Assembly: GCA_905221615.1 (NCBI GenBank)
Contig: CAJNDT010004735.1
Coordinates: 248,001-312,000, forward strand
From: Symbiodinium sp. CCMP2592
Lineage: Eukaryota; Sar; Dinophyceae; Suessiales; Symbiodiniaceae
Reading direction: 5' to 3'
DNA length: 64,000 nt
Positions within the stretch are counted from its first letter, which is position 1; every line of letters begins with the position of its first letter. A model generated the notes under the pieces. The model ran no database searches, was not told where the DNA came from, and saw nothing but the letters and a program-made list of their open reading frames with translations. The translations under genes and the position numbers were made by a program. Positions 1 to 64,000 of the stretch are shown one piece after another.

Positions 1-710
1 GTAGTCGGGATCCTCGCAATCGCGAAGGTGGGCCGCACAGCACAGTGCCACAGCCAACCGGGGAACGTAGTTCCACGGTAAACTCAGGTGGCCTTCCTGG
101 TGCCGGATCGCATCCGAGTGCCTCGGGATGTTTCACGACGAGGTGCAAGTGGATGCAGTTTCAAGTGACAGCCTCGTGAAGCCTGCAAGCTTCCGGGCTT
201 CATAGTTCGCCGATATTTTTTAGAACTGTTTCCTCAGACTCTGATTCCTGTGATGCAGGAAGTCCCGAGCTGGAAAAGTCGCAGGAGCTGCTGCACCAGC
301 TGGCTGATGACATGGATGAGCCAATCCTCTCAATAGGCGTTTCGGGTCCTTCTTTAAGAGCGGCAGGTGGGGAGCTTCTCCGTTCACCAGGCTTTTCCAC
401 ATGTCGCACCTATTCTGAGGGCCTTATCTGAGGGCTTCCGCAGACAGTCGGGTGAGCTACGTAAGTCGGTTGCATGGCGGGTTCAGAAGGGTTTGTGGGC
501 AGTCGACTTTCCGAGGTTGGTCAAGATGCTGCCAGAGGAAGGCCCCTCGCTTGCACAGGCAAAGGGTATACACATGATGCTATAACATGGTGTAGCTGTG
601 CATACTCAGACCCTGTCTGTTTCAGGGTTTAAAGGGCTGAGGTTTAGGCGTTTGGGTTTTCAGGGTGGAGCCTTTCCGGGGTTCGGGCTGAAGGCCAGGA
701 TCTTGCCAGG
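1..710. other. Unique sequence with one possible exon
   Basis: No gene is recognised. One exon-like stretch lies at about 237-342 on the + strand. It follows a CTCAG acceptor and reads as a short acidic, helix-prone peptide (SPELEKSQELLHQLADD). A second open stretch at 367-585 (72 residues) has no recognisable motif. The sequence from about 600 leads into the tandem array that follows. The exon is a weak candidate because no partner exon could be joined to it. Confidence 0.25.
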
Positions 711-3700
711 CTAGTGCCTCAGGAATCCGTCCAATAAGTCAGTAAGCGAGGTCGAAGTGCTGCTCTGCTGTGGGTTCAGAGGCCTGAAAAGGGAGAGGCA
801 GTCTGAAAGCGTTTCCAGCTGATGCTGATGATGCTCGCCCTGCGCCGCGTGGAACCCGTCCAATAACAGGTTCCAACTGCCGTCCAATACAGGTTCCAAC
901 GGCCATGCGGGTTCGAATGCCCGGAAATGCGAGAGTGAGTTTGAAAGGGTTTCCAGCTGCTGATGATGCCCCCCCTGCAGTGCGTGGAATCCGTCCAATA
1001 ACAGGTTCCAACTGCCACAGAGGCCCGGAAATGGGAGAGTGAGTTCGAAAGGGTTTTCAGCTGATGCTGATGATGCTCGCCCGGCGGTGCGTGAAATCCA
1101 TTCAATAACAGGTTCCAAGTGCCACAGAGGCCCGGAAATGGGAGAGTGAGTTCGAAAGGGTTTTCAGCTGATGCTGATGATGCTCGCCCGGCGGTGCGTG
1201 AAATCCATTCAATAACAGGTTCCAAGTGCCACAGAGGCCCGGAAATGGGAGAGTGAGTTCGAAAGGGTTTTCAGCTGATGCTGATGATGCTCGCCCGGCG
1301 GTGCGTGAAATCCATTCAATAACAGGTTCCAAGTGCCACAGAGGCCCGGAAATGGGAGAGTGAGTTCGAAAGGGTTTTCAGCTGATGCTGATGATGCTCG
1401 CCCTGCGGTGCATGGAAGCCGTCCAATTCAGGTTCCAACTGCCACCCTTCAGAGGCCCGAAAATGGGAGAGTGAATTCGAAAGGGTTTCCAACTGATGCT
1501 GATGATGTTCGCGCTGCGCCGCGCGGAAGCCGTCCAATAGCAGGTTCCAAGTGCCACCTCGCTGTGGGGTCAGAGGCCCGGAAATGGGAGAGTGAGTTCG
1601 AAAGGGTTTCCAACTGATGCTGATGATGTTCGCGCCGCACCGCGTGGAAGCCGTCTAATAACAGGTTCCAACTGCCACCCTGCTGTGGGTTCAGACACCC
1701 GGACATGGGAGAGTTTTTGAAAGGGTTTCCAGCTGATGCTGATGATGCTCGCCCTGCGGCGTGTGGAAGCCGTCCAATAACAGGTTCGAACTGCCACCCT
1801 GCTGTGGGTTCAAAGGCCCGGAAATGGGAGAGTGAATTTGAAAGGGTTTCCAGCTGATGCTGATGATGCTCGCCCTTCGGCGTGCCCAAGCCGTCCAATA
1901 ACAGGTTCCAATTGCCACGCTGTGGGTTCAGAGGCCCGGAAATGGGTGAGTGAGCTTGAAAGGGTTTCCAGCTGATGCTGATGATGCTCGCCATGTGGCG
2001 CGTGGAAGCCGTCCAATAACAGGTTCCAACTGCCACCCTGCTGTGGGTTCAAAGGCCCGGAAATGGGAGAGTGAGTTCGAAAGGGTCTTCAGCTGATGCT
2101 GATGATGCTCGCCCTGCGTTGCGTGGAAGCTGTCCCTCAACAGGTTTCAAATGGCACCCTGCTGTGGGTGCAGAGGCCCGCAAATGGGAAAGTGTGCTTG
2201 AAAGGGTTTTCAAGAGGCCCGGAAATGGGAGAGTGAGTTTGAAAGGGTTTCCAGCTGATGCTGATGATGCTCGCCCTGCGGTGCGTGGAAGCCGTCCAAA
2301 AATGGGTGCGTGAGCTTGGAAGGGTTTCCAGCTGATGCTGATGATGCTCGCCCTGCGCCGCGTGGAATAATAACAGGTTCCAACTGCCACCCTGCTGTGG
2401 GTTCAGAGGGTTGAAAATGGGAGAGTGAGTTTGAAAGGGTTTTCAGCTGATGCTGATGATGCTCGTCCTGGTGCGTGGAAGCCGTCCAATACAGGTTCCA
2501 ACTGCCACCCTGCTGTGTGCTGTGGGTTCAGAGGCCCGGAAATGGGAGAGTGTTTGAAAGGGTTTCCAGCTGATGCTGATGATGATCGCCCTGCGGTGCG
2601 TGGAAGCCGTCCAATACAGGTTCCAACTGCCACCCTGGTGTGGGTTCAGAGGCCCGGAAATGGGAGAGTGAGTTTGCAGCTGTGCTGATGATGCTCGCCC
2701 TGCGGTGCGTGGAAGCCATCCAATACAGGTTCCAGCTGCCACCCTGCCATGGGTTCAGAGGGGAGAGTGTTTGAAAGGGTTTCCAGCTGATGCTGATGAT
2801 GCTCGCCCTGCGGTGCGTGGAAGCCGTCCAATACAGGTTCCAACTGCCACCCTGCTGTGGGTTCAGAGGCCCGGAAATGGGAGAGTGAGTTTGAAAGGAT
2901 ATTCAGCTGTGCTGATGATGCTCGCCCTGCGGTGCGTGGAAGCTGTGCAATACAGGTTCCAACCCTGCTGTGGGTTCAGAGGCCCGGAAGTGGGAGAGTG
3001 AGTTTGAAAGGGTGTTCAGCTGTGCTGACGATGCTCGCCCTGCAGTGCGTGGAAGCCGTCCAATACAGGTTCCAACTGCCACCCTGCTGTGGGTTCAGAG
3101 GCCCAGAAATGGCAGAATTTTGGAAAGGGTTTCCAGCTGATGCTGATGATGCTCGCCCTGCGGTGCGTGGAAGCCATCCAATACAGGTTTCAACTGCCAC
3201 CCTGCTGTGTGCTGTGGGTTCAGAGGCCCGGAAATGGGAGAGTGTTTGAAAGGGTTTCCAGCTGATGCTGATGATGCTCGCCCTGCGGTGCGTGGAAGCC
3301 GTCCAATACAGGTTCCAACTGCCACCCTGCTGTGGGTTCAGAGGCCCTGGGAGAGTGTTTGGCTGTGCTGATGAGGCCCGGAAATGGGAGAGTGTTTGAA
3401 AGGGTTTCCAGCTGATGCTGATGATGCTCGCCCTGCGGTGCGTGGAAGCCGTCCAATACAGGTTCCAACTGCCACCCTGCTGTGGGTTCAGAGGGTTGAA
3501 AATGGGAGAGTGAGTTTGAAAGGGTTTCCAGCTGATGCTGATGATGCTCGCCCTGCGGTGTGTGGAAGCCGTCCAATACAGGTTCCAACTGCCACCCTGC
3601 TGTGGGTTCAGAGGGTTGAAAATGGGAGAGTGAGTTTGAAAGGGTTTCCAGCTGATGCTGATGATGCTCGCCCTGCGGTGTGTGGAAGCCGTCCAATACA

Positions 3701-4050
3701 GGTTCCAACTGCCACCCTGCTGTGGGTTCAGAGGGTTGAAAATGGGAGAGTGAGTTTGAAAGGGTTTCCAGCTGATGCTGATGATGCTCGCCCTGCGGTG
3801 TGTGGAAGCCGTCCAATACAGGTTCCAACTGCCACCCTGCTGTGGGTTCAGAGGGTTGAAAATGGGAGAGTGAGTTTGAAAGGGTTTCCAGCTGATGCTG
3901 ATGATGCTCGCCCTGCGGTGTGTGGAAGCCGTCCAATACAGGTTCCAACTGCCACCCTGCTGTGGGTTCAGAGGCCCGGAAATGGGAGAGTGTTTGAAAG
4001 GGTTTCCAGCTGATGCTGATGATGCTCGCCCTGCGGTACCCTGCTGTGGG
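711..4050. repeat. Tandem minisatellite array, ~28 units of 107-120 bp
   Basis: About 28 head-to-tail copies share the core words GAAAGGGTTT, CAGCTGATGCTGATGATGCT, CGCCCTGCG and CAGGTTCCAACTGCCACC. Unit length is exactly 107 bp in the block around 1030-1390, where the word GTGAAATCCATTC recurs at 1091, 1198 and 1305. It is exactly 120 bp in the near-identical block at about 3490-3970. The middle is more diverged, with deletions, for example short units near 2200-2330 and 3340-3380. Both homogenised blocks point to recent unequal exchange or conversion. Because 120 is a multiple of three, several frames stay open on both strands in the right-hand block, giving long predicted peptides of 40-residue repeats. 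I treat these as a by-product and not as genes, since unit length is not kept in frame across the array. Confidence 0.95.
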
Positions 4051-4235
4051 TTCAGCTGGGCCTGCTCCGGGATGATTGTCTGAGGCGAGGATGATGACCA
4101 GATCCTGAGACGAGAGCAGGCTTCGATGCCCTTCCGTAGACAAAGAAGCTTTGAGTGGGAGAAGGGGACGACACCACAAGCTGTCTAAATGCAAGATTTG
4201 CTGCATGCCAAGAGAATTGAAAGATTGAAAGCGGC

Positions 4236-4696
4236 ATGGATGTCTCAAACCTTTTCAGAGTTGGTGAGATCTCCAACTTGAACGCACAGGCGCAACAGGA
4301 GACGCCACCGGCCGCCGCCACCTCGCAGGCCCCGGTGCAGCTTCTGCACGGATTTACGAAGCTATTCGCCTCACAGGCCTTGGCGACCGGAAGTATGGAG
4401 GCCTGGCCGAAGCTGTCCTTCTACGGAGTTGTAAACCTGCAGAAGTTTTTGCGCCAGGTGGGCCAGGTTGTGTCGGGACTTGATGTCGGTGCCCTGCAGC
4501 CCGTGGGCTGGATCCTTGGGCAGAGGGACGACTTCAGCACCGTTGAGCACTGTCTTGGCGCTTCAGCCACGCGCAACGCACCCGCAACGGACGCCCTATC
4601 AGGTGACAACCAATACATCGCCACAGTGGAGCAGATTCAGGCCATTGTGAATGACAAGGTCCAGAAGTACACTGCCGTGATCAAGAGCTTCGAAAG
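4236..4696 (+). CDS. Hypothetical protein, first recognised exon
   Basis: An ATG at 4236 opens 154 codons beginning MDVSNLFRVGEISN. The peptide is rich in Ala and Gln near the N terminus, then has a mixed hydrophobic middle (LSFYGVVNLQKFLRQVGQVV) and a C-terminal helical part (VEQIQAIVNDKVQKYTAVIK). I recognise no domain. The open frame runs on to a stop at 4721. I end the exon at 4696 because a GC donor there joins cleanly to an AG acceptor before 4855, giving SFER followed by YINELEEAREAQ in frame. The splice is inferred from frame and from dinoflagellate junction style, without transcript support. The codon-like composition and the clean join make a real exon likely. Confidence 0.5.
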
Positions 4697-4854
4697 GCGA
4701 GCGGCTGTCCCGTCAGGCTGAAGTCACTTTCCCTCTCTATCCCTCTATGAACCTGTTGTTCGTGTTGCTGCCTCCGTAGATGCGTCTGCTGTTCGGCGTG
4801 ACAAGTGTAGGACGCTAAGTGCAATCGACACGCTTCTGGAGCCTGCGTGTGGAG

Positions 4855-5850
4855 GTACATCAATGAGCTTGAAGAGGCTCGCGAAGCGCAGAGCTTGATG
4901 AAGTTTTGGCGTCCAAGCTAGGTCTTCAGGTGAGCTTCGGGTGTGACTTCCGAGATGTCGTGTGTGCCTCGTGAACATGGCCGGAGCTGAATCACCGGAG
5001 AGGAGCTCGAAAAAACCGAAGCAGAGCTTGAGAAGAAGGACCAGACGTTGCAGGAAGAAGCCAGGTTGAGGCCTGGGACCCCCTCCTTGGCGTCCGAAGA
5101 GCTTTTGAGAGCATTCCTCGACATCCCTGCAGGCAGGAGGCGCAAGCAGAGGTTTTAAAGCTGGCGGACGAGCGGGAGGCCTGTCCACCAGTACCGAACA
5201 CATCATGCGAGCCGTTCAACACATGGACCTGGCAATGCAGCAGGAGATGGAAAGGTCTCTCCTCATGGCCCAGGAGGCAGGGTGATTCGGGGCGGAAGAA
5301 CTAGAAAACCGTGAAGGAGGCCCAGGAAAGATGCTAAGTCGCGCTCTTTGGCAAAGTCGTGGGATGCCAGCTGCCAGGTGCAATCGAAATCCACAGCGAT
5401 CATGGGAGGCCTCAACTCGCAGGCCTTGCCGGACTCTGCATGAAGTAGAGCTCATGGAATACCTCTTTGAAAAACAGCTCCCAAGCCAATCCCAAACCCA
5501 GAAGACTTCCTTCGAGGCCGAGCGCTTCGCCGGAGAGCTGACTGAGGCTGGGACACATCGACACGCCCTCCTGAGGCCCTTCTAAGGCCCCTAGCTGAAG
5601 ATTGGAGAGAAGGTGTGATTCATATTCGATCTGCTTCGGGCGCTGCCCAGGAGGAAGCGTCAGATCTGGAGGAGTCACTGATGATGGCCCAGGCCGTACA
5701 GAGTGTAAACTTCTATGAGCAAGCAGTTGCTGCTGGTATAGTTGTGTACTCTCGTTGATATCGAAAACATGACGCGGACACTGTCCGACTGCCGTCAGGC
5801 CAAGAATGCCCGCGCCACCCGAGATGCAGATGATAGATTCGGAGAGCTGC
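4855..5850 (+). CDS. Small coiled-coil exons, likely continuing the 4236 gene
   Basis: Several short open stretches between AG acceptors and plausible donors encode charged helical peptides. They are: about 4855-4910 (YINELEEAREAQ); 5001-5064 (ELEKTEAELEKKDQTLQEEA); 5195-5281 (AVQHMDLAMQQEMERSLLMA); 5641-5695 (EEASDLEESLMMAQAVQ); and 5755-5848 (VDIENMTRTLSDCRQAKNAR). The phrases ERSLLMAQEA and EESLMMAQAV look like a repeated exon unit. Heptad-like spacing of Leu and Met suggests coiled coil. The exact exon ends are not fixed, and the frame after the 4855 exon is ambiguous, since a second frame reads ELDEVLASKLGLQ. Function unknown. Confidence 0.35.
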
Positions 5851-7691
5851 AGGAGGTGGGAAGGGGTCTATTGCCAGGCCTTCTCATCGTAGCCCTATTG
5901 TTGATGATATAGATCCTGCATTACCCATAATCAGGAAATTGAGGCAATGCAGGATTTATGTCATCAGCCGTACTGTCCTGGACTGAGCCACTGAGCATGC
6001 TCTTTGCCAGTCAGCCAGGGGTCGGCTTCTCCAGGTCAAGGCTTCGCAGTCTAAGCTGAAGCTCTTTGCTACTTGACGGGCGGGCTCGGGCTGGTAAATC
6101 TGCGAAGTCTACAGTTCTCCTACGATCAGGGGCGTCGGTCTGATCAATGACGAATGCTGGAAGCTGAACTAAACTTTCTGAACCCTCCTTTGGTTTTGTG
6201 CCTGGTCATAGCCTTTGTGCAGATAGCTTCAGACGAAGCTGACCCGCGCGCTCCTTCTTGGCTCAGCCTTCCGCTCTCGGTATAACCGTGTGCTAAGCAT
6301 CTTCGAGGTCGAAGCATCTGCAGGCCCGGGTGCTGGGGTTAAGAGGTTTCTGCAGTTTGGATTGGGTTTCGTTGCTTCGGAAGCAAATGATCTTGAAAGA
6401 AAGGTCTGTCCCGTTGGCCTGCCCTTCGTTTACCCGTTTACCTGCATCGTTCGCGTTTGTTCTCGGATGCTTCATTTGGTAGGTTGGGCGTGTTTGTGCT
6501 TTGCTTCTCCTCACCAACATGGTCCCTAGGCAACATGGGCAACGCCACTTGCTGCTCCAAGGCTCGGCATGCGAGAAAGCATTCTGCAGTCTTCAGAGAC
6601 ATGTGGGTAGAAGCGGCGGTGGCAGACTTGACTTTTTGATGTTGTTAGATCCATGTTGTTAGCTAAGGCTTAGAGCACGCATCATTTTTGCATAGTTGCG
6701 GCAAATGTAGGTTCCAATCTGTTTGTTTGCTGATTCAGGTTGCTTAATCTTCGCGTATGATCCGTTCAGCCCAAATGCAGCAGCGAAATGCTGAAAGTGG
6801 GACAGGACGAGTCCAGCAACACCGACTTGCCGGAGCAGAAGGTCTGTGGAGACATGATATTCTAAAGGGAGACGGATCATTTAGAGCTGGGGGCGTTGCG
6901 ATTACGACTTCGGAGTCTGCTCTGGCACGGTCAGGAAGCGCCAACAACCGCTCCGGAAACCCCAGTCGTGGAGGCCAAGAAAAAGCCCGCCCAAGACCGG
7001 ATTTGGGGAGCTGAAGTGTGTTCCGTCTCTGGCACAGGAAGCAGTCGCGGCTCAACCTCGTGCCTGCAACCTACCGTCTTCTCTCTCTCTCTCTCTCTCT
7101 CTCGCTCCCTGTTCGACGCATTGTGTAGCTCCTCCCGCGGCGTGTCTTAGGAGGGAGAGTTCATCATCGTCTTGGCCAGGGCCCTGGCAATTGGTTGTAG
7201 CTGTGCCCTGCAATGTTTGATCTTTGGTAGTGGCTTTGAGCATGATGGATGTGGAGGTAGGTTGAGGCTGTCAGTGGTGCCCAGGACAAAACCAATGGGC
7301 AGCGTTTGGGCATGGACGTTGATCACGAGGACCGGAGAATGTGGTAAAGAGAAGTGCATCTCGTCAGAATCGCCAGAGTTTGTCGCCTGGGCAAGACACT
7401 AGGCTCCGCTAGACACGATGGTGTCAACTTCATCTATGTCTCTGAGAGCTCCCTGTAAAATGATCGCTGTGCTTAGTTTGGAACAGGTGGTACATGCTGC
7501 ACTGTGAAGGAGTATTGTGCTGCGTTAGGCTGCTTCGCCCAGATCACTGAACGAGTTCTCTGCTAAAAAGATGCTGAGAGACCTGCTTTCTGTGCTGATC
7601 ACACATCATTGAGGGAAGTCTAGCTTTCTGGATTGTGGAGTCTGGGCAGAGTGGTGTGGCAGTTGCCCTCAAACATTTGTGCCGTGACCAG
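5851..7691. other. 1.8 kb without a supported gene
   Basis: This stretch is probably intronic or intergenic. It contains short open frames on both strands with no recognisable motif, for example 6290-6529 and 6757-7014. A pure CT run lies at about 7078-7104. Nothing here could be joined with confidence to the exons on either side. Confidence 0.5.
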
Positions 7692-8032
7692 GACGGCCGT
7701 ACGCTGGCTGTTGATGCTATCACCGGTGGCCTCATCGAGCAGTGGAACATGGAGCACCCGGAGAAGGCACCAGGGCCGATGCCCATTATTCAGCCGTCTA
7801 CTGTGGTTAGTTCCGCCTTCCGACTCGAAGAGGGTGTCAGGGGCAGGGGCCTCAATAGAAATCGCAGCTGTGCAATCCCTCTTGGCAGGCATTGAGGCCC
7901 AAGGACCGCATCGTGGAAGTCAACGGTTTGCGTGGTGACGTCCTGCAGCTCGTGGACGAGTGCAAGAAGCCGAAGGCAAAGTCGCTGTTCGGACAATCCC
8001 ATCCAGGAGTGACTTCGGAGGATATCGGATAG
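7692..8032 (+). CDS. PDZ-like domain, two exons joined over a GC-AG intron
   Basis: Exon 7692-7766 follows a GACCAG acceptor and reads DGRTLAVDAITGGLIEQWNM and onward to HPEK. Exon 7889-8032 begins GCATTG and reads ALRPKDRIVEVNGLRGDVLQ, continues LVDECKK, and stops at 8030-8032. The join (HPEK then ALRPKDRIVEVNG) gives the second half of a PDZ fold: a GGL strand turn, then xPxDRIVxVNG, then a helix. PDZ domains bind short C-terminal peptides and organise protein complexes. The intron 7767-7888 starts GCACCA and is followed by GCA in the exon, the repeated boundary typical of dinoflagellate introns. Upstream exons are not identified; it may be the 3' end of the coiled-coil gene at 4.2-5.9 kb or a separate gene. 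Confidence 0.6.
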
Positions 8033-10230
8033 CCCAGGCGTCTGAGATGAGAGAGATTAGAGTCTCAGCTCGAGCTCTGAGCCAACCACAGTGTCAGGTC
8101 TTGACTATCTACGTGAAGAGGGAGGCTGGTCCGGCCTGAGCAAGAAAGCAGGCCGGATGCACAAACTTCGCCTTGTACAGCTCGCAACAGCTACGCAGAC
8201 TTCGACTCGCAGGTGTAAGGCAAGTACTCGCCTCAAACTTTTGCTTCTTGCAGGACCTCAAAGGCGCGAGGACGTCTTGGGTCACTTCCTGGATGGATTC
8301 AGGAAGACCCGCTCCGAGTCAAACGCACTTGTCTTTTCGGTTCATTGGTTGCTCGCGGTGTGAGTGTTCTGCAAGACTGTGCGTACAATAGAGGTTCATG
8401 CTTCCGATCCTGATTGTGTTCTTGTGCCATTGAGCAAACGCAAGCCTGCATGTGCCGACCCAGGCATCAATTGAGCAAGAGGGCAAAAGGGACTGAGCGG
8501 AGCAAGCAACCGTGGTCTATGTCGTATTGATGCACATATCCTGGGAAGCACTGAGCTTTTTGTCTTAAGAAGACCTCTGTTGCAGCTTTCACATTTCCGG
8601 CAATTGACAAGGCGGGTCAGTGTGTCAAGCGTGCTAAGCGGTACCGTTGCATGTCGACTACTCGGCGTGTGACTTTTTCAAGCTCCTTGTATGTTGTCAG
8701 TCGTCTGTGCCGGATCCGAGTCAAGAGACGCAAGATGAAAGATGGAGCCCTTGCAAATAGCAGGTGGATATCCAGCTAGTGTCCTCCGTGCTTGCCGGGC
8801 TTATCAAGCAGAGTGGAATTCGAGTCAACTGGCTTGGCAAGCTTGGAGGGAGAGATTCATGCCGCTGAGAGCTCCACAATTTGCGGCAATAGGCTTCAAC
8901 AAGCCGGGAGTTTCACACAAGGTTTTCATTGGAGCTTTTTGCGTCGAGGTAGGCAACATGATCTCTTCGGGCTAGGCATGCCCTTTTTGCACTTGGCCAG
9001 AAGCTTCAAAGCTGGCCTTGAGCAGGAGCGTCTGGTCTCTGAGGCGATGCTATCCTGGTTTTGCAGTATAATGTCATACCGTCATACCCGAGACATGCAC
9101 GCTCCGTCGCAACATGACGCATGTGCTAAGTCTGCTAAGTTTCACTGACTGCGGCAATTTCTCCGGCACTGGATGGAATCGTCAACCCGCACGTGTACAG
9201 AAGCAGCAGTAGACACATAGGCATTGTGAACTTGTGACACATACCCGTCATCCAGTTGCAGTCGCAGCTTGCAGGAAGGAATGTTTTCGGTGTATTTGCA
9301 CTTCCTTGAAGGAGAGCATTTGTTTGGATTGCAGCATAAACTCAGCTTACGAGACTTCGTGGGTCTGCGCTTAGCTGCTTTTCTTAATCACTGTTCCAGC
9401 TAGTGATTGAGACATAAACAAGGCTTACCGGTTTCAGATTTCATCAAGGGAAGGTGTCTGTGTAAATCTCGGGTGCTCTCTGTCTGGATCTAGTCGGCTC
9501 GGGCGATGACACCGGGCTGTGTATTCAATGCGGGAACCAGCCTATGACTGCTGCAGAGCGTGGGCCCTGCCTGGTGACTGTTGATTCCTCATCTCAAAGA
9601 GTCTGTGCCTGTTTGTACACGAGAGTGCTGACAGGGCTGATCCCGACCCAATTCCATATCCATCGAACTGCCAAAGTTGCCCTGTCCGAAAAAGACTCTG
9701 TGCCGGACCGCCAGGATTGGAGAGAGCTTGAATCTCCAAGCCTAAAGAAGGAGACCCTCCAGATGTGACTGCCGCGATCCACGCAGGTGTCTGATGCCGC
9801 AGTGGAGGTGCAGAGGGTCCCAAGGTCTCAGGCACTCTCAGGCTTTCAGCTTCAGAGCTTCGGCAGAGACGGGACTGTGATTTTCAACAGTGGACCAACT
9901 CACGCGGGATGTTCACAAGATGCGGCACCTTCTTGCTAGCTTCTGCTTGCGGCCGTGAACAATTTCGAAGAATCGCACGGCACGTGTCGACACAGGAAAT
10001 TTGCACAGCCTTCCGATTCCCAAAAGTTTAAGGCGCAAGGAGATTGAAAACGTCGGCGCGATACTCCGGTGTAAACGACCTACTTTCTACAGGTCACTTT
10101 TATCTGATCTTACGGTAGTTTACCAACAAACATATACTAGTATACTGATATGCTGGTAACGGAGGGCGTTCACAACATGAGCAGCACGTTCGAGCCCTCT
10201 GGCCCACACTAAGGAACTGGTACTAGTACC
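8033..10230. other. 2.2 kb without a supported gene
   Basis: Only weak exon candidates are seen. Around 8790-8900 an open stretch contains ESTGLASLEGEIHAAES, a possible coiled-coil exon, but no good junctions were found. The rest is unique sequence with short open frames in all phases and no recognised motifs, repeats or RNA genes. Confidence 0.4.
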
Positions 10231-11057
10231 TTGAATTCAGCATTGTCTAACTTAATGAGCTGGACAGATGAGACTTCTCGAGCTTTGGAATGGCAGTACG
10301 AGGTCTATAACCGCGATGACATTAGGATCACTGGTCGGAGAGCTCCTTCAACTGAAAAAGGACTTGCACATCACTGTCTGACAGCATGTCGACGTCGAAG
10401 TCGATCATCTGAGCATGGAGATAGTGGGCTACTGGATGCAAGGAATCCGAATCCGAAAGCCCTCAACATCCGAGCCCGAGCTGCTCACGGGGAGGCAGCA
10501 CAGCGCGCACAGCAGGCGGAGCAAAGACAGCAGGCGCTGGCGGAGGCTCATCCGACTCAGAGCAATCGTCAGGTTTAGGGTCTAAGGGGGTGAGGGGGTG
10601 TTGGGGTTTGAGGATTCGTCGGGTTGGAGGGTCGTTTCGGGCTTAGGCGCCCGGACGTTTGGGAGCTGTAACTGGCACAAGAGATGATGGGTGTCTCGTG
10701 CAGTCTTTGCTGTTGCTTAAATGCTCCTCAGTGTCGGTTCAACCTAAGCAATTGCCCAGAGGCCCCAAACGACCCCGCACGATTCTGTTTCAGCGTGCCG
10801 ATGGCACCGCTGACCTTAGTAACCCCTAAAGACACTCCTAAAGCCCCCCTGTGGTAGCCCCTTATATGCTTATAGCACCCCCTGTAGAAACGCTTTGAAG
10901 TATGTCGTAGCAGGAGCTGGAGAAGATGCGAGCCGAGTTGAAGGAAGTTCAGGCCAAGCCTGGCTTGAGCATCACTGCATTCGTTGCCTCAATAGCTACT
11001 TGTACTGCAGCGGCTGGGATTGCATTACGGGGAGGCTTTTCCTACGGGATTGATTGA
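10231..11057 (+). CDS. Coiled-coil protein exons ending in a hydrophobic tail
   Basis: The stretch 10231-10578 is open and its end is Ala/Gln/Glu rich (EAAQRAQQAEQRQQALAEA), typical of coiled coil. A better exon is 10914-11057. After a GTAGCAG acceptor it reads ELEKMRAELKEVQAKPGLS, continues with a hydrophobic Ala-rich segment (ITAFVASIATCTAAAGIAL), then GGFSYGID and a TGA stop. A helix followed by a single hydrophobic segment at the extreme C terminus would fit a tail-anchored or membrane-associated protein. I cannot name a family, and the link between the two stretches is inferred from composition only. Confidence 0.35.
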
Positions 11058-11128
11058 ATCGATACCTGACTTCTTACTGCCGAAGTCCGACTTCCCTCCA
11101 CGAGTAAGTCCTTTGAACGCTAGAGCAG

Positions 11129-11215
11129 GATCAGCGCGACAACGAGACCAAGCGGCGTGAGTACGCAGATGCCCGGCACGGGCTCTCAGTGACCTCAGAG
11201 ACTGTCAGGATATGT
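11129..11215 (+). CDS. Charged helical exon candidate
   Basis: After a GAGCAG acceptor the sequence reads DQRDNETKRREYADARHGLS, a charged helix, before a likely end near 11215. It could be an alternative or further exon of the coiled-coil gene just upstream, but the stop at 11055 lies between them. It may therefore belong to a second transcript. No domain is recognised. Confidence 0.25.
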
Positions 11216-13800
11216 CAAGGGCTTTCAGGTGCCGCATGGTGCCACAGCCGCTGGTGAGCGTTGCACAGTTCATGTCACGCACTACCGCGTGGGTCGGCTT
11301 CGAAGACTGATGCGCATGGTGCAGAACTGCACTAGTGACTGTCAACGGCAAAGTTGCACGCATGTCTCACCTCGTGCCCAGGTTCAGCCAGTTAATTCAG
11401 CGACTGCAAGAACGAGTTGGCAATCGCGGTTAGGCCCGGCCAAATTTACGGGAGTAAGGATGCCCGAGTGAACGGCTGTGCAGGTCGAATGTGCTTCCGC
11501 GCGAAATGGAGACATCTAAAAGAGTGTTCTTTCTGCCTCTTAGCAAGACCGATCCTCTGCAGCAGAAGCTGCTGCCTTGTGAGAAGGCGGCGTCTTGTCA
11601 TATCTTCCAGGAGGTGCACTGAGGGCCTGGCAAGTCTGGGGTTTCACCGTCCATTCCAAATGCAGTGCTGAGTCCACGTCAATGAAAATAGCCGTCTGGG
11701 ACGCGCAGCAGCGGCAAGCTGAACTCGCACCTTCGTATGTTCAAGTTCAGCTTAGGTTTGGCAATTTGCGTTTGTGAACTGATAGCGTCTTTCCGCTGTT
11801 CCGCGTCTCTCAGACTGTACGTCAGTTTCGAGCAGGCTCAGGATGTCCTTTCAGCTCCCTGCCGTGTAGGCTCTTTGTTTCTACGGGTTGTGTGCATGCC
11901 AAGAGCCGCTTGATGTTGTGTAGGAATCGATGCCTGGAAGCGATGCTGCAGTTGAAAGTGACATCGCGCATAGTGTGTTGAAGCTGCGAGCTTTCCGATG
12001 AGCTGTTTCTGCAGCTTGGGCTCCCAGGAGTCGTGGTTCCATGCGTTGGCAAAATGCCTCGACGTCGTTCCAGCGTCTTTGCGCTCGAGCACCTGCCGGT
12101 GGGAGCGTGTTTGCATCGATCGAAAAAAAAGCAAACCATGTCTCGAGCGTCGAGCGCCCCTGTGCCACGACCATTTTGCAAGACGGGCCGACAGCACGAG
12201 CGGGCTTTCCTGTCGCCACGGGGCTCCCAGTCTGTGGTGCACGCAGTACCGAGACCCTGCGCCTTGCCTGAACTTCTGGCCGATGCAAGGAAAGTGGGGA
12301 TGGAGCTTCGATTGTTCGGCCTTGCTCGGTGTCGGTCGAGATCAGTACGAAGAGGGTTTCCTTGACCACTTTGAATCCCTCACATTGACTGCTAAGGGTG
12401 CCATGGCGTCGGAAACTCGGTGGCCATGTGTCTGCGCATGAAGTCTCAAGAAGTGAGATCACATCCGCTCATGCCCATGAGGGCTTTGCGCAGGCTGCTT
12501 GCGGCTGAGGTCGACAGTTCCGCTGCTAGCAGAACCTTCCCGGAGCCGGAAGGCCACTGTTGTCAAGGTGCGACTTGTCGTGTAGGAAGTCTGGGCAGAG
12601 CACCCAGAGAGTTTTCAGCGCACTGAGCTTCACCAAAGCGGAGATGCGATGTGAGCCTTGGGAGGCCGCCTGGCAGCTGGAGAACGCGATCCTGGGAAAG
12701 TCTGTCCCAGTTTATCCGAAGGACCATACCTGAGATCGGCTGCAGAGGTGTAGGAGCCAGAAGCTAGCTCTTGGGCACGCCGTCCTCCTCCGAGTCTCGT
12801 CAGCGCCTGTCTTGCTTGGCTGAAAGGACATCCAGGCTGCTCGCCTCGTGCACTATGACTGCATGCGCTTTAACAAATGGTGCCTTGGCCTGCGCTTGCA
12901 GTCACGAAGGCGAGGTCAAGGTCACTGCCATCTCTCCTCGTTTTGCAGCCAGGTATCATCGTGCGTTGGAGCCTTAGAGTTTGGACTTGGACCTAGGCCA
13001 CGCTGAGCCTCGGCCTCCTACACGCATGTTTTGCAATGTTGGAGGCTTGTAGCGCTGGTGCTCCTCACCCTCTTCGAGGCCTCTTCCGCTCAAAGCCCTT
13101 GTGCCTTGCAATTCGATCTTCCAGGGAAATCCCTGGATGAAGATGTAAATCACTTTCGCGGACGAGACAGGTGCCCGCGTGGTGCCACAAGACGCAGGAC
13201 AAGGTGCACTGCTGCAGGTTTGCTGTGTGTTTTGTATTCGTGGTTGTTGGATGGCACTTGATGGGTTGAAGGGGTTGTTACGGACAATTCGCAGCTCCAA
13301 ATCTGCAACTGCAAGAGCGGTCCCAGGCTGTTTGTCCAACGGGTTTACGAGTCGGTCTTGGCATCGACCTTGTCCGGACTAACTTGACTCAACTGCCCGC
13401 CCCTCCCCCCATTCCTAGATACTCTAGCTGGTCAAAGCCGAGTCTGCAAGAATGCAGTCCCCTCCATTTCTCCCTCTCTCTCTCTGTTTTGTCTCTTCCT
13501 GTCGCTCTGCCTCTCTCCCTCTCTCCGTGGCTTGGCATACTTTCGGTTGATTCAACGATTCAACACAAAGGCCCTTGAAAAGAGCGCAGCACATCACAAG
13601 CCTGCCAGCCTGTCAGGATCACATGTGGACATGGTACCCCGGCAATGTCGCCAGCTCAGCTGTTGGACCAATGGTGCCTCGAAGAATCGGGATGCTTGTG
13701 GTAAGAAGAGCTTCTTCACTCTCAAGATGCTGCTGCTAATGATGGTGATGGATATGGTGATGACGGCGATGATGATGGCCGATGGCTTTGTAGGTGACCA
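11216..13800. other. 2.6 kb without a supported gene
   Basis: Overlapping open frames occur on both strands around 11.8-12.5 kb (up to 193 codons on the minus strand). None shows a motif, and their overlap in four frames points to high GC and few stops, not to a gene. A CT-rich tract lies at about 13460-13530. I see no RNA gene or repeat family. Confidence 0.4.
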
Positions 13801-13813
13801 TTGTGTTGTTGAC

Positions 13814-13833
13814 AGCAGCAGCAGCAGCAGCGG

Positions 13834-13866
<33 letters not shown>
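13814..13866. repeat. (CAG)n microsatellite
   Basis: AGC/CAG triplets run across this stretch with one GGTGGC interruption. They give poly-Ser or poly-Ala in the two forward frames. The frame from 13794 continues past the repeat into a hydrophobic segment (GLASYVVMLFLALRRYAYLH) near 13910-13970 that resembles a membrane helix. It might be an exon of the channel gene that follows, but there is no firm support. Confidence 0.8.
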
Positions 13867-13869
<3 letters not shown>

Positions 13870-14267
13870 TGCAGAACGAGAGTACTCTCAGTACGGCTTG
13901 TACTGCTGCAGTCGGTGGTCTGGCTTCTTATGTAGTGATGCTCTTCCTTGCGCTCAGGAGATATGCATACCTGCACACGGAGGCCGGAAGGGATCAAAGG
14001 CATTCATGGAGGTAGGTAGGTGCGAAGGGAAGTGTGCAAAGGCAGCTAGTTATGAATGCATGCAGGGCAAGAAGGAGTCATGGATGGACTGCACGCAAAC
14101 ACATAAATACACTCGCATGTGCTTGTATGTATAGTATAGAATGAGCCTATACAGAATCTATACTTACACCGAGTGCATATCTGTATCTACATCTGTACCT
14201 ATGTCTGTATCGATGTCTATGTCTATATCTAAGTCAATGTCTGTATGTGTATGCAGTGTATGCACGG

Positions 14268-14760
14268 ATGGATGGGTGAATGGCTGGCTGGCTGGCTGGG
14301 TGGGTGGGTGGGTGGATGTGTGGATGGCTGGCTGGATAGCTGGCTGCATGGATACATGGATGGACGGCGGGATGGATGGATGGATGGATGGATGGACGGA
14401 CGGACGGACGGACGGATGGATGGATGGATGGATGGATGGGCGAGTGCATGGATGGATGGACGGATGGACGGATGGACGGATGGAGGGATGGAGGGATGGA
14501 GGGATGGAGGGACGGAGGGATGGAGGGAAGGGACGGAGGGATGGAGGGATTGAGGGATGGAGAGATGGATGGATGCATGGATGGATGGATGGATGGAGGG
14601 AGGGAGGGATGGAGGGATGGATGGATGGATGTGTGTATGTATGTAGGTAGGTATGTATGTATGTGTGTAGGTGCGCAGGCATGCAGGCAGGTATGTAGTT
14701 GTGTAGGTAGGTAGGTATGTAGGTAGGCCGGTAGTTAGGTAGTATATAGGTATACATACA
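14268..14760. repeat. Tetranucleotide GGAT/GGCT/GGAC satellite-like tract
   Basis: Imperfect GATG, GACG, GCTG and GGAG tetramers run from about 14268 to 14640, followed by TATGTAGG-type repeats to about 14760. The tract is open in several frames on both strands and yields long peptides of Trp/Met/Asp/Gly or His/Pro/Ser, which I regard as artefacts. It lies just before the first channel exons. Confidence 0.9.
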
Positions 14761-14765
14761 GAGAC

Positions 14766-16045
14766 ATGGGCTCCTCGATTTGGGATACTTCAAGTATTCG
14801 GCCGCCATTGACTTTTGCACTGGGCACATGGGCTTGCTTAAGTGTGGCCGCTGTAGCGGCAGACTGCTTCGAGAGACACCCACCGTGGGAATTGCCTCCG
14901 TCTTGCCGAACAGAGCAGGCATGTTGCAGTCACAACTTGCCGCTGCTGGCAGGCGATCCGTTTCTTTCAGGTGTTTGGTATTTGCCACCAGGTTGCTCGG
15001 TTGCCGGATTGGTGCTGCTGGAAGCTCTTCAATCAGCGCACAGTGTCGGCTTCCGTGAGGCAGCCACCAGGCTGTACAGCTTAGCCAAGGCTATGCTTTG
15101 ATCGTTGAGATATGTATTGAGATCATCGTCCTTCGAAAGTTCATGTGGGCTGCTCGGCCGCAAGCTGAAGCAGCCGGCGTCCTGTCTGCAACCAGGGCGT
15201 CTCAATTTGTGGTTACACTTCCCTAGTTCATTTGCGATATGATTCAGCCGATTCACCATCTCCCCTCCGTAAACACCTGCCGCATCGCCGACTTCGTCGA
15301 ATTCGCAATGACAGCATGCCACATAGCTGTTTCAGCGGCAACGGAATTTTAGTAACGGCAGCCATTCTGGCGAGGTTTGCGCTGGTTTAGTTCTGGGCGG
15401 CATTGCTTCGAGTTCTGATTGTTTTAAGCTGTTGAGGGACATGTTTGCTTTCCCATTCAGATGGAGGGTAACTCCAGACTAGCCCATGATCATGGATACC
15501 TCGACCCACATTGCTGGGACATTGCCTCATCCTGGACAGGACTTTCAGTGATATTTGCCTTGAAGACACTACCTCTTTTCCTGTCTCCTCTCCAGCTTTT
15601 CTGTGACATTGTCGCTGCAACTTCAGGTCTCACACCTGTGGGGTGCCTGTGCTTAAGCGGACTGACGTGCCGCAGGCAACTTCTGGAAAACGCCTTTCGC
15701 ACTTCGTATTGCAGCACCGCGGCAGCTTGAAAGAGCTGCTCAAGCAAGTCCTCACCAGTGGATGAAACACTGTGTTTGTTGATGATAGTTGGCAGAAACT
15801 AGTCTCGGGAGGACTGCAGGACACCGAGAGGAAGTTGGCCCTTCCTACTTGTAGCACGAACATCTTTTGGGCACTCGTGTTGACATTTCTGCCACAGAAG
15901 TAAAGACATGTGCTGAATTGGCTTTCTTGTTATGCTCACCAGCTCTTGTTCTGGGGTACTAGGTGTCTCGGACCATCCCAAGGAGACGAACGATGTATCT
16001 CATTCGGTGTCGCTTCCACTACCTGTCATCTGCACCATCTCTGTG

Positions 16046-16092
<47 letters not shown>

Positions 16093-17405
16093 AAAATTCA
16101 CACTTGCACAACGAGACATATACACAGCATCATGCATTTCACGTTCCTTCACCAGTTCTACAAGTCTGTATTTGCTTCCGCGCTGGCTTGGTACACCTGT
16201 CCTGGCTTTTCAGATGCAGCGCTGCTCCACCGATTGATCGTTGTTTTCAACCTCCAGCCCTCAGTTCCATTCTAGTTGTCGGGGCTGGGATGGACGCCGA
16301 GGACTACGAATTGGAAATGAGCCACTTTGCCCCGGTGGGAGCTACCTGGCTTCAGTTAGCGGAGCTTCAGTGTGTCTGGTCAGCTCGACAGTCAGACATA
16401 GCGTCACTCAGGGGAACTTCTTGAACACGAACATTATCCTCTGGGGCTCTGCCCTGGCCCTTGGTAGCCTCAGGGCCGCAAATGGGCGTATGAACGTGGC
16501 CCTCGAGCCGCCGATCGCTAACAGCGGTGTGTAATTGAGACATCTGTCAAGCCTGTCATGCTCGATACTTTGGCATGTATAGCAGGTTGCTCATTCGTGG
16601 TCGACGCATTCGTGGCTTTGACAGGTAGATGCAAACTCAGTTCAAGCCCAGAGTCTCGTCGCTACCCACCTGGCTTCCCCCGCCTTGCTGTCGCCATTCA
16701 GGTATAGTTGATACGGCCGCGTTCACTGTTTTTTCGGTGCCTATACGAGCCTCGGCCGTTGAGAGTTAGAGCATTAGTTGCAGCGGTTGTCTGCTTGCAC
16801 CTGGCTGCGGGCGAGTGCCGTGGAGCGTCAGGCATTGGACTTCAGCGTGGCTGTTTTAGCTTGTGTCGCTGAGTGGTCGAAAGCGACCTTGCGTGCGAGC
16901 CGCAGCTCAGGATTGACGTTCCTTTTCAGGACGGGTTCAACGGGCTCGCGAACCTGTTGAAATTCTTGCAAGCATTGTACCTGATGGTTAATGAGAGGTC
17001 CAGATGTCAACCTCTCACCAATTTTGAAGTGCTGACGTTTGCATTCCCGTGCTCTCAGCAGCTACGAACAGGACGGGCCTGCTGTTTCTTCTCCCAGGTG
17101 CACATGTTGAAGTGGGCCATTGCACCCAGCACAGCAACCAGCGGCCTGCTGTTGCAGGTGTCCAGTCACTTTTCTCTAGCATCTTCAACCTGAAAGTTTT
17201 CACAGAGCTCCTGGGCTTACTTGAGAGTCTCGAGCAGTCCCGTTCAACGAGTCTGTTGCGACACCGAGGTTCATGTCCATCTCCGTGTTTCTTTGGGGTA
17301 CCATGCTGTCAGCGCCTGAGAGCTACCAGGTCCTCGAGTGCCATGTGCTGAGCAATGGTGGCGGCAGGTTCTTTGCCTGGATCTCCTTGACCATTTTTGG
17401 ATCCT
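14766..17405 (+). CDS. Cation channel gene 1, first-domain exons (two-pore type)
   Basis: Four short exon-like stretches, in order, match the first six-helix domain of a two-pore (TPC-like) cation channel and mirror exons of the copy at 33.5-36.8 kb. Near 14813-14890 a hydrophobic S1-like run ends CFERHPPWE. At 14971-15040, after a TTTCAG acceptor, is [19 protein letters not shown] (S1-S2 loop and S2 start). At 16930-16995 is [19 protein letters not shown] (S4-like). At 17368-17405 is [12 protein letters not shown] (S5). Second-copy partners are ILTFCEVPPWC, YLSNIWYIPPGFGLLIE, TGLLFILPGVQRVYTLIF and LFFAWVTVIIFKD. I did not find the first pore or S6. Single exons are weak; the shared order in two copies is the main support. 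Such channels pass Ca2+ or Na+ across endomembranes or the plasma membrane. Confidence 0.42.
16039..16091. repeat. (CT)n microsatellite
   Basis: A nearly pure CT dinucleotide run. It lies within the presumed intron between the S2 and S4-like exons of channel gene 1. Confidence 0.95.
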
Positions 17406-17699
17406 GCAACCAAGTCTCCTACGTGGAGGCCCGCCACCACACAGTACTCTTCTGACCTCACTCTCACTTCAGTTGCAAGTTGCCACACATCTGCACGAAC
17501 CTTTGCCGAGCACATGTGCTTACAGTCTGGGATTCAGCACCTCGGAGATGGCGGCGAGGACGGTGAACCGGTCTTGGTGAACAAGGACTTGGACACACTC
17601 CCGAGCGCGTTCTATGCCATGCAACTTTCCGGCAGCCCAGTAATCCAGCGACCAAGCCCGTCCTTGCGCTCGTGCTCGGTCATGCTTGGTTGGAAGACT

Positions 17700-17797
17700 T
17701 GTTTCGTGTAAGTTTGAGTGCGTGGGTGCATGGGTGCGTGCGTGTGCGGGTAGGTGGGTGAGTGAAAGTGAGTGGGTGTGTGGATGTGAGTGGGTGC

Positions 17798-17828
<31 letters not shown>

Positions 17829-18584
17829 CACGTTTGAAGCGCTGTATGGATGCGTACAGACCGCACAGATGTGCGAAGACCTTACAATACCTTACAGTGT
17901 AAAAGCACACATGTGCAGGCACATCAGAATATGTACACAGGAGTGCACGGCAAGATTTGCTAGGCAAATGTAGACATGCCTGTAGCCCCCTCACTTTGTC
18001 TGCTCAAAGGTGACGACGTCGTTTATGTAAAGTCAGTATCAATGTCTACATCTGTGTCATTCTGTGTCCATAGCCACCACTACATCTACATTTCGATCCC
18101 TATGCCTTTATGTATGTCGGCATCTGCATCTATATCTAAATAGGTATACATGTATACGTATACATACACGTATGGATATACACGTACATACGCACATGCA
18201 CATATACACACACACACACACTCTTGTACAGTTGCACTTGTACACATACACATAAACATCCACAGCACATTCACAGACCTATACGCACATGTGCAGGCCA
18301 ATACACATACCGTACACACGTACACAAACACACACACACACACACACGCGCACACTCATGCGCCTCCACATGCACATGCTCATACACATACACCACCACA
18401 TTTACATATACACAAACGTACTACCGCACACGTGCAGATGTACATGGCTACACACACACATGATCATACGCATACACGCACGCATCCATCCTTCCATCCA
18501 TCTATACACACACACACACACATACATGCACACACCATACACACATGTAAATGTATGTATATGTATATGTACATTTCTGTATGC

Positions 18585-18624
<40 letters not shown>

Positions 18625-18637
18625 ATGTATATATATA

Positions 18638-18681
<44 letters not shown>

Positions 18682-18720
18682 GAAATATGTTGCACACATA
18701 CATGCGTGCACGCATATGTG
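17700..18720. repeat. GT, CA and GTATAT microsatellite cluster
   Basis: GTGGGTG-type repeats and (GT)n lie at about 17705-17830, CA-rich repeats at about 18180-18540, and GTATAT/ATGTAT hexamers at about 18550-18685. The block is free of supportable exons and falls in the interval between the two domains of channel gene 1. Long open frames of Tyr/Thr/His/Ile repeats here are artefacts of the simple sequence. A further short TATA/TGTA tract is at about 19425-19475. Confidence 0.9.
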
Positions 18721-20240
18721 CATATGGAGCCACCCATGTATGCCTCCATCAGTACCCATCGCTGTATCCATATGTCTACTCGTATTCATACATTGTCTAG
18801 CTTTCATTGTGCACCAACCTTCATACACATCTAGATGCATGCACGCTGTCAGCCCGCAGGCTTCAAAAACTTCCGAGCATAGGCAAGTCCTCAGGTTTCT
18901 TGCTCCCAGTTCCCAGGTTCGTAGCAGCCGTGACCGGCGAATATGTGGACGTGTCCTGGCTGCTGTTGGGGCACAAAATTTCAGCATGATTTGTCAGGGA
19001 CGGCATTCACACCTGCTTTTCTTACATCCATGGACTTCATAATTTTTGGCAATGAAGTCACTGTTGCGAGGCAGCATCGGATAGTGTGCGCAGCTAGACA
19101 CTCCAGAAGGGCCCTCCCCGACATCTGAAAGCGTTTTGCGGAGCCTTGCCAGCCGTGTCTTTTGCCTTCCGAGCCTTTCGCAGCACCCCTGGGATTGCAT
19201 TCTATCCGAGCACTTGTTGCGCTCTGTTTTCCAAGGTGTTTCTTCCAACGATGACCGCATTTCGCTCTGCTGGGCTTCTGTGGTTCGCTTTCCTGATCTT
19301 AGCCAAGGCAGAATGACGTTGCTGTGCTTCGGGTGTCTTCGGTGCTGATCTGCTGGGCCTGCGTGCCGGGCCTCGCTGCCGCATGACTACTTGCCCGGGA
19401 CTTGCACTCCTTGAAGTCTATATGTATGTGTATATTTATATATATACATACATGTATATATGTATATGTCTATCTGCTGCGGGCGTTGCATGGGTGCTGC
19501 TTTCCAGTCAGGAAGCTTCAATTCCGAAACCGGCTAGCCCAAAACCAGTCCCATCGTCCAAGGGCCCAGGGCTCTGCTACGCTGAGCCTCATGAGATTTC
19601 TTTCTTCCAACCACTTGTGATGACCTTGGCCAGGTTCTTTTCGAGAGCCTCACTCTCGATACCTTGGTCTCGGCATACATCAGGTCAGACCATGGAGGGT
19701 GTCATCAACAGTCGAAGTCTAAAGATGACTCTTCGTCACGTAATGTGCCGAACACTGCAGACCCGGGAGCAGCGCCCAGCGGCCCAGCACCAGCTGATGC
19801 CAGGGGGGCCAAGGAGTCGAAGAACCACGTGATGGAGACGCGTGCGGAAGGCTGCAGCTCTTGCACCTCTCCGCCAGCAGGTCAGGACATGCAGGTTCAG
19901 GAACCCCAAACCGTGTGCTTCTGAAATTTTGAAACCTTTCGACAGCACATGAAGAGCGTGTAGTCTGCGTGCCACCCTGAGAGCCTGCGCAGTGCTTGAA
20001 CCTCCCACGCAGTCAGCCGCAGTCATGCCACGGCTGCTCCTGGCTCCGAGTGCGGGCTGTCACCAACTAGAAACCTTCCAAATTGAGATGTCCGAAGTAG
20101 ATTCAAGCTCTAGGGCTAGGGACTCTAGGGGCGATGGCGGGATATACTACGTGTTGAAACCCAAACTCAGGGAAGCGTGGTGGGTTTGAGATGAAACCTG
20201 ATGCAACAATGCGCAATGAACCCGGCAGACGGAGCAGGTG

Positions 20241-21440
20241 ATGCCACGAGGCAGGCGATCGTCTGCAATCTCAAGGTCGAGGAGTCCTGTGCGAGAGGTC
20301 CGCAATGGAGCCGAGGGAAGGCCAGGAACGCAACGTGTGGTGTGCCGGTCCCTCGGCGGCGACGTGTACGCAGAGGTTTGCCTGGACACGCCTGCCACTG
20401 TGGCACACCTGCGGGCCGCAGTGAAGGCTGCTGTCGAGACAGCTCCAGGCTGCGGCCTCAGCTTCTTTGAGCCCGGAGGTGGAGAACTCTTAGAGAATGT
20501 CGCGGCTCCGGAAGAGGTGAATGTGGTGCTGTCTTCGCGGAAGATGCTGGCCACAGCATGTTCCGATGGCTCGGCCGCTCTTTGGGATGCTGCGACGGGT
20601 GAATGGTTGACGTCCTTTATCGGTCATGACCTTTCTGTGATGTCGGTGGCCTTGTCGCCGGACGGCGAGTCCGTAGCGACGGCCTCCTCGGATTACACGG
20701 TGAGGCTTTGGAGTGTTCAAAGCCTCTCGTGGAGGTTGACCTTGACGGGTCACAAAGGCGCCGTGCAGTGTGTGAACTTCTCAGCGGATAGCAGCCGCCT
20801 TGTCTCTGCCTCCTCGGACCGAACGGTGCGGCTCTGGAGTGCCGGGAGCTTTGGGGAGTGCCTCTCAGTCCTACGAAGGCACCGCAAAGACGTCCTGTGG
20901 GCGGCCTTCTCGCCAGATGATCTCTGGCTACTGACAACTTCAGATGATCGCAGGGCCATTGTTTGGGATGCGGCTGAGCTGGCATGCCAACAGACCATTG
21001 AATGCCAGGACAAGCCCCTGGCTTGTGCAGCCTGGTCCCCTGACAGCCTTCATGTGGCAATCGCCGTACGTGGTCGTGAAATCTATATTTGGAAAACTCG
21101 CAAGACGTGTGGCGTCCAGCAGAAACTGGAGACATCATCTGCAGTGTTTGCGGTTTGCTGGAACCCCGAATCCAAGAATCACTTGGCGGCCGCTTTGGAA
21201 GATCGACGCGCTTGTGTTTGGGATGCCTTGACCGGCGAAGTTGTTGCAAGCCTTTTGGGCCATACCGGGAAGGTGTTTGGCATCAGCTACTCGGATGATG
21301 GTCGGCTCTTAGCCAGTGCTTCAGCGGACGAAACAGTGAAAGTCTGGAACGCTCAGACTTTCAGCTGTCTCAGGACATTAGAGGGACATTTTGCTGTGAT
21401 CAACTCAGTTTCTTTTTCCGCTCCAGGCCGATCCTGCTAA
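20241..21440 (+). CDS. Ubiquitin-like plus WD40-repeat protein, main exon
   Basis: An open frame of about 400 codons. The first in-frame ATG is at 20241, but a GAGCAG acceptor just before it means this could also be an internal exon. Residues of about 35-105 resemble the ubiquitin-like fold often found at the N terminus of dinoflagellate repeat proteins (CRSLGGDVYAEVCLDTPATV through EEVNVVLSS). About seven WD40 repeats follow, with clear GH and WD-type ends: VRLWSVQ, VRLWSAG, AIVWDAA, IYIWKTR, ACVWDAL, VKVWNAQ, and TLTGH, SLLGH, TLEGH. WD40 propellers act as protein interaction platforms; no catalytic domain is seen. The frame stops at 21438-21440 in the middle of a repeat (NSVSFSAPG), so the gene must continue by splicing. 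It lies between the two domains of channel gene 1 on the same strand. Confidence 0.85.
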   Translation: MPRGRRSSAISRSRSPVREVRNGAEGRPGTQRVVCRSLGGDVYAEVCLDTPATVAHLRAAVKAAVETAPGCGLSFFEPGGGELLENVAAPEEVNVVLSSRKMLATACSDGSAALWDAATGEWLTSFIGHDLSVMSVALSPDGESVATASSDYTVRLWSVQSLSWRLTLTGHKGAVQCVNFSADSSRLVSASSDRTVRLWSAGSFGECLSVLRRHRKDVLWAAFSPDDLWLLTTSDDRRAIVWDAAELACQQTIECQDKPLACAAWSPDSLHVAIAVRGREIYIWKTRKTCGVQQKLETSSAVFAVCWNPESKNHLAAALEDRRACVWDALTGEVVASLLGHTGKVFGISYSDDGRLLASASADETVKVWNAQTFSCLRTLEGHFAVINSVSFSAPGRSC

Positions 21441-21519
21441 GCAGCTCTGCCGAGCGCCATCATGTGCATCCAGCCCGAAAGATTCAAAGAGCTCAATCTA
21501 GCCAGGTCGTAACATGTTC

Positions 21520-21820
21520 AAGGCTGCCCGGATTGAAGGTCGCACAGTGCTGCAGTCTAGTTGCAAATCTGCAGTCTTCTCGGTTGCCTTTAAAGCGAGC
21601 AACATCATGTCGCGTGCCCTGTGTTGTACATGCGCTAGCTGGTCTCTGAAAGTTTGCCTGACATGGCAGGCACCCTCGCCGCCTTTGACACATTGAGGTC
21701 CGGGCCATTGGTTTCAGGGGCGCCCGCTAGCTCCAGCCTTTCCTGTCTGCATGCAGTCTGTAGCCGGCAGTCCGGAGTTTTCGTTTCGGGTTCAGCCGAT
21801 GAAAAGATCTTGACAGGTCG
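21520..21820 (+). CDS. Downstream exons of the WD40 gene
   Basis: Two exon-like stretches continue the WD40 theme. At about 21525-21660 the frame reads KAARIEGRTVLQSSCKSAVF and then SVAFKASN, like the front half of a repeat. At about 21718-21815, after a GTTTCAG acceptor, the frame includes SGVFVSGSADEKI, which closely matches the VxSGSxDxxI strand of a WD40 repeat, followed by a plausible donor. The terminal WD end was not found. Junctions are inferred; the motif match in the second exon is good. Confidence 0.5.
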
Positions 21821-21829
21821 GTAGACGGT

Positions 21830-24490
21830 CCGGGTGCGGCCGAGCAGGGCGGCGAGGTCCTGTCAAAGGACGCCAGGGATTCAGACAGGTGCCGGTAAGA
21901 TGATTCAATGAATGGGTTGTTGTCTCGGAGGGTCCTGAAGAACTGAGGCCTTGTCAGAGACGGTTACCGGGTTCTCGTGGTGGGTGTGGCTGGTTTATTT
22001 CCGATGAGTCGCACTGGTCACTGATGGTTGGTTGATACGTACTTCTGTTGGACGCGAAGCTTGAATTGAAGCCACCCTGCAGGAGCTGTTCTTGGAGTTT
22101 GTCAATGTGTTCAGCAGGCGTCCATGTCTGCCTGCAAAACAGCAGCATATGCCATTTTGCATACGCGGCGTAGGCTTGGTTCAACATGGATTGAATGTCC
22201 CTGCTTCGTCGTCGGGTTGCTATTGACCTGGGCTCACGTACAGTGATTTCTATGTCGAGGCCTTTGTGTGGAACGACCCTCTGCTCGTTCTGCAGGTCTC
22301 CTGCGATGCAGTTTGTGCCGAAGCAGTTCGCGAGCACCTTGCAGCTTGGCTTGAAACTGCAGACCTTTGTAGCAGGTGGGACTCCGAAGTTCGAGGTATA
22401 TCATCAAGATGAAGTGAATTGTTTATGGTTCTCTAACAGGGCCACTGGACCACCGCCACTCCTCACTTTGACTTGGAAAGGGGTGGCATCTCCGCACCAT
22501 GTGTACAGCCACAGCGCTCGCAGCGCCAAGTCAAGTCCACAGATTGCACAGACCCGCGAAGTTTCCACTTATAGCGAAAGGTCAGATGTGGCGTGCCTAC
22601 TCATGGGATTCCTTTCCCACTGCAGACAGCCCGAGCCGAAACCGACTCAAGCAATGAAAGGCCGGCTTTTCACAGGTGGTTGCAAACATGCTTCGCATGT
22701 CCACGTGTAGGACCTCGGACTTCCACCAGCCATGTTCTTTTTTTGGAAGGCTTTTCAGGTGGAAGCTGCAGCTTTCTCACAATGATACCTTCCCCTCCCG
22801 AAGCCCAATTGAGAGTTTGTCCATGGCCTTGGTCTCCCTCAGATCGTCGGAACCCCTCGTGATCCTTAACTGCTTGCCTGCGTATTCCGTGATGGCATGT
22901 AACAGCAATGTAACAGGCCGTGGCATGTCTGTCAAGATTTGATTTCCCAGGTACGACGAGTTTGGCGGTGCCACTTGTCGAACAAGACATCACGTGTCTG
23001 CGTTGGTTTTCTGATGCTTTGCCGCCGGCCCCACTGCTCTCATGTTGAGACTTTGCCCAAGGTATCCAAGGACAACTTCTGCAAAGTCTCTCTCCTCTTG
23101 GAAAGCGACGTGCAACTCGGCTTCACTCGATGGTTTAGGTCCTTAGGTGCATGCAGCATGCATGAGTGTTGATATCTGTCAAAACCATTGCCTCTGTCAG
23201 GCTGCTTTCGCAGGACTCGCTCGGGGGCAAAGGGCTTGCGGCCTCAACTTGGGACCTTTCGGTAGTCACGGCCAGCAGGTGAGGTATCTGTGGTGTTCTG
23301 CGACTCTGCGGTTAGATTCATTCACGTCGAGTTGCCGACTGGAGCCATTAACTTACATCGGCGACCCTCAGCAACTGCAGCCGAGTCGAGTCCTTGAAGA
23401 CATGGTGTAAACTCAAATCGCGAATCTGAACGACTCTGCAGTCTGCGCATCTGCCTTGTGCGCCTGCACATGATGGGATTGCTGCATCTGCATGCTGCCA
23501 AAGAAGACCTCACTGACAGCTTCATAGGATTGCATGCAGCTGTTTGCTTAACAGATGTGCAACTATCCAGCGCCAGTTGCATAAACAATGGGAGATGGAA
23601 GTGCGAGTAGCTGACCCATGCCCGAAAAAACCAGGGGAGGGTTGGCAGAAGCAGACAAATGAGAGCAGTCGCTGAAGGTAAGCCTCTCGGTGCCAGTCAC
23701 TCATACATGCACTGGGGTTCGTCAGAAAGCCCGAAGCTCCCTCGTGAGGAGCCGGAGAACCGTTCTCCTTTCGGCACGATGCCGCTCGGAGGACTTATGG
23801 CAAGTTTTCTGACACTTTCGGAGAGCGCCCCTCGTAAGGCTGAAGCACTACGTGACGGAGCCCGAGGCGAAGCGGCGAAGCATGTGCAAGCATGTGTTTG
23901 TGGCCCTTGTGGCCTGCATGGGATGTCTCCAGAAGTCTCAGCGGTAGTGCAGTGCCGAAAGCGAAGTGCACCAGACCAGCTGCCACGCCGACTTCGAAGC
24001 TATCAAGCTAAAAGCCTGGCCAGGAAACGCCGGCGTTCGACAAGCTGATGAACAGTGTTCTGCTCTTGAATCTTGTGCCGGGCTCGGCACTGATTCCGTT
24101 CGACGCCGTTCCTTCATTCGCACCGGAAGAAGCATGTGAGCAGGACATATTGCTGGTGCTAACCTGTGTTACAGTAACACGAGCTCATGGCGTTCGAAAC
24201 GAATAGTGAGAGAGGTAGCCTATCGATTACCGTTCCTTGCAAGTCGTCAAGTCACAACTTCTAACCTCAGTGTGTGATCGACGTTGGTCGACCATAGCAG
24301 GGACGGGCAGATAGTGTTGCAGTTTGGAATTCCCAGGTGCTTGTTCTGGTCGAGCCACTGTGGCAGCATTGCGGCAGACTGGAAGTGGCGCTACCATAGC
24401 CCCAGAGCCATACCCCAGCTCCGGTGTGACATCTTGAGACGACGAAAGCTGGGCTATAGTGCCACTTATAGCATGTTCAGAAGACTGCAG
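21830..24490. other. 2.7 kb without a supported gene
   Basis: Open frames in several phases, no recognised domain. A candidate hydrophobic exon at about 24338-24375 (VLVLVEPLWQHCG, after a CCCAG acceptor) may be an early membrane segment of the second domain of channel gene 1, but the match is too short to call. A short perfect palindrome (GTGTTAC-AGTAACAC) lies near 24168. Confidence 0.35.
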
Positions 24491-24501
24491 TTTTGCTCCA
24501 G

Positions 24502-27500
24502 GTCAGCCTACAACCTCAATGACTGGGGCGACCCACCGGCCTCCTGGCTGCACCGGCTGTGCGAGTTTATCATTGCCTAAGAAGCAGTTTGCGACTGTTT
24601 ATGTGCTCTGCGCTCAGCCGTGCGCGTGAGGTTGTAGGACCGAATGATCCAGACGGGTTCCCACCAAGGTCTGGACTGGATATGCTGGGCTCTTATTACA
24701 TGATGAGTGAGGAGCAGTCTGCGCTTGTAGTCGACTCATCCCCTATGTGTTCAGCTTCATTCAGCCACTGTTCCCCACCCTCGGGGTGGGTTGCCATCGA
24801 AGGGAAGCATTAGAGGCACCAGTCAGGTAGCGACAAAATATGGGTGCAATTGACAGAAATGGATTGTAGTGAGCAGTTAGTAACGTGGCAAGACACGGCC
24901 CCATGTCGCAGATATGCTTATTTAATATTTGTGTGTATAGCAACACACCGACATCACACAGGGGTCGGAGCTGCACCAACGCACCCATGTTGGAGTTTGA
25001 GAGTTTCGGATGTAAGGATGTAGGGTTGGGATTGAGGCTTCAGGGGCGGGATATTCGCTCTTTTTCGCAAGTCGATAGTCTCGATTTGAAAGTTGTATTC
25101 GGAGCACACTGAAACGCATTGCAGTACAATATGGTACAAAACTCTGTGCAGGATAACACATGTCGACCCACATGTCTGTATGTATGTATGCATGCATGTA
25201 CGTATGTATGTAGGTAGGTAGGTCCGTCTGAATGTACGTATGTAGGTATGTACGGATGTACGGAAGGATGGATGTATGCATCTGCGCATCCGTGCATCTA
25301 TGCATGCATGTATGCTTGCATCTGTGTATCTCGACATGCAGTTATGACATTTCGTATGCAGGGCAGGCAGGCTGGCAGGTAATTAGGTATGTATACTTGA
25401 ATGACTGGCATAAAAGCAGCCTTTGGCAGGAGATCCAGTTCGGTGTTTCGGTGTATTTGGTAGCTCAACATCATCTGGTTCCAGTATTAGGATCCTTCCC
25501 GCCTTCGAAGGTGGAGCTGGTCTTCTCCTTCGTGTACTTGGGCGAGGTGCCGTTCGTGTGAAAACAGAAAACATGTGCAAGTCGTGTGAAAACATGTGTA
25601 AGCCGTGGCTTGAGACAGCCAGGAGAAATTTTACCGTCTTGAGCAGGTGCAATTTGAATCGAAATTACCAACACCAACTTCAACTGAGATACCTGAACCA
25701 GACCCGCAATGATTAGGTAGCAGCTGTGGCAGCTGTGGTCAAACCCGTGAGTTGCTGTCTACCAACATGTGGGATGCTAAGATCTCGCAGCCTGTCGTGC
25801 TGGGGACGCACTCAGGTCGCGGTCAAGGTGACAGTGCGCACTTTCGATGTGTACTGGCGCTCGGCGGCGAACCGCCTGGGCCACAGGTTTCAGACGTTCG
25901 CAGAGCAGAGGGTTTGGGAATGCATCGAAGGACGGATAGGAGCCACAAACTCTTGCGTTAGCACTCACAGACTCACAGGTCAAAGTCGATGTTAGGAGCT
26001 GCGCCCAAAGAGGACAATGCAGGTACAGCACAGGGCTTTATTAGGTGTCACTACGGTTCGTTCGGCATTGCGCCGCGCATGTGACGTGCGAGTCGCGTGG
26101 CTGAGCGTGCTCTCGTGAGCCCGACAACCTGAAGGTGGCGGCATCGTGAGAATCATTCGATCCCGATGGACGATAGGAAGAACGTGAACCTGGGCTCATG
26201 CTCCTCTCAGCGAAGCAAGAGTGATTTGTAAGTCTGCTAGTCATGACAACACACAGTAGTTAAAGGAGAGATATAACTATAACTATTGCAAACTGTTCCG
26301 GTTCTGTGATGCTGTCCTTTGTTCATCGGATCATGTCGGCCTCCAGAGTCAGGTCCAGGGTCTCCAGAACAAACACGGCTTGAAGCCAATGGCAGAGATC
26401 CTTAAGCGAACTGCGCAGGTTTCGATTTCTTCACGACCTTCCTGCTACTCTTCACGAGCGTTCTGCCGTATTTGCCTCACAGCGCTGGGGCCTTGCAAAG
26501 CCATGGACCATGATGCTACGATCGCGGCCACTGCACGTACTTGTTCTTTGCCAAACGAGTTGATATGGAAGCTGCATCTCCTGTTAGTGCAGCAGTCGGC
26601 TTGGGGCAGCCAGAGTTGTGAACTTCAGGTGTGGATGTAAGAGAGGATTTTCTTGCGGGTGGTAGGCTTGGAGGCACAAAGCCGATTGAATCTGCCAGCA
26701 AATGGGTAAAGCGCGTGTCGTCTGCACCTGATGTCCTTCCAAGCTACAATCCAAGGGCATCCCAGGGCTTTGGTTTGCTCCTATATCGTATACCTGAGAT
26801 GGCGGCACGACATGACACATCCGACACCGCGTAGATAAAGCTGTAGCCATACCGTTGCCAGATCGCACCTAACCGATTCAGGTTATGCCGATTGATCTGA
26901 AGCAGTATGCCAACATTCTGCGGCTGCTGCGACTTCTGCGTGCACGAAGCCCAGAGACGGAAGTCTTCTAGGTTTTGAGACACTCAGAGAGAGAGATTCA
27001 AGCCTTGTTACTACCAGGTTGTGAAGCAGCTCAAGTCACTGCGCTCTGTTCAGCTCGGGACTCGGAGCTCTAGCTGACTCTAGCTGATGTTTGCTGGAAG
27101 CTGCATTGCCTTCCTGCGCCAGAGCACTCCGCCGCAAACTAGTGCTACCACCTCATCCAGCTTGAAGACTCTGCAGCTCTCGCTCTCTCTCTCTCTCTGT
27201 TTCTGTCTTCTGCTCGATGTTGTGTAACGCATGAATCATCGATAGCAGATCCCGCTTCTCCCGCTTCATAGAACATACTCTCGGCCCAACATCGCTTAGT
27301 CACCTGACTGCCAGGTTCTTGGCCAATGCCGTCTCCAAGATGGTGTCTGCCGCAGGTGCTCCGCCTCCTTCGGTCCTGCAACACGTGTGTCGCACAGAAA
27401 ATTGCGGGAGCGGCACGTGCACACAGTAAAAGAGCCTTCTGGCATCCAGCAGCACGCGCGAAGAATTGAGTTTGAGTTTTGCTCAGCACTGGTCACTGAT

Positions 27501-30080
27501 CGTGTTTCCCAACCTGGAACATGGTGTTCTCAGGCAGCATCCTTCTCATGCTTGGCTGCGCTTCTCGGCACGATTTCGCAGGCTGTATTTGTAAGCGTGA
27601 GAGTCTCTTACACTGCTCGAGGTGGTTTTCTTCTTCATGACTCTGGGAGTCAATCTGTTCGGAGGAGTGCTGTACAAGGCTTGCAGCCTGGGAGACGATG
27701 TCAAACATGCGGTCATGCCTTGCGGCAGCCAGTGAGTCGGATGAATCGCAGGTATACATCTGCACGAAGCTGTCCTTTTGCGAGTCCTGTTTGAGTATTA
27801 TCAGGGCAACCCAGCTCTCAAGCACACGGAGTACGAGGACTGTGGGGAGGGGGGGCCCGAAGAAAGGATTTTCACACAGGCTTTCGCCGAAGCTTTCGAG
27901 AGCGGAGGAGAAGCACTGGTTCGTTTTCAACTTCAACGATGCTGTGATGGTTCTGAGCTCGAGTGTTCACGGGTTTTGGGTGCTTTGGACGTCGTTCTTG
28001 CAGCCGGAATTTCTGCCGAGTGTTTTAGTTGCTTGGAGCTGAGCCGGTGAGCATCCACATGTCTCACAACATCCGTCACAACTAAGCGGACATGTGGAAG
28101 TCCCCACAAGCACAATAGTCAGGCAGACTCAGCGGCAGATGCCTGCATTGTGGCCAGCGCGTCGTGCGTGATTGATGCTTGGTACAACCAGGGCAAGGCT
28201 TTCAAGGCATTGGGCACTTCGTCTGTCAGCGACCTACCAGGCATGCAGCTGCGGTCGTATATGACCAGACCTGCACAGGATCGTGAGAAGGCCAAATCCA
28301 CCCTCTCAAAGCCAGCGAGGACTCCACTGGCGAGCCGTCGACAATGCCCCCGTGGCCCGAACAACAGCCCGTCCCGTTCCCTTCCCGGAGCGGTTGCCCA
28401 TGGCTGGCACCTGGCCATATAAGGCCAGCCAGACGTTAAAGATCGTTAAAGCAAGGCAGTGGCTGCCGAGCCCAAGCCACAAGCCGCGCCAGTCCTTGTC
28501 GTTGAGGTGTCAGAGCACCGACCTCACGAGATTGGAAAAGACAGGGCAATGCGCAGAACAATCGGTCCAGGGAGCAAGAACTGCACCTGCCGTCGCAGAC
28601 TGGACAGCATGTGTTGAAAGCGAGTACATGTCCTTGCTAAGCATGATGCCGTGCGCTTTCGGTTGCGGCACACAGGATGCCATTTCTTGCTGACTGCATC
28701 TTATTAAGATCCTTGGTGACCTAAACCTCCACAGGTCCTGAATCTCCAGTTGCAGGTGAATGGGTAGGTATAGCAAGCTTTATGGTGCTTTTGGAGAAAG
28801 TTTCTATGAGAATCTGTATTTTAATGCAAGGATTTTGGTCTTTGAAGGGGTTAAGGGGTTCATGATCATGATCTCTGGTATCATGTAGAAACACAGCAAT
28901 GATAACCAATGAAAAGGTTGTAGACACAGACTTATCAATTCCCTTCCGAGCCCCAGCCCTGCAGCCCTTAGGCCTTTGCCCTCTTCTTCACGCAGCTTCT
29001 CTGCGAGTCGCGTCCTGGGCTGGCCGTGTGATTTCTTGAAGCAGTCTTGGAGATGCCCGAGACATACTACACTCCGTTGGGTAGACCTTTACACAAGTCA
29101 GCTAGCCGGCTTTGTCGTGCTGCCGAGCATATCGCTGGCCAAGGTACGTTCCAACGAATGCGGAGGCATGTGGAAAGTCTTGCGGACCTGAGGTCAAGTC
29201 GGATTGAAGCTATCATTCCGTTTTGTGATAGTACTAGAGGGGTTCCTCATTATAGTCATAGTATAGCATACCCCAAAACACAGCCAAGACACTATCCTGA
29301 TTATCAAGGCCCCTATATTAGGCTGTCATAGATACAGCAGTAGGCTAAGAAGGCCATCATGAGTCGACTTGGAAGGCACTGGAGGCGGCATCGGAGCCCC
29401 AGCCCCGGAGCTTCAGGGGTATTGTGATCATTGTGATGAGAGCTTTCCATCAATGCCAACGTGTGATGAGGTTCACCATAGGTGAAATCGCTGCAGTCCT
29501 TTGGCAGAAGCCACTTGAAGCAGATTTTCAGCCGAGGTGGGGTAACATTGCTTGGCTGATCTTCCCGATCTTCTACTTTCTGGGAGTGGGGCGCTCGATC
29601 TGGCGAAGCCTGGCGAAGTGTGCAGGGAAGCCCGGAGAGATGTTTGCCGTAACGGCAGGTGGCCATCATGTTTGAGATCCTTTTGGCCTTCACGGTCGAA
29701 GCCTATATCGAGTTGCGTGAGGCGCCCACGGTAACATTGCAGCTTATATACTTTACAGATGGAAGCTGTGTTTTGGGTCAGCAGCTCACAAGTCTTGATT
29801 AGTCCCACGCTGGATCGGTTGAGCTCAGTGCGATGCAGGAGAACGAAAAGGAAGAAGCGCCGAGTCTGCAAAAGAAGCCTCACATCTACTTCTGCTTCTG
29901 GGTGAAGTGTACGGCAGAAACCTGTTCGTGAGGCCAAGTCCGAGTGAGCCACGTTCAGCTTGTCCCAAAATTCTCGCAGAGCTTCACCCATTCTGGAACT
30001 GTTGCCACGCTGCGCCGACACTTGTGCCGCTACCCAGGACGAGGAAGAGGAAGACGAGGAAGAAGAGGCCAGGTGGAGCA
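24502..30080 (+). CDS. Cation channel gene 1, second-domain exons S2 to S6
   Basis: The exons read as the second six-helix domain of a two-pore-type voltage-gated cation channel. They are: 24502-24576 (SAYNLNDWGDPP, S1-S2 loop); 25511-25546 (VELVFSFVYLGE, S2); 25816-25873 (to DVYWRSAAN); 26419-26490 (FDFFTTFLLLFTSVLPYLP, S3; the join restores the NRFDF motif); 26882-26951 (QYANILRLLRLLRA, S4 voltage sensor); 27314-27355 (FLANAVSKMVSAA, S4-S5 linker); 27622-27678 (S5, to FGGVLYK); 27805-27837 (GNPALKHTEYE); 27911-27960 (VFNFNDAVMVLSS, pore entry); 29530-29588 (GNIAWLIFPIFYFLG) and 29659-29720 (AFTVEAYIEL), together S6; about 30021-30075 acidic tail. Several joins restore frame exactly. Donors include GT, GC (27679) and possibly GA (27838). 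The selectivity filter (usually NNW) was not found. Two-pore channel is my best call; a two-domain or single-domain voltage-gated Ca/Na channel is the alternative. Confidence 0.7.
25161..25325. repeat. GTAT/GTAGG tetranucleotide repeat
   Basis: Imperfect TGTA and ATGC/GTAGG tetramers, inside the intron before the S2 exon of channel gene 1. The minus-strand open frames here (Tyr/His/Thr repeats) are artefacts. Confidence 0.85.
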
Positions 30081-32285
30081 TACTGAGCTCGTATCTGGAT
30101 GATGTCCTCCCTGCGCCATTCCTGGCCTGCCTTAGCCTAAACATGCAGCCATGTTGCTAGGAAGATCTGAACAGTTGTTTCGGTCTGAATAGCGCTTTAA
30201 ATGAGTTGTGCTCCGGACCTTGATTTCAGCCCTCTTCCGTGCTTTCTCGTTACATGACAATGCACCACAGGGACATGGAGGGCATGCAGATGACAGGGAT
30301 GGGAAAGTGTCAAGGGCAACCTACAACTTTCGCATTCTTCCTGGCATTCCACTTTGCCGCTGCTTCACGCCGCTGTAAGCCGATCGTAAGCAGGAGGCTG
30401 TGGGCCTAGTGAAGCTTTCGGGTGTTGAACTTCAATGCTCGAGACTCGAGGCCCTTGAGGCCCCAAGGCCCCGAGCCTTCGTCTCGCATGTCCCGTAAGA
30501 TGCACGGCACGAGTCTCAGCCCTTCGCAGGAGGGTCACGGAGGATCTGCCGAGCACGCCCCGCACGGCCCCGGGGGTCATGCGGAGGAGTCCGAGCAGCT
30601 CTCTTTGTGTTAAGCCGACGTCGGTTTTAGGATATGCCTTGTCACCCTCAAAACCCAAGGGTACGTTGCGATGACTGTTCGGCATGGCGGTAGGAGCATG
30701 GCGAAGGCAAGTCCAAGGACTTCGTGATCGAAACCTGTCAACATTGGATTTGGCTGTTTGCACAAATAGCAGTCGGCCGAAAGTTCACACTCACACTCTG
30801 ATTGTATAGGGGTTCTATGGCCTATGGTCTATAGTAGATACGGACCCTGATACCTCATGAGGCGACACGATCTTGAACTTACGAAATTTAAGACATGAGG
30901 CAGTCCAACTGCCCTGAAGCTGAAGCCTCTTTTGACGTGCACGCCGGCTTGTGTAGCCAAGCCCGGAAACCTCTTCCAAAGTAAAAGTTATTGCGACCAC
31001 TCCTCAGCAGCCGAGGATGACTTCTTCGAAGAGGCCGAGTCGAAGTGATCCATGTGAAGTTCCAGTGCCAGGGAGATCACTTCTGATGTCTGAAGCTGCA
31101 GGAAAACAACCAAGTCAGCGACATGAAGCCCACATCGCAGCAAACCTAGAGCTGCATGTACGAGTGCGTCATGGGTGAGTGCTCGGCAGGTCCAAGAGAA
31201 GTTTGAGGAAAGAGACCTGCAAGTGCATTATGTCACAGAGGCCCGCCAAGACGAACGGATGAGCCACTCTAACTGATGATGACCCGTGAAGCCTAATGTT
31301 TTGACCCGGTACAGCAATGCAGCAATGTACCAAGCAGTGGTAGGTCTGTGCCCTTTGCACCTGCACATCAACGAACGAAGATCTTTTTTGGATGATGTAC
31401 GCACATACAGAAGCCATATGTCTGAGCTGCCGCCTCCTCGCACCCAATGGTCGTGAGCTCCAGCTCCTGCTTTTTCAGCATGGTTCCCCCAGTCACTCAG
31501 CTGTAGTGGTTCCATGGCACCAGGCCGCCAAGATATGAATCTTTGTGAGTGTTAATTATTGAAAATACATGTGCGAAGCGTCATCATAGCTGACAACTGT
31601 ATATCCTCGCTTTGTGTTCTGTACTGTATTGTGCACTGTCTACATGCTTGGATGATATGGTGCTCTCAGTTAAGGGCATGTAGCGGGCCTTCGGCCTTCG
31701 GGACATCTGGCCCCTTCGGACGTCGGGTGTTGTTTTATAGTATGGGGCGACAGATAATACGGCCGTGTGAGCTTTCTATATTCTGAAGGCAAGGGCTGCC
31801 ATGGAGGTTATGAATGCATACTGTGAGTGCCATGACATTGATGAAGCGTCACGAGTATCGTGAAAGATCAGGATTGTTCTGTGCGCTTAGGACTGCTTCG
31901 AATGTCATGAAAGGTTGACTGTCATGAAAAGCACATGATACTGTAAACAGCATGTAACAGTATGTATTAACACCAACATTCACGTTGTGATGTCAAACGT
32001 TTCGAGATTGGATGCCAGCTGTTCAAATTATGATGGCGCTGCAGCTTACGCAAGTCCTACGTGTTTTTCAATGTCTACTTTACCGCTCAACGTGGCGTCT
32101 TTGAATGATGTCCCTAATCCGAGAAAGCCGTGATACTTCGGTGCCGCTCAACTGTCGGCGCAGGACGAGCCGAACTTTCCCAAGTTGTTGAAGGAGGCTT
32201 CGTGGCACCCTTCATTCTTTTTGTCAGCCCTGCCTCCGCTCTCCACTCTCCGCTCTCCACTCCCCCTCCCTCCCTCCCTCCCTCC

Positions 32286-32343
<58 letters not shown>

Positions 32344-32351
32344 GTCTCTCC

Positions 32352-32388
<37 letters not shown>

Positions 32389-33476
32389 GGGACTTCCAAA
32401 GACTGAAGATTAGAAGTACGGTTGGAGCATTAGAGCCCGGGCACTGTGAGTAGTATGCCTCTGGTGTGTTGTGGCCTATCCCTCATGTCAGTTCTCGAGA
32501 ATCACGGCTCATCCTGGTGACTGTGGTGCTTGGCAACTTTCAGCCAGGCCTATGAGGAAGCCATGGAGCAGAAGAGGAGTCATGATCATCCGGTACCACG
32601 GCCGGGACTAGCGATCCCAGCGTTGCGTGATCATGCTGTTGAAGTGACGTGCAGCGCATGTTTCGTTCTGCTTTCGGGCGGAGCCAACGAATGTCGAAGC
32701 TGAGGCATTGTCCCACGAAAGAATTGCCAAGGCCAAGCTGCCCACGTTTTGAGCACCTTTCGCCGCGTACTTCACTTCAAGATTCGCGAGTAGGGGAGAC
32801 ACCGTTAGTGAGACATTAAATGTCCCAGTCCAGAATTCTCACGCAACTCACGACCGCTCATTGTGACGAGCACCTGCATGAACTGTTTTGGTAAATTGCA
32901 GTGTGTGTGAGGCCGCTTGGCAGTTCGAAAACGCGATCTTCCACACTGAGTGGGTGAGGCGCAGTCGTACGACGTACTATTCATGAAGCAACATCGAGGG
33001 GATCATAGAAAAGTCCTGGCAGGCTTGTACAGAGTTTGGTGCTAGTTGCCTCGGGGGCTGGTGAGTGAGAATGCTCCAAAAACTCCGCAAAGCGCACGTT
33101 GCTCGAATGCTTGACCCGGCACGTCTTTGGAAACGTCGGTGAGGTATCCCGACGACTGCTCTGCTGCGCGACAACAGCACTTCAAAGTGCCTGATCTGGC
33201 ATTAGCACAGCAAGCGAGGCAAGGTGGGTCTACGGTGCTCGAGTTTGTCAGGCAGCGATGCCTTGGCATCTGAGGTGATGCATGCCAACAAACTGTACTA
33301 CAAGGCACTTGACCAAAGTCGCGAATCCATCGCATCCGGGTATCAGCGAAGATTTGCACTACGACTAAACGAAATTAAGACGTGAAGTTTGAGCGAGGGG
33401 TATGCCTGCAATGTACTGGTCGAAGGATAAAAGCTTTCTCGAAAGAACTGGAAGTAGAGGGGTCCACCGCAAATGC
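30081..33476. other. 3.4 kb intergenic stretch between the channel copies
   Basis: No gene is supported. A possible charged exon lies near 32690-32755 (NVEAEALSHERIAKAKLPTF, ending at a stop) and another near 32540-32575 (SQAYEEAMEQKRSH). Both might be N-terminal exons of channel gene 2, but they cannot be joined with confidence. A pyrimidine tract is listed separately. Confidence 0.4.
32228..32391. repeat. CCCT/CT pyrimidine tract
   Basis: A polypyrimidine stretch of CCCT units followed by long (CT)n, with only scattered G. It lies upstream of the first exons of channel gene 2. Ser/Leu frames across it are artefacts. Confidence 0.95.
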
Positions 33477-36400
33477 AGGCCATTGTCGCCCTGGTGATCC
33501 TCACATTCTGCGAGGTGCCACCATGGTGCCACGAGCGGTCGCCAACGCAGGAGTTACGCAGATTCACTGGTGTACGTAGCGGGTCCAGCGATGACAGTGC
33601 AAAAAATTCGTATCATGGCAGTATCGAATGACGGACTTCACGCGTATCTTATCCTGCCGCGGCAGCTGGCACAGGGGCCCCACTTTAGCACTGCTGTGCC
33701 TGGCGCCCTCCAGGACATGTGGAGTTGGGTGCCTCCTGGAGAGTGGTGCCATGTGCCAAATGGGGGCAACCCGTGGCTTGACGACAGGTTCTAGTCACAT
33801 GGGACCGGGCGGAATTCTGTCTGGCAATGCCGAGACTTTCTGGTAGACATTTTCAGATATTTGCTTGCCTGTGTCTTGTTGAATGGCCTAGTTTTTTCGG
33901 GCGGGGGAGCGGTGAGCGTGAGACAATCGCTGACGAGCGTTCCAAGCGTGTTCACGGGGACGAGTGCCGCTCCCAGGTATTTGTCAAACATTTGGTACAT
34001 CCCACCTGGCTTTGGGCTGCTCATCGAGTTTGTGATCGAGATTATCATCCTCCGGAAGGTGCCACGTTCAGAGAGAAGGGACGTGTAGGGGCAACTATAT
34101 TGGTGCCTGGTGAAGCCGTTGCATTCTTGAGCACGAGGCTGCAGCTGTCTCTTGACATATCGCGAAAGCTAGCTCTTTGGAGCTTGCGGGAGTTGTCGTT
34201 CACAAATTTCCTCCTAGGTAGTTCCATGGGTGCAACGAAGGTTCACTGCCTTAAGAGGCCTTTCTTTCAAAGGATTTCGGTGTTGGGAGGCCCCCCCTCC
34301 CCCCCCCTCCTTGAAGGCCATGCTTGCAAGCATAGCCGTCCGTAGAGTTTAATGTTGTTGATACTTGGGGAGGCTTGTAGATCTTGAGTGTGAAGATGCA
34401 GTGCAACGTGGATTAATTGGCTGCTGAGCGGTGTCACGCAGGGCTCTGAGCTTTCACGAATATGCTTGTTCTGCGACAGAAATTTCTACGGTACAGCAAG
34501 GGTGTATCTTTATGTGGGCCAGTGTGAAGCAGAAGAACTGTATCATCTTGCGGGTTGAATACGTAGCATCCACGGTGCCGAGCATGCACGCAACAACGAC
34601 CTTGCTTCCTTTTTTTGCCCTAGCTTTCGTGGCCTCTTCTCAAGTAGAGCTAGTTTTGCAGTGCGTGCCGCCAGTTCCTGCTGAACCTAAACCTGGATCA
34701 GCAACACTTCCGGGCGATTGGCATGCAGTACTTCGACCACAGCAGCCTGGCCCAGCTTAACACCAGGATCTGGAGATGTATCGGCGCATTTGAGGTTGAA
34801 TAGTTTCACGGAGCAGCAGCGACCGGCCTCAGGACACGAGTGCATCAGTCAGTAAGATTCTCCATGCGTTCTGAGTTCCAGTGTCTGGGACCCCCCATCG
34901 CGCAGAACGTGTGCCTGCCCATTTCCACATGCTGAAGCCGAGGTTTGGTCATTGCGGGTCTTTTCCTTGCTGTCGGCAGCATGATCGATACGCTGCTTGT
35001 TGGGCACGGCATGTCAACAGTTTTCATGCTTGCCGAGTGTGACCGTGACCTGCCTTCCATACTAATAGTGCGGAATGCAGACTTCCGTTCCACTGGACTG
35101 GCAGAGTACCTCCCACCCTAGCTTGACGTGGACCGAACCTGCAGATTTGAGCCAACAGATCACTGAGAGACCCACACGTAAGGCTAGTCTTCACCTTCGC
35201 TCGGATGCCCATCCGCTTCACCTGGATCTTCAGGCTTCTCGGCAGAGTGGTCTATTTCAGGCTTCGCTCTTCCGAGTCCGCTTTCAGACGATGCATGCGT
35301 AAAGACGCTGCAGATAATTGCAGATCGCGGGTTCCAGCCGGACACCCCTGTTCGACTAACATTACAAGTTTCCCATCGACATCTGCGCGACATCATCTCA
35401 CAAAGTTGGTTTTTTCTGTGTATCGAGCTACCCTTGTCGCTTCGCAAGTTGTCTCTTTCGTACGTGGCACGCCGGCACTATCTTCTCCAGGGCGAGATTA
35501 TTCTAGTCGTCTTCCATCTACAAGTTGGGGCAGCAGACCTCTTTCAACTTCTGGTATGCAAGCGTTCAAATTGGCCGCATCCATATATCATATATCCCAA
35601 CACTGATCAGTGCTCCTTTTAAGCACGTCAGCAGATTGCAAGCCTACCATCATTATGTTGCATTCAGTGTTGTCGTGATTCTTGTGTATGTTACTGCCAA
35701 AATCAAAGTCATCATGGTCGTTACCGTTATGCTATGTTGCACGTGTTGCTTGTCGTTCTGATACATCATGGGTGCCTTTGGACAGCATGTTTCCCATCGT
35801 TGTTATGGCAGTAGTATGAAGCAAGCCGCTCGTTCTTGTTATTGTCATCACTCGACTGTTGTTGCAGTCATCTTGTTGTTCGTGCCTGCTTGATCTTACA
35901 GTAGCTGCCTCAAGCTCGGGCACCGCGACGGCTGTATTTCGACCCCAAAGAGCTTAATGAACAGCGCCTTGGGCTTCCAAGCGTGTCTGGATCACTTCAG
36001 GACTGGCCTCCTTTTTATCCTGCCGGGTGTGCAACGAGTCTACACCCTGATTTTCAACAAGCATCTTCGGCTGCAGTCTGGACGACGCAGAAGATATCCG
36101 ATTCATGGATGGAACCTCTTGTGGCCCTTTCGTTTCAGTGAGCGCCAAATTCACCAACTCGATCGCACAGCATGCTTTTGACTATTCACAAGACAAGGCA
36201 CACTGGTCTTGTCGGCCTTTCAGCTGGGCGAGACTAATTCCAGAAAGCTGCAGCTGTCAATATCCTGCTAGACTGAAGAACTCCATCAAAAGATGTGCAC
36301 GACGACTGTTCATTGATTCATTGCGGCCGAGGCGGATGATTGGAGAGTTTGCGTGGCTTCATTGAATCAGTGCCTCATGTGTCCATAGATGCAGAGCCTG

Positions 36401-36793
36401 GGCAACTGCCGACATGTTCGGTTTATCGCAGAAACGTGAATGGCGACAGAGCTGCCGAGTGGCGTTCGTTGTTTTAGACAGTCTCATTCATCATGCCTTT
36501 GTTGTGCCCCACTTCAACGGTAAAGGTCAGTTGCAGTCTTCTTTGTTGGCACTGTGCCACTTGGCCGCAGCAGCTGTTGGAAGTAAGTTCCTTTGCACAT
36601 CGATTCCATTGCCGGTCCAAGAGAGGCCTTTTTCTGAGGCTGCCCACAAACTTTTCGCAGGTGATCGTCTCATGCTTGAGCCTGATAACTTTCAAGCCAG
36701 CAGAGGCTGTTCTTCGCGTGGGTGACGGTCATCATCTTCAAGGATTTGAACGAAACCGCCTACATCGACGACGAGGAGCTCTGGCTTTGTGAG
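33477..36793 (+). CDS. Cation channel gene 2, first-domain exons (two-pore type)
   Basis: Ordered exon-like stretches: 33477-33540 (ALVILTFCEVPPWC; S1 with the acidic-x-P-x-W-C end typical of two-pore channels); 33977-34058 (YLSNIWYIPPGFGLLIE then FVIEIIIL; loop and S2, which fits the tyrosine-rich loop plus LPYL-type motif of that family); 36001-36075 (TGLLFILPGVQRVYTLIF; S4-like); 36701-36793 (LFFAWVTVIIFKD then NETAYIDDEELW; S5 and the start of the pore loop). Acceptors are CAG or AAG before each. The same order is found at 14.8-17.4 kb. The first pore and S6 were not recognised. The best-supported stretches are the S1 and S2 exons and the S5 exon. Confidence 0.5.
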
Positions 36794-37809
36794 ACAATGT
36801 CGATCCGAAATACGTGCCTGTGCTCTTCTCAGCTGAAGGTTCCTCTAAGGCTCGAGCCCCGCCGCTCTCCCTTCTGCCAGTGTGTTATACCTTTCCCTTA
36901 CCCCTTTCCGATTACTTCTCTCTTTCAGGCACAGTGGCTGCTTGCTTTTGTTCCAAGCTGTTTCAGGCGATCTCGAACTCTCCAAGCTAAGCAACTTATG
37001 TTCCCGGTGTCAGCACCCTGACAGGAGGTAGTCCCTGCCAACAAGGCCTGGCAACTGGAGAGCTGTGCACGTCGAGTAGCGGAGTCGCTGCACCTCGTCA
37101 TGTGAGTAATCAACCTTGACACTTGACAGACAGTCTAGCTGCTAGCTGCTAACACCTTCTTCTCCCAGTCCCGCCACCTGCGAGCACTGTGCACTAGGGA
37201 AAAAGCCTGACAGCACGAGCGCTGACAGCTTGAACAGGGCCTGTCGACTGTGAGGGAGGTGCCTTGGCTGCCTTGTTTTCTGGACTTGTCTGCCTTGAGC
37301 CGTATTCACCGCGCATATGCAGGGACGCTAGGAGTCCTAGAGGCATCAACGCTGGTAACAGCTGCTCGCATGGTTCACTGCCACGGGGAAGGCAAGACTG
37401 GCTACGCAACGGACATGTATGCTTGTTCTCCGATCGAGCCTGGATTGTTGTAGCCTTGTTGCTGAGGCTACCTACTCCCTTTTCGTCGCTGGAATTGGTG
37501 CCTGGGTAGCACTTAGGTTTGCAACACCTTCTGAGGCTCGGGGCAGCTTGTAGTCGTTCCAGCATTTTTACCATGGCAGCTGCTCCTCCTCCTCGTCCTC
37601 CTGTCGCTACTGCTTCTGCTGCTGCTACTGCTGCTTCTGCTGCTACTGCTGCTACTGCTGCTACTACTGCTACTGCTGCTGCTACTGGTACGGCTACTGC
37701 TACTGCTACGGGTACGGGTGCGGCTGCGGCTACGGCTGCGGCTACGGCTACGGCTATGGCTACTGCTGCTGCTGCTGCTACTGATGCTCCTCCTCCTATG
37801 ACGACGACG

Positions 37810-37856
<47 letters not shown>

Positions 37857-38184
37857 CTACCACTTACTACGTACTACTTACTACGTCCTAGTGACTTCGT
37901 ACTACTGACTTACTACTTACTGCTTACTACGTACTACGAACTACTTGCTGATCGCTACTTGCTACTCTCTACTTGTTGCTTGCTACTTGATGCTTCTTAC
38001 TTACTACGTACCACGTACTACCTACGAGTTACTTAGTACTTGCTACTTGCTACTTGCTTTGTTCTTTGCCACTTGCTACTTGCCACTTGCTACTTCCTAC
38101 TTACTATGTACTACGTACTACTTACGAGATACTTACTACTTACTACTTGCTAGTAGTACTTGTACAAAGTACTAGTACTAGTGC

Positions 38185-38260
<76 letters not shown>

Positions 38261-38305
38261 TAGTAGTAGTTAGTAGTAGTTAGTAGTAGTTAGTGGTAGT
38301 TAGTG

Positions 38306-38368
<63 letters not shown>

Positions 38369-38422
38369 ATAGTAGTCGTCGTAGTAGTAGTAGTCGTCGT
38401 AGTAGTAGTCGTCGTAGTAGTA

Positions 38423-38496
<74 letters not shown>

Positions 38497-38621
38497 CTAG
38501 TAGTAGTAGTAGTAGTAGCAGTAGTAGTAGTAGTAGTAGCATCAGTAGTAGTAGTAGTAGTCGGAGTAGTCGTAGTAGTCGTAGTAGTACTACGACTATT
38601 ACGACTACTACGACGACGACG

Positions 38622-38673
<52 letters not shown>

Positions 38674-39060
38674 GTGCTGCTACTGCGGCGACTGCTCCAC
38701 CGCATACAGAAGCTGATAGTCGTAAGCCAATCTGGCGAGCATATTAGTGCGTGGCAGCATGGAGCTATAGTAACCAGACGGGCTGGCAACCCAAGTGCGG
38801 AGGCACGATGGAATTCCCTCAAACATGACCGTCTACGGACATAGCCCTGTTCAGACCCAAACCTGGATATAGAGACTCTGCACCACCAGCATCATCGTCT
38901 TTATCATCATCACCATCATCGTCATCGTAATCAGCCTCATCTTCATAAGGTGAAGGCTTCGTGAGCAACTTCCTCCCGTCCTTCTTCACCTACCGGCTGT
39001 CAGGCAGGATCAGTACGGCTTGCAATAGCGGTGGGTTGCACGGCAGAAGGCTCGAAATTG
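36794..39060. other. Inter-domain interval of channel gene 2, mostly simple repeats
   Basis: No exon is supported. About 1.1 kb in the middle is trinucleotide repeat (listed separately). The flanks hold only short open frames without motifs. Confidence 0.4.
37577..38680. repeat. Trinucleotide cluster GCT/ACT, then (TAG)n, then (CTA)n
   Basis: Imperfect GCT/ACT/ACG triplets at 37577-37858; degenerate TACTACTTGC-type units at 37858-38165; (GTA)n with some GTC at 38186-38585; then (ACT)n at 38600-38672. The GTA and ACT blocks are reverse complements, so single strands could fold into long imperfect hairpins. All long Ser, Thr, Leu or Val frames across the block are artefacts. Confidence 0.95.
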
Positions 39061-39300
39061 ATGATGCGGCGTGTATCAGGTATTTTCTGGCTGGTCTTCC
39101 TAGTTATGGCCCAGATTCTGTGCGGGCCCCAGCAGCAGACGGCGGAATGTTATGTTAAAGTTGAAGATGTGCTAGTCGTCGAATGTCGAGTGGGCGGTGG
39201 CCCCTGTGGGGCGTCCGTTTTGTTCACCTCCTTGCCATGTCAAGAGCATGATCCAGGCTGCTCAATCTCGTTATTGACGCCTTCGTGGCGGCTTACTTGA
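39061..39300 (+). CDS. Small secreted or membrane-targeted protein candidate
   Basis: From ATG 39061 the frame reads MMRRVSGIFWLVFLVMAQIL then CGPQQQ, a good signal-peptide pattern (basic n-region, hydrophobic h-region, small residues before a possible cleavage near QIL-CG). The rest is 50-odd residues with seven Cys (ECYVKVEDVLVVECRVGGGP and onward), suggesting a disulphide-rich extracellular or organelle-lumen segment. The stop is at 39298-39300. It could be the first exon of a longer gene or a chance frame; no family is recognised. Confidence 0.35.
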   Translation: MMRRVSGIFWLVFLVMAQILCGPQQQTAECYVKVEDVLVVECRVGGGPCGASVLFTSLPCQEHDPGCSISLLTPSWRLT

Positions 39301-41059
39301 AAGGCTCAGAAGAGGACTCGGAGTCGAGTCAGGGAAGATTTGGAGCTCATGGACTTAGCTGGCAAGTTTCACCAAGACAGCCGTCCGTACCCAACCTTAC
39401 GGTTAGACGAGCCAGGACTTACTTGGGGACTCAGCTGCTTCGCATAGTTGCAGGAGCTGGACCGGAAAGCATCGGCGCAGGCCAAAGTGCAGGGGTTTCT
39501 TCCGGATATGCGGGGTGCCACGGAGCGACACCTACCGTAGATTGACCCAGCTGTCCCTCTGAGCGAGCGGTATGCAAAGAGGCTCAGAGCATGCATGGCG
39601 CTTTCAAGACACTGTCTGAATCTTGGCGGCACGAAAGAGGCTTCCTAGCTGGCAAGCGGTCGATACTTCGGAGTTGCCGTGTTGCAGAAAGCCGAAGGTA
39701 GCTGAAGTGCTAGGGCTTTCTTAAGTGGGCAGAACATGACTCCAAGCTCAAGCTGGAATTCGAGTCAAAGAACAGATGCGCAAGACGTTGGAGTCTTCTT
39801 CGGCATGCATCAACTGCTGATTCGTCGTTGAGGCAGCCTCCAGCGACCACCAAGTGGTCCCCCACGAGGTCTTCATAGAGTTCGTGGAAGATCTAGGCAA
39901 ATCTCCACGCAGCTCGGTTGCAGCTTCTGTTACTCGCCAGCTATGGTGTGATCGATCCCTAGTCATCCGTCGTCATCAGGCATGTTCCCCGTCGAGCGTG
40001 CCACGGCGTGGAGCTGAGCATGAAGCTCTGGAGAGCACGACTACCTGTGGTGCACGTGGTGCGCCGCGTATGAAGTTGTACACAAAAGCTGCCAGCCACC
40101 TTACCGAGCAGTAGCAGAACGGGCTGCACGGCACTCCAATTTCTTAACGTAGCTCCGTGCAGATGTTCTTCAAAGGTGTGATGCGTGCCGGTGTGTAATA
40201 TCGTTTGTAAAGCAAGTATGCCCCGTAGACATGCATGCACTAGCATGTATGTGTATGTGTGTGTGTGTGGTTGATCCGTGAGCTGTACAAGATCATGCTA
40301 TTGTCGCATGAACTACCTTGTTACTACGATACATCATTGCAACAATGGGTCAAGTGAAGTGCAATGTCAGCTGAGACCATGCAATGTACGCAAAGCTGAA
40401 CATCAGTCAAGTGCGTATGTTAGTGTGAAGGAGACGTCTTTGCCAATGAGTGCTCATTGTGCTGGCAGAAACACAACATCCAGCGCTGAACGTGCATCGG
40501 TGTTTTTGTTGGCATGTCTGCAAGTGCATGCGGGAATGCATGCGGTCGTGTGTGCGTACCTACTTCCTCATGCACGTACCCTAAGCTCCTGCTTATGTGC
40601 ATGCATGCATGAAGAAACGTGCGGTGCATGGTGCTCAAGCGAGGCGGAGTTGTTGCTCCAACACTTTGGCGAAGTCACCGAGGCGGAACGGGGATGTTGT
40701 TTCTCATGTCAGCTTCAAGAGCCTCTTCGTCTTGAACTCACGAATCGTTGGCATGCCATGCCGTACGCAGAGCGGTGCGGCTTCTGTCCTGAGATCACCT
40801 GGACAGGAGAAGTTCTTGGACGCTTGCCGCGTCTTTCAAAACCAAATATGGGCAACCCCGAAGGACTGGGGTCTGGCCACTGTCAGACTGTGTACTGTGG
40901 CTGCTGTGTTTTCTGCCTGGGGCAGTTGCGGTATTCCAGACTTCCGATTGACTCGAAGGACTCGTGCATGAAGCGGCGGCTTCCCCGGGCGTGGGAAGAG
41001 CAACGATATACTTGGCTGAGGCACGGCACAACTGGCCTTCGTAGTGCAATCCCACCCTG
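39301..41059. other. Weak coiled-coil exon candidates
   Basis: Possible exons: 39307-39420 (RVREDLELMDLAGKFHQDSR); 39445-39530 (ELDRKASAQAKVQGFLPDMR); and 39860-39910 (EVFIEFVEDLGKSPRSS). These could form the cytosolic linker of channel gene 2 or a separate small gene following the signal-peptide frame. The 279-codon open frame at 40278-41117 shows no motif and is Cys-rich in an irregular way. Confidence 0.25.
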
Positions 41060-44000
41060 CTGTGGAGGAATATCGTCTGGGAGCCAAGGGAGCTTCCGAC
41101 CTTCGACGTGTTCATGAATCAGGCGCTTCGAGAAACGTAAGCTCATATGCACTGACACTTTGCAAGCGGGCCGACTGCAGACATTTTGAAGGTTCTGTCA
41201 GCCTTTTCTGGCACGTATCCGGTAGCGATGCCTCCCTGGACACGGGAATCCCGAGTCCCGAGCACCTATTCGAGAAGAGACGATTGTAGCAGGTGTTGCT
41301 GGCAAATTTTGCACTCGTGATTCTGCAGCCGCGGCCCGAGATCGCTGTGATTGGGGCGCAGTGTTGGGGTGCTTCTCACGGCGGCGCTGGAGGATTGATA
41401 ATGCAGGTTTCTTAGGACAGCACCGGTATGTTCCAGGAGTCTCCGTTCTTTCCACTTTCCGCCGCACGTGCACGGAGCACCAGAAAGCGTACTGCAGTCT
41501 GCAAGCCTGTCCAAGGTCCGCATACAACCTCAACGATTGGGGGACCCCAGCTGCCTTCCGCATCCTGGACCTCGTTTTCGCGTTTGCCTACGTCGGCTGG
41601 GAGCCCAGCTTCTCCCAGTGCTCTTGAGGGAGGCTGCCTGAAAAGAAGAGGCATCCCGACTCCCAGCAAAGGCTGAAAGACTTTGCGGGGCTGCGCTTAC
41701 AGCTGTGAAAAGGTTTCGAATTCCAGGCTTGACCGGCAGAGACCGGCAGAGCAAGGAGCTTCAACGGCAAGTACTAGACCATTACGCCAGGGTTGTCTAG
41801 CTGCCCAGGCGAGGTTGTCGTCAAGCTGTCGGCCCAGCACTCAGTGGATGGTCTAGGTCCAGGTCTCGGTGTCCCAGTCTTCGCCATCAGGCCATGAAGC
41901 AATACCTTCCAATCTATTGGGTACTCAGAATCACTTGTGTCGATGATTGCCGGTGATCTCAAATCTGGCGCCGGCACTTCGTCCACTGTGATCCTGCAGT
42001 CACCAACCCACAGGTCAAGTCCTGGGCCGAGTACTGCAGCTTTTGGGCAAACAAGAGCCCTGGCTCAGAATTCTGGAGTGGTGTCAGTGCATCAATGTAG
42101 ACATCCCATGACAGAAAGCCTTTGCCAGACGGCCTTGAAGGTTCGATTTTTTCACGACCTGGCTGCTGCTCGCGACGACTCTGCTCCCGTATTTGCCTTT
42201 TGCAACGGTGCAGGCAGAACCTTGGCACGTAAGAGACGAGCTTTGTGCAGCTCAGCTGGCCCGTTCTCTCAGCTCCATGGTCCATGTGTCAGATCATTGG
42301 ATGTTAGGATCACAGAAGAATCAAACATTGCGAAGTGGTGAACCCGTGAAGTACCGCGCAGCCCGAGGACCTCAAGCATTACGCAAACATCCTCCGACTC
42401 CTCAGACTTATCCGCGTGGTGCGATTCCGAGGAGCATGCCGGTATCAGTAGCAGAGTCCAAGTTTGCTGGAGTCATGGAGTGGTGTGTTACACGCGCGTT
42501 GAATCGTGTTGACACATGCATAGCGCCTAGCTGTGCAGCCTCAACACGGCATGCGAGCGGAGCTTTTGCTGTTAAGGTCAAGCAGCTGAAGCAGTTTCCG
42601 CGCGTGCAGTTCATGGTGCGCACTGTCTCGCGAATGGTGAATGCAGCCACTGCCTCAATGTCGTCATAGCAGGCTTGAGTAACACATTGTTGGAATCAGG
42701 CTGTGTGATCTGAGGCCGGTGACATTCTCCAGCTGTTGGGCGTATTGCTCTTCTTCTTCTCAGCTCTGAGCATGTGGCTCGGCAAGCAGTTGCAAGCGAC
42801 TGAGCGGATTTGCGGCTGAAGCGCAGAATCGGAACAACGAAAGGAACCTCTGGGGCGGCGTGCTCTACGAAGGTCAGCCGGCGCTCAAGGACCCTGAGCC
42901 GGGGGTGGCACGAGATGTGCTCGGAGCGGTCTGAAAAGAGTTGGATGTGGTTCCAGCAGTGCTCAGAGTGACCCTCCTCAGTCTTGTCACCCTTTTCGCA
43001 GGAGCTTGATTATGGAAAGAAGCATCTGTGACTTGGCCACAACACGGCCAGTGACTGTTAAGTTACCTCCTGCGGATTCCCCCACCATGATTATTTTGTG
43101 CGCTCGCTTGCGGAGGTATGTGTTCAATTTCAACGACATGTCCATGGCGTTCACCACCTTCTTCGCGCAGCTTCTTAGACGCTCGGTGTGAAGCAGACTG
43201 CATCGTAGTTCCGGATCGACCCTGCTTGAATTGCCAACCTTCCTCTCAAGGCTTATATAAGCCAAATGACTGCGACGGGTTATGGGGAGGCAAAGGCCTA
43301 GGCCCTAGGCATGACTGCGTTGTTTTAAAGGAAATCACGACTTTCGCCTGGGGACCCTGGTGCTAAAACGCAGGGAAACGTGCATGGACGCCCACCGATC
43401 ATGCTGCAATGCTGCAGTCCCTTCAAGCAGCTCAGGTGAGTATGTCCCAGAGAATGCGGATGCTTTGCAGGTGCCGCGATGGGATTTTAGTGATTTTGTT
43501 TGTGGGATTTTGTGGGCGTGCGGGATAGGAGCATGAAGATGTCAGTTGCTCTTCTGGGCAGTGTTTCCGTGAATACGGACGGAGTCTTTTCCTGACGCTC
43601 TGCAGAGGCAGCCTCATCCTGGGGGAACATCGCTTGGTATGTCTTCCCGCCCTCCGGCTTCAACTTCTGTCGCACGAATGAAGTGCCGGGGAAGCTTCAC
43701 GGGTCAGAGATCTGCCGAAAGGTTCTCTTGCCACAAACGCCCCTTAACAACTCCAAGACGGGAGCACCGAAATGCAAACGGATCGAACATCTCCTGACCA
43801 TAAGTGCTTCTACAGGCGCATGGGGCCACGGTGCTCGTGCATGCTGCATAACCGCCTCAGATCCCTTCAGGGCTTTCTACCTACTCGGTGTGGCAATCAT
43901 CTTCGAGATCACAAAGGCCTTTCGAGTCCATCAAGTTCAGGATAGGCGGGGGCCAGGCGTTGCTTGCGACTTGCCAGGCCTTCACGATCGAGTACTACTT

Positions 44001-44140
44001 GGCAATCAAGGAGGAAGCCGAGGACGAAGAGGCTCGCAAGGGCTGCCACCACACGAAGATCGCAGCCGCACGCCTGTCTGAACACTTTGGCAGGAGAAAG
44101 AGGAGGAAGAGAAGCCCAGTCAAGTCCGCGAGGCTTGGGT
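41060..44140 (+). CDS. Cation channel gene 2, second-domain exons S2 to S6
   Basis: This is the paralogous partner of the exons at 24.5-30.1 kb. They are: 41060-41130 (RNIVWEPRELPTFDVFM; possible pre-S1); 41516-41594 (SAYNLNDWGTPAAFRILDL then VFAFAYVG; S2, with a GC donor); 42141-42210 (FDFFTTWLLLATTLLPYLP; S3); 42363-42422 (HYANILRLLRLIRVV; S4); 42608-42660 (QFMVRTVSRMVNAATA; linker); 42731-42796 (LLGVLLFFFSALSMWLG; S5); 42853-42899 (GGVLYEGQPALKDPE); 43115-43170 (YVFNFNDMSMAFTTFFAQ; pore entry); 43606-43650 (WGNIAWYVFP) and 43867-43912 (FYLLGVAIIFE), S6; 43976-44040 (AFTIEYYLAIKEEAEDEEAR; S6 end and acidic tail). Exon order and many residues match gene 1. The filter residues after FNFND were not identified. 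It is a voltage-gated cation channel, two-pore type by best fit. Confidence 0.7.
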
Positions 44141-44650
44141 AGAGTGCCTTCACACGCCAAGATCAGAAGAAGAGTTCTTGCCGTTGGAGATTCAAGGTCG
44201 CCACACCGTGCATCGTAGTGTCTCTTGTCAGTGGCACAATGTCTGCAATGATGTCATTCCGGCGCAGCATGTGTCAATCGGGCAGGAACTGGAGGCGAGG
44301 GGCTGCTTCGTGACCTGCATGGCTCAGGGCGGTGGGATGACTGGAATACCTAAATGAGCAAGCACATACATAATTTGCGTATCTCGTGCTCCGGCTGCTT
44401 TCAGCTTGGCCAGCCCTCGTACCGAGAAATTATCACTGTGAGAAGTCTGCTGCGCCCACCGGACCTGAGAGCTAAACCACTGTGCTTCGGCGAGTTTCGT
44501 GACTTTCTTCAGGCGCAAATTCGGGTCATGGACAAGTTGATGTTGACCCTGGAGGCGGCCTTCGGCCTTTGCTGGGATTGCTGGAAAACTTCCCTCTCGA
44601 CGCCTTGGCATTTCGACGTGCCAGGAAAAGAAGTTAGATCTTCACTACAC

Positions 44651-45056
44651 CATGAAGAACGACTCGTTCAAGTTCCAGCATGAAATCCAGAAGGCCGACT
44701 TTGAGCTGTGTGAGTGCAGCAGAATCCAGTTGTGGTCTGCCCACAAAGCAGCCCGCAGATGGCTAGCAGTTGCAAAAGGTCAGTTTGACCTTGATCTTGT
44801 CCCGCCTGCAGGCCTACGGCAAATGCTTGGGGCCGAAGCCGCAGCCGAATGGTCACCACCATTGACTCTGAACTCCCGCACACGGCCGCGCCGGCCGTCC
44901 ATTAACTCCGCCGAGGAGAGGCTCGAGGGCTCTGTACTCTGCAACACTGCCTCTGCCTCTTCAGCGAAGCCTTTGCGCATCAGTGGCCTGACAACCCAAC
45001 GCACCCCACGGAGGGCGGAGCTGTGCAACCGGAGGTTCGCTCAGAGCCGGAGTTAA
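44651..45056 (+). CDS. Hypothetical exon, possibly the C-terminal end of channel gene 2
   Basis: ATG 44652 opens about 134 codons. The first third is helical and charged (KNDSFKFQHEIQKADFELCE); the rest is Arg/Ser/Ala-rich and looks disordered. The stop is at 45054-45056. An upstream stretch near 44510-44570 (RVMDKLMLTLEAAFGL) might be the preceding exon in another frame. There is no recognisable domain, and support is limited to length and composition. Confidence 0.25.
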
Positions 45057-47831
45057 GCGGTTAAGTGTCATGGACGTGGCTCATGCCGGTTCACACACAG
45101 ACACACACCTTCGGAACCCGTACTTGCTTTCTTGGCGAGTGATCCGAGCAGGTCGTTCTCCTGAACTGGTACGAACGGTACTGTATGAAGAGTTGACAGC
45201 TGCCAAGTTCGTCCATTCCGCAAGCCATGCACACCATTGCTGGATCAAGTAAACAAGCGCTGGCTTATCGTACAGCTAATCACCGGTGTAGTGCTTCAGA
45301 CGATTGTTCGCCCGACAGGCTGCTGGACTTCGCCCACTCATGAGAGTCGAGCACTCACACTGCTCCCGTTCACGTCAGACTGTCGTGCTCAGCCCGACAG
45401 CAAACAACATAGGCAGCATGCCTGCTCTTTCCGCCAGCAATCGTGACTAGACGAAGTTGTAGCATGTTATAGCCCACAATCTGCAAGCCTCAAGAATCTG
45501 GACAGCAACAGCTTACGATAGCCGTCATATTTCCATGAGAGGATCTGAAGAGCAGGTCGAAGGGTCCCGGGCGTCCAAGGCAGCTTAGCTGTGTCATTGG
45601 CACCCTGGGACCCTGGCGATAAATCCGCTGCAAGCACATTGCTGTTCCACGCGTGGGGTCGAGTATCTTGAACACACAGTGTGACATGGCTTGAGGATAC
45701 AGGGCTCAGTCAAAGGTCGGGATGGGGGGGAGAGTTTTACCCGCTGTCACCACGGACAAGTTCAACAACGTGGACCAGTCCGGAATCAGCACCGCAGTTC
45801 TCCTCTTACCTCCCGCTTGTTCCGGATGGCTCATGACAGTTCTATGCGGCCTTTGCACATTGCAACCGGCAGCTGAACTTGGCCACTAAGATCATCTAAG
45901 GGTGTAGTTTCATGTTTGGACAGCTGGTGTGAACAGCGAGTCCTCTCGCGATGGAGTGCCGTGAGCCTTCGAACAACATAAGAAACGTATGCGGATGCAG
46001 AACATGAGCAGTGTTGGTTCTTTGGGTTGCAGAATGCTTTCTTATGACCTGTTCAGGGAAAACCTCGAACGCCCACATGCCTGCATCCGTTTAAAGTTTT
46101 AGGGCTAGGATCGTTTATTCTGGAAGCTAGCAGACGCTTCCCTTGCCACGCCAGAAGCGAAAGATGCCTTTGTCTGGAACTTTCGCTCCCGTTCACGGCA
46201 CAGCTCGTCTTCACGAGTTGAACACACGGCCACTCAGATTCCGAAGCTTCCCAGGCGCCCTGTACTGGGCTCAAGGGAGTCCCAGCAACGTATGCAGTTC
46301 TGCACACCGGAAGGAAGATTTGAAACACAGCTTACCGAAATCGCAGTCGCCATCTGTAGATGCGCTCAAAAAGCTGCAACCCTAACTCCCTGACCACTGA
46401 ATTGGAGCCTTGACAGAGCGAATCCTGCCCGGCCAGTACTCTATGTCCCCCACTAGAGTCACCAAAGCCTTTGAGCAACCATGCAGCCTAATGGAAAGGT
46501 GCCTTGGAGCTGTGCGATGCTGGGTTCGGTGGAATGCACGATTGCATGCAACATGCCATACCTTCAGGCTTTCAGGGAGATTGCAAAAAGCTAGATTCCG
46601 AACCGATGCGTTGCAGGCCAGTCGACGTGGCGGCAGGCCGCTGATGAATCGCAACCATGATTTGTTTAAGATCTCTAGTAGATCTCTAGTCAAAGTTGTC
46701 AATTCAAGGCCTCAGTGGGCCCGAGTCCATCCGAAAGAACTGCTGACCTACTGCTCGGCTCAGCATCAACATCCGCCATTGAGTCATTTATCTCGTTCGA
46801 AACCCCTGACTTTTGCTTTCTATCTCTGGCTCACAACAGGCGAGTTGGCGAGACCTTGGTCGTCGGCGTCAAGCCCAGGATGTGTCAGCTTGCATTTTGC
46901 CAAGAAACACGACAGCTTTATCACCGTGGGATCTGTAGAAACTTCTCGTTTCCGTGTGCAGTCGTTTGCAGACCTCACCAAACTTTCGACGGCGCCTTTC
47001 TGCCGTCTCAAGACGCACAGCCTTAGAAGTGACGGTTCTCTGCCCTTCGCCTTGCCACCATGGATGGCAGCCAGCCAAGTGTTGAGGCCGGGAGATTCCC
47101 AGCATTCGCAGGTTCCCTTCGAGATGGATACTGACCGTAATTCTCGTGCAGAGCCCAACACGCACTGACTGACAAACTCTTGAAGTACCTTGAAGACCCG
47201 TAGTATTGGGAAAGGCAGCACATCACTAGTAGCCTGTAGCGTGATGCAGCTGTTCACTCTACGAATTTCTGCTTCTGCGTCCGCCAGACTTCTCGGCGTC
47301 GCTCGGCACCCGCAGCTCTGGAAGCAGCCGGAGCTGCGCTGGCAGTTGTCCGAGAGGTCCATGCGCGGGGCGAGGCCTCGTCCTCGTCCTCGAATTCGGC
47401 TGTAGAGTCGCAAGGCTCCCTATTACTCCCTATATGCTCTCTGGCTCCCCTTTGCCAGGCTGGGACTCGAAGTCGAAGTCATTCCACTCCTTCGCTACAA
47501 GTACGCTCTCAGAGCCTGGCTGGATCGCAGCGAGGCCTGGTCCTCAGGGCTTTGTGACGCTGTCGCAGCTTCGGGGGGTACTTGCCGCAAGGCTCTCCGA
47601 GCAAGCGCGGTGGCTCCAAGCGCAGCCCCAGCAAGAGCTCCTTGGAACTTATGGAGTGTAGTGAGTGTAGTGGTAGGTGAATGCAAAAACGAAAAAACCT
47701 GTTGTGCATCTTCAACGCGGGCAGGTTGCGGCATGGGTGACGTCTTCTCCAGACAGTCGGCGAGCCAGGCCAAGCTTGTGGGTGGGTTTCTGAGGCAGGG
47801 CAGAAGCTCATCAAGAGTTTGAAGGCTGCGA
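45057..47831. other. 2.8 kb without a supported gene
   Basis: Open frames on both strands reach about 250 codons (46410-47168 plus, 46820-47413 minus) but overlap each other and show no motif. A short direct duplication (GATCTCTAGTA) occurs at 46669-46690. I see no RNA gene or transposon ends. Confidence 0.4.
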
Positions 47832-48588
47832 TTGAGCTACCTGGACTGTGAAGAGGTTCGGCCTCAGCCTCCCCGAACCCGGATACACAGCTTCTCTCCA
47901 GAAGTCCGAAAGCTTCTCGACCGGTTCTGCCGCCGCGAATGCCAGCAAGCTGCCCCCGTACGCAGTATTCAAATCCATCTGGAGTTTCATCACAATCTCG
48001 AGCTGCGTTTTCAACTGGGTGCAGGAAGTGGTGCTCCGAGCTTTAGCACCAAGTCTGCACTGAGTTTGGTGTTTTGGTACCTGGTACATGTTATACCTGT
48101 AATGCCAAGCGCAGGGAGTCTACTCAACCACGGTGCCTTTCAGGTATCTCGAGCCGAGATTTCCGTATACTGGCTGCGCTGCTTCTTTTTGATGCATCTC
48201 CTCGAAGCACTCGAAGCCGTAAGGTGCGGAGTTTCACTGTGGAGCAGTCGGTCCACGATGTCGCCGTCAACCTTCTTGGCGACTTTGCTGCTTTCGATTC
48301 GAAGACGGCGGCTTCTGCAAAGGGGCTGTGGGGTTGGTTGGGTGGGTTCGGCTGCGGGCCCAGCGGTGTACGACCGGTGCGTTTGGATGTCTGCCAAGCT
48401 AGGAGTGCGTCCGGCCGCTCCCATATCCAACAGATAGAAAGCGTGCAGTTGCGCTGCTTACCAAGGTCAAATCCATTCGAGGGAAGGGGCGATCGCTTTT
48501 ACGAGAGAGAGCATCTCTCAGGCACCAGATCGCTTCGGCTGTTGTGCTTTGTGCTTTGGGTCGCAGACCTAGGCGGATTCGCCTGAGT
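47832..48588 (+). CDS. Unrecognised exon cluster
   Basis: Three overlapping forward frames carry exon-like peptides: 47848-48020 (YAVFKSIWSFITISSCVFNW, a possible membrane helix), 48060-48110 (SLVFWYLVHVIPVM) and 48220-48330 (SFTVEQSVHDVAVNLLGDFA then AFDSKTA). A TTTCAG acceptor at 48140-48145 supports at least one splice. The first two look membrane-associated and the third like a soluble helical region. I cannot name a family or order the exons. Confidence 0.3.
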
Positions 48589-49175
48589 GCTCCTCGACAC
48601 TTCTCTGCTTTCCAGTTTCTCCCTTTGTCTTTATCGTAGGAGCTGTCATTTCACGCACCATCATCCGTTTTTCCGTGGTTTCCAGCTTTCGCAGGCAGTG
48701 ACGGCTTCAGAGGCCTCAATGCAGGAGCCTTAGCAATGCCACCCTGACGGATTGACCTCGAGAGCATAGATGGAGTCCGGAGTGCTTCGCTTTTATGGCT
48801 CAAGCTTTTCGCTTGGCCTTTGCAGCCATGCAGTGCCTGATGCGCCCCAGCTGAAGGGCCGAGGCCATTCAAAGCACTCTGCTTGAAAGCTGCGAAGAGA
48901 AGGCTCGTGTGATTCGCAAGTTTGTAGCCATGTGGGCCTCGCATCTCCTCTGTCTGGCTTGCACCGCCTCGGCCGTGCATGTCGCGTTTATTGCGCCGCC
49001 AGCATCCCACTATGCGCCGCTGGCACCTGATTTGGCGGATTGTCGAATATACGATCTGCTTATAATAAAGGAGAAAAAAGACGCACACTGGGCTCAACCG
49101 TCGAAAGTTAGAGATCATCAGAACGAGGATAAGGATAACGTTGATGTTGAGGACAACACATTTGACTTGACAACA

Positions 49176-49574
<399 letters not shown>

Positions 49575-49656
49575 CCTAATGTACAGACAAAAAGCAGATA
49601 TATGGGTTGACGGGGCTGCAGTTTTTGTTTGTACCTTGTTGTTGTTGATGATGGCG

Positions 49657-49679
49657 GCTCCGACATGACGTAAACGCGC
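49657..49679 (+). repeat. Left terminal inverted repeat
   Basis: Exact 23 bp match to the reverse complement of 50891-50913. The arm continues imperfectly to about 49800. Confidence 0.9.
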
Positions 49680-49919
49680 AAATCCGACATGCCGTTTGTA
49701 TCGGCTTTTACAGTGTTTCCTACACTCGAAGTGCCTTTCGCATCGGTACCGTCGGTATTCCGTGTGTCCGCAATTCCTGGTTTTTGCGACGTCCGGAATC
49801 CTCGCTATTTGCAGCGTTTTCTTGCCTTCGGGTGGTGAGCACATCGTAATTTATGGTGCTCGGTGGGTCTGGGCACAGGGGTTGGTCGGGTGGGTGGGGG
49901 ATAGGTCCGTCTTGCAACC

Positions 49920-50120
49920 TCGTTGGAAAGACCTCATTCGCTTGGGCAGAGGGGGGGATGGGGGGGATGGTTCCATCATTGAACTTCGTTGATGGAAAGA
50001 CCGCATTCGCTTGGGCAGCGGAGGGGTGTGGGGGACAGTTCCGTCACTGAACTTGGTTGGAAAGACCTCATTCTGTCTCTCTGTCTCTCTGTCTCTCTGT
50101 CTCTCTGTCTCTCTCTCTCT
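49920..50120. repeat. ~70 bp minisatellite and CT tract
   Basis: The phrase TTGGAAAGACCTCATTCGCT recurs with changes at 49922, 49993 and 50060, separated by G-rich spacers, giving three partial units of about 70 bp. A TCTCTCTG/CT run follows at about 50070-50122. Confidence 0.8.
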
Positions 50121-50457
50121 CACAGGCACATACAGACATATACACAGAAGCACAAGGGATACGTGCGGAGGGGGTGGGTCGGTCTGAAAAAAAGGGTGTG
50201 GCGGGGAAACTCCGTCATACTTGTTATTATGTACGCACATAATTGCAGGGTACTTACATTACCAGTTTGCACCTTTGCCTCCTGTTGGAGCAACAGCAGG
50301 GCCGGGTTTGTGCTGCTGTTCCGTTGTTGTTCTGGGCTTGCGCTCCCGGGGTTGTAATCTTTACCGGTCTAGAAGTTTTGACTCTTTACTACCGCAGCCA
50401 AGCCTGGCCGAACCCTAGTATACCCGGAACGCAGAACCCTGCACCTTCAACCCTGGT

Positions 50458-50800
50458 TAACCTGATGTGCTGTAATTTACTGCAGTTGTTGAAAGATAAG
50501 ACTATCAAACAACTGTCCTTGTACTACGATACCATATCTTGTTTCTTTTCACACATTATGGAAAGCATAGTATACCCTGCAAAACGTGTGTGGAATCAGC
50601 GAAAACAAAGCATACATAAATTCCAGTGTAACCCGATGTGCTGTAATTTACAGCGCTTTTTTTTTTTCCAAAATGAGGCTACAGATTAAAGAACTATCCT
50701 TGTCCGACGACGCCATATCTTGTGTCCCTTCAAACAGAGAAAGCAAAGACAACCCGTGTAAATATCGATGCGTTCGCCACTTGCGAAAACGTGCAAATCC
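50458..50800. repeat. Diverged direct duplication, ~172 bp unit
   Basis: The phrase GATGTGCTGTAATTTAC occurs at about 50464 and 50636. It is followed in both by an A(C/T)TGTCCTTGT or ACTATCCTTGT word and a CCATATCTTGT word. The two copies are direct, adjacent and clearly diverged, so the duplication predates the present element copy. Confidence 0.75.
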
Positions 50801-50890
50801 AGACGCAGCAAATACCGGCGCCACCGAGGTTTTCGGCCTTTGAAGTCTATGAAATGCTGTAAAAACCAATGCAATCGGCATGCGCACGGC

Positions 50891-50913
50891 GCGCGTTTAC
50901 GTCATGTCGGAGC
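50891..50913 (-). repeat. Right terminal inverted repeat
   Basis: Exact 23 bp reverse complement of 49657-49679. It abuts the (GTT)n tract at 50914-50948. Confidence 0.9.
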
Positions 50914-50914
50914 G

Positions 50915-50948
<34 letters not shown>
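50914..50948. repeat. (GTT)n tract before the LINE
   Basis: Pure GTT triplets between the right end of the foldback element and the presumed 5' end of the LINE. The same triplet ends the LINE at 57022-57066. The pair could be a split target microsatellite or the tail of an earlier insertion. Confidence 0.95.
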
Positions 50949-51154
50949 AGCCGCTATGGATCACAGCAGGCTGTATAGCTTTGCTAACAAGGCTCCGGGT
51001 ACCAACGCTAGAGGCTCGCAACGACCCCTTCTGCGAAGCTTAAGGGACTGTCCTCTCACTGAGCCATAGCTATCCCTGGAGTCACGTGTCGCTGTGATCT
51101 ACCGGGTCCCAATTCCCGGGCCTCTGTCTGCAGTTATACAACATTGGCATGAGG

Positions 51155-51209
51155 TAAGCGGTAGTGGTTTTCACCTTTTCCGCAGGGTGAAAGGAGTCGG
51201 TTCGAGTTC
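51155..51209 (+). promoter_or_regulatory. tRNA-like A and B boxes in the LINE leader
   Basis: TAAGCGGTAGTGG at 51155-51167 resembles an RNA polymerase III A box. GGTTCGAGTTC at 51199-51209 matches the B-box consensus GGTTCGANNCC at all but one base. They are 31 bp apart, as in tRNA genes. Between them, TTTCACC and GGTGAAA (51169-51192) can pair as a 7 bp anticodon-arm-like stem. The acceptor and T stems do not pair well, so this is tRNA-derived at most. It could give an internal promoter or be a relic of a fused SINE head. Confidence 0.45.
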
Positions 51210-51247
51210 TCTCTTTCCGGCGAAACTAGCGGACGGCGCAATCGCCA

Positions 51248-51391
51248 ATGCACCAGCATTCATTTGAGAGCATTCGCAAGAAGGCCTTTCGCAAGGCTTG
51301 CAATAAGGTTCATAGAACACAAGAAAGCATCCCGTACCGGAATGGTACGTTGACGCCTGAACATCTGCGTCGCAGTGGACTCACCCCCCCC
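51248..51391 (+). CDS. LINE ORF, N-terminal segment
   Basis: ATG 51248 opens a basic helical peptide (FESIRKKAFRKACNKVHRTQ then ESIPYRNGTLTPEHLRR). It is followed by a proline-rich part encoded by C runs. The endonuclease frame has no ATG before its first motif and shifts by one base relative to this frame in the C8 run at 51384-51391. The likely native start of the element protein is therefore here, with a one-base change in the C run. Confidence 0.55.
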
Positions 51392-53037
51392 TCCCCTCCC
51401 CCCTCCCAGTGCAGCCTAGCTCCACGATTTCTCCTTCAGGTCCCTCAGGTTTCTCCGCCAGTTTCCGCTCGCGCCCGAGAGGCGGTCGTGCCAGCAAGTC
51501 TCTTCGTGTTCTTTCCTGGAATGCAGGGCACCTTGGCATGCAACAATGGGCAGAAGTGAAGACATGGCTTCGCACGGAGGCCAAGTCAGTCTGTGACATT
51601 CTTGTCCTTCAGGAAACCCACTGGAGTGAGACAGCAGAATTTGATGTCGAAGGCTGGCACTGCGTAAGCTCCGCCACAAAAGGGGCTGCTCGAGCACCTA
51701 AAGGTAAAGCCACTTCAGGGCAACGCCCCAAGCAAGGCGCTGCCACGCAGCCGGCTGTTCACGACACAAGCCGAGCGGACGGCGTCATGGTTCTTCTCTC
51801 TCCGCAGATAGACAAGCAGAAGATAAGATGGCGCGAGCAACGCCGGGGAAGGCTCATTCAGGTCATCTTCCCGTGGCTTGGGGCTCGTGTGCATGTACTA
51901 GCGGTTTACCAACATGCCTGGTCTTCTAAGAAGACTCCACAGCAGAACAAGGATGACCGCTCACACCTGCTCCGCGATCTGTCGGCTGCGATACGGGCCA
52001 TTCCAGCGCGAGATACTTTTCTCTTGGCAGGAGACTTTAATGCTCGACTGACCCCGCAGGAGGGTCTGGTAGGTCAGTGTAGCACCAAGCCAGAGCAAAC
52101 TCAGATGCAGGATGAATCGTTCCAAGCCTTAGTCTCCTCCCATCGGTTGGTAGCTCTTAACACATGGTCTAGTGGTGCAGGTCACACTTTCTTCCTGAAT
52201 GGTCAGGGATCACAAATTGACTTCCTGCTCACTTCAGAAGCCTCGGCCAAGGGCCTGGCAAAGCAGTCTCGGCCGTGCAAGGATCTTCAGCTCGGCAAAT
52301 GGAAGAGGGGCGGCCACCTTCCAGTCTTGGCTCAACTCAGACCCACCCAGCACTGGAATCTGCCAAAGCCTACTTGTCCTTCCACGACCTTTCATAAGGA
52401 AGCTCTAGAGACGGCTGTCCGTTCAGGTCTGCCAATAGCCGGTCGCATGCAAGACTGGGTGGGCCAGCGTCTGTCCTCTCGGACTCACACGCCTGATGAA
52501 GTTAATCAGGTACTGCTGGAGGCCTCTGCACTGTTTTTCCCCAAACCACGGCCTCAGCAAGCTCCCGAAACTGCTCAGCACCGTGTGACGCTGCGAATGT
52601 GGAGTCGAGTCGCCCATATTCGTTCTTTGCATGAGGACTCCATAACCACCTTATCCGACCTAGATCAGTCTTTGGAGGACCTGAATCGATGGCATAAGCA
52701 GGCTCTCTACTTAGCCAAGAAGGAACGACACCGAGCTTTCCAGGCTGAGGTCGATGAGGCGTGTGCCAGACACGATTCCTACATCGCACATAAGACCTTA
52801 AAGAAGCTCCGACCTTGGGAACCCCAAACTAAGGCACAGCTTCAGGGACCGGATGGTCTGCTGTTGGACTCTACCTCTGAGCTCCGCCTGCTTAGAGACC
52901 ACGTGGAACAGGTCTTTGCCAGACATCCGCCACTCGCACACCAGGTGGACTCGCTGCCGGAAATCCCGGCTGGTCTGCTGGCTCTGCTCCGGCGGCTGCC
53001 TGGCGGCTCTGCTCGGCGGCTGCGGGAGAGGCGCTAG
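51361..53037 (+). CDS. LINE endonuclease (APE/EEP-type)
   Basis: The frame is open from 51361 to the stop at 53035-53037. It has the exonuclease-endonuclease-phosphatase motifs in order: LSWNAGHLG (Asn), LVLQETHW (Glu), GRLIQVIFPWLG, LLAGDFNARL (Asp/Asn), SQIDFLL (Asp) and GGHLPVLAQL (His). All main catalytic positions are present. The C-terminal third (from about residue 320) is a helical linker with many charged residues that normally leads into the RT. The frame ends early because of a one-base difference between two tandem copies of GGCTCTGCTC-GGCGGCTGC at 52980-52999 and 53005-53023. The enzyme nicks target DNA to prime reverse transcription. Confidence 0.9.
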   Translation, partial: TSASQWTHPPLPSPLPVQPSSTISPSGPSGFSASFRSRPRGGRASKSLRVLSWNAGHLGMQQWAEVKTWLRTEAKSVCDILVLQETHWSETAEFDVEGWHCVSSATKGAARAPKGKATSGQRPKQGAATQPAVHDTSRADGVMVLLSPQIDKQKIRWREQRRGRLIQVIFPWLGARVHVLAVYQHAWSSKKTPQQNKDDRSHLLRDLSAAIRAIPARDTFLLAGDFNARLTPQEGLVGQCSTKPEQTQMQDESFQALVSSHRLVALNTWSSGAGHTFFLNGQGSQIDFLLTSEASAKGLAKQSRPCKDLQLGKWKRGGHLPVLAQLRPTQHWNLPKPTCPSTTFHKEALETAVRSGLPIAGRMQDWVGQRLSSRTHTPDEVNQVLLEASALFFPKPRPQQAPETAQHRVTLRMWSRVAHIRSLHEDSITTLSDLDQSLEDLNRWHKQALYLAKKERHRAFQAEVDEACARHDSYIAHKTLKKLRPWEPQTKAQLQGPDGLLLDSTSELRLLRDHVEQVFARHPPLAHQVDSLPEIPAGLLALLRRLPGGSARRLRERR

Positions 53038-53069
53038 CAGCATCGCTGCAATCTCGGGGGCAACGCCCA

Positions 53070-54512
53070 TTGCCGGCTGCTGAGGTACTTCAGCCGCCCT
53101 TAAAGGATGCTGACTTGTGTTTTATCCCAAAGCCTAACAAGCCGGCCACGAAGCCTGGCAATCTACGTCCCCTCGGCATCATTCGACCAGACGGCAAGGG
53201 CCTGGCGGGGGCTTGTAGAGATCAGCTGTCTCCCTACACGGCTGACTATCTTCGGGGTCTCCCACAATTTGCCTACCAGCCACATCGCGGTCTTTCAGAT
53301 GCCTTGAGCAGGGTCGTTGGTCATGTCACTCAGGTACGCAATAACTGCCAGGAGGCCCGACGAACCAGGCATCAGCTTCACTCGGGACGAACTCGTCCCC
53401 AGCTAGTAGGTGGCATCTGCTTTGCACTAGACTTGTCACAAGCCTTTGACATGGTGAGCAGAACAGACTTGCTTAGCACACTGCAGGAAGCGGGAGTCCC
53501 GCAAGACCTCATTGACCTAGTTGCCTCATTGCATGCTGGCAGTGCTTACACGTTTCGCACCCAGGGTGAAGAGGACACGGTCCAGTCCACTGCGGGCATT
53601 AAACAGGGGTGTAAGCTTGCCCCCACACTTTTTTCCATGCTTACGGGCACCATCTTCCGGGAGCTCATAGCTCTTGTTGGGGTTCGAGCCGTGGTGGACT
53701 ACCTCACGGGCTACGCAGATGACCTTACGGTTCACCGTGACATCCACTCAATGGAGGACCTGGATCGCGCTCATGCTCTGATTGAGCAATTGTTGCAGTT
53801 GGTCCGTCGCCATGGATTTGCTGTCAACGGTGCAAAATGCACTGTTATGGTCAAACTCGAGGGCCAACAGGCGCAACGCGCCATCTCCAAGCACACTTAT
53901 TGGCGCACCGCGCCTGACGGAACCCGCCATAAGATGTGGAGACTGGGAGAGTCCAAGTCTCACGAGGGCTTTCCGCTGGTGACGTCCTTTAAGTATCTCG
54001 GCGTCATGCTCTCCTACTCCAACTTCGAGAAGGCTACTCTCAAGTTCCGGTTGCAGGAGGGCAATGTGAAATTGCAGCAGGTACGCCGCTTCGTTCACAA
54101 CAGACGAACGGCGGGGCCTGCATCGCGGTTGCACATTTGGCATAGCACTGTCTGGGCCACAGTAGCCTCTGGATTGGTGGATGTGGGCTTGACCCTAGAG
54201 ACAGCTAAACTGTTGCGGGCTTGGCACGCTCGCAAAATTCGAGCTGTCCTGAACAAGCCAGCGCACCTGACACACATATCCACGGCTGACCTCTATGCCT
54301 CCCATGAGATCATGGACCCTGTCTGTAAGCTGCAGGCGCGACAGGCCAATCGTGTCAAGCGCTTAGGTGCTCGACGGTGGAAAACTCCTGCGGGGGACAT
54401 CTCTTTAACCCAGCGCGCGCTTCTCCAGGCGGAGGCACTCTCTACTAGTTATGCAGACGTTCTGCAGCAACTTTCTAAGGACACATCACAGCAGGAGGCC
54501 CCCCGACACTGA
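53070..54512 (+). CDS. LINE reverse transcriptase
   Basis: The frame is open upstream of 53070 as well (to about 52980), and 53070 is a TTG, so no true start is implied; it is the continuation of the endonuclease frame after a one-base shift. RT motifs in order: CFIPKPNKP, LRPLGIIRPDGK, FAYQPHRGLSDAL, ICFALDLSQAFDMV (first catalytic Asp), GIKQGCKLAPTLFS, LTGYADDLTVH (YADD box), GFAVNGAKCTVM and TSFKYLGVMLS. Thumb-like and basic helices follow (RQANRVKRLGARRWKTPAG). It stops at 54510-54512, where the frame leaves the zinc-finger frame at a C6 run (54499-54504). Confidence 0.95.
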   Translation: MPAAEVLQPPLKDADLCFIPKPNKPATKPGNLRPLGIIRPDGKGLAGACRDQLSPYTADYLRGLPQFAYQPHRGLSDALSRVVGHVTQVRNNCQEARRTRHQLHSGRTRPQLVGGICFALDLSQAFDMVSRTDLLSTLQEAGVPQDLIDLVASLHAGSAYTFRTQGEEDTVQSTAGIKQGCKLAPTLFSMLTGTIFRELIALVGVRAVVDYLTGYADDLTVHRDIHSMEDLDRAHALIEQLLQLVRRHGFAVNGAKCTVMVKLEGQQAQRAISKHTYWRTAPDGTRHKMWRLGESKSHEGFPLVTSFKYLGVMLSYSNFEKATLKFRLQEGNVKLQQVRRFVHNRRTAGPASRLHIWHSTVWATVASGLVDVGLTLETAKLLRAWHARKIRAVLNKPAHLTHISTADLYASHEIMDPVCKLQARQANRVKRLGARRWKTPAGDISLTQRALLQAEALSTSYADVLQQLSKDTSQQEAPRH

Positions 54513-56088
54513 GGTCGGTTTTCGCACCCACCAGGCCCGCAAGCATCCAGGCTCGGTCATCAGATATGTCCCTCGAGGCTTCTCCCACACCCTCTCTGTA
54601 GGAGGGCTCCCCAAGTGTGCGGCCTGCAACAGGCAATTCCCTCAGATGAAGGGCTTAAAGGACCACTTGCTATCAGGTGCCTGCTCGGAGCCAGCTAGGC
54701 TACAGGAGCTGGATGACGCGGCGCACCCTCCCTTGGATTCGCAGCATCAGCCCAGATTGCATCCCAGGCAGCAGCGCTTGCATGACACTCTGACAACACA
54801 CACGGCTGTGGAGCTCGGACGATCTGATGAGTCTCAGGACCTTATGTCACATTGCTTGCTGTGTGGGTTCTGGACCCCGGACAATACCAAGCTCAAGTCT
54901 CACATCCGGCAGGCCCACAAACCTGAATGGGCGGCTCATGGCGCTACAGCTGCAACTCAGAGCAGCAAATCAGGCCTGACCCTTGTCAAGGGCATGCCTT
55001 GCCCGTGCTGCCGCAAGCCTGTTACGGATAAGAGGCAGCATCCGGCACAATGTCCGATCCTTTTTCAGATTCTGTTTTATGACTTGGTTCATGCACTTTC
55101 CCGCTGCCAGGGCGGACCGTTACGCAGGTACATGCCAGCGGTTGGCACGACACAAGGCAACGCACCCACACGGGACGATACCACCGCTGTTGGAGCAACG
55201 CCCCAGACTCGCCAGGCAACGCCTGCAGGCCCCCTGCCACCGAAGTCAGGGACAGTAGAATCAAAGGACGGCGCGCTCGCTGCTCCTCGCTCGCTGCGCA
55301 ACATCTCCAACTACTGCTATGTTAACTCAACGCTTTCGGCCCTGGTGCCGACGTGCATCTTGCTGGAGCACGGAGGGGCAAGCACCTCCCTCCATCAGGA
55401 AGTGGCTGATTCTGTCTCTGGTTCTCCTTTCACCCTGACTGCCTCTTTCACGCTTCGCCATCTTACTCCCACTTGGCGCTATGATGGCCAACAACAAGAT
55501 GCTTCGGAGTTTCTAGTGGCCTTATTTGCAGGCATTACCGCCTTTCCGATTGCACGACCCTGGGAAGTCAGGGATGTAAACACTACTGAGGTCACCGATG
55601 CGGGAGGTCCGCTCGCTTTGCTGCCAGCTCCAACGACAGGTGGATCCCATGCACTTCAGGAGCTGCTCTCTCGGTGGTCTGGCCAGCCGGTGCACACCGC
55701 CTTTCGAGGGCAGCAACGACTGGTGGTTCTCACAGTGGCGCGATTTGTTGAAGGCCGCAAGCTCAGCTATGCTGTCACTGGTCTGCACCACCCCCTTCAG
55801 CTCTCGCAGTGGGCCCCGACGGGCTCCGTACAACTAGAGAAAGGATGGGTTCAGTCCTGTATCTTCCACATAGGTGACACCCCGCACAGTGGACATTATC
55901 GCTCCCTCTGGAGGAGCAACCCCGATCAACCTTGGCTCAGCACGGACGATGGTCGTCCGTCGGTTCAGGCCTCAGATTCAGATCTCAGGCAGGCACGCCA
56001 CGGCTGCTATGTGCTGTTCGTGCGACTTGGTTCAATACCGCACACAGCGGAGGCTGGCCCTATGCCAGTCCAAGTTTCAGATGATTAA
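54451..56088 (+). CDS. LINE C-terminal part: zinc fingers plus ubiquitin-specific protease domain
   Basis: ATG 54451 is probably not a real start; the frame continues the RT after a one-base shift. The end of one C2H2 finger (EVGFRTHQARKH) is followed by CAACNRQFPQMKGLKDHLLS, then CLLCGFWTPDNTKLKSHIRQ (a C2H2 finger) and CPCCRKPVTDKRQHPAQC (CCHC-like). From about residue 280 a peptidase C19 (USP) domain follows: Cys box NISNYCYVNSTLSAL (Cys codon 55315-55317), GQQQDASEFLVALF (QQD box), His box HIGDTPHSGHYRSLW (His 55894-55896), WLSTDDGRPSVQ (Asp near 55945) and a terminal CYVLFVRLG strand. The triad looks intact; the domain is about 260 residues, shorter than most USPs. It would remove ubiquitin from element or host proteins. 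Confidence 0.88.
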   Translation: MQTFCSNFLRTHHSRRPPDTEVGFRTHQARKHPGSVIRYVPRGFSHTLSVGGLPKCAACNRQFPQMKGLKDHLLSGACSEPARLQELDDAAHPPLDSQHQPRLHPRQQRLHDTLTTHTAVELGRSDESQDLMSHCLLCGFWTPDNTKLKSHIRQAHKPEWAAHGATAATQSSKSGLTLVKGMPCPCCRKPVTDKRQHPAQCPILFQILFYDLVHALSRCQGGPLRRYMPAVGTTQGNAPTRDDTTAVGATPQTRQATPAGPLPPKSGTVESKDGALAAPRSLRNISNYCYVNSTLSALVPTCILLEHGGASTSLHQEVADSVSGSPFTLTASFTLRHLTPTWRYDGQQQDASEFLVALFAGITAFPIARPWEVRDVNTTEVTDAGGPLALLPAPTTGGSHALQELLSRWSGQPVHTAFRGQQRLVVLTVARFVEGRKLSYAVTGLHHPLQLSQWAPTGSVQLEKGWVQSCIFHIGDTPHSGHYRSLWRSNPDQPWLSTDDGRPSVQASDSDLRQARHGCYVLFVRLGSIPHTAEAGPMPVQVSDD

Positions 56089-56365
56089 GCTGAGGGTTCC
56101 CCTGAGGCCAGGGGCCCCTACTTCCCCTTGCAGGAAGGGGGCGACCTACTGGCTCTGTGGGACCGACCTGCCTACACGGCAGGGAGCAGGAACGCTGTTG
56201 TTCAGTTTTGCTGCTCAAGTCGTACAGCTGACGTAGCTCCACTACTCAGCGTTTGTGTGCAATAGCGGCCTATACCTGTCATGCTAGTCGGGCAACGCTC
56301 GCTGCTTTCCCAGAAAGGCAACGCCTGTCAGCAACACAGCTGACCAATGGCTGAAATCGGCTTTA

Positions 56366-56400
56366 CAAACCCCCATTCTCGGCTCGAGAAGGGGGGTTTG
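56366..56400 (+). other. 3' UTR hairpin 1
   Basis: A 35-nt stem-loop: 16-nt arms with one A-G mismatch around a GCT loop, starting CAAACCCCC and ending GGGGGTTTG. It is followed by TCCGAGGCC. It is likely a structure in the LINE RNA, possibly for recognition by its RT. Confidence 0.85.
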
Positions 56401-56426
56401 TCCGAGGCCTAAAAATCAAGGTTTTG

Positions 56427-56461
56427 CAACCCCCCATTCTCGGCTCGAGAATGGGGGGTTG
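56427..56461 (+). other. 3' UTR hairpin 2
   Basis: A perfect 35-nt stem-loop with 16-bp arms around GCT, starting CAACCCCCC and ending GGGGGGTTG, again followed by TCCGAGGCC. It is a near-copy of hairpin 1 with paired changes on both arms. Confidence 0.9.
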
Positions 56462-57021
56462 TCCGAGGCCCCCAAGCCATTGCCTGGCAAGCCTGGCCTC
56501 TGGAGGGGAGTACGCCTCTTACGAATAAGGTTAGCTTATTAGGCCCTTATTAGGCACAGTGTGCTTACCGCCAGGGTGTGCCACATCGTTCACCGATGCA
56601 ATCTGCTTGCCCACAAAAGCGGAGCTGCCTCAGATAACAGCACTAGCAGCCGTTCCACATGCTCATCACCTTTGCGACCTTACGGCCCATCGCCTTTGAT
56701 TGAGAGTGACCATGAGTGGGACGCCACGCAACAGGCACTCGGAGTGACGGTCCCGAGGGGGTACGGCTCATCAATCATCGGTCCGTGGACATGGGACGCC
56801 ATAGTCCACACTGAGGGTGACGGAGGGTTTCTCACCTACGCCTGAGACGCATGAACCGGCTTTTGAGGTAGCTTGTAGGGTGGCTCTCTTCACGGTAGCC
56901 TGTTTCAGCGCTTTCAGGCCCAGGCCCTTAGCATTTCTGCTCTCAGACCTTTGTTCAGGTGCAAAGGCAGTCTCACACGCCCGCAATGAGCAGAGCCCGC
57001 TCGCTCAGCGTCCAATAAAAA

Positions 57022-57025
57022 TTGT

Positions 57026-57066
<41 letters not shown>
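57022..57066. repeat. (TTG)n tail of the LINE
   Basis: TTG triplets with one GAT interruption directly follow CCAATAAAAA. This is the end of the LINE by position. A microsatellite-type tail instead of poly(A) is known in several LINE clades. Confidence 0.85.
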
Positions 57067-57076
57067 CAAAAGCTGA

Positions 57077-57135
57077 AGCAGCAGCAGCTGCTGCTGCTGC
57101 TGCTGCTGCCTGCTGCTGCTGCTGCTGCTGCTGCT
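57077..57135. repeat. CAG/CTG palindromic triplet run
   Basis: AGCAGCAGCAG followed directly by (CTG)n, forming an inverted triplet repeat. It lies just beyond the LINE tail. The open frame across it gives poly-Ala then poly-Cys and is not a gene. Confidence 0.9.
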
Positions 57136-58495
57136 CTTGTTGTTGCTGTTTGACGATGACTGCGGCTACCTACGCAATAATAATTACTTGTGTTTCTTTT
57201 GGCTTGCTCGCATACTTACTTTTTAAAGTCCTGTTAATGACCAGTGAGTTCTTCCTGTGAACAACGCATTCATCAACATGCTTCCAGCCGCCCGATGCCC
57301 AGGTCCATGTTGCCGATTGCCCATGGCCTTCTTGACGAAGACCACATCGTAAGCTTCCTGGCCCACGACGAGACAGTGAGAAAGATAGAGTGCCCGGGCT
57401 GAACTACGAAGCAGGTGTGGCATTTTTGACTTCCTTCTGACATGAGGAAGCATCGACCGCCCCAGACTAGCCGTTGAATGTATTTCCACACATTCGTCAA
57501 GTCCAAACAGAAGTATGCAAATAACTTCTGGCCAAAATGAAGTAAGTAAGCACACCAAAGAGGCAAAATGATATACGTATATGTTTACATTTATATACAT
57601 AGATATGGATGGATGGATGGATGGATGGATGGATAAATGGATAGATAGGTAGATATTAAGCAGTGATAGAAATTACGTGCACATGTAAGCAGCAGCCGCA
57701 GTAGCTTCTTTGTATCATTGATTCGACGGAGCCACGGAGTCGTATTTCTTCTTGTAGTCGTCATCGTCCGTACTAGTAGCAGGAGAGGGAGTGGCAATAG
57801 TGGGGTAATATCGAGCAATACTGCCTCGACGACAGCGATCGCCAACGAGAGGGCGACAACGAAGAGGACCACGACTCATTCGCAACGAAGTATTCCATGA
57901 TGACGACGACACTGCCAGTGGCGACGACGACCGTGACGAGGATGCCGTCCTCGATCAACGAACATGAAAACGAGAGCTGCCACGACTACCTCCTCCTGCT
58001 CTTGCTGTTGAACTTTCACCATGCTCACACCACTCTCACTACTCTCACTACTACTGCTCCGGCAACTGCTATTGCTATTGCCACTGCCACTGCTCCTGCT
58101 ACTCGTACTGCTGCTGCTATGACTGCTGCTACTGCTACTGTATCACTACCGCTACCGCCGCTACCACTGCCGCTATACGATTGCTACACGGTTAGTGCTG
58201 CATGTACTCCTAAGATACAACATGTGACCTCCGCTACCTGATTTTGCTTCCGAACCAGCTAAGGAAACTGGTTCCACAGGCGAAAATGGTCGACATCGGC
58301 CCATCTTCGATGGACCGTGAGAAGGGTGCTGCGGCGGTGAGACTCGCTTCATCAGACTCTTGCGTCTTGTAGTAAAGAAACAACTACAACTTCTTGATGG
58401 TCTGGCACCAGGTCGGAGGGTTCAGGCACATCGATTAAAGCTCTGCAGATTCGATGCAGTCCGCAGTCCTCACAGGAATTGCTTTGACAGCCACG
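57136..58495. other. 1.4 kb, simple repeats and a possible early UGT exon
   Basis: (GGAT)n lies at about 57605-57640 and CTA/CTG/CCA triplet-rich sequence at about 57990-58170. A stretch after a CCACAG acceptor near 58280-58316 (AKMVDIGPSSMDREK) could be an N-terminal exon of the glycosyltransferase downstream, but this is weak. Nothing else is supported. Confidence 0.4.
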
Positions 58496-60335
58496 CCAGA
58501 AATCTAAGGGACTTTCTGCAGAGCACGTCGTACAGAGCTGCACAATTTCTCACTTCCGTGACCATGCCGATGCTGAACGCCCTGATGGGAGGCCGGAGAT
58601 GGCTGGCCGTAGCAGGCATCGTTGAGCTGAGAGCCCTCTGAAGGCCCAATGCTGCTGAAGTTGAAGCCAGCCCTGCAGGAGACTCGGAGCTCGAAGTCTC
58701 CTATGCCAAGTGTCTAGGAGTCTAGGATGCTCCGTTCCGTTGCGGCAGAGACTTGCGGAGGAGATGAAGCCCGACGTGCTCTGCGTGCCCTACATTTATC
58801 CTGCTTTCTATGCCTTGGGAGAGGTGCGGCGGAGCGGGGAGATTTCATTATCGCAAATGTACTCGCTAAGATATACCCCGCCCAATCTGCGAGGCATTGG
58901 ACATACCTGTTGTGGGCATCGGCTGGGGAACCCCAAGTTGGTTAACCGTGCAGAGCCTCGACAAGCATGCGAGAACGCTGTGAGTTCTTAAGATTTGAAC
59001 TGAGCTGAAGCTGGGCCCCTAGCCGAGGATAGACCCACCGTCGGCTACAGAACCAAACGTGGGATCCATCCACTCACGCCAGGACATGTTGGAGCAGTGG
59101 GGACCACAAAGGAAACCTTGTATTTCTTGTTCAACTCGAGCCCCAGTCTAGGAGTCAAGCGGTATGGACGGTAAGGAGTATGCGACCATACAGAATCCAT
59201 TGCTTCAGTCTTTTCGGTAAAGAGTGAAGGGTTTGTTTAAAGAGGTCCGCTTTGCCAACTGCAAGAAGTAGAGTCACGCAGCGCTGTCGAATCCCGGAGG
59301 GCGTTGCAGCTACAGCGTCGAAGTGATTTCTGCTTGGTGCTGGAAGCCCCATCATTCCTTGCAGAACCTGTCTGTTTCCAGGAACTTTACGACAGCCCGC
59401 TGCTTATGCTGGAGAACACCGCAGTGCGCATCCATGGCTTCTTCATCGAGCGTACCTTTGCCTAGTTGTGCAGGGCCTTCTCGCAGCAAAAGTCAATGCT
59501 TTGGATGCCTGTGCTATGCCTTCGGTCGTCGGACCCGTCAGATTCTGACTCGAGAGAGTAGGCAGATGTCAGCAGCCTTCTCCAGCCTGCTATTCAACCC
59601 CAACGCCCAAGCTGCACTGGGTCACTGGGGGGAACTCTGACAGGCATCGCCAGCATGATCAACGTGTACCCGGATCTGACTGGAAGAAAGCTTTGTGTTT
59701 TCGAGCTTGAACCACGAGAGCCTCTCCCAGGAGACCATAACGATCCCAATTGAGGCGTGAAAAATGCAGTCCTGGAAGCCAGTGCAGGTACTTCCGCTAC
59801 CAACTCGGGCATCCGAGGCCCTTGGAGGTCGGATTGTCTCTGATTCCGAAACTCGCCTGCTAGAACCTTCGAGTCCTTGACAGGTGTGGCAGTTTGATGC
59901 TGTTCTACAGCACCCAGCTATCATCACGACCCTTCCAGAGCCTGGGAGAAGAAGATGTGAAATGAAAAGCACACTCCCTCGTCGCGTGAGATACAAATGC
60001 CAGCCCAGGAGCTCACTGCTGGCAGGCCAACGGCTTGGAGCCCCTACACGCCTCCCGTCGCAGCTGGCCCCACCCCGAGTGCCGGGTACTCTCGGATTCT
60101 GTGAGGTTTGCCGTTGGCATCTTGGACCATCCTGGCCTGGGAGGGAGTGGCATGATGAAGAGCGACGACAAGGAGATGCGAAACCAGCAACAATCAAAGC
60201 GGTGAAGCTTCGTCTTGCGTTTGAGACCTTCATGCAATTTTGTACACATTCACCTGCCAGGAGAAGGTCATCGCATGGCTCGACGAGCAGCAGCTGGCAT
60301 CCAGACAGGTCCTGTACGTGGCTTTTGGCTCTGAG
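58496..60335 (+). CDS. UDP-glycosyltransferase, N-terminal and middle exons
   Basis: Exon-like stretches fit a GT1 (UGT) fold: about 58500-58590 (AAQFLTSVTMPMLNALM); 58741-58812 (RLAEEMKPDVLCVPYIYPAF; the xxPDxxxxD-type strand); 58902-58965 (ALDIPVVGIGWGTPSWLTVQ; the LGIPxV segment); 59381-59454 (ELYDSPLLMLENTAVRIHGF); about 59510-59544 (AMPSVVGPV; the PxVxxVGP linker to the second domain); and 60261-60335 (EKVIAWLDEQQLASRQVLYV then AFGSE; the WLD and VxYVxFGS motifs). The last joins 60461 across a 125 bp intron (60336-60460, GT-AG), reading GSE then VRLSKEH in frame. Most junctions are inferred; order and motifs are consistent. Confidence 0.6.
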
Positions 60336-60460
60336 GTGGACGTCAGTTGCACTAGCACGCACTAAGAAGCAGTCAAGCTTGTGACACACACTATGAACGC
60401 TGGCACTGAAGAGTCGGGAATACATAAATGCTGATTGTAGATGCTTCTCATCCCTGCGAG

Positions 60461-61120
60461 GTCCGCTTGTCCAAAGAGCATGCTGCGCTCTTGGTGGAGA
60501 CGTTTAAACAAGGCGGCTTCACTGTTCTATGGGCTTCCAAAGTAAAGCCAGATGTCCCCATCCCAGAGAATGTGCTGGTAACGAAATTTGCACCGCAGCG
60601 CGCGGTCCTTGCTCATCCGGCAGTCTTTGGTTTCCTGTCACATGGTGGCATGAACAGTGTGAACGAAGCTCTTGCCAGTGGTAAGCCCTTGGCAATCATG
60701 CCTTTCTTCGCAGATCAGATGACGGTGGCTGTGGTGCACAGAGACCTCGGGGTTGCTGTCATCTTGGACAAGCATGCAGCCACTCCAACAACTTCTGCAG
60801 CGGCGATCCGCAAGATTGCGACAGAGCCGTTCCGCCGTCGATCCCTGGAGATCAAAGAGCTGAATGAACAGCGTCGAGACATGTCGAGGGCAGTCCAAGT
60901 CATCGTGAACCAGGCGACAGGAAAGTTCTACATGCACATCCCGCCATGCCCGAGCCTTTGGATCCGAGCGATGCCACTCTTCGTCACCCTTCTCTTCTTT
61001 ACGTTTTGCTGCAACTTCTGCTGTTGCATCAGCGTGCGCGTGCACGCTCCATGCTGGTGGTGCTGCCGGGGGAGGTCCGTCCGACCCAATCCGGTTAGCG
61101 GTAAAGAGAAACGTCAATAG
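60461..61120 (+). CDS. UDP-glycosyltransferase C-terminal exon with membrane anchor
   Basis: It reads VRLSKEHAALLVETFKQGGF, then TVLWASKVKP, VLVTKFAPQRAVLAHPAVFG and FLSHGGMNSVNEALASGKPL, then AIMPFFADQMTVAV. This is the nucleotide-sugar-binding signature of family 1 glycosyltransferases (HPAVxxFxSHGGxNSxxEAL, then GxPxxxxPxxxDQ), with the usual His, Gly, Glu and Asp-Gln. The enzyme transfers a sugar from a UDP-sugar to a small lipophilic acceptor. After a helical spacer come a hydrophobic segment (AMPLFVTLLFFTFCCNFCCC) and a basic, Cys-rich tail ending KEKRQ. This gives the single-pass ER anchor layout of animal UGTs. The stop is at 61118-61120. The open frame from 60428 includes 33 bases of intron. 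Confidence 0.88.
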   Translation, partial: VRLSKEHAALLVETFKQGGFTVLWASKVKPDVPIPENVLVTKFAPQRAVLAHPAVFGFLSHGGMNSVNEALASGKPLAIMPFFADQMTVAVVHRDLGVAVILDKHAATPTTSAAAIRKIATEPFRRRSLEIKELNEQRRDMSRAVQVIVNQATGKFYMHIPPCPSLWIRAMPLFVTLLFFTFCCNFCCCISVRVHAPCWWCCRGRSVRPNPVSGKEKRQ

Positions 61121-64000
61121 TCAATAGAGGCCTTCGATGCGCAGCCCGTTGCGTTCATTCGCGATAGCCGCATCAATTTAAAGAGGGCCGAGCCGGCCGC
61201 CGATGATTGCTTGGATCATCTTGGTTTAGTGCATGTACAGAAACCTCGCTGGAAGCTGAAAGAGTACTGAAAGTACAGGCTTGAGACGAGCAGGCGATCA
61301 GCCTTGATCAGCAGAGCTCAGTCAGGGATCCACCCAATGCTCAGCTGCACTGATTCTACTGCATTCCTTCCCTCTCCCAATGTTGGCCAGCGCTTCTACG
61401 CCAGCAGGATTAGGCCATGATGCAATTGCTCCTGCTTTCGAGGCAGCCATCCGAGAGCAAAGTCGATGCTTTGGCATGGGTCGGTGCCCGGGCGTCAGCA
61501 GAGCTTCGGTGTGTCGCACATGGCGTAGTAATGCGTAGTAGACCGGGTGCGCAGCACTGATGTGATCTGGCTCTTGCTAGCAGCTGAAGACCAAGTCGGA
61601 TCACTGAGACTCAGTTCACTCTGACACTCAGGCGATGTTGCGGGCGAGGCAAGAGCAAGACTTTGGCTTCCCCCTCGCCTGCTTAGATTTTTGGTAGCGA
61701 TCGCCTGTGGAAATTGCTCCATTCCTCCACCGCAGAGGTTTCGCAATCTGTTGCAGCCCGCGGTCTGTTCCTCTTTTCTGTGTCGCCGGGGTTCGATCTA
61801 TGTGTGTGTGGGTGTGCGTGTGTGTGCAAGCACACAATTTCATGGCAGGGAAAAGGCTCATCAGATTCTGGATCTCTGGATCATGCTCGGCGGTTTGGCG
61901 CATCTGCGAAGTCCGCACGAGTGTGTGCACGAGTGGTGCGTTTCAAGTGGCACTGCAGCCAACGCAAGGCGCCGCTGCTTCCAAACTTGCTGCCTGCACG
62001 CAGCCCTGTCGGCCTGCAGCGCAAGTGGCCCGTCTCTGCTGCGGGGCTACGCGGTTTCGTTGCTGTGTCTTGTGTGAGAGACTTCTTTCACGGCCTTCTG
62101 CGGGGCGTGCTGAAGTCGATAGTCGTAATATGTCGAAATGCTGGTGCAGAGTTACGGTTTCTTAGGCCCGTTTGGATCCGAATGGGATCTGCTGAGGTGC
62201 TCGCTGCCGAGGTCCAAATCGAAGCAGGGATCAGGCCTGGCGAGGGCAGCAGAGGGGCTGCCCCAACAGTGGGGCAGGGCCGGGGGTGCAGACGGTGCAG
62301 ATTCAGCTCTCAGCTTCGAAAAGCCGAAGAAACGTTGGGTGCTAGTCTGTGGCCTGCGTTGCGGGTTCGTCATTGGCTCGACGAGGCTTCACCGGCGCGG
62401 GGTCATCCTGGCCGCTGGAGCCTCTGCGCAGAAGTGGCTCCAAAGGCTATCTTGGCGAGGCCCAGTGGCAATAAGCACAGTCCCCCTCCACACGATCAGC
62501 CATGAGTCAACATGCACGGCATGACATGGCGCACGGTGCTTCAAGATGCCAGTGTCGCTTCTGAATGCCTGGGAACAGCGCCAGCCCAACACACACCGTC
62601 TCAGTTAAGGCCAATTGAGGCTCTGCGTGACAGAGGTGGCAAGACTTTGAATCTCGCTGCCGTAGGCAGAGAACTCCGTTGGTTCCAAGCCGCAAGTCTT
62701 CGTGTCTGCGGTGCAGCCTCTCGGCCCCCATCAGAATTGGACCCCCCTGGCAGAACGTGCCGGAATCAAGCAAAGCATGTGGCCACGACCAGCCAGGCCT
62801 CAGTACTGAGGCCTTACTTGCAGGCCTCTCTCTAGGGCACACCACTACTCCACTGATCAGCGCGTTCTGCTTCGGAGCTTGTATCTTGCCAGAGAGCATT
62901 GACTCAGGATGCTCGCAGGGCAGAGTAACATGCACTTCCACGAGGTGGCCGGCCAGTGCCATGGCGGCTAATTCCTGACACTGTGCGGTTGAGGCGAAGG
63001 AGCAGCTCCTGTAACACTGTCTCTGCTTGCCGACCAGTATCAAATGTGGCTATTCCGCAGAAGAGTTGCAATGCTGCACCTTTGTTCGAACTTGATTGCT
63101 ACGGTGACTCCTTCAAGCTGGACGAATGAAGAGAGAGAGAGATAGGGAGAGAGAGAGAGAGGTTTGGCCTTAAGGGGTACAACAGTGCAGAACGGCGCCT
63201 CGCACCACCGGGGGGAGAAATTTCACCACGAACCCATACCAGTGCGCACTCGTGCGCGGGGTGGGTCTTGACCTACCTCTGGCTGCGTGCAAGCAAGAGG
63301 TTTGGCCCTCCACCATAGCCCTGGCGAAGGGAAGAGAGGGTAGCCATTTTGGACCCGCCCCCCTGGGCCTTCCGGGCTTGAGCTACACGCCGATGCCGTT
63401 TCTCAGACGAGATGCCCCCCCACCCCCCCTTCAAGGGTGCAGTTTAACGTCGCGGTGGGAGCCGTCGGGGTACACACCCCAATTAGCCTTGAGCCCACGA
63501 ACCGCTGCTCCGAGCCACGCCTGGAGGCCGCGATCTTGGTAACAGAAGCGCGTGGGCTCCTTAAGGCGTGTGCTGTTGGCTGAAAGCAAGAGTGGGGGAA
63601 ACCCTTGATCCACCGGCGCGACCCCAGCGTTACATTTGTGGACCATGAGACCTCGGGGGCACCCTCGCACAATGACAGCGATATCTCCGGGACAATTGGA
63701 ACACACCGGCGGCGGCGGATGCATGCAGCCTTTGACCCGCACTGAGCCGCCTGCAAAGCAAGTAGTGCCGAGCCGAGGGAGTTCCCTTTAGGATCAGCAT
63801 TTTGAGCTGGCAGAACCGTGCAACTGGCAGTGTAGTTCAAGCGACTCCTTAGTACTTGCTGTTGCTGCACATTGACATCCCAGCTCCGCCACATGTTGCA
63901 ATCATGTGAGACCTTCGGCTGGACAGAATGAGGACCTCATCATTTTTGTAACAATTTGACTGAATCTGACTGGCCATTATGGTGTGCTTCAAGACTTGAT
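61121..64000. other. 2.9 kb without a supported gene
   Basis: Short GT-rich (61797-61826) and GA-rich (63130-63162) tracts occur. Open frames up to 263 codons at 61.7-62.5 kb overlap in three phases without motifs. From about 63185 to 63770 the sequence is GC-rich, with low-stop frames on both strands and a 13-nt match to the spliced leader core at 63340-63352. It has the feel of a dispersed repeat or an old retrocopy but cannot be identified here. Confidence 0.4.

Follow-up and report, generated by a model that had tools for sequence, protein, structure and literature searches.

The locus examined here raises the question of whether a LINE can carry a ubiquitin-specific protease (USP, peptidase C19) as part of its own protein and, if so, what such an enzyme would do for the element. 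The window, by which we mean the whole stretch of 64 000 nucleotides that was analysed (C4734:248001–312000 of the 1.098-Gb genome of Symbiodinium sp. CCMP2592), contains on its plus strand three successive ORFs with Pfam matches to an endonuclease, a reverse transcriptase (RVT_1) and the UCH family. We favour, with a probability of roughly 0.6, the reading that a dead LINE copy lies here, from an APE-type element that was active recently and inserts at microsatellites. In this reading one large protein joins endonuclease (EN), reverse transcriptase (RT), zinc fingers and USP, and the USP would be an active deubiquitinase working in cis to spare this protein, or its RNP, from the proteasome.

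The element in the window and its protease domain

The features of the window copy are collected in the table. The element has a precise 3′ end with a short tail and numerous dispersed copies, EN and RT occupy one ORF in intact copies, and apart from trinucleotide arrays no long terminal direct repeat was found between 50850 and 57400. The RT part of the intact copy L009 matched R2-type proteins and LINE-1 ORF2p in the PDB. Zinc finger 1 is truncated in the window copy, and the 3′ untranslated region holds two 61-nt direct repeats with one hairpin in each (56365–56401 and 56427–56461); all Rfam matches were below gathering scores and lay mostly in the trinucleotide tract.

Features of the LINE copy, in positions of the window
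Feature	Position	Strand	Basis or remark
(TTG)n microsatellite, insertion target	50914..50948	+	abuts element 5′ end
Entire LINE copy (6070 nt), short form of family A with broken frame	50949..57018	+	5′ start as in other copies
5′ untranslated region	50949..51247	+	ORF start at ATG 51248 (MHQHSF) by homology
APE-type endonuclease domain, PF03372	51511..52242	+	Pfam E 1.5e-13
Reverse transcriptase, PF00078 (RVT_1), with YADD	53124..54008	+	Pfam E 4.7e-24
Zinc finger 2, CAAC...HLLSGAC	54613..54690	+	translation; Pfam zinc-finger matches weak
Zinc finger 3, C2H2 (CLLCGFW...HIRQAH)	54850..54918	+	translation, alignment
Zinc-binding motif CPCC...H...C	55000..55053	+	translation
Fast-evolving linker, zinc fingers to USP	55054..55275	+	dN/dS 0.30–0.52; pLDDT mostly <50
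USP (peptidase C19) domain	55276..56034	+	boxes, PF00443, predicted fold
USP oxyanion Asn	55300..55302	+	
USP Cys	55315..55317	+	
USP QQD box	55492..55500	+	
USP His	55894..55896	+	
USP Asp box	55945..55950	+	
3′ untranslated region	56089..57018	+	end AATAA(A)n
(TTG)n-rich tract	57019..57064	+	abuts element 3′ end

Both the profile match and the predicted fold identify the domain as a USP, and its catalytic residues are present. The four boxes named in the original prediction (NYCYVNS, QQQDASEFL, PHSGHYRS and STDDG) are all found in the translation of 54451–56088, and the proposed profile search gave a significant PF00443 match for 54409–56085 (E 4e-7; 30.4 bits, the cut-off being 23.9). The domain does lie within 54451–56088, as had been stated, but 54451 is merely the first ATG past a frame break and the domain proper spans approximately 55276–56034. 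UCH scores are modest in the three families A, B and C (26–30 bits), with 26.3–27.6 bits in P0002–P0004, single intact proteins in each of which EN, RT and UCH all exceed their Pfam cut-offs. A PDB search with a single sequence was weak (USP14 was best, E 0.024), and a profile of 16 sequences matched USP46 at E 5.8e-9. Structure prediction gave a model with the thumb–palm–finger fold of a USP, at a mean pLDDT of 69 for the best model and averages of 41–51 for the remaining four. The similarity is not a chance one, since PF00443 matches 11 of the 16 members of the alignment, distant homologues included, and the region recurs at no fewer than 80 places in the genome. The Cys, the oxyanion Asn and the QQD box are kept in all 16 sequences, and the intact ones also retain the His and Asp boxes; the catalytic roles of these residues are those known for USPs. 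Zinc-binding CXXC pairs are common, not universal, in the fingers of USPs, and were absent from the USP part of all 15 copies inspected, so that the domain may be specific either for ubiquitin or for a ubiquitin-like (UBL) modifier.

Copies, relatives and inheritance of the USP domain

Seen in the window alone, the difference between the USP and RT frames might point to a one-off insertion of a LINE beside a host USP gene, or to an assembly chimera. When the genome was searched with the USP region and the best 80 of 2629 first-look candidates were scored, however, at least 80 places were returned (81 match rows). At 99.62 % identity to L009, the window copy differs from it by deletions of 46 and 35 nt plus some of 1 nt, and it is because of these deletions that its USP lies in a separate frame; the claim that the USP sits in the frame following the RT ORF thus describes the window copy but not the intact ones, where EN, RT, zinc fingers and USP share one frame. 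In 18 of the 20 fetched copies the QQD box lies in a long open frame, and 15 of the 20 are intact from MHQHSF through the end of the USP (1629–1642 aa). The 5′ start is identical in 19 of 21 copies (the 18 fetched copies with a USP frame, the window copy, L024 and L025), L010 and L014 being without the exact 5′ mark. A second lineage and homologues from other records, for example P0024 and P0015, in which RT or RT tail is joined to the USP in one protein, further argue against a one-off fusion or a chimera, which we reject as scarcely credible.

Copies of this LINE ending after the zinc fingers, which the original prediction had named as evidence against itself, were not found as a class when the genome was searched with the RT tail and zinc fingers. 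This query gave at least 110 matches (the best 110 of 2370 candidates scored), and the USP was tallied for the 35 best of these (99–100 % identity over at least 369 of 371 residues). For 28 of the 35, the USP-region search gave a match that runs through the USP as far as residue 518 or further; for four (C5197:15000, C5329, C1837 and C2891:363625) its match is cut inside the USP, ending at residues 332–476; and three (C5285, C644 and C5230) have no counterpart among the best 80 scored candidates of the USP-region search. Some RT-tail copies sit in implausibly long frames and may contain runs of N.

Nine further intact copies of family A are 99.53–99.95 % identical to L009 (L013 and L015 have identical flanks, so they may not be independent), and L009 shows no substitution relative to L016 and L017 across the EN and RT stretches. 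Family A has therefore been active recently. The LINEs of Symbiodiniaceae have been summarized as highly divergent remnants in a paper that names the strain as S. tridacnidorum CCMP2592 (PMC8045281). That summary describes the bulk of the LINEs; family A departs from it, and its near-identical intact copies qualify the view of Symbiodiniaceae LINEs as remnants.

The second lineage was found by searching the genome with P0017, whose zinc fingers and USP matched in at least 69 places with 48–49 % identity (the best 69 of 3181 candidates scored). Of these, 68 are free of stops and 42 lie within open frames of 1642–1698 aa. Its UCH score is 46.6 bits, and the USP of L039, read directly, has VNSGNTCYVNAT, QQDASEF, SGHYRSFW and GDD (UCH E 4.3e-12). 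Copies L036–L038 begin with TAGCCGCCACGG, resembling the family A start TAGCCGCTATGG.

For families A–C, 21 copies yielded 19 distinct 5′ junctions, every one with five or more TTG within the preceding 45 nt; among 5000 random 45-mers of the window, 1.06 % reach this number. At the 3′ side, 15 of 17 distinct ends have at least five TTG in the next 45 nt, L014 and L017 having four and three. Both flanks are TTG-type repeats, in which any target-site duplication would merge with the surrounding sequence. The 5′ junctions of L036–L038 (n=3) have TAG/AGT-type repeats upstream, not TTG, and in L036 the end of one element is followed by TAG repeats and then by the start of the next element. Each lineage may therefore have its own trinucleotide target, three junctions being few.

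Selection on the protein was assessed by pairwise Nei–Gojobori dN/dS, with L009, L019 and L023 standing for families A, B and C. Values for the USP were 0.106, 0.111 and 0.073 at dS 1.2–2.4, compared with 0.040 and 0.037 for the RT (the third pair was saturated) and 0.30, 0.52 and 0.45 for the linker; within family B (L019 and L021) they were 0.24 for the USP and 1.04 for the linker. The USP is thus under purifying selection across three families, more weakly than the RT. A search with the window protein, scored for the 7995 candidates that had most words in common with it, gave 24 homologues in other records at 32–67 % identity. In P0015, P0016, P0017, P0019 and P0024 the RT or RT tail, the zinc fingers and at least part of the USP occur in one protein, and several other homologues, among them P0020, P0026 and P0028, are either fragmentary or chimeric predictions. 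When residues 1365–1635 of the intact ORF were compared with proteins of similar total length, none of 4879 candidates matched at E ≤0.01. Identities of the zinc-finger region and the USP are correlated (r = 0.978) over 36 non-independent pairs of nine sequences, 15 having been tried and six dropped for want of a zinc-finger stretch or for falling below the length limit. The USP has been inherited together with the RT/zinc-finger part. One old fusion with vertical inheritance is the simplest reading. The USP has stayed whole in many copies, and in remote relatives as well, and so probably aids survival of the element in its host.

Two other candidates may be recorded here. A viral origin was considered by comparing alignment A2 with viral_contigs, which gave 78 pattern hits and no relatives within that collection, leaving room for viruses outside it. 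Further long frames matching PF00443 are not claimed as LINEs; a 481-nt piece upstream of one of them (C1007) showed no RT similarity (best tblastn E 0.083).

Long sister families and their downstream ORFs

Families B and C extend far past the USP ORF, to 14 165 nt (C272), 14 173 nt (C3135), 13 772 nt (C600) and approximately 14.17 kb (C997), and with five further ORFs have many more genes than a typical LINE. In family C these are ORF2 (222 aa), ORF3 (101 aa), ORF4 (598 aa), ORF5 (1017 aa) and ORF6 (297 aa). Between B and C, dN/dS was 0.056 for ORF2, 0.134 for ORF4, 0.127 for ORF5 (787 codons) and 0.126 for ORF6, ORF3 being saturated; the cargo ORFs are broken in several B copies. The last 3′ stretch before the TTG tail is similar, by eye, in A, B and C, and for this reason family A looks like a form that lost approximately 8 kb. 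When the 3′ region of A was compared by BLAST with L029, which contains a run of N, and with L030, which ends before the element does, only its first 147–156 nt and TTG repeats matched. In P0027, from another record, the USP appears by eye to run on into ORF4-like sequence, so that the order USP–ORF4 may be old.

In Pfam, ORF3 had no match and ORF2 none above cut-off; ORF4 matched Pkinase (E 1.9e-5 in C and 1.5e-6 in B) and the first part of ORF5 matched Gly_transf_sug (E 0.0012), all below cut-off, and PHROGs and NCBIfam added for ORF4 nothing more than weak kinase matches. The sole Pfam match of ORF6, in two B copies, was Tet_JBP, far below cut-off (E 0.13 and 0.038). A PDB sequence search with ORF6 gave nothing credible (best E 0.34), and TET/JBP stays a weak reading since structure prediction reached a mean pLDDT of 31.9, with no usable fold. 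It is conceivable, if doubtful, that the parent was a 14-kb six-gene LINE with a deubiquitinase and a DNA-modification kit, the short type in the window then being a streamlined derivative. In such a kit ORF5 would be a glycosyltransferase and ORF6 a thymine hydroxylase of TET/JBP-like type, a pair reminiscent of the two steps that make base J, and ORF4 would add a kinase. The group is known for 5-hydroxymethyluracil. Were such a kit real, it would let the element mark either the T-rich microsatellites that it targets or its own copies, and T-modifying enzymes of the host could stem from it. Fungal elements bearing a TET/JBP dioxygenase have been described (PMC12730594); those are DNA transposons, whereas the sub-threshold match of ORF6 concerns LINE cargo.

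Function of the USP domain and its place among protease-bearing LINEs

We infer that the domain acts catalytically on ubiquitin, as a deubiquitinase working in cis that, by analogy, would protect the RNP. The zinc fingers and RT would hold the protein to the element's RNA and to the DNA of the target. Tethered there, the USP would deubiquitinate this protein or its RNP, and perhaps also proteins at the nick, and the ubiquitin–proteasome system of the host would in this way spare the complex until target-primed reverse transcription is done. A fast-evolving C-terminal tether combined with fixed catalytic residues fits an enzyme that is brought to the RNP without rigid placement. Counting against this reading are the modest UCH scores of families A–C, the weaker constraint on the USP than on the RT, the missing CXXC pairs and the pLDDT values of the models. 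We put such protection in cis ahead of an action on chromatin, a UBL-directed or non-catalytic role, and self-processing.

Action in trans on host chromatin or repair proteins at the insertion site, such as ubiquitinated histones or repair factors, is possible but unlikely; a general match of fold cannot choose a substrate, and dinoflagellate chromatin is described as histone-poor, which also counts against it. Somewhat less probable is that the domain binds ubiquitin or a UBL without catalysis, or acts on SUMO-like modifiers, as do USPL1 or splicing USP-like proteins. The missing CXXC pairs would suit such a role, as would the spliceosomal chains 6qw6_U and 4msx (presumably USP-like splicing factors) among the matches of the predicted fold, but conservation of the Cys, oxyanion Asn and QQD box in 16 of 16 sequences, across lineages with 27–36 % USP identity, argues against it, as do the His and Asp boxes kept in their intact sequences. 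Processing of the element's own polyprotein is less probable again. It might take place at a conserved motif just before the endonuclease, RPRGG|R, which is like the tail of ubiquitin; by eye, SRPRGGR(A/S)SK follows an otherwise variable stretch in P0002, P0003 and P0004. USPs recognize the folded body of ubiquitin, however, and a Pfam scan of the ORF (E ≤0.001) shows no ubiquitin fold. The motif could instead be a basic patch, or belong to the border of the EN domain.

Proteases of this general kind have precedents in LINEs, as the original prediction assumed. Dualen/RandI and other LINEs carry OTU-type proteases, which resemble the domain in the window in being deubiquitinase-type cysteine proteases, with an OTU fold there and a USP fold here. 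The Ulp1 precedent is borne out by the non-LTR retrotransposons NeSL and Utopia-1_TSP, described in PMC4640811 as carrying a Ulp1-like protease. Like the LINE in the window, these combine a ubiquitin/UBL-type cysteine protease with target-specific insertion; as described there, they are nematode elements with an N-terminal protease and a restriction-like endonuclease, whereas the present element is an APE-type LINE of a dinoflagellate with a C-terminal USP. In the intact ORFs Pfam showed no restriction-like endonuclease or Ulp1-type profile at E ≤0.001, but APE-type EN and UCH instead. SymbioLINE-Dnmt, a Symbiodinium LINE with a PF03372 endonuclease and RVT_1, likewise has a captured enzyme, described as kept under purifying selection, and is itself described as old and active (PMC5890265). 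Its DNA methyltransferase is encoded in a separate upstream ORF, whereas the USP lies within the RT ORF, and the main text of PMC5890265 is without the words ubiquitin and protease. No DNMT profile was found by Pfam in P0002–P0004 or the further ORFs scanned, and in family A merely about 300 nt precede the ORF start, where SymbioLINE-Dnmt has its DNMT ORF. No paper on a USP in a LINE was among the matches listed in open-licence PMC.

The APE-type LINE with a C-terminal USP is a new addition to the known protease-bearing LINEs. A USP thereby joins the Ulp1-like and OTU-type proteases among the ubiquitin/UBL proteases of LINEs, which suggests repeated selection on these elements to fight or exploit the ubiquitin system. 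With near-identical intact copies and two lineages at hand, it becomes a testable question whether a LINE requires a deubiquitinase of its own for retrotransposition.

Further ubiquitin protease matches in the genome

The UCH profile (PF00443) gave 148 matches above cut-off in the genome searched (149 of 1371 candidates were scored), many of them repeated and lying within very long open frames of about 1600 to 3400 aa; the copy in the window does not appear in this set. RT similarity was absent from one piece examined upstream of such a match.

Features of the window, the sister families and other genomic loci
Feature	Location	Remarks
PF00443 matches (examples)	contigs C994 (6 rows), C2844 (4), C1987 (3), C1007, C3768, C1447	
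~14-kb sister LINE	G000:C997:20350-34522 (L023, L030, L035)	five extra ORFs after USP ORF
Further ~14-kb sister LINEs	contigs C272, C3135, C600, C491, C5015	
ORF5, glycosyltransferase-like	L029:2676-5717	sub-threshold profile match
ORF6, TET/JBP-like	L033:7384-8493, L035:2288-3178	sub-threshold profile match; HRD...H...R pattern by eye
Second-lineage junctions	L036 (C975), L037 (C63), L038 (C5329)	TAG/AGT-type repeats
61-nt direct repeats (n=2)	window 56359-56480	3' untranslated region
GGCAACGCC within element	window 51719, 53059, 55215, 56317	
Microsatellite, ~500 nt	window 49108-49610	nearly pure trinucleotide
Glycosyltransferase-like ORF	window 60428-60900 (+)	FAPQRAVLAHPAVFGFLSHGGMNSVNEALASGKPLAIMPFFADQ

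Repeats, motifs and insertion targets

Each of the two direct repeats in the element's 3' untranslated region contains a strong hairpin around CTCGGCTCGAG, and these hairpin-bearing repeats are a possible RT recognition structure. The motif GGCAACGCC occurs five times in the window against 0.57 expected there, with four of the five copies inside the element; GGC/GCC pairing is possible in its core, together with just 0–2 more outer pairs. By eye, the motif is common in the 14-kb forms too. In the intact LINE proteins P0002–P0004, inspection also picked out a conserved SRPRGGR(A/S)SK, about 10 residues upstream of the endonuclease match and similar to the ubiquitin tail (RGG|R), following an otherwise variable N-terminal stretch.

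Families A (the window's short form), B and C (the long forms) are inserted in TTG repeats, whereas the second USP-LINE lineage lay in TAG/AGT-type repeats at the three junctions retrieved, so that trinucleotide targets may differ between related USP-LINEs. Elsewhere in the window, the microsatellite reads in six frames as poly-Q/N/T/V/L/C, and a separate ORF resembles, by eye, the C-terminal half of a UDP-glucuronosyl/glucosyltransferase.

Cargo reading frames of the long sister families

The five extra ORFs include kinase-like, glycosyltransferase-like and weakly TET/JBP-like frames, and comparison between families revealed purifying selection on four of the five, the remaining ORF being saturated. 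AlphaFold yielded no usable fold for ORF6. Judged from sequence, the adjoining of a TET/JBP-like ORF6 and a glycosyltransferase-like ORF5, both with profile matches that stay below threshold, is reminiscent of the base J pathway.
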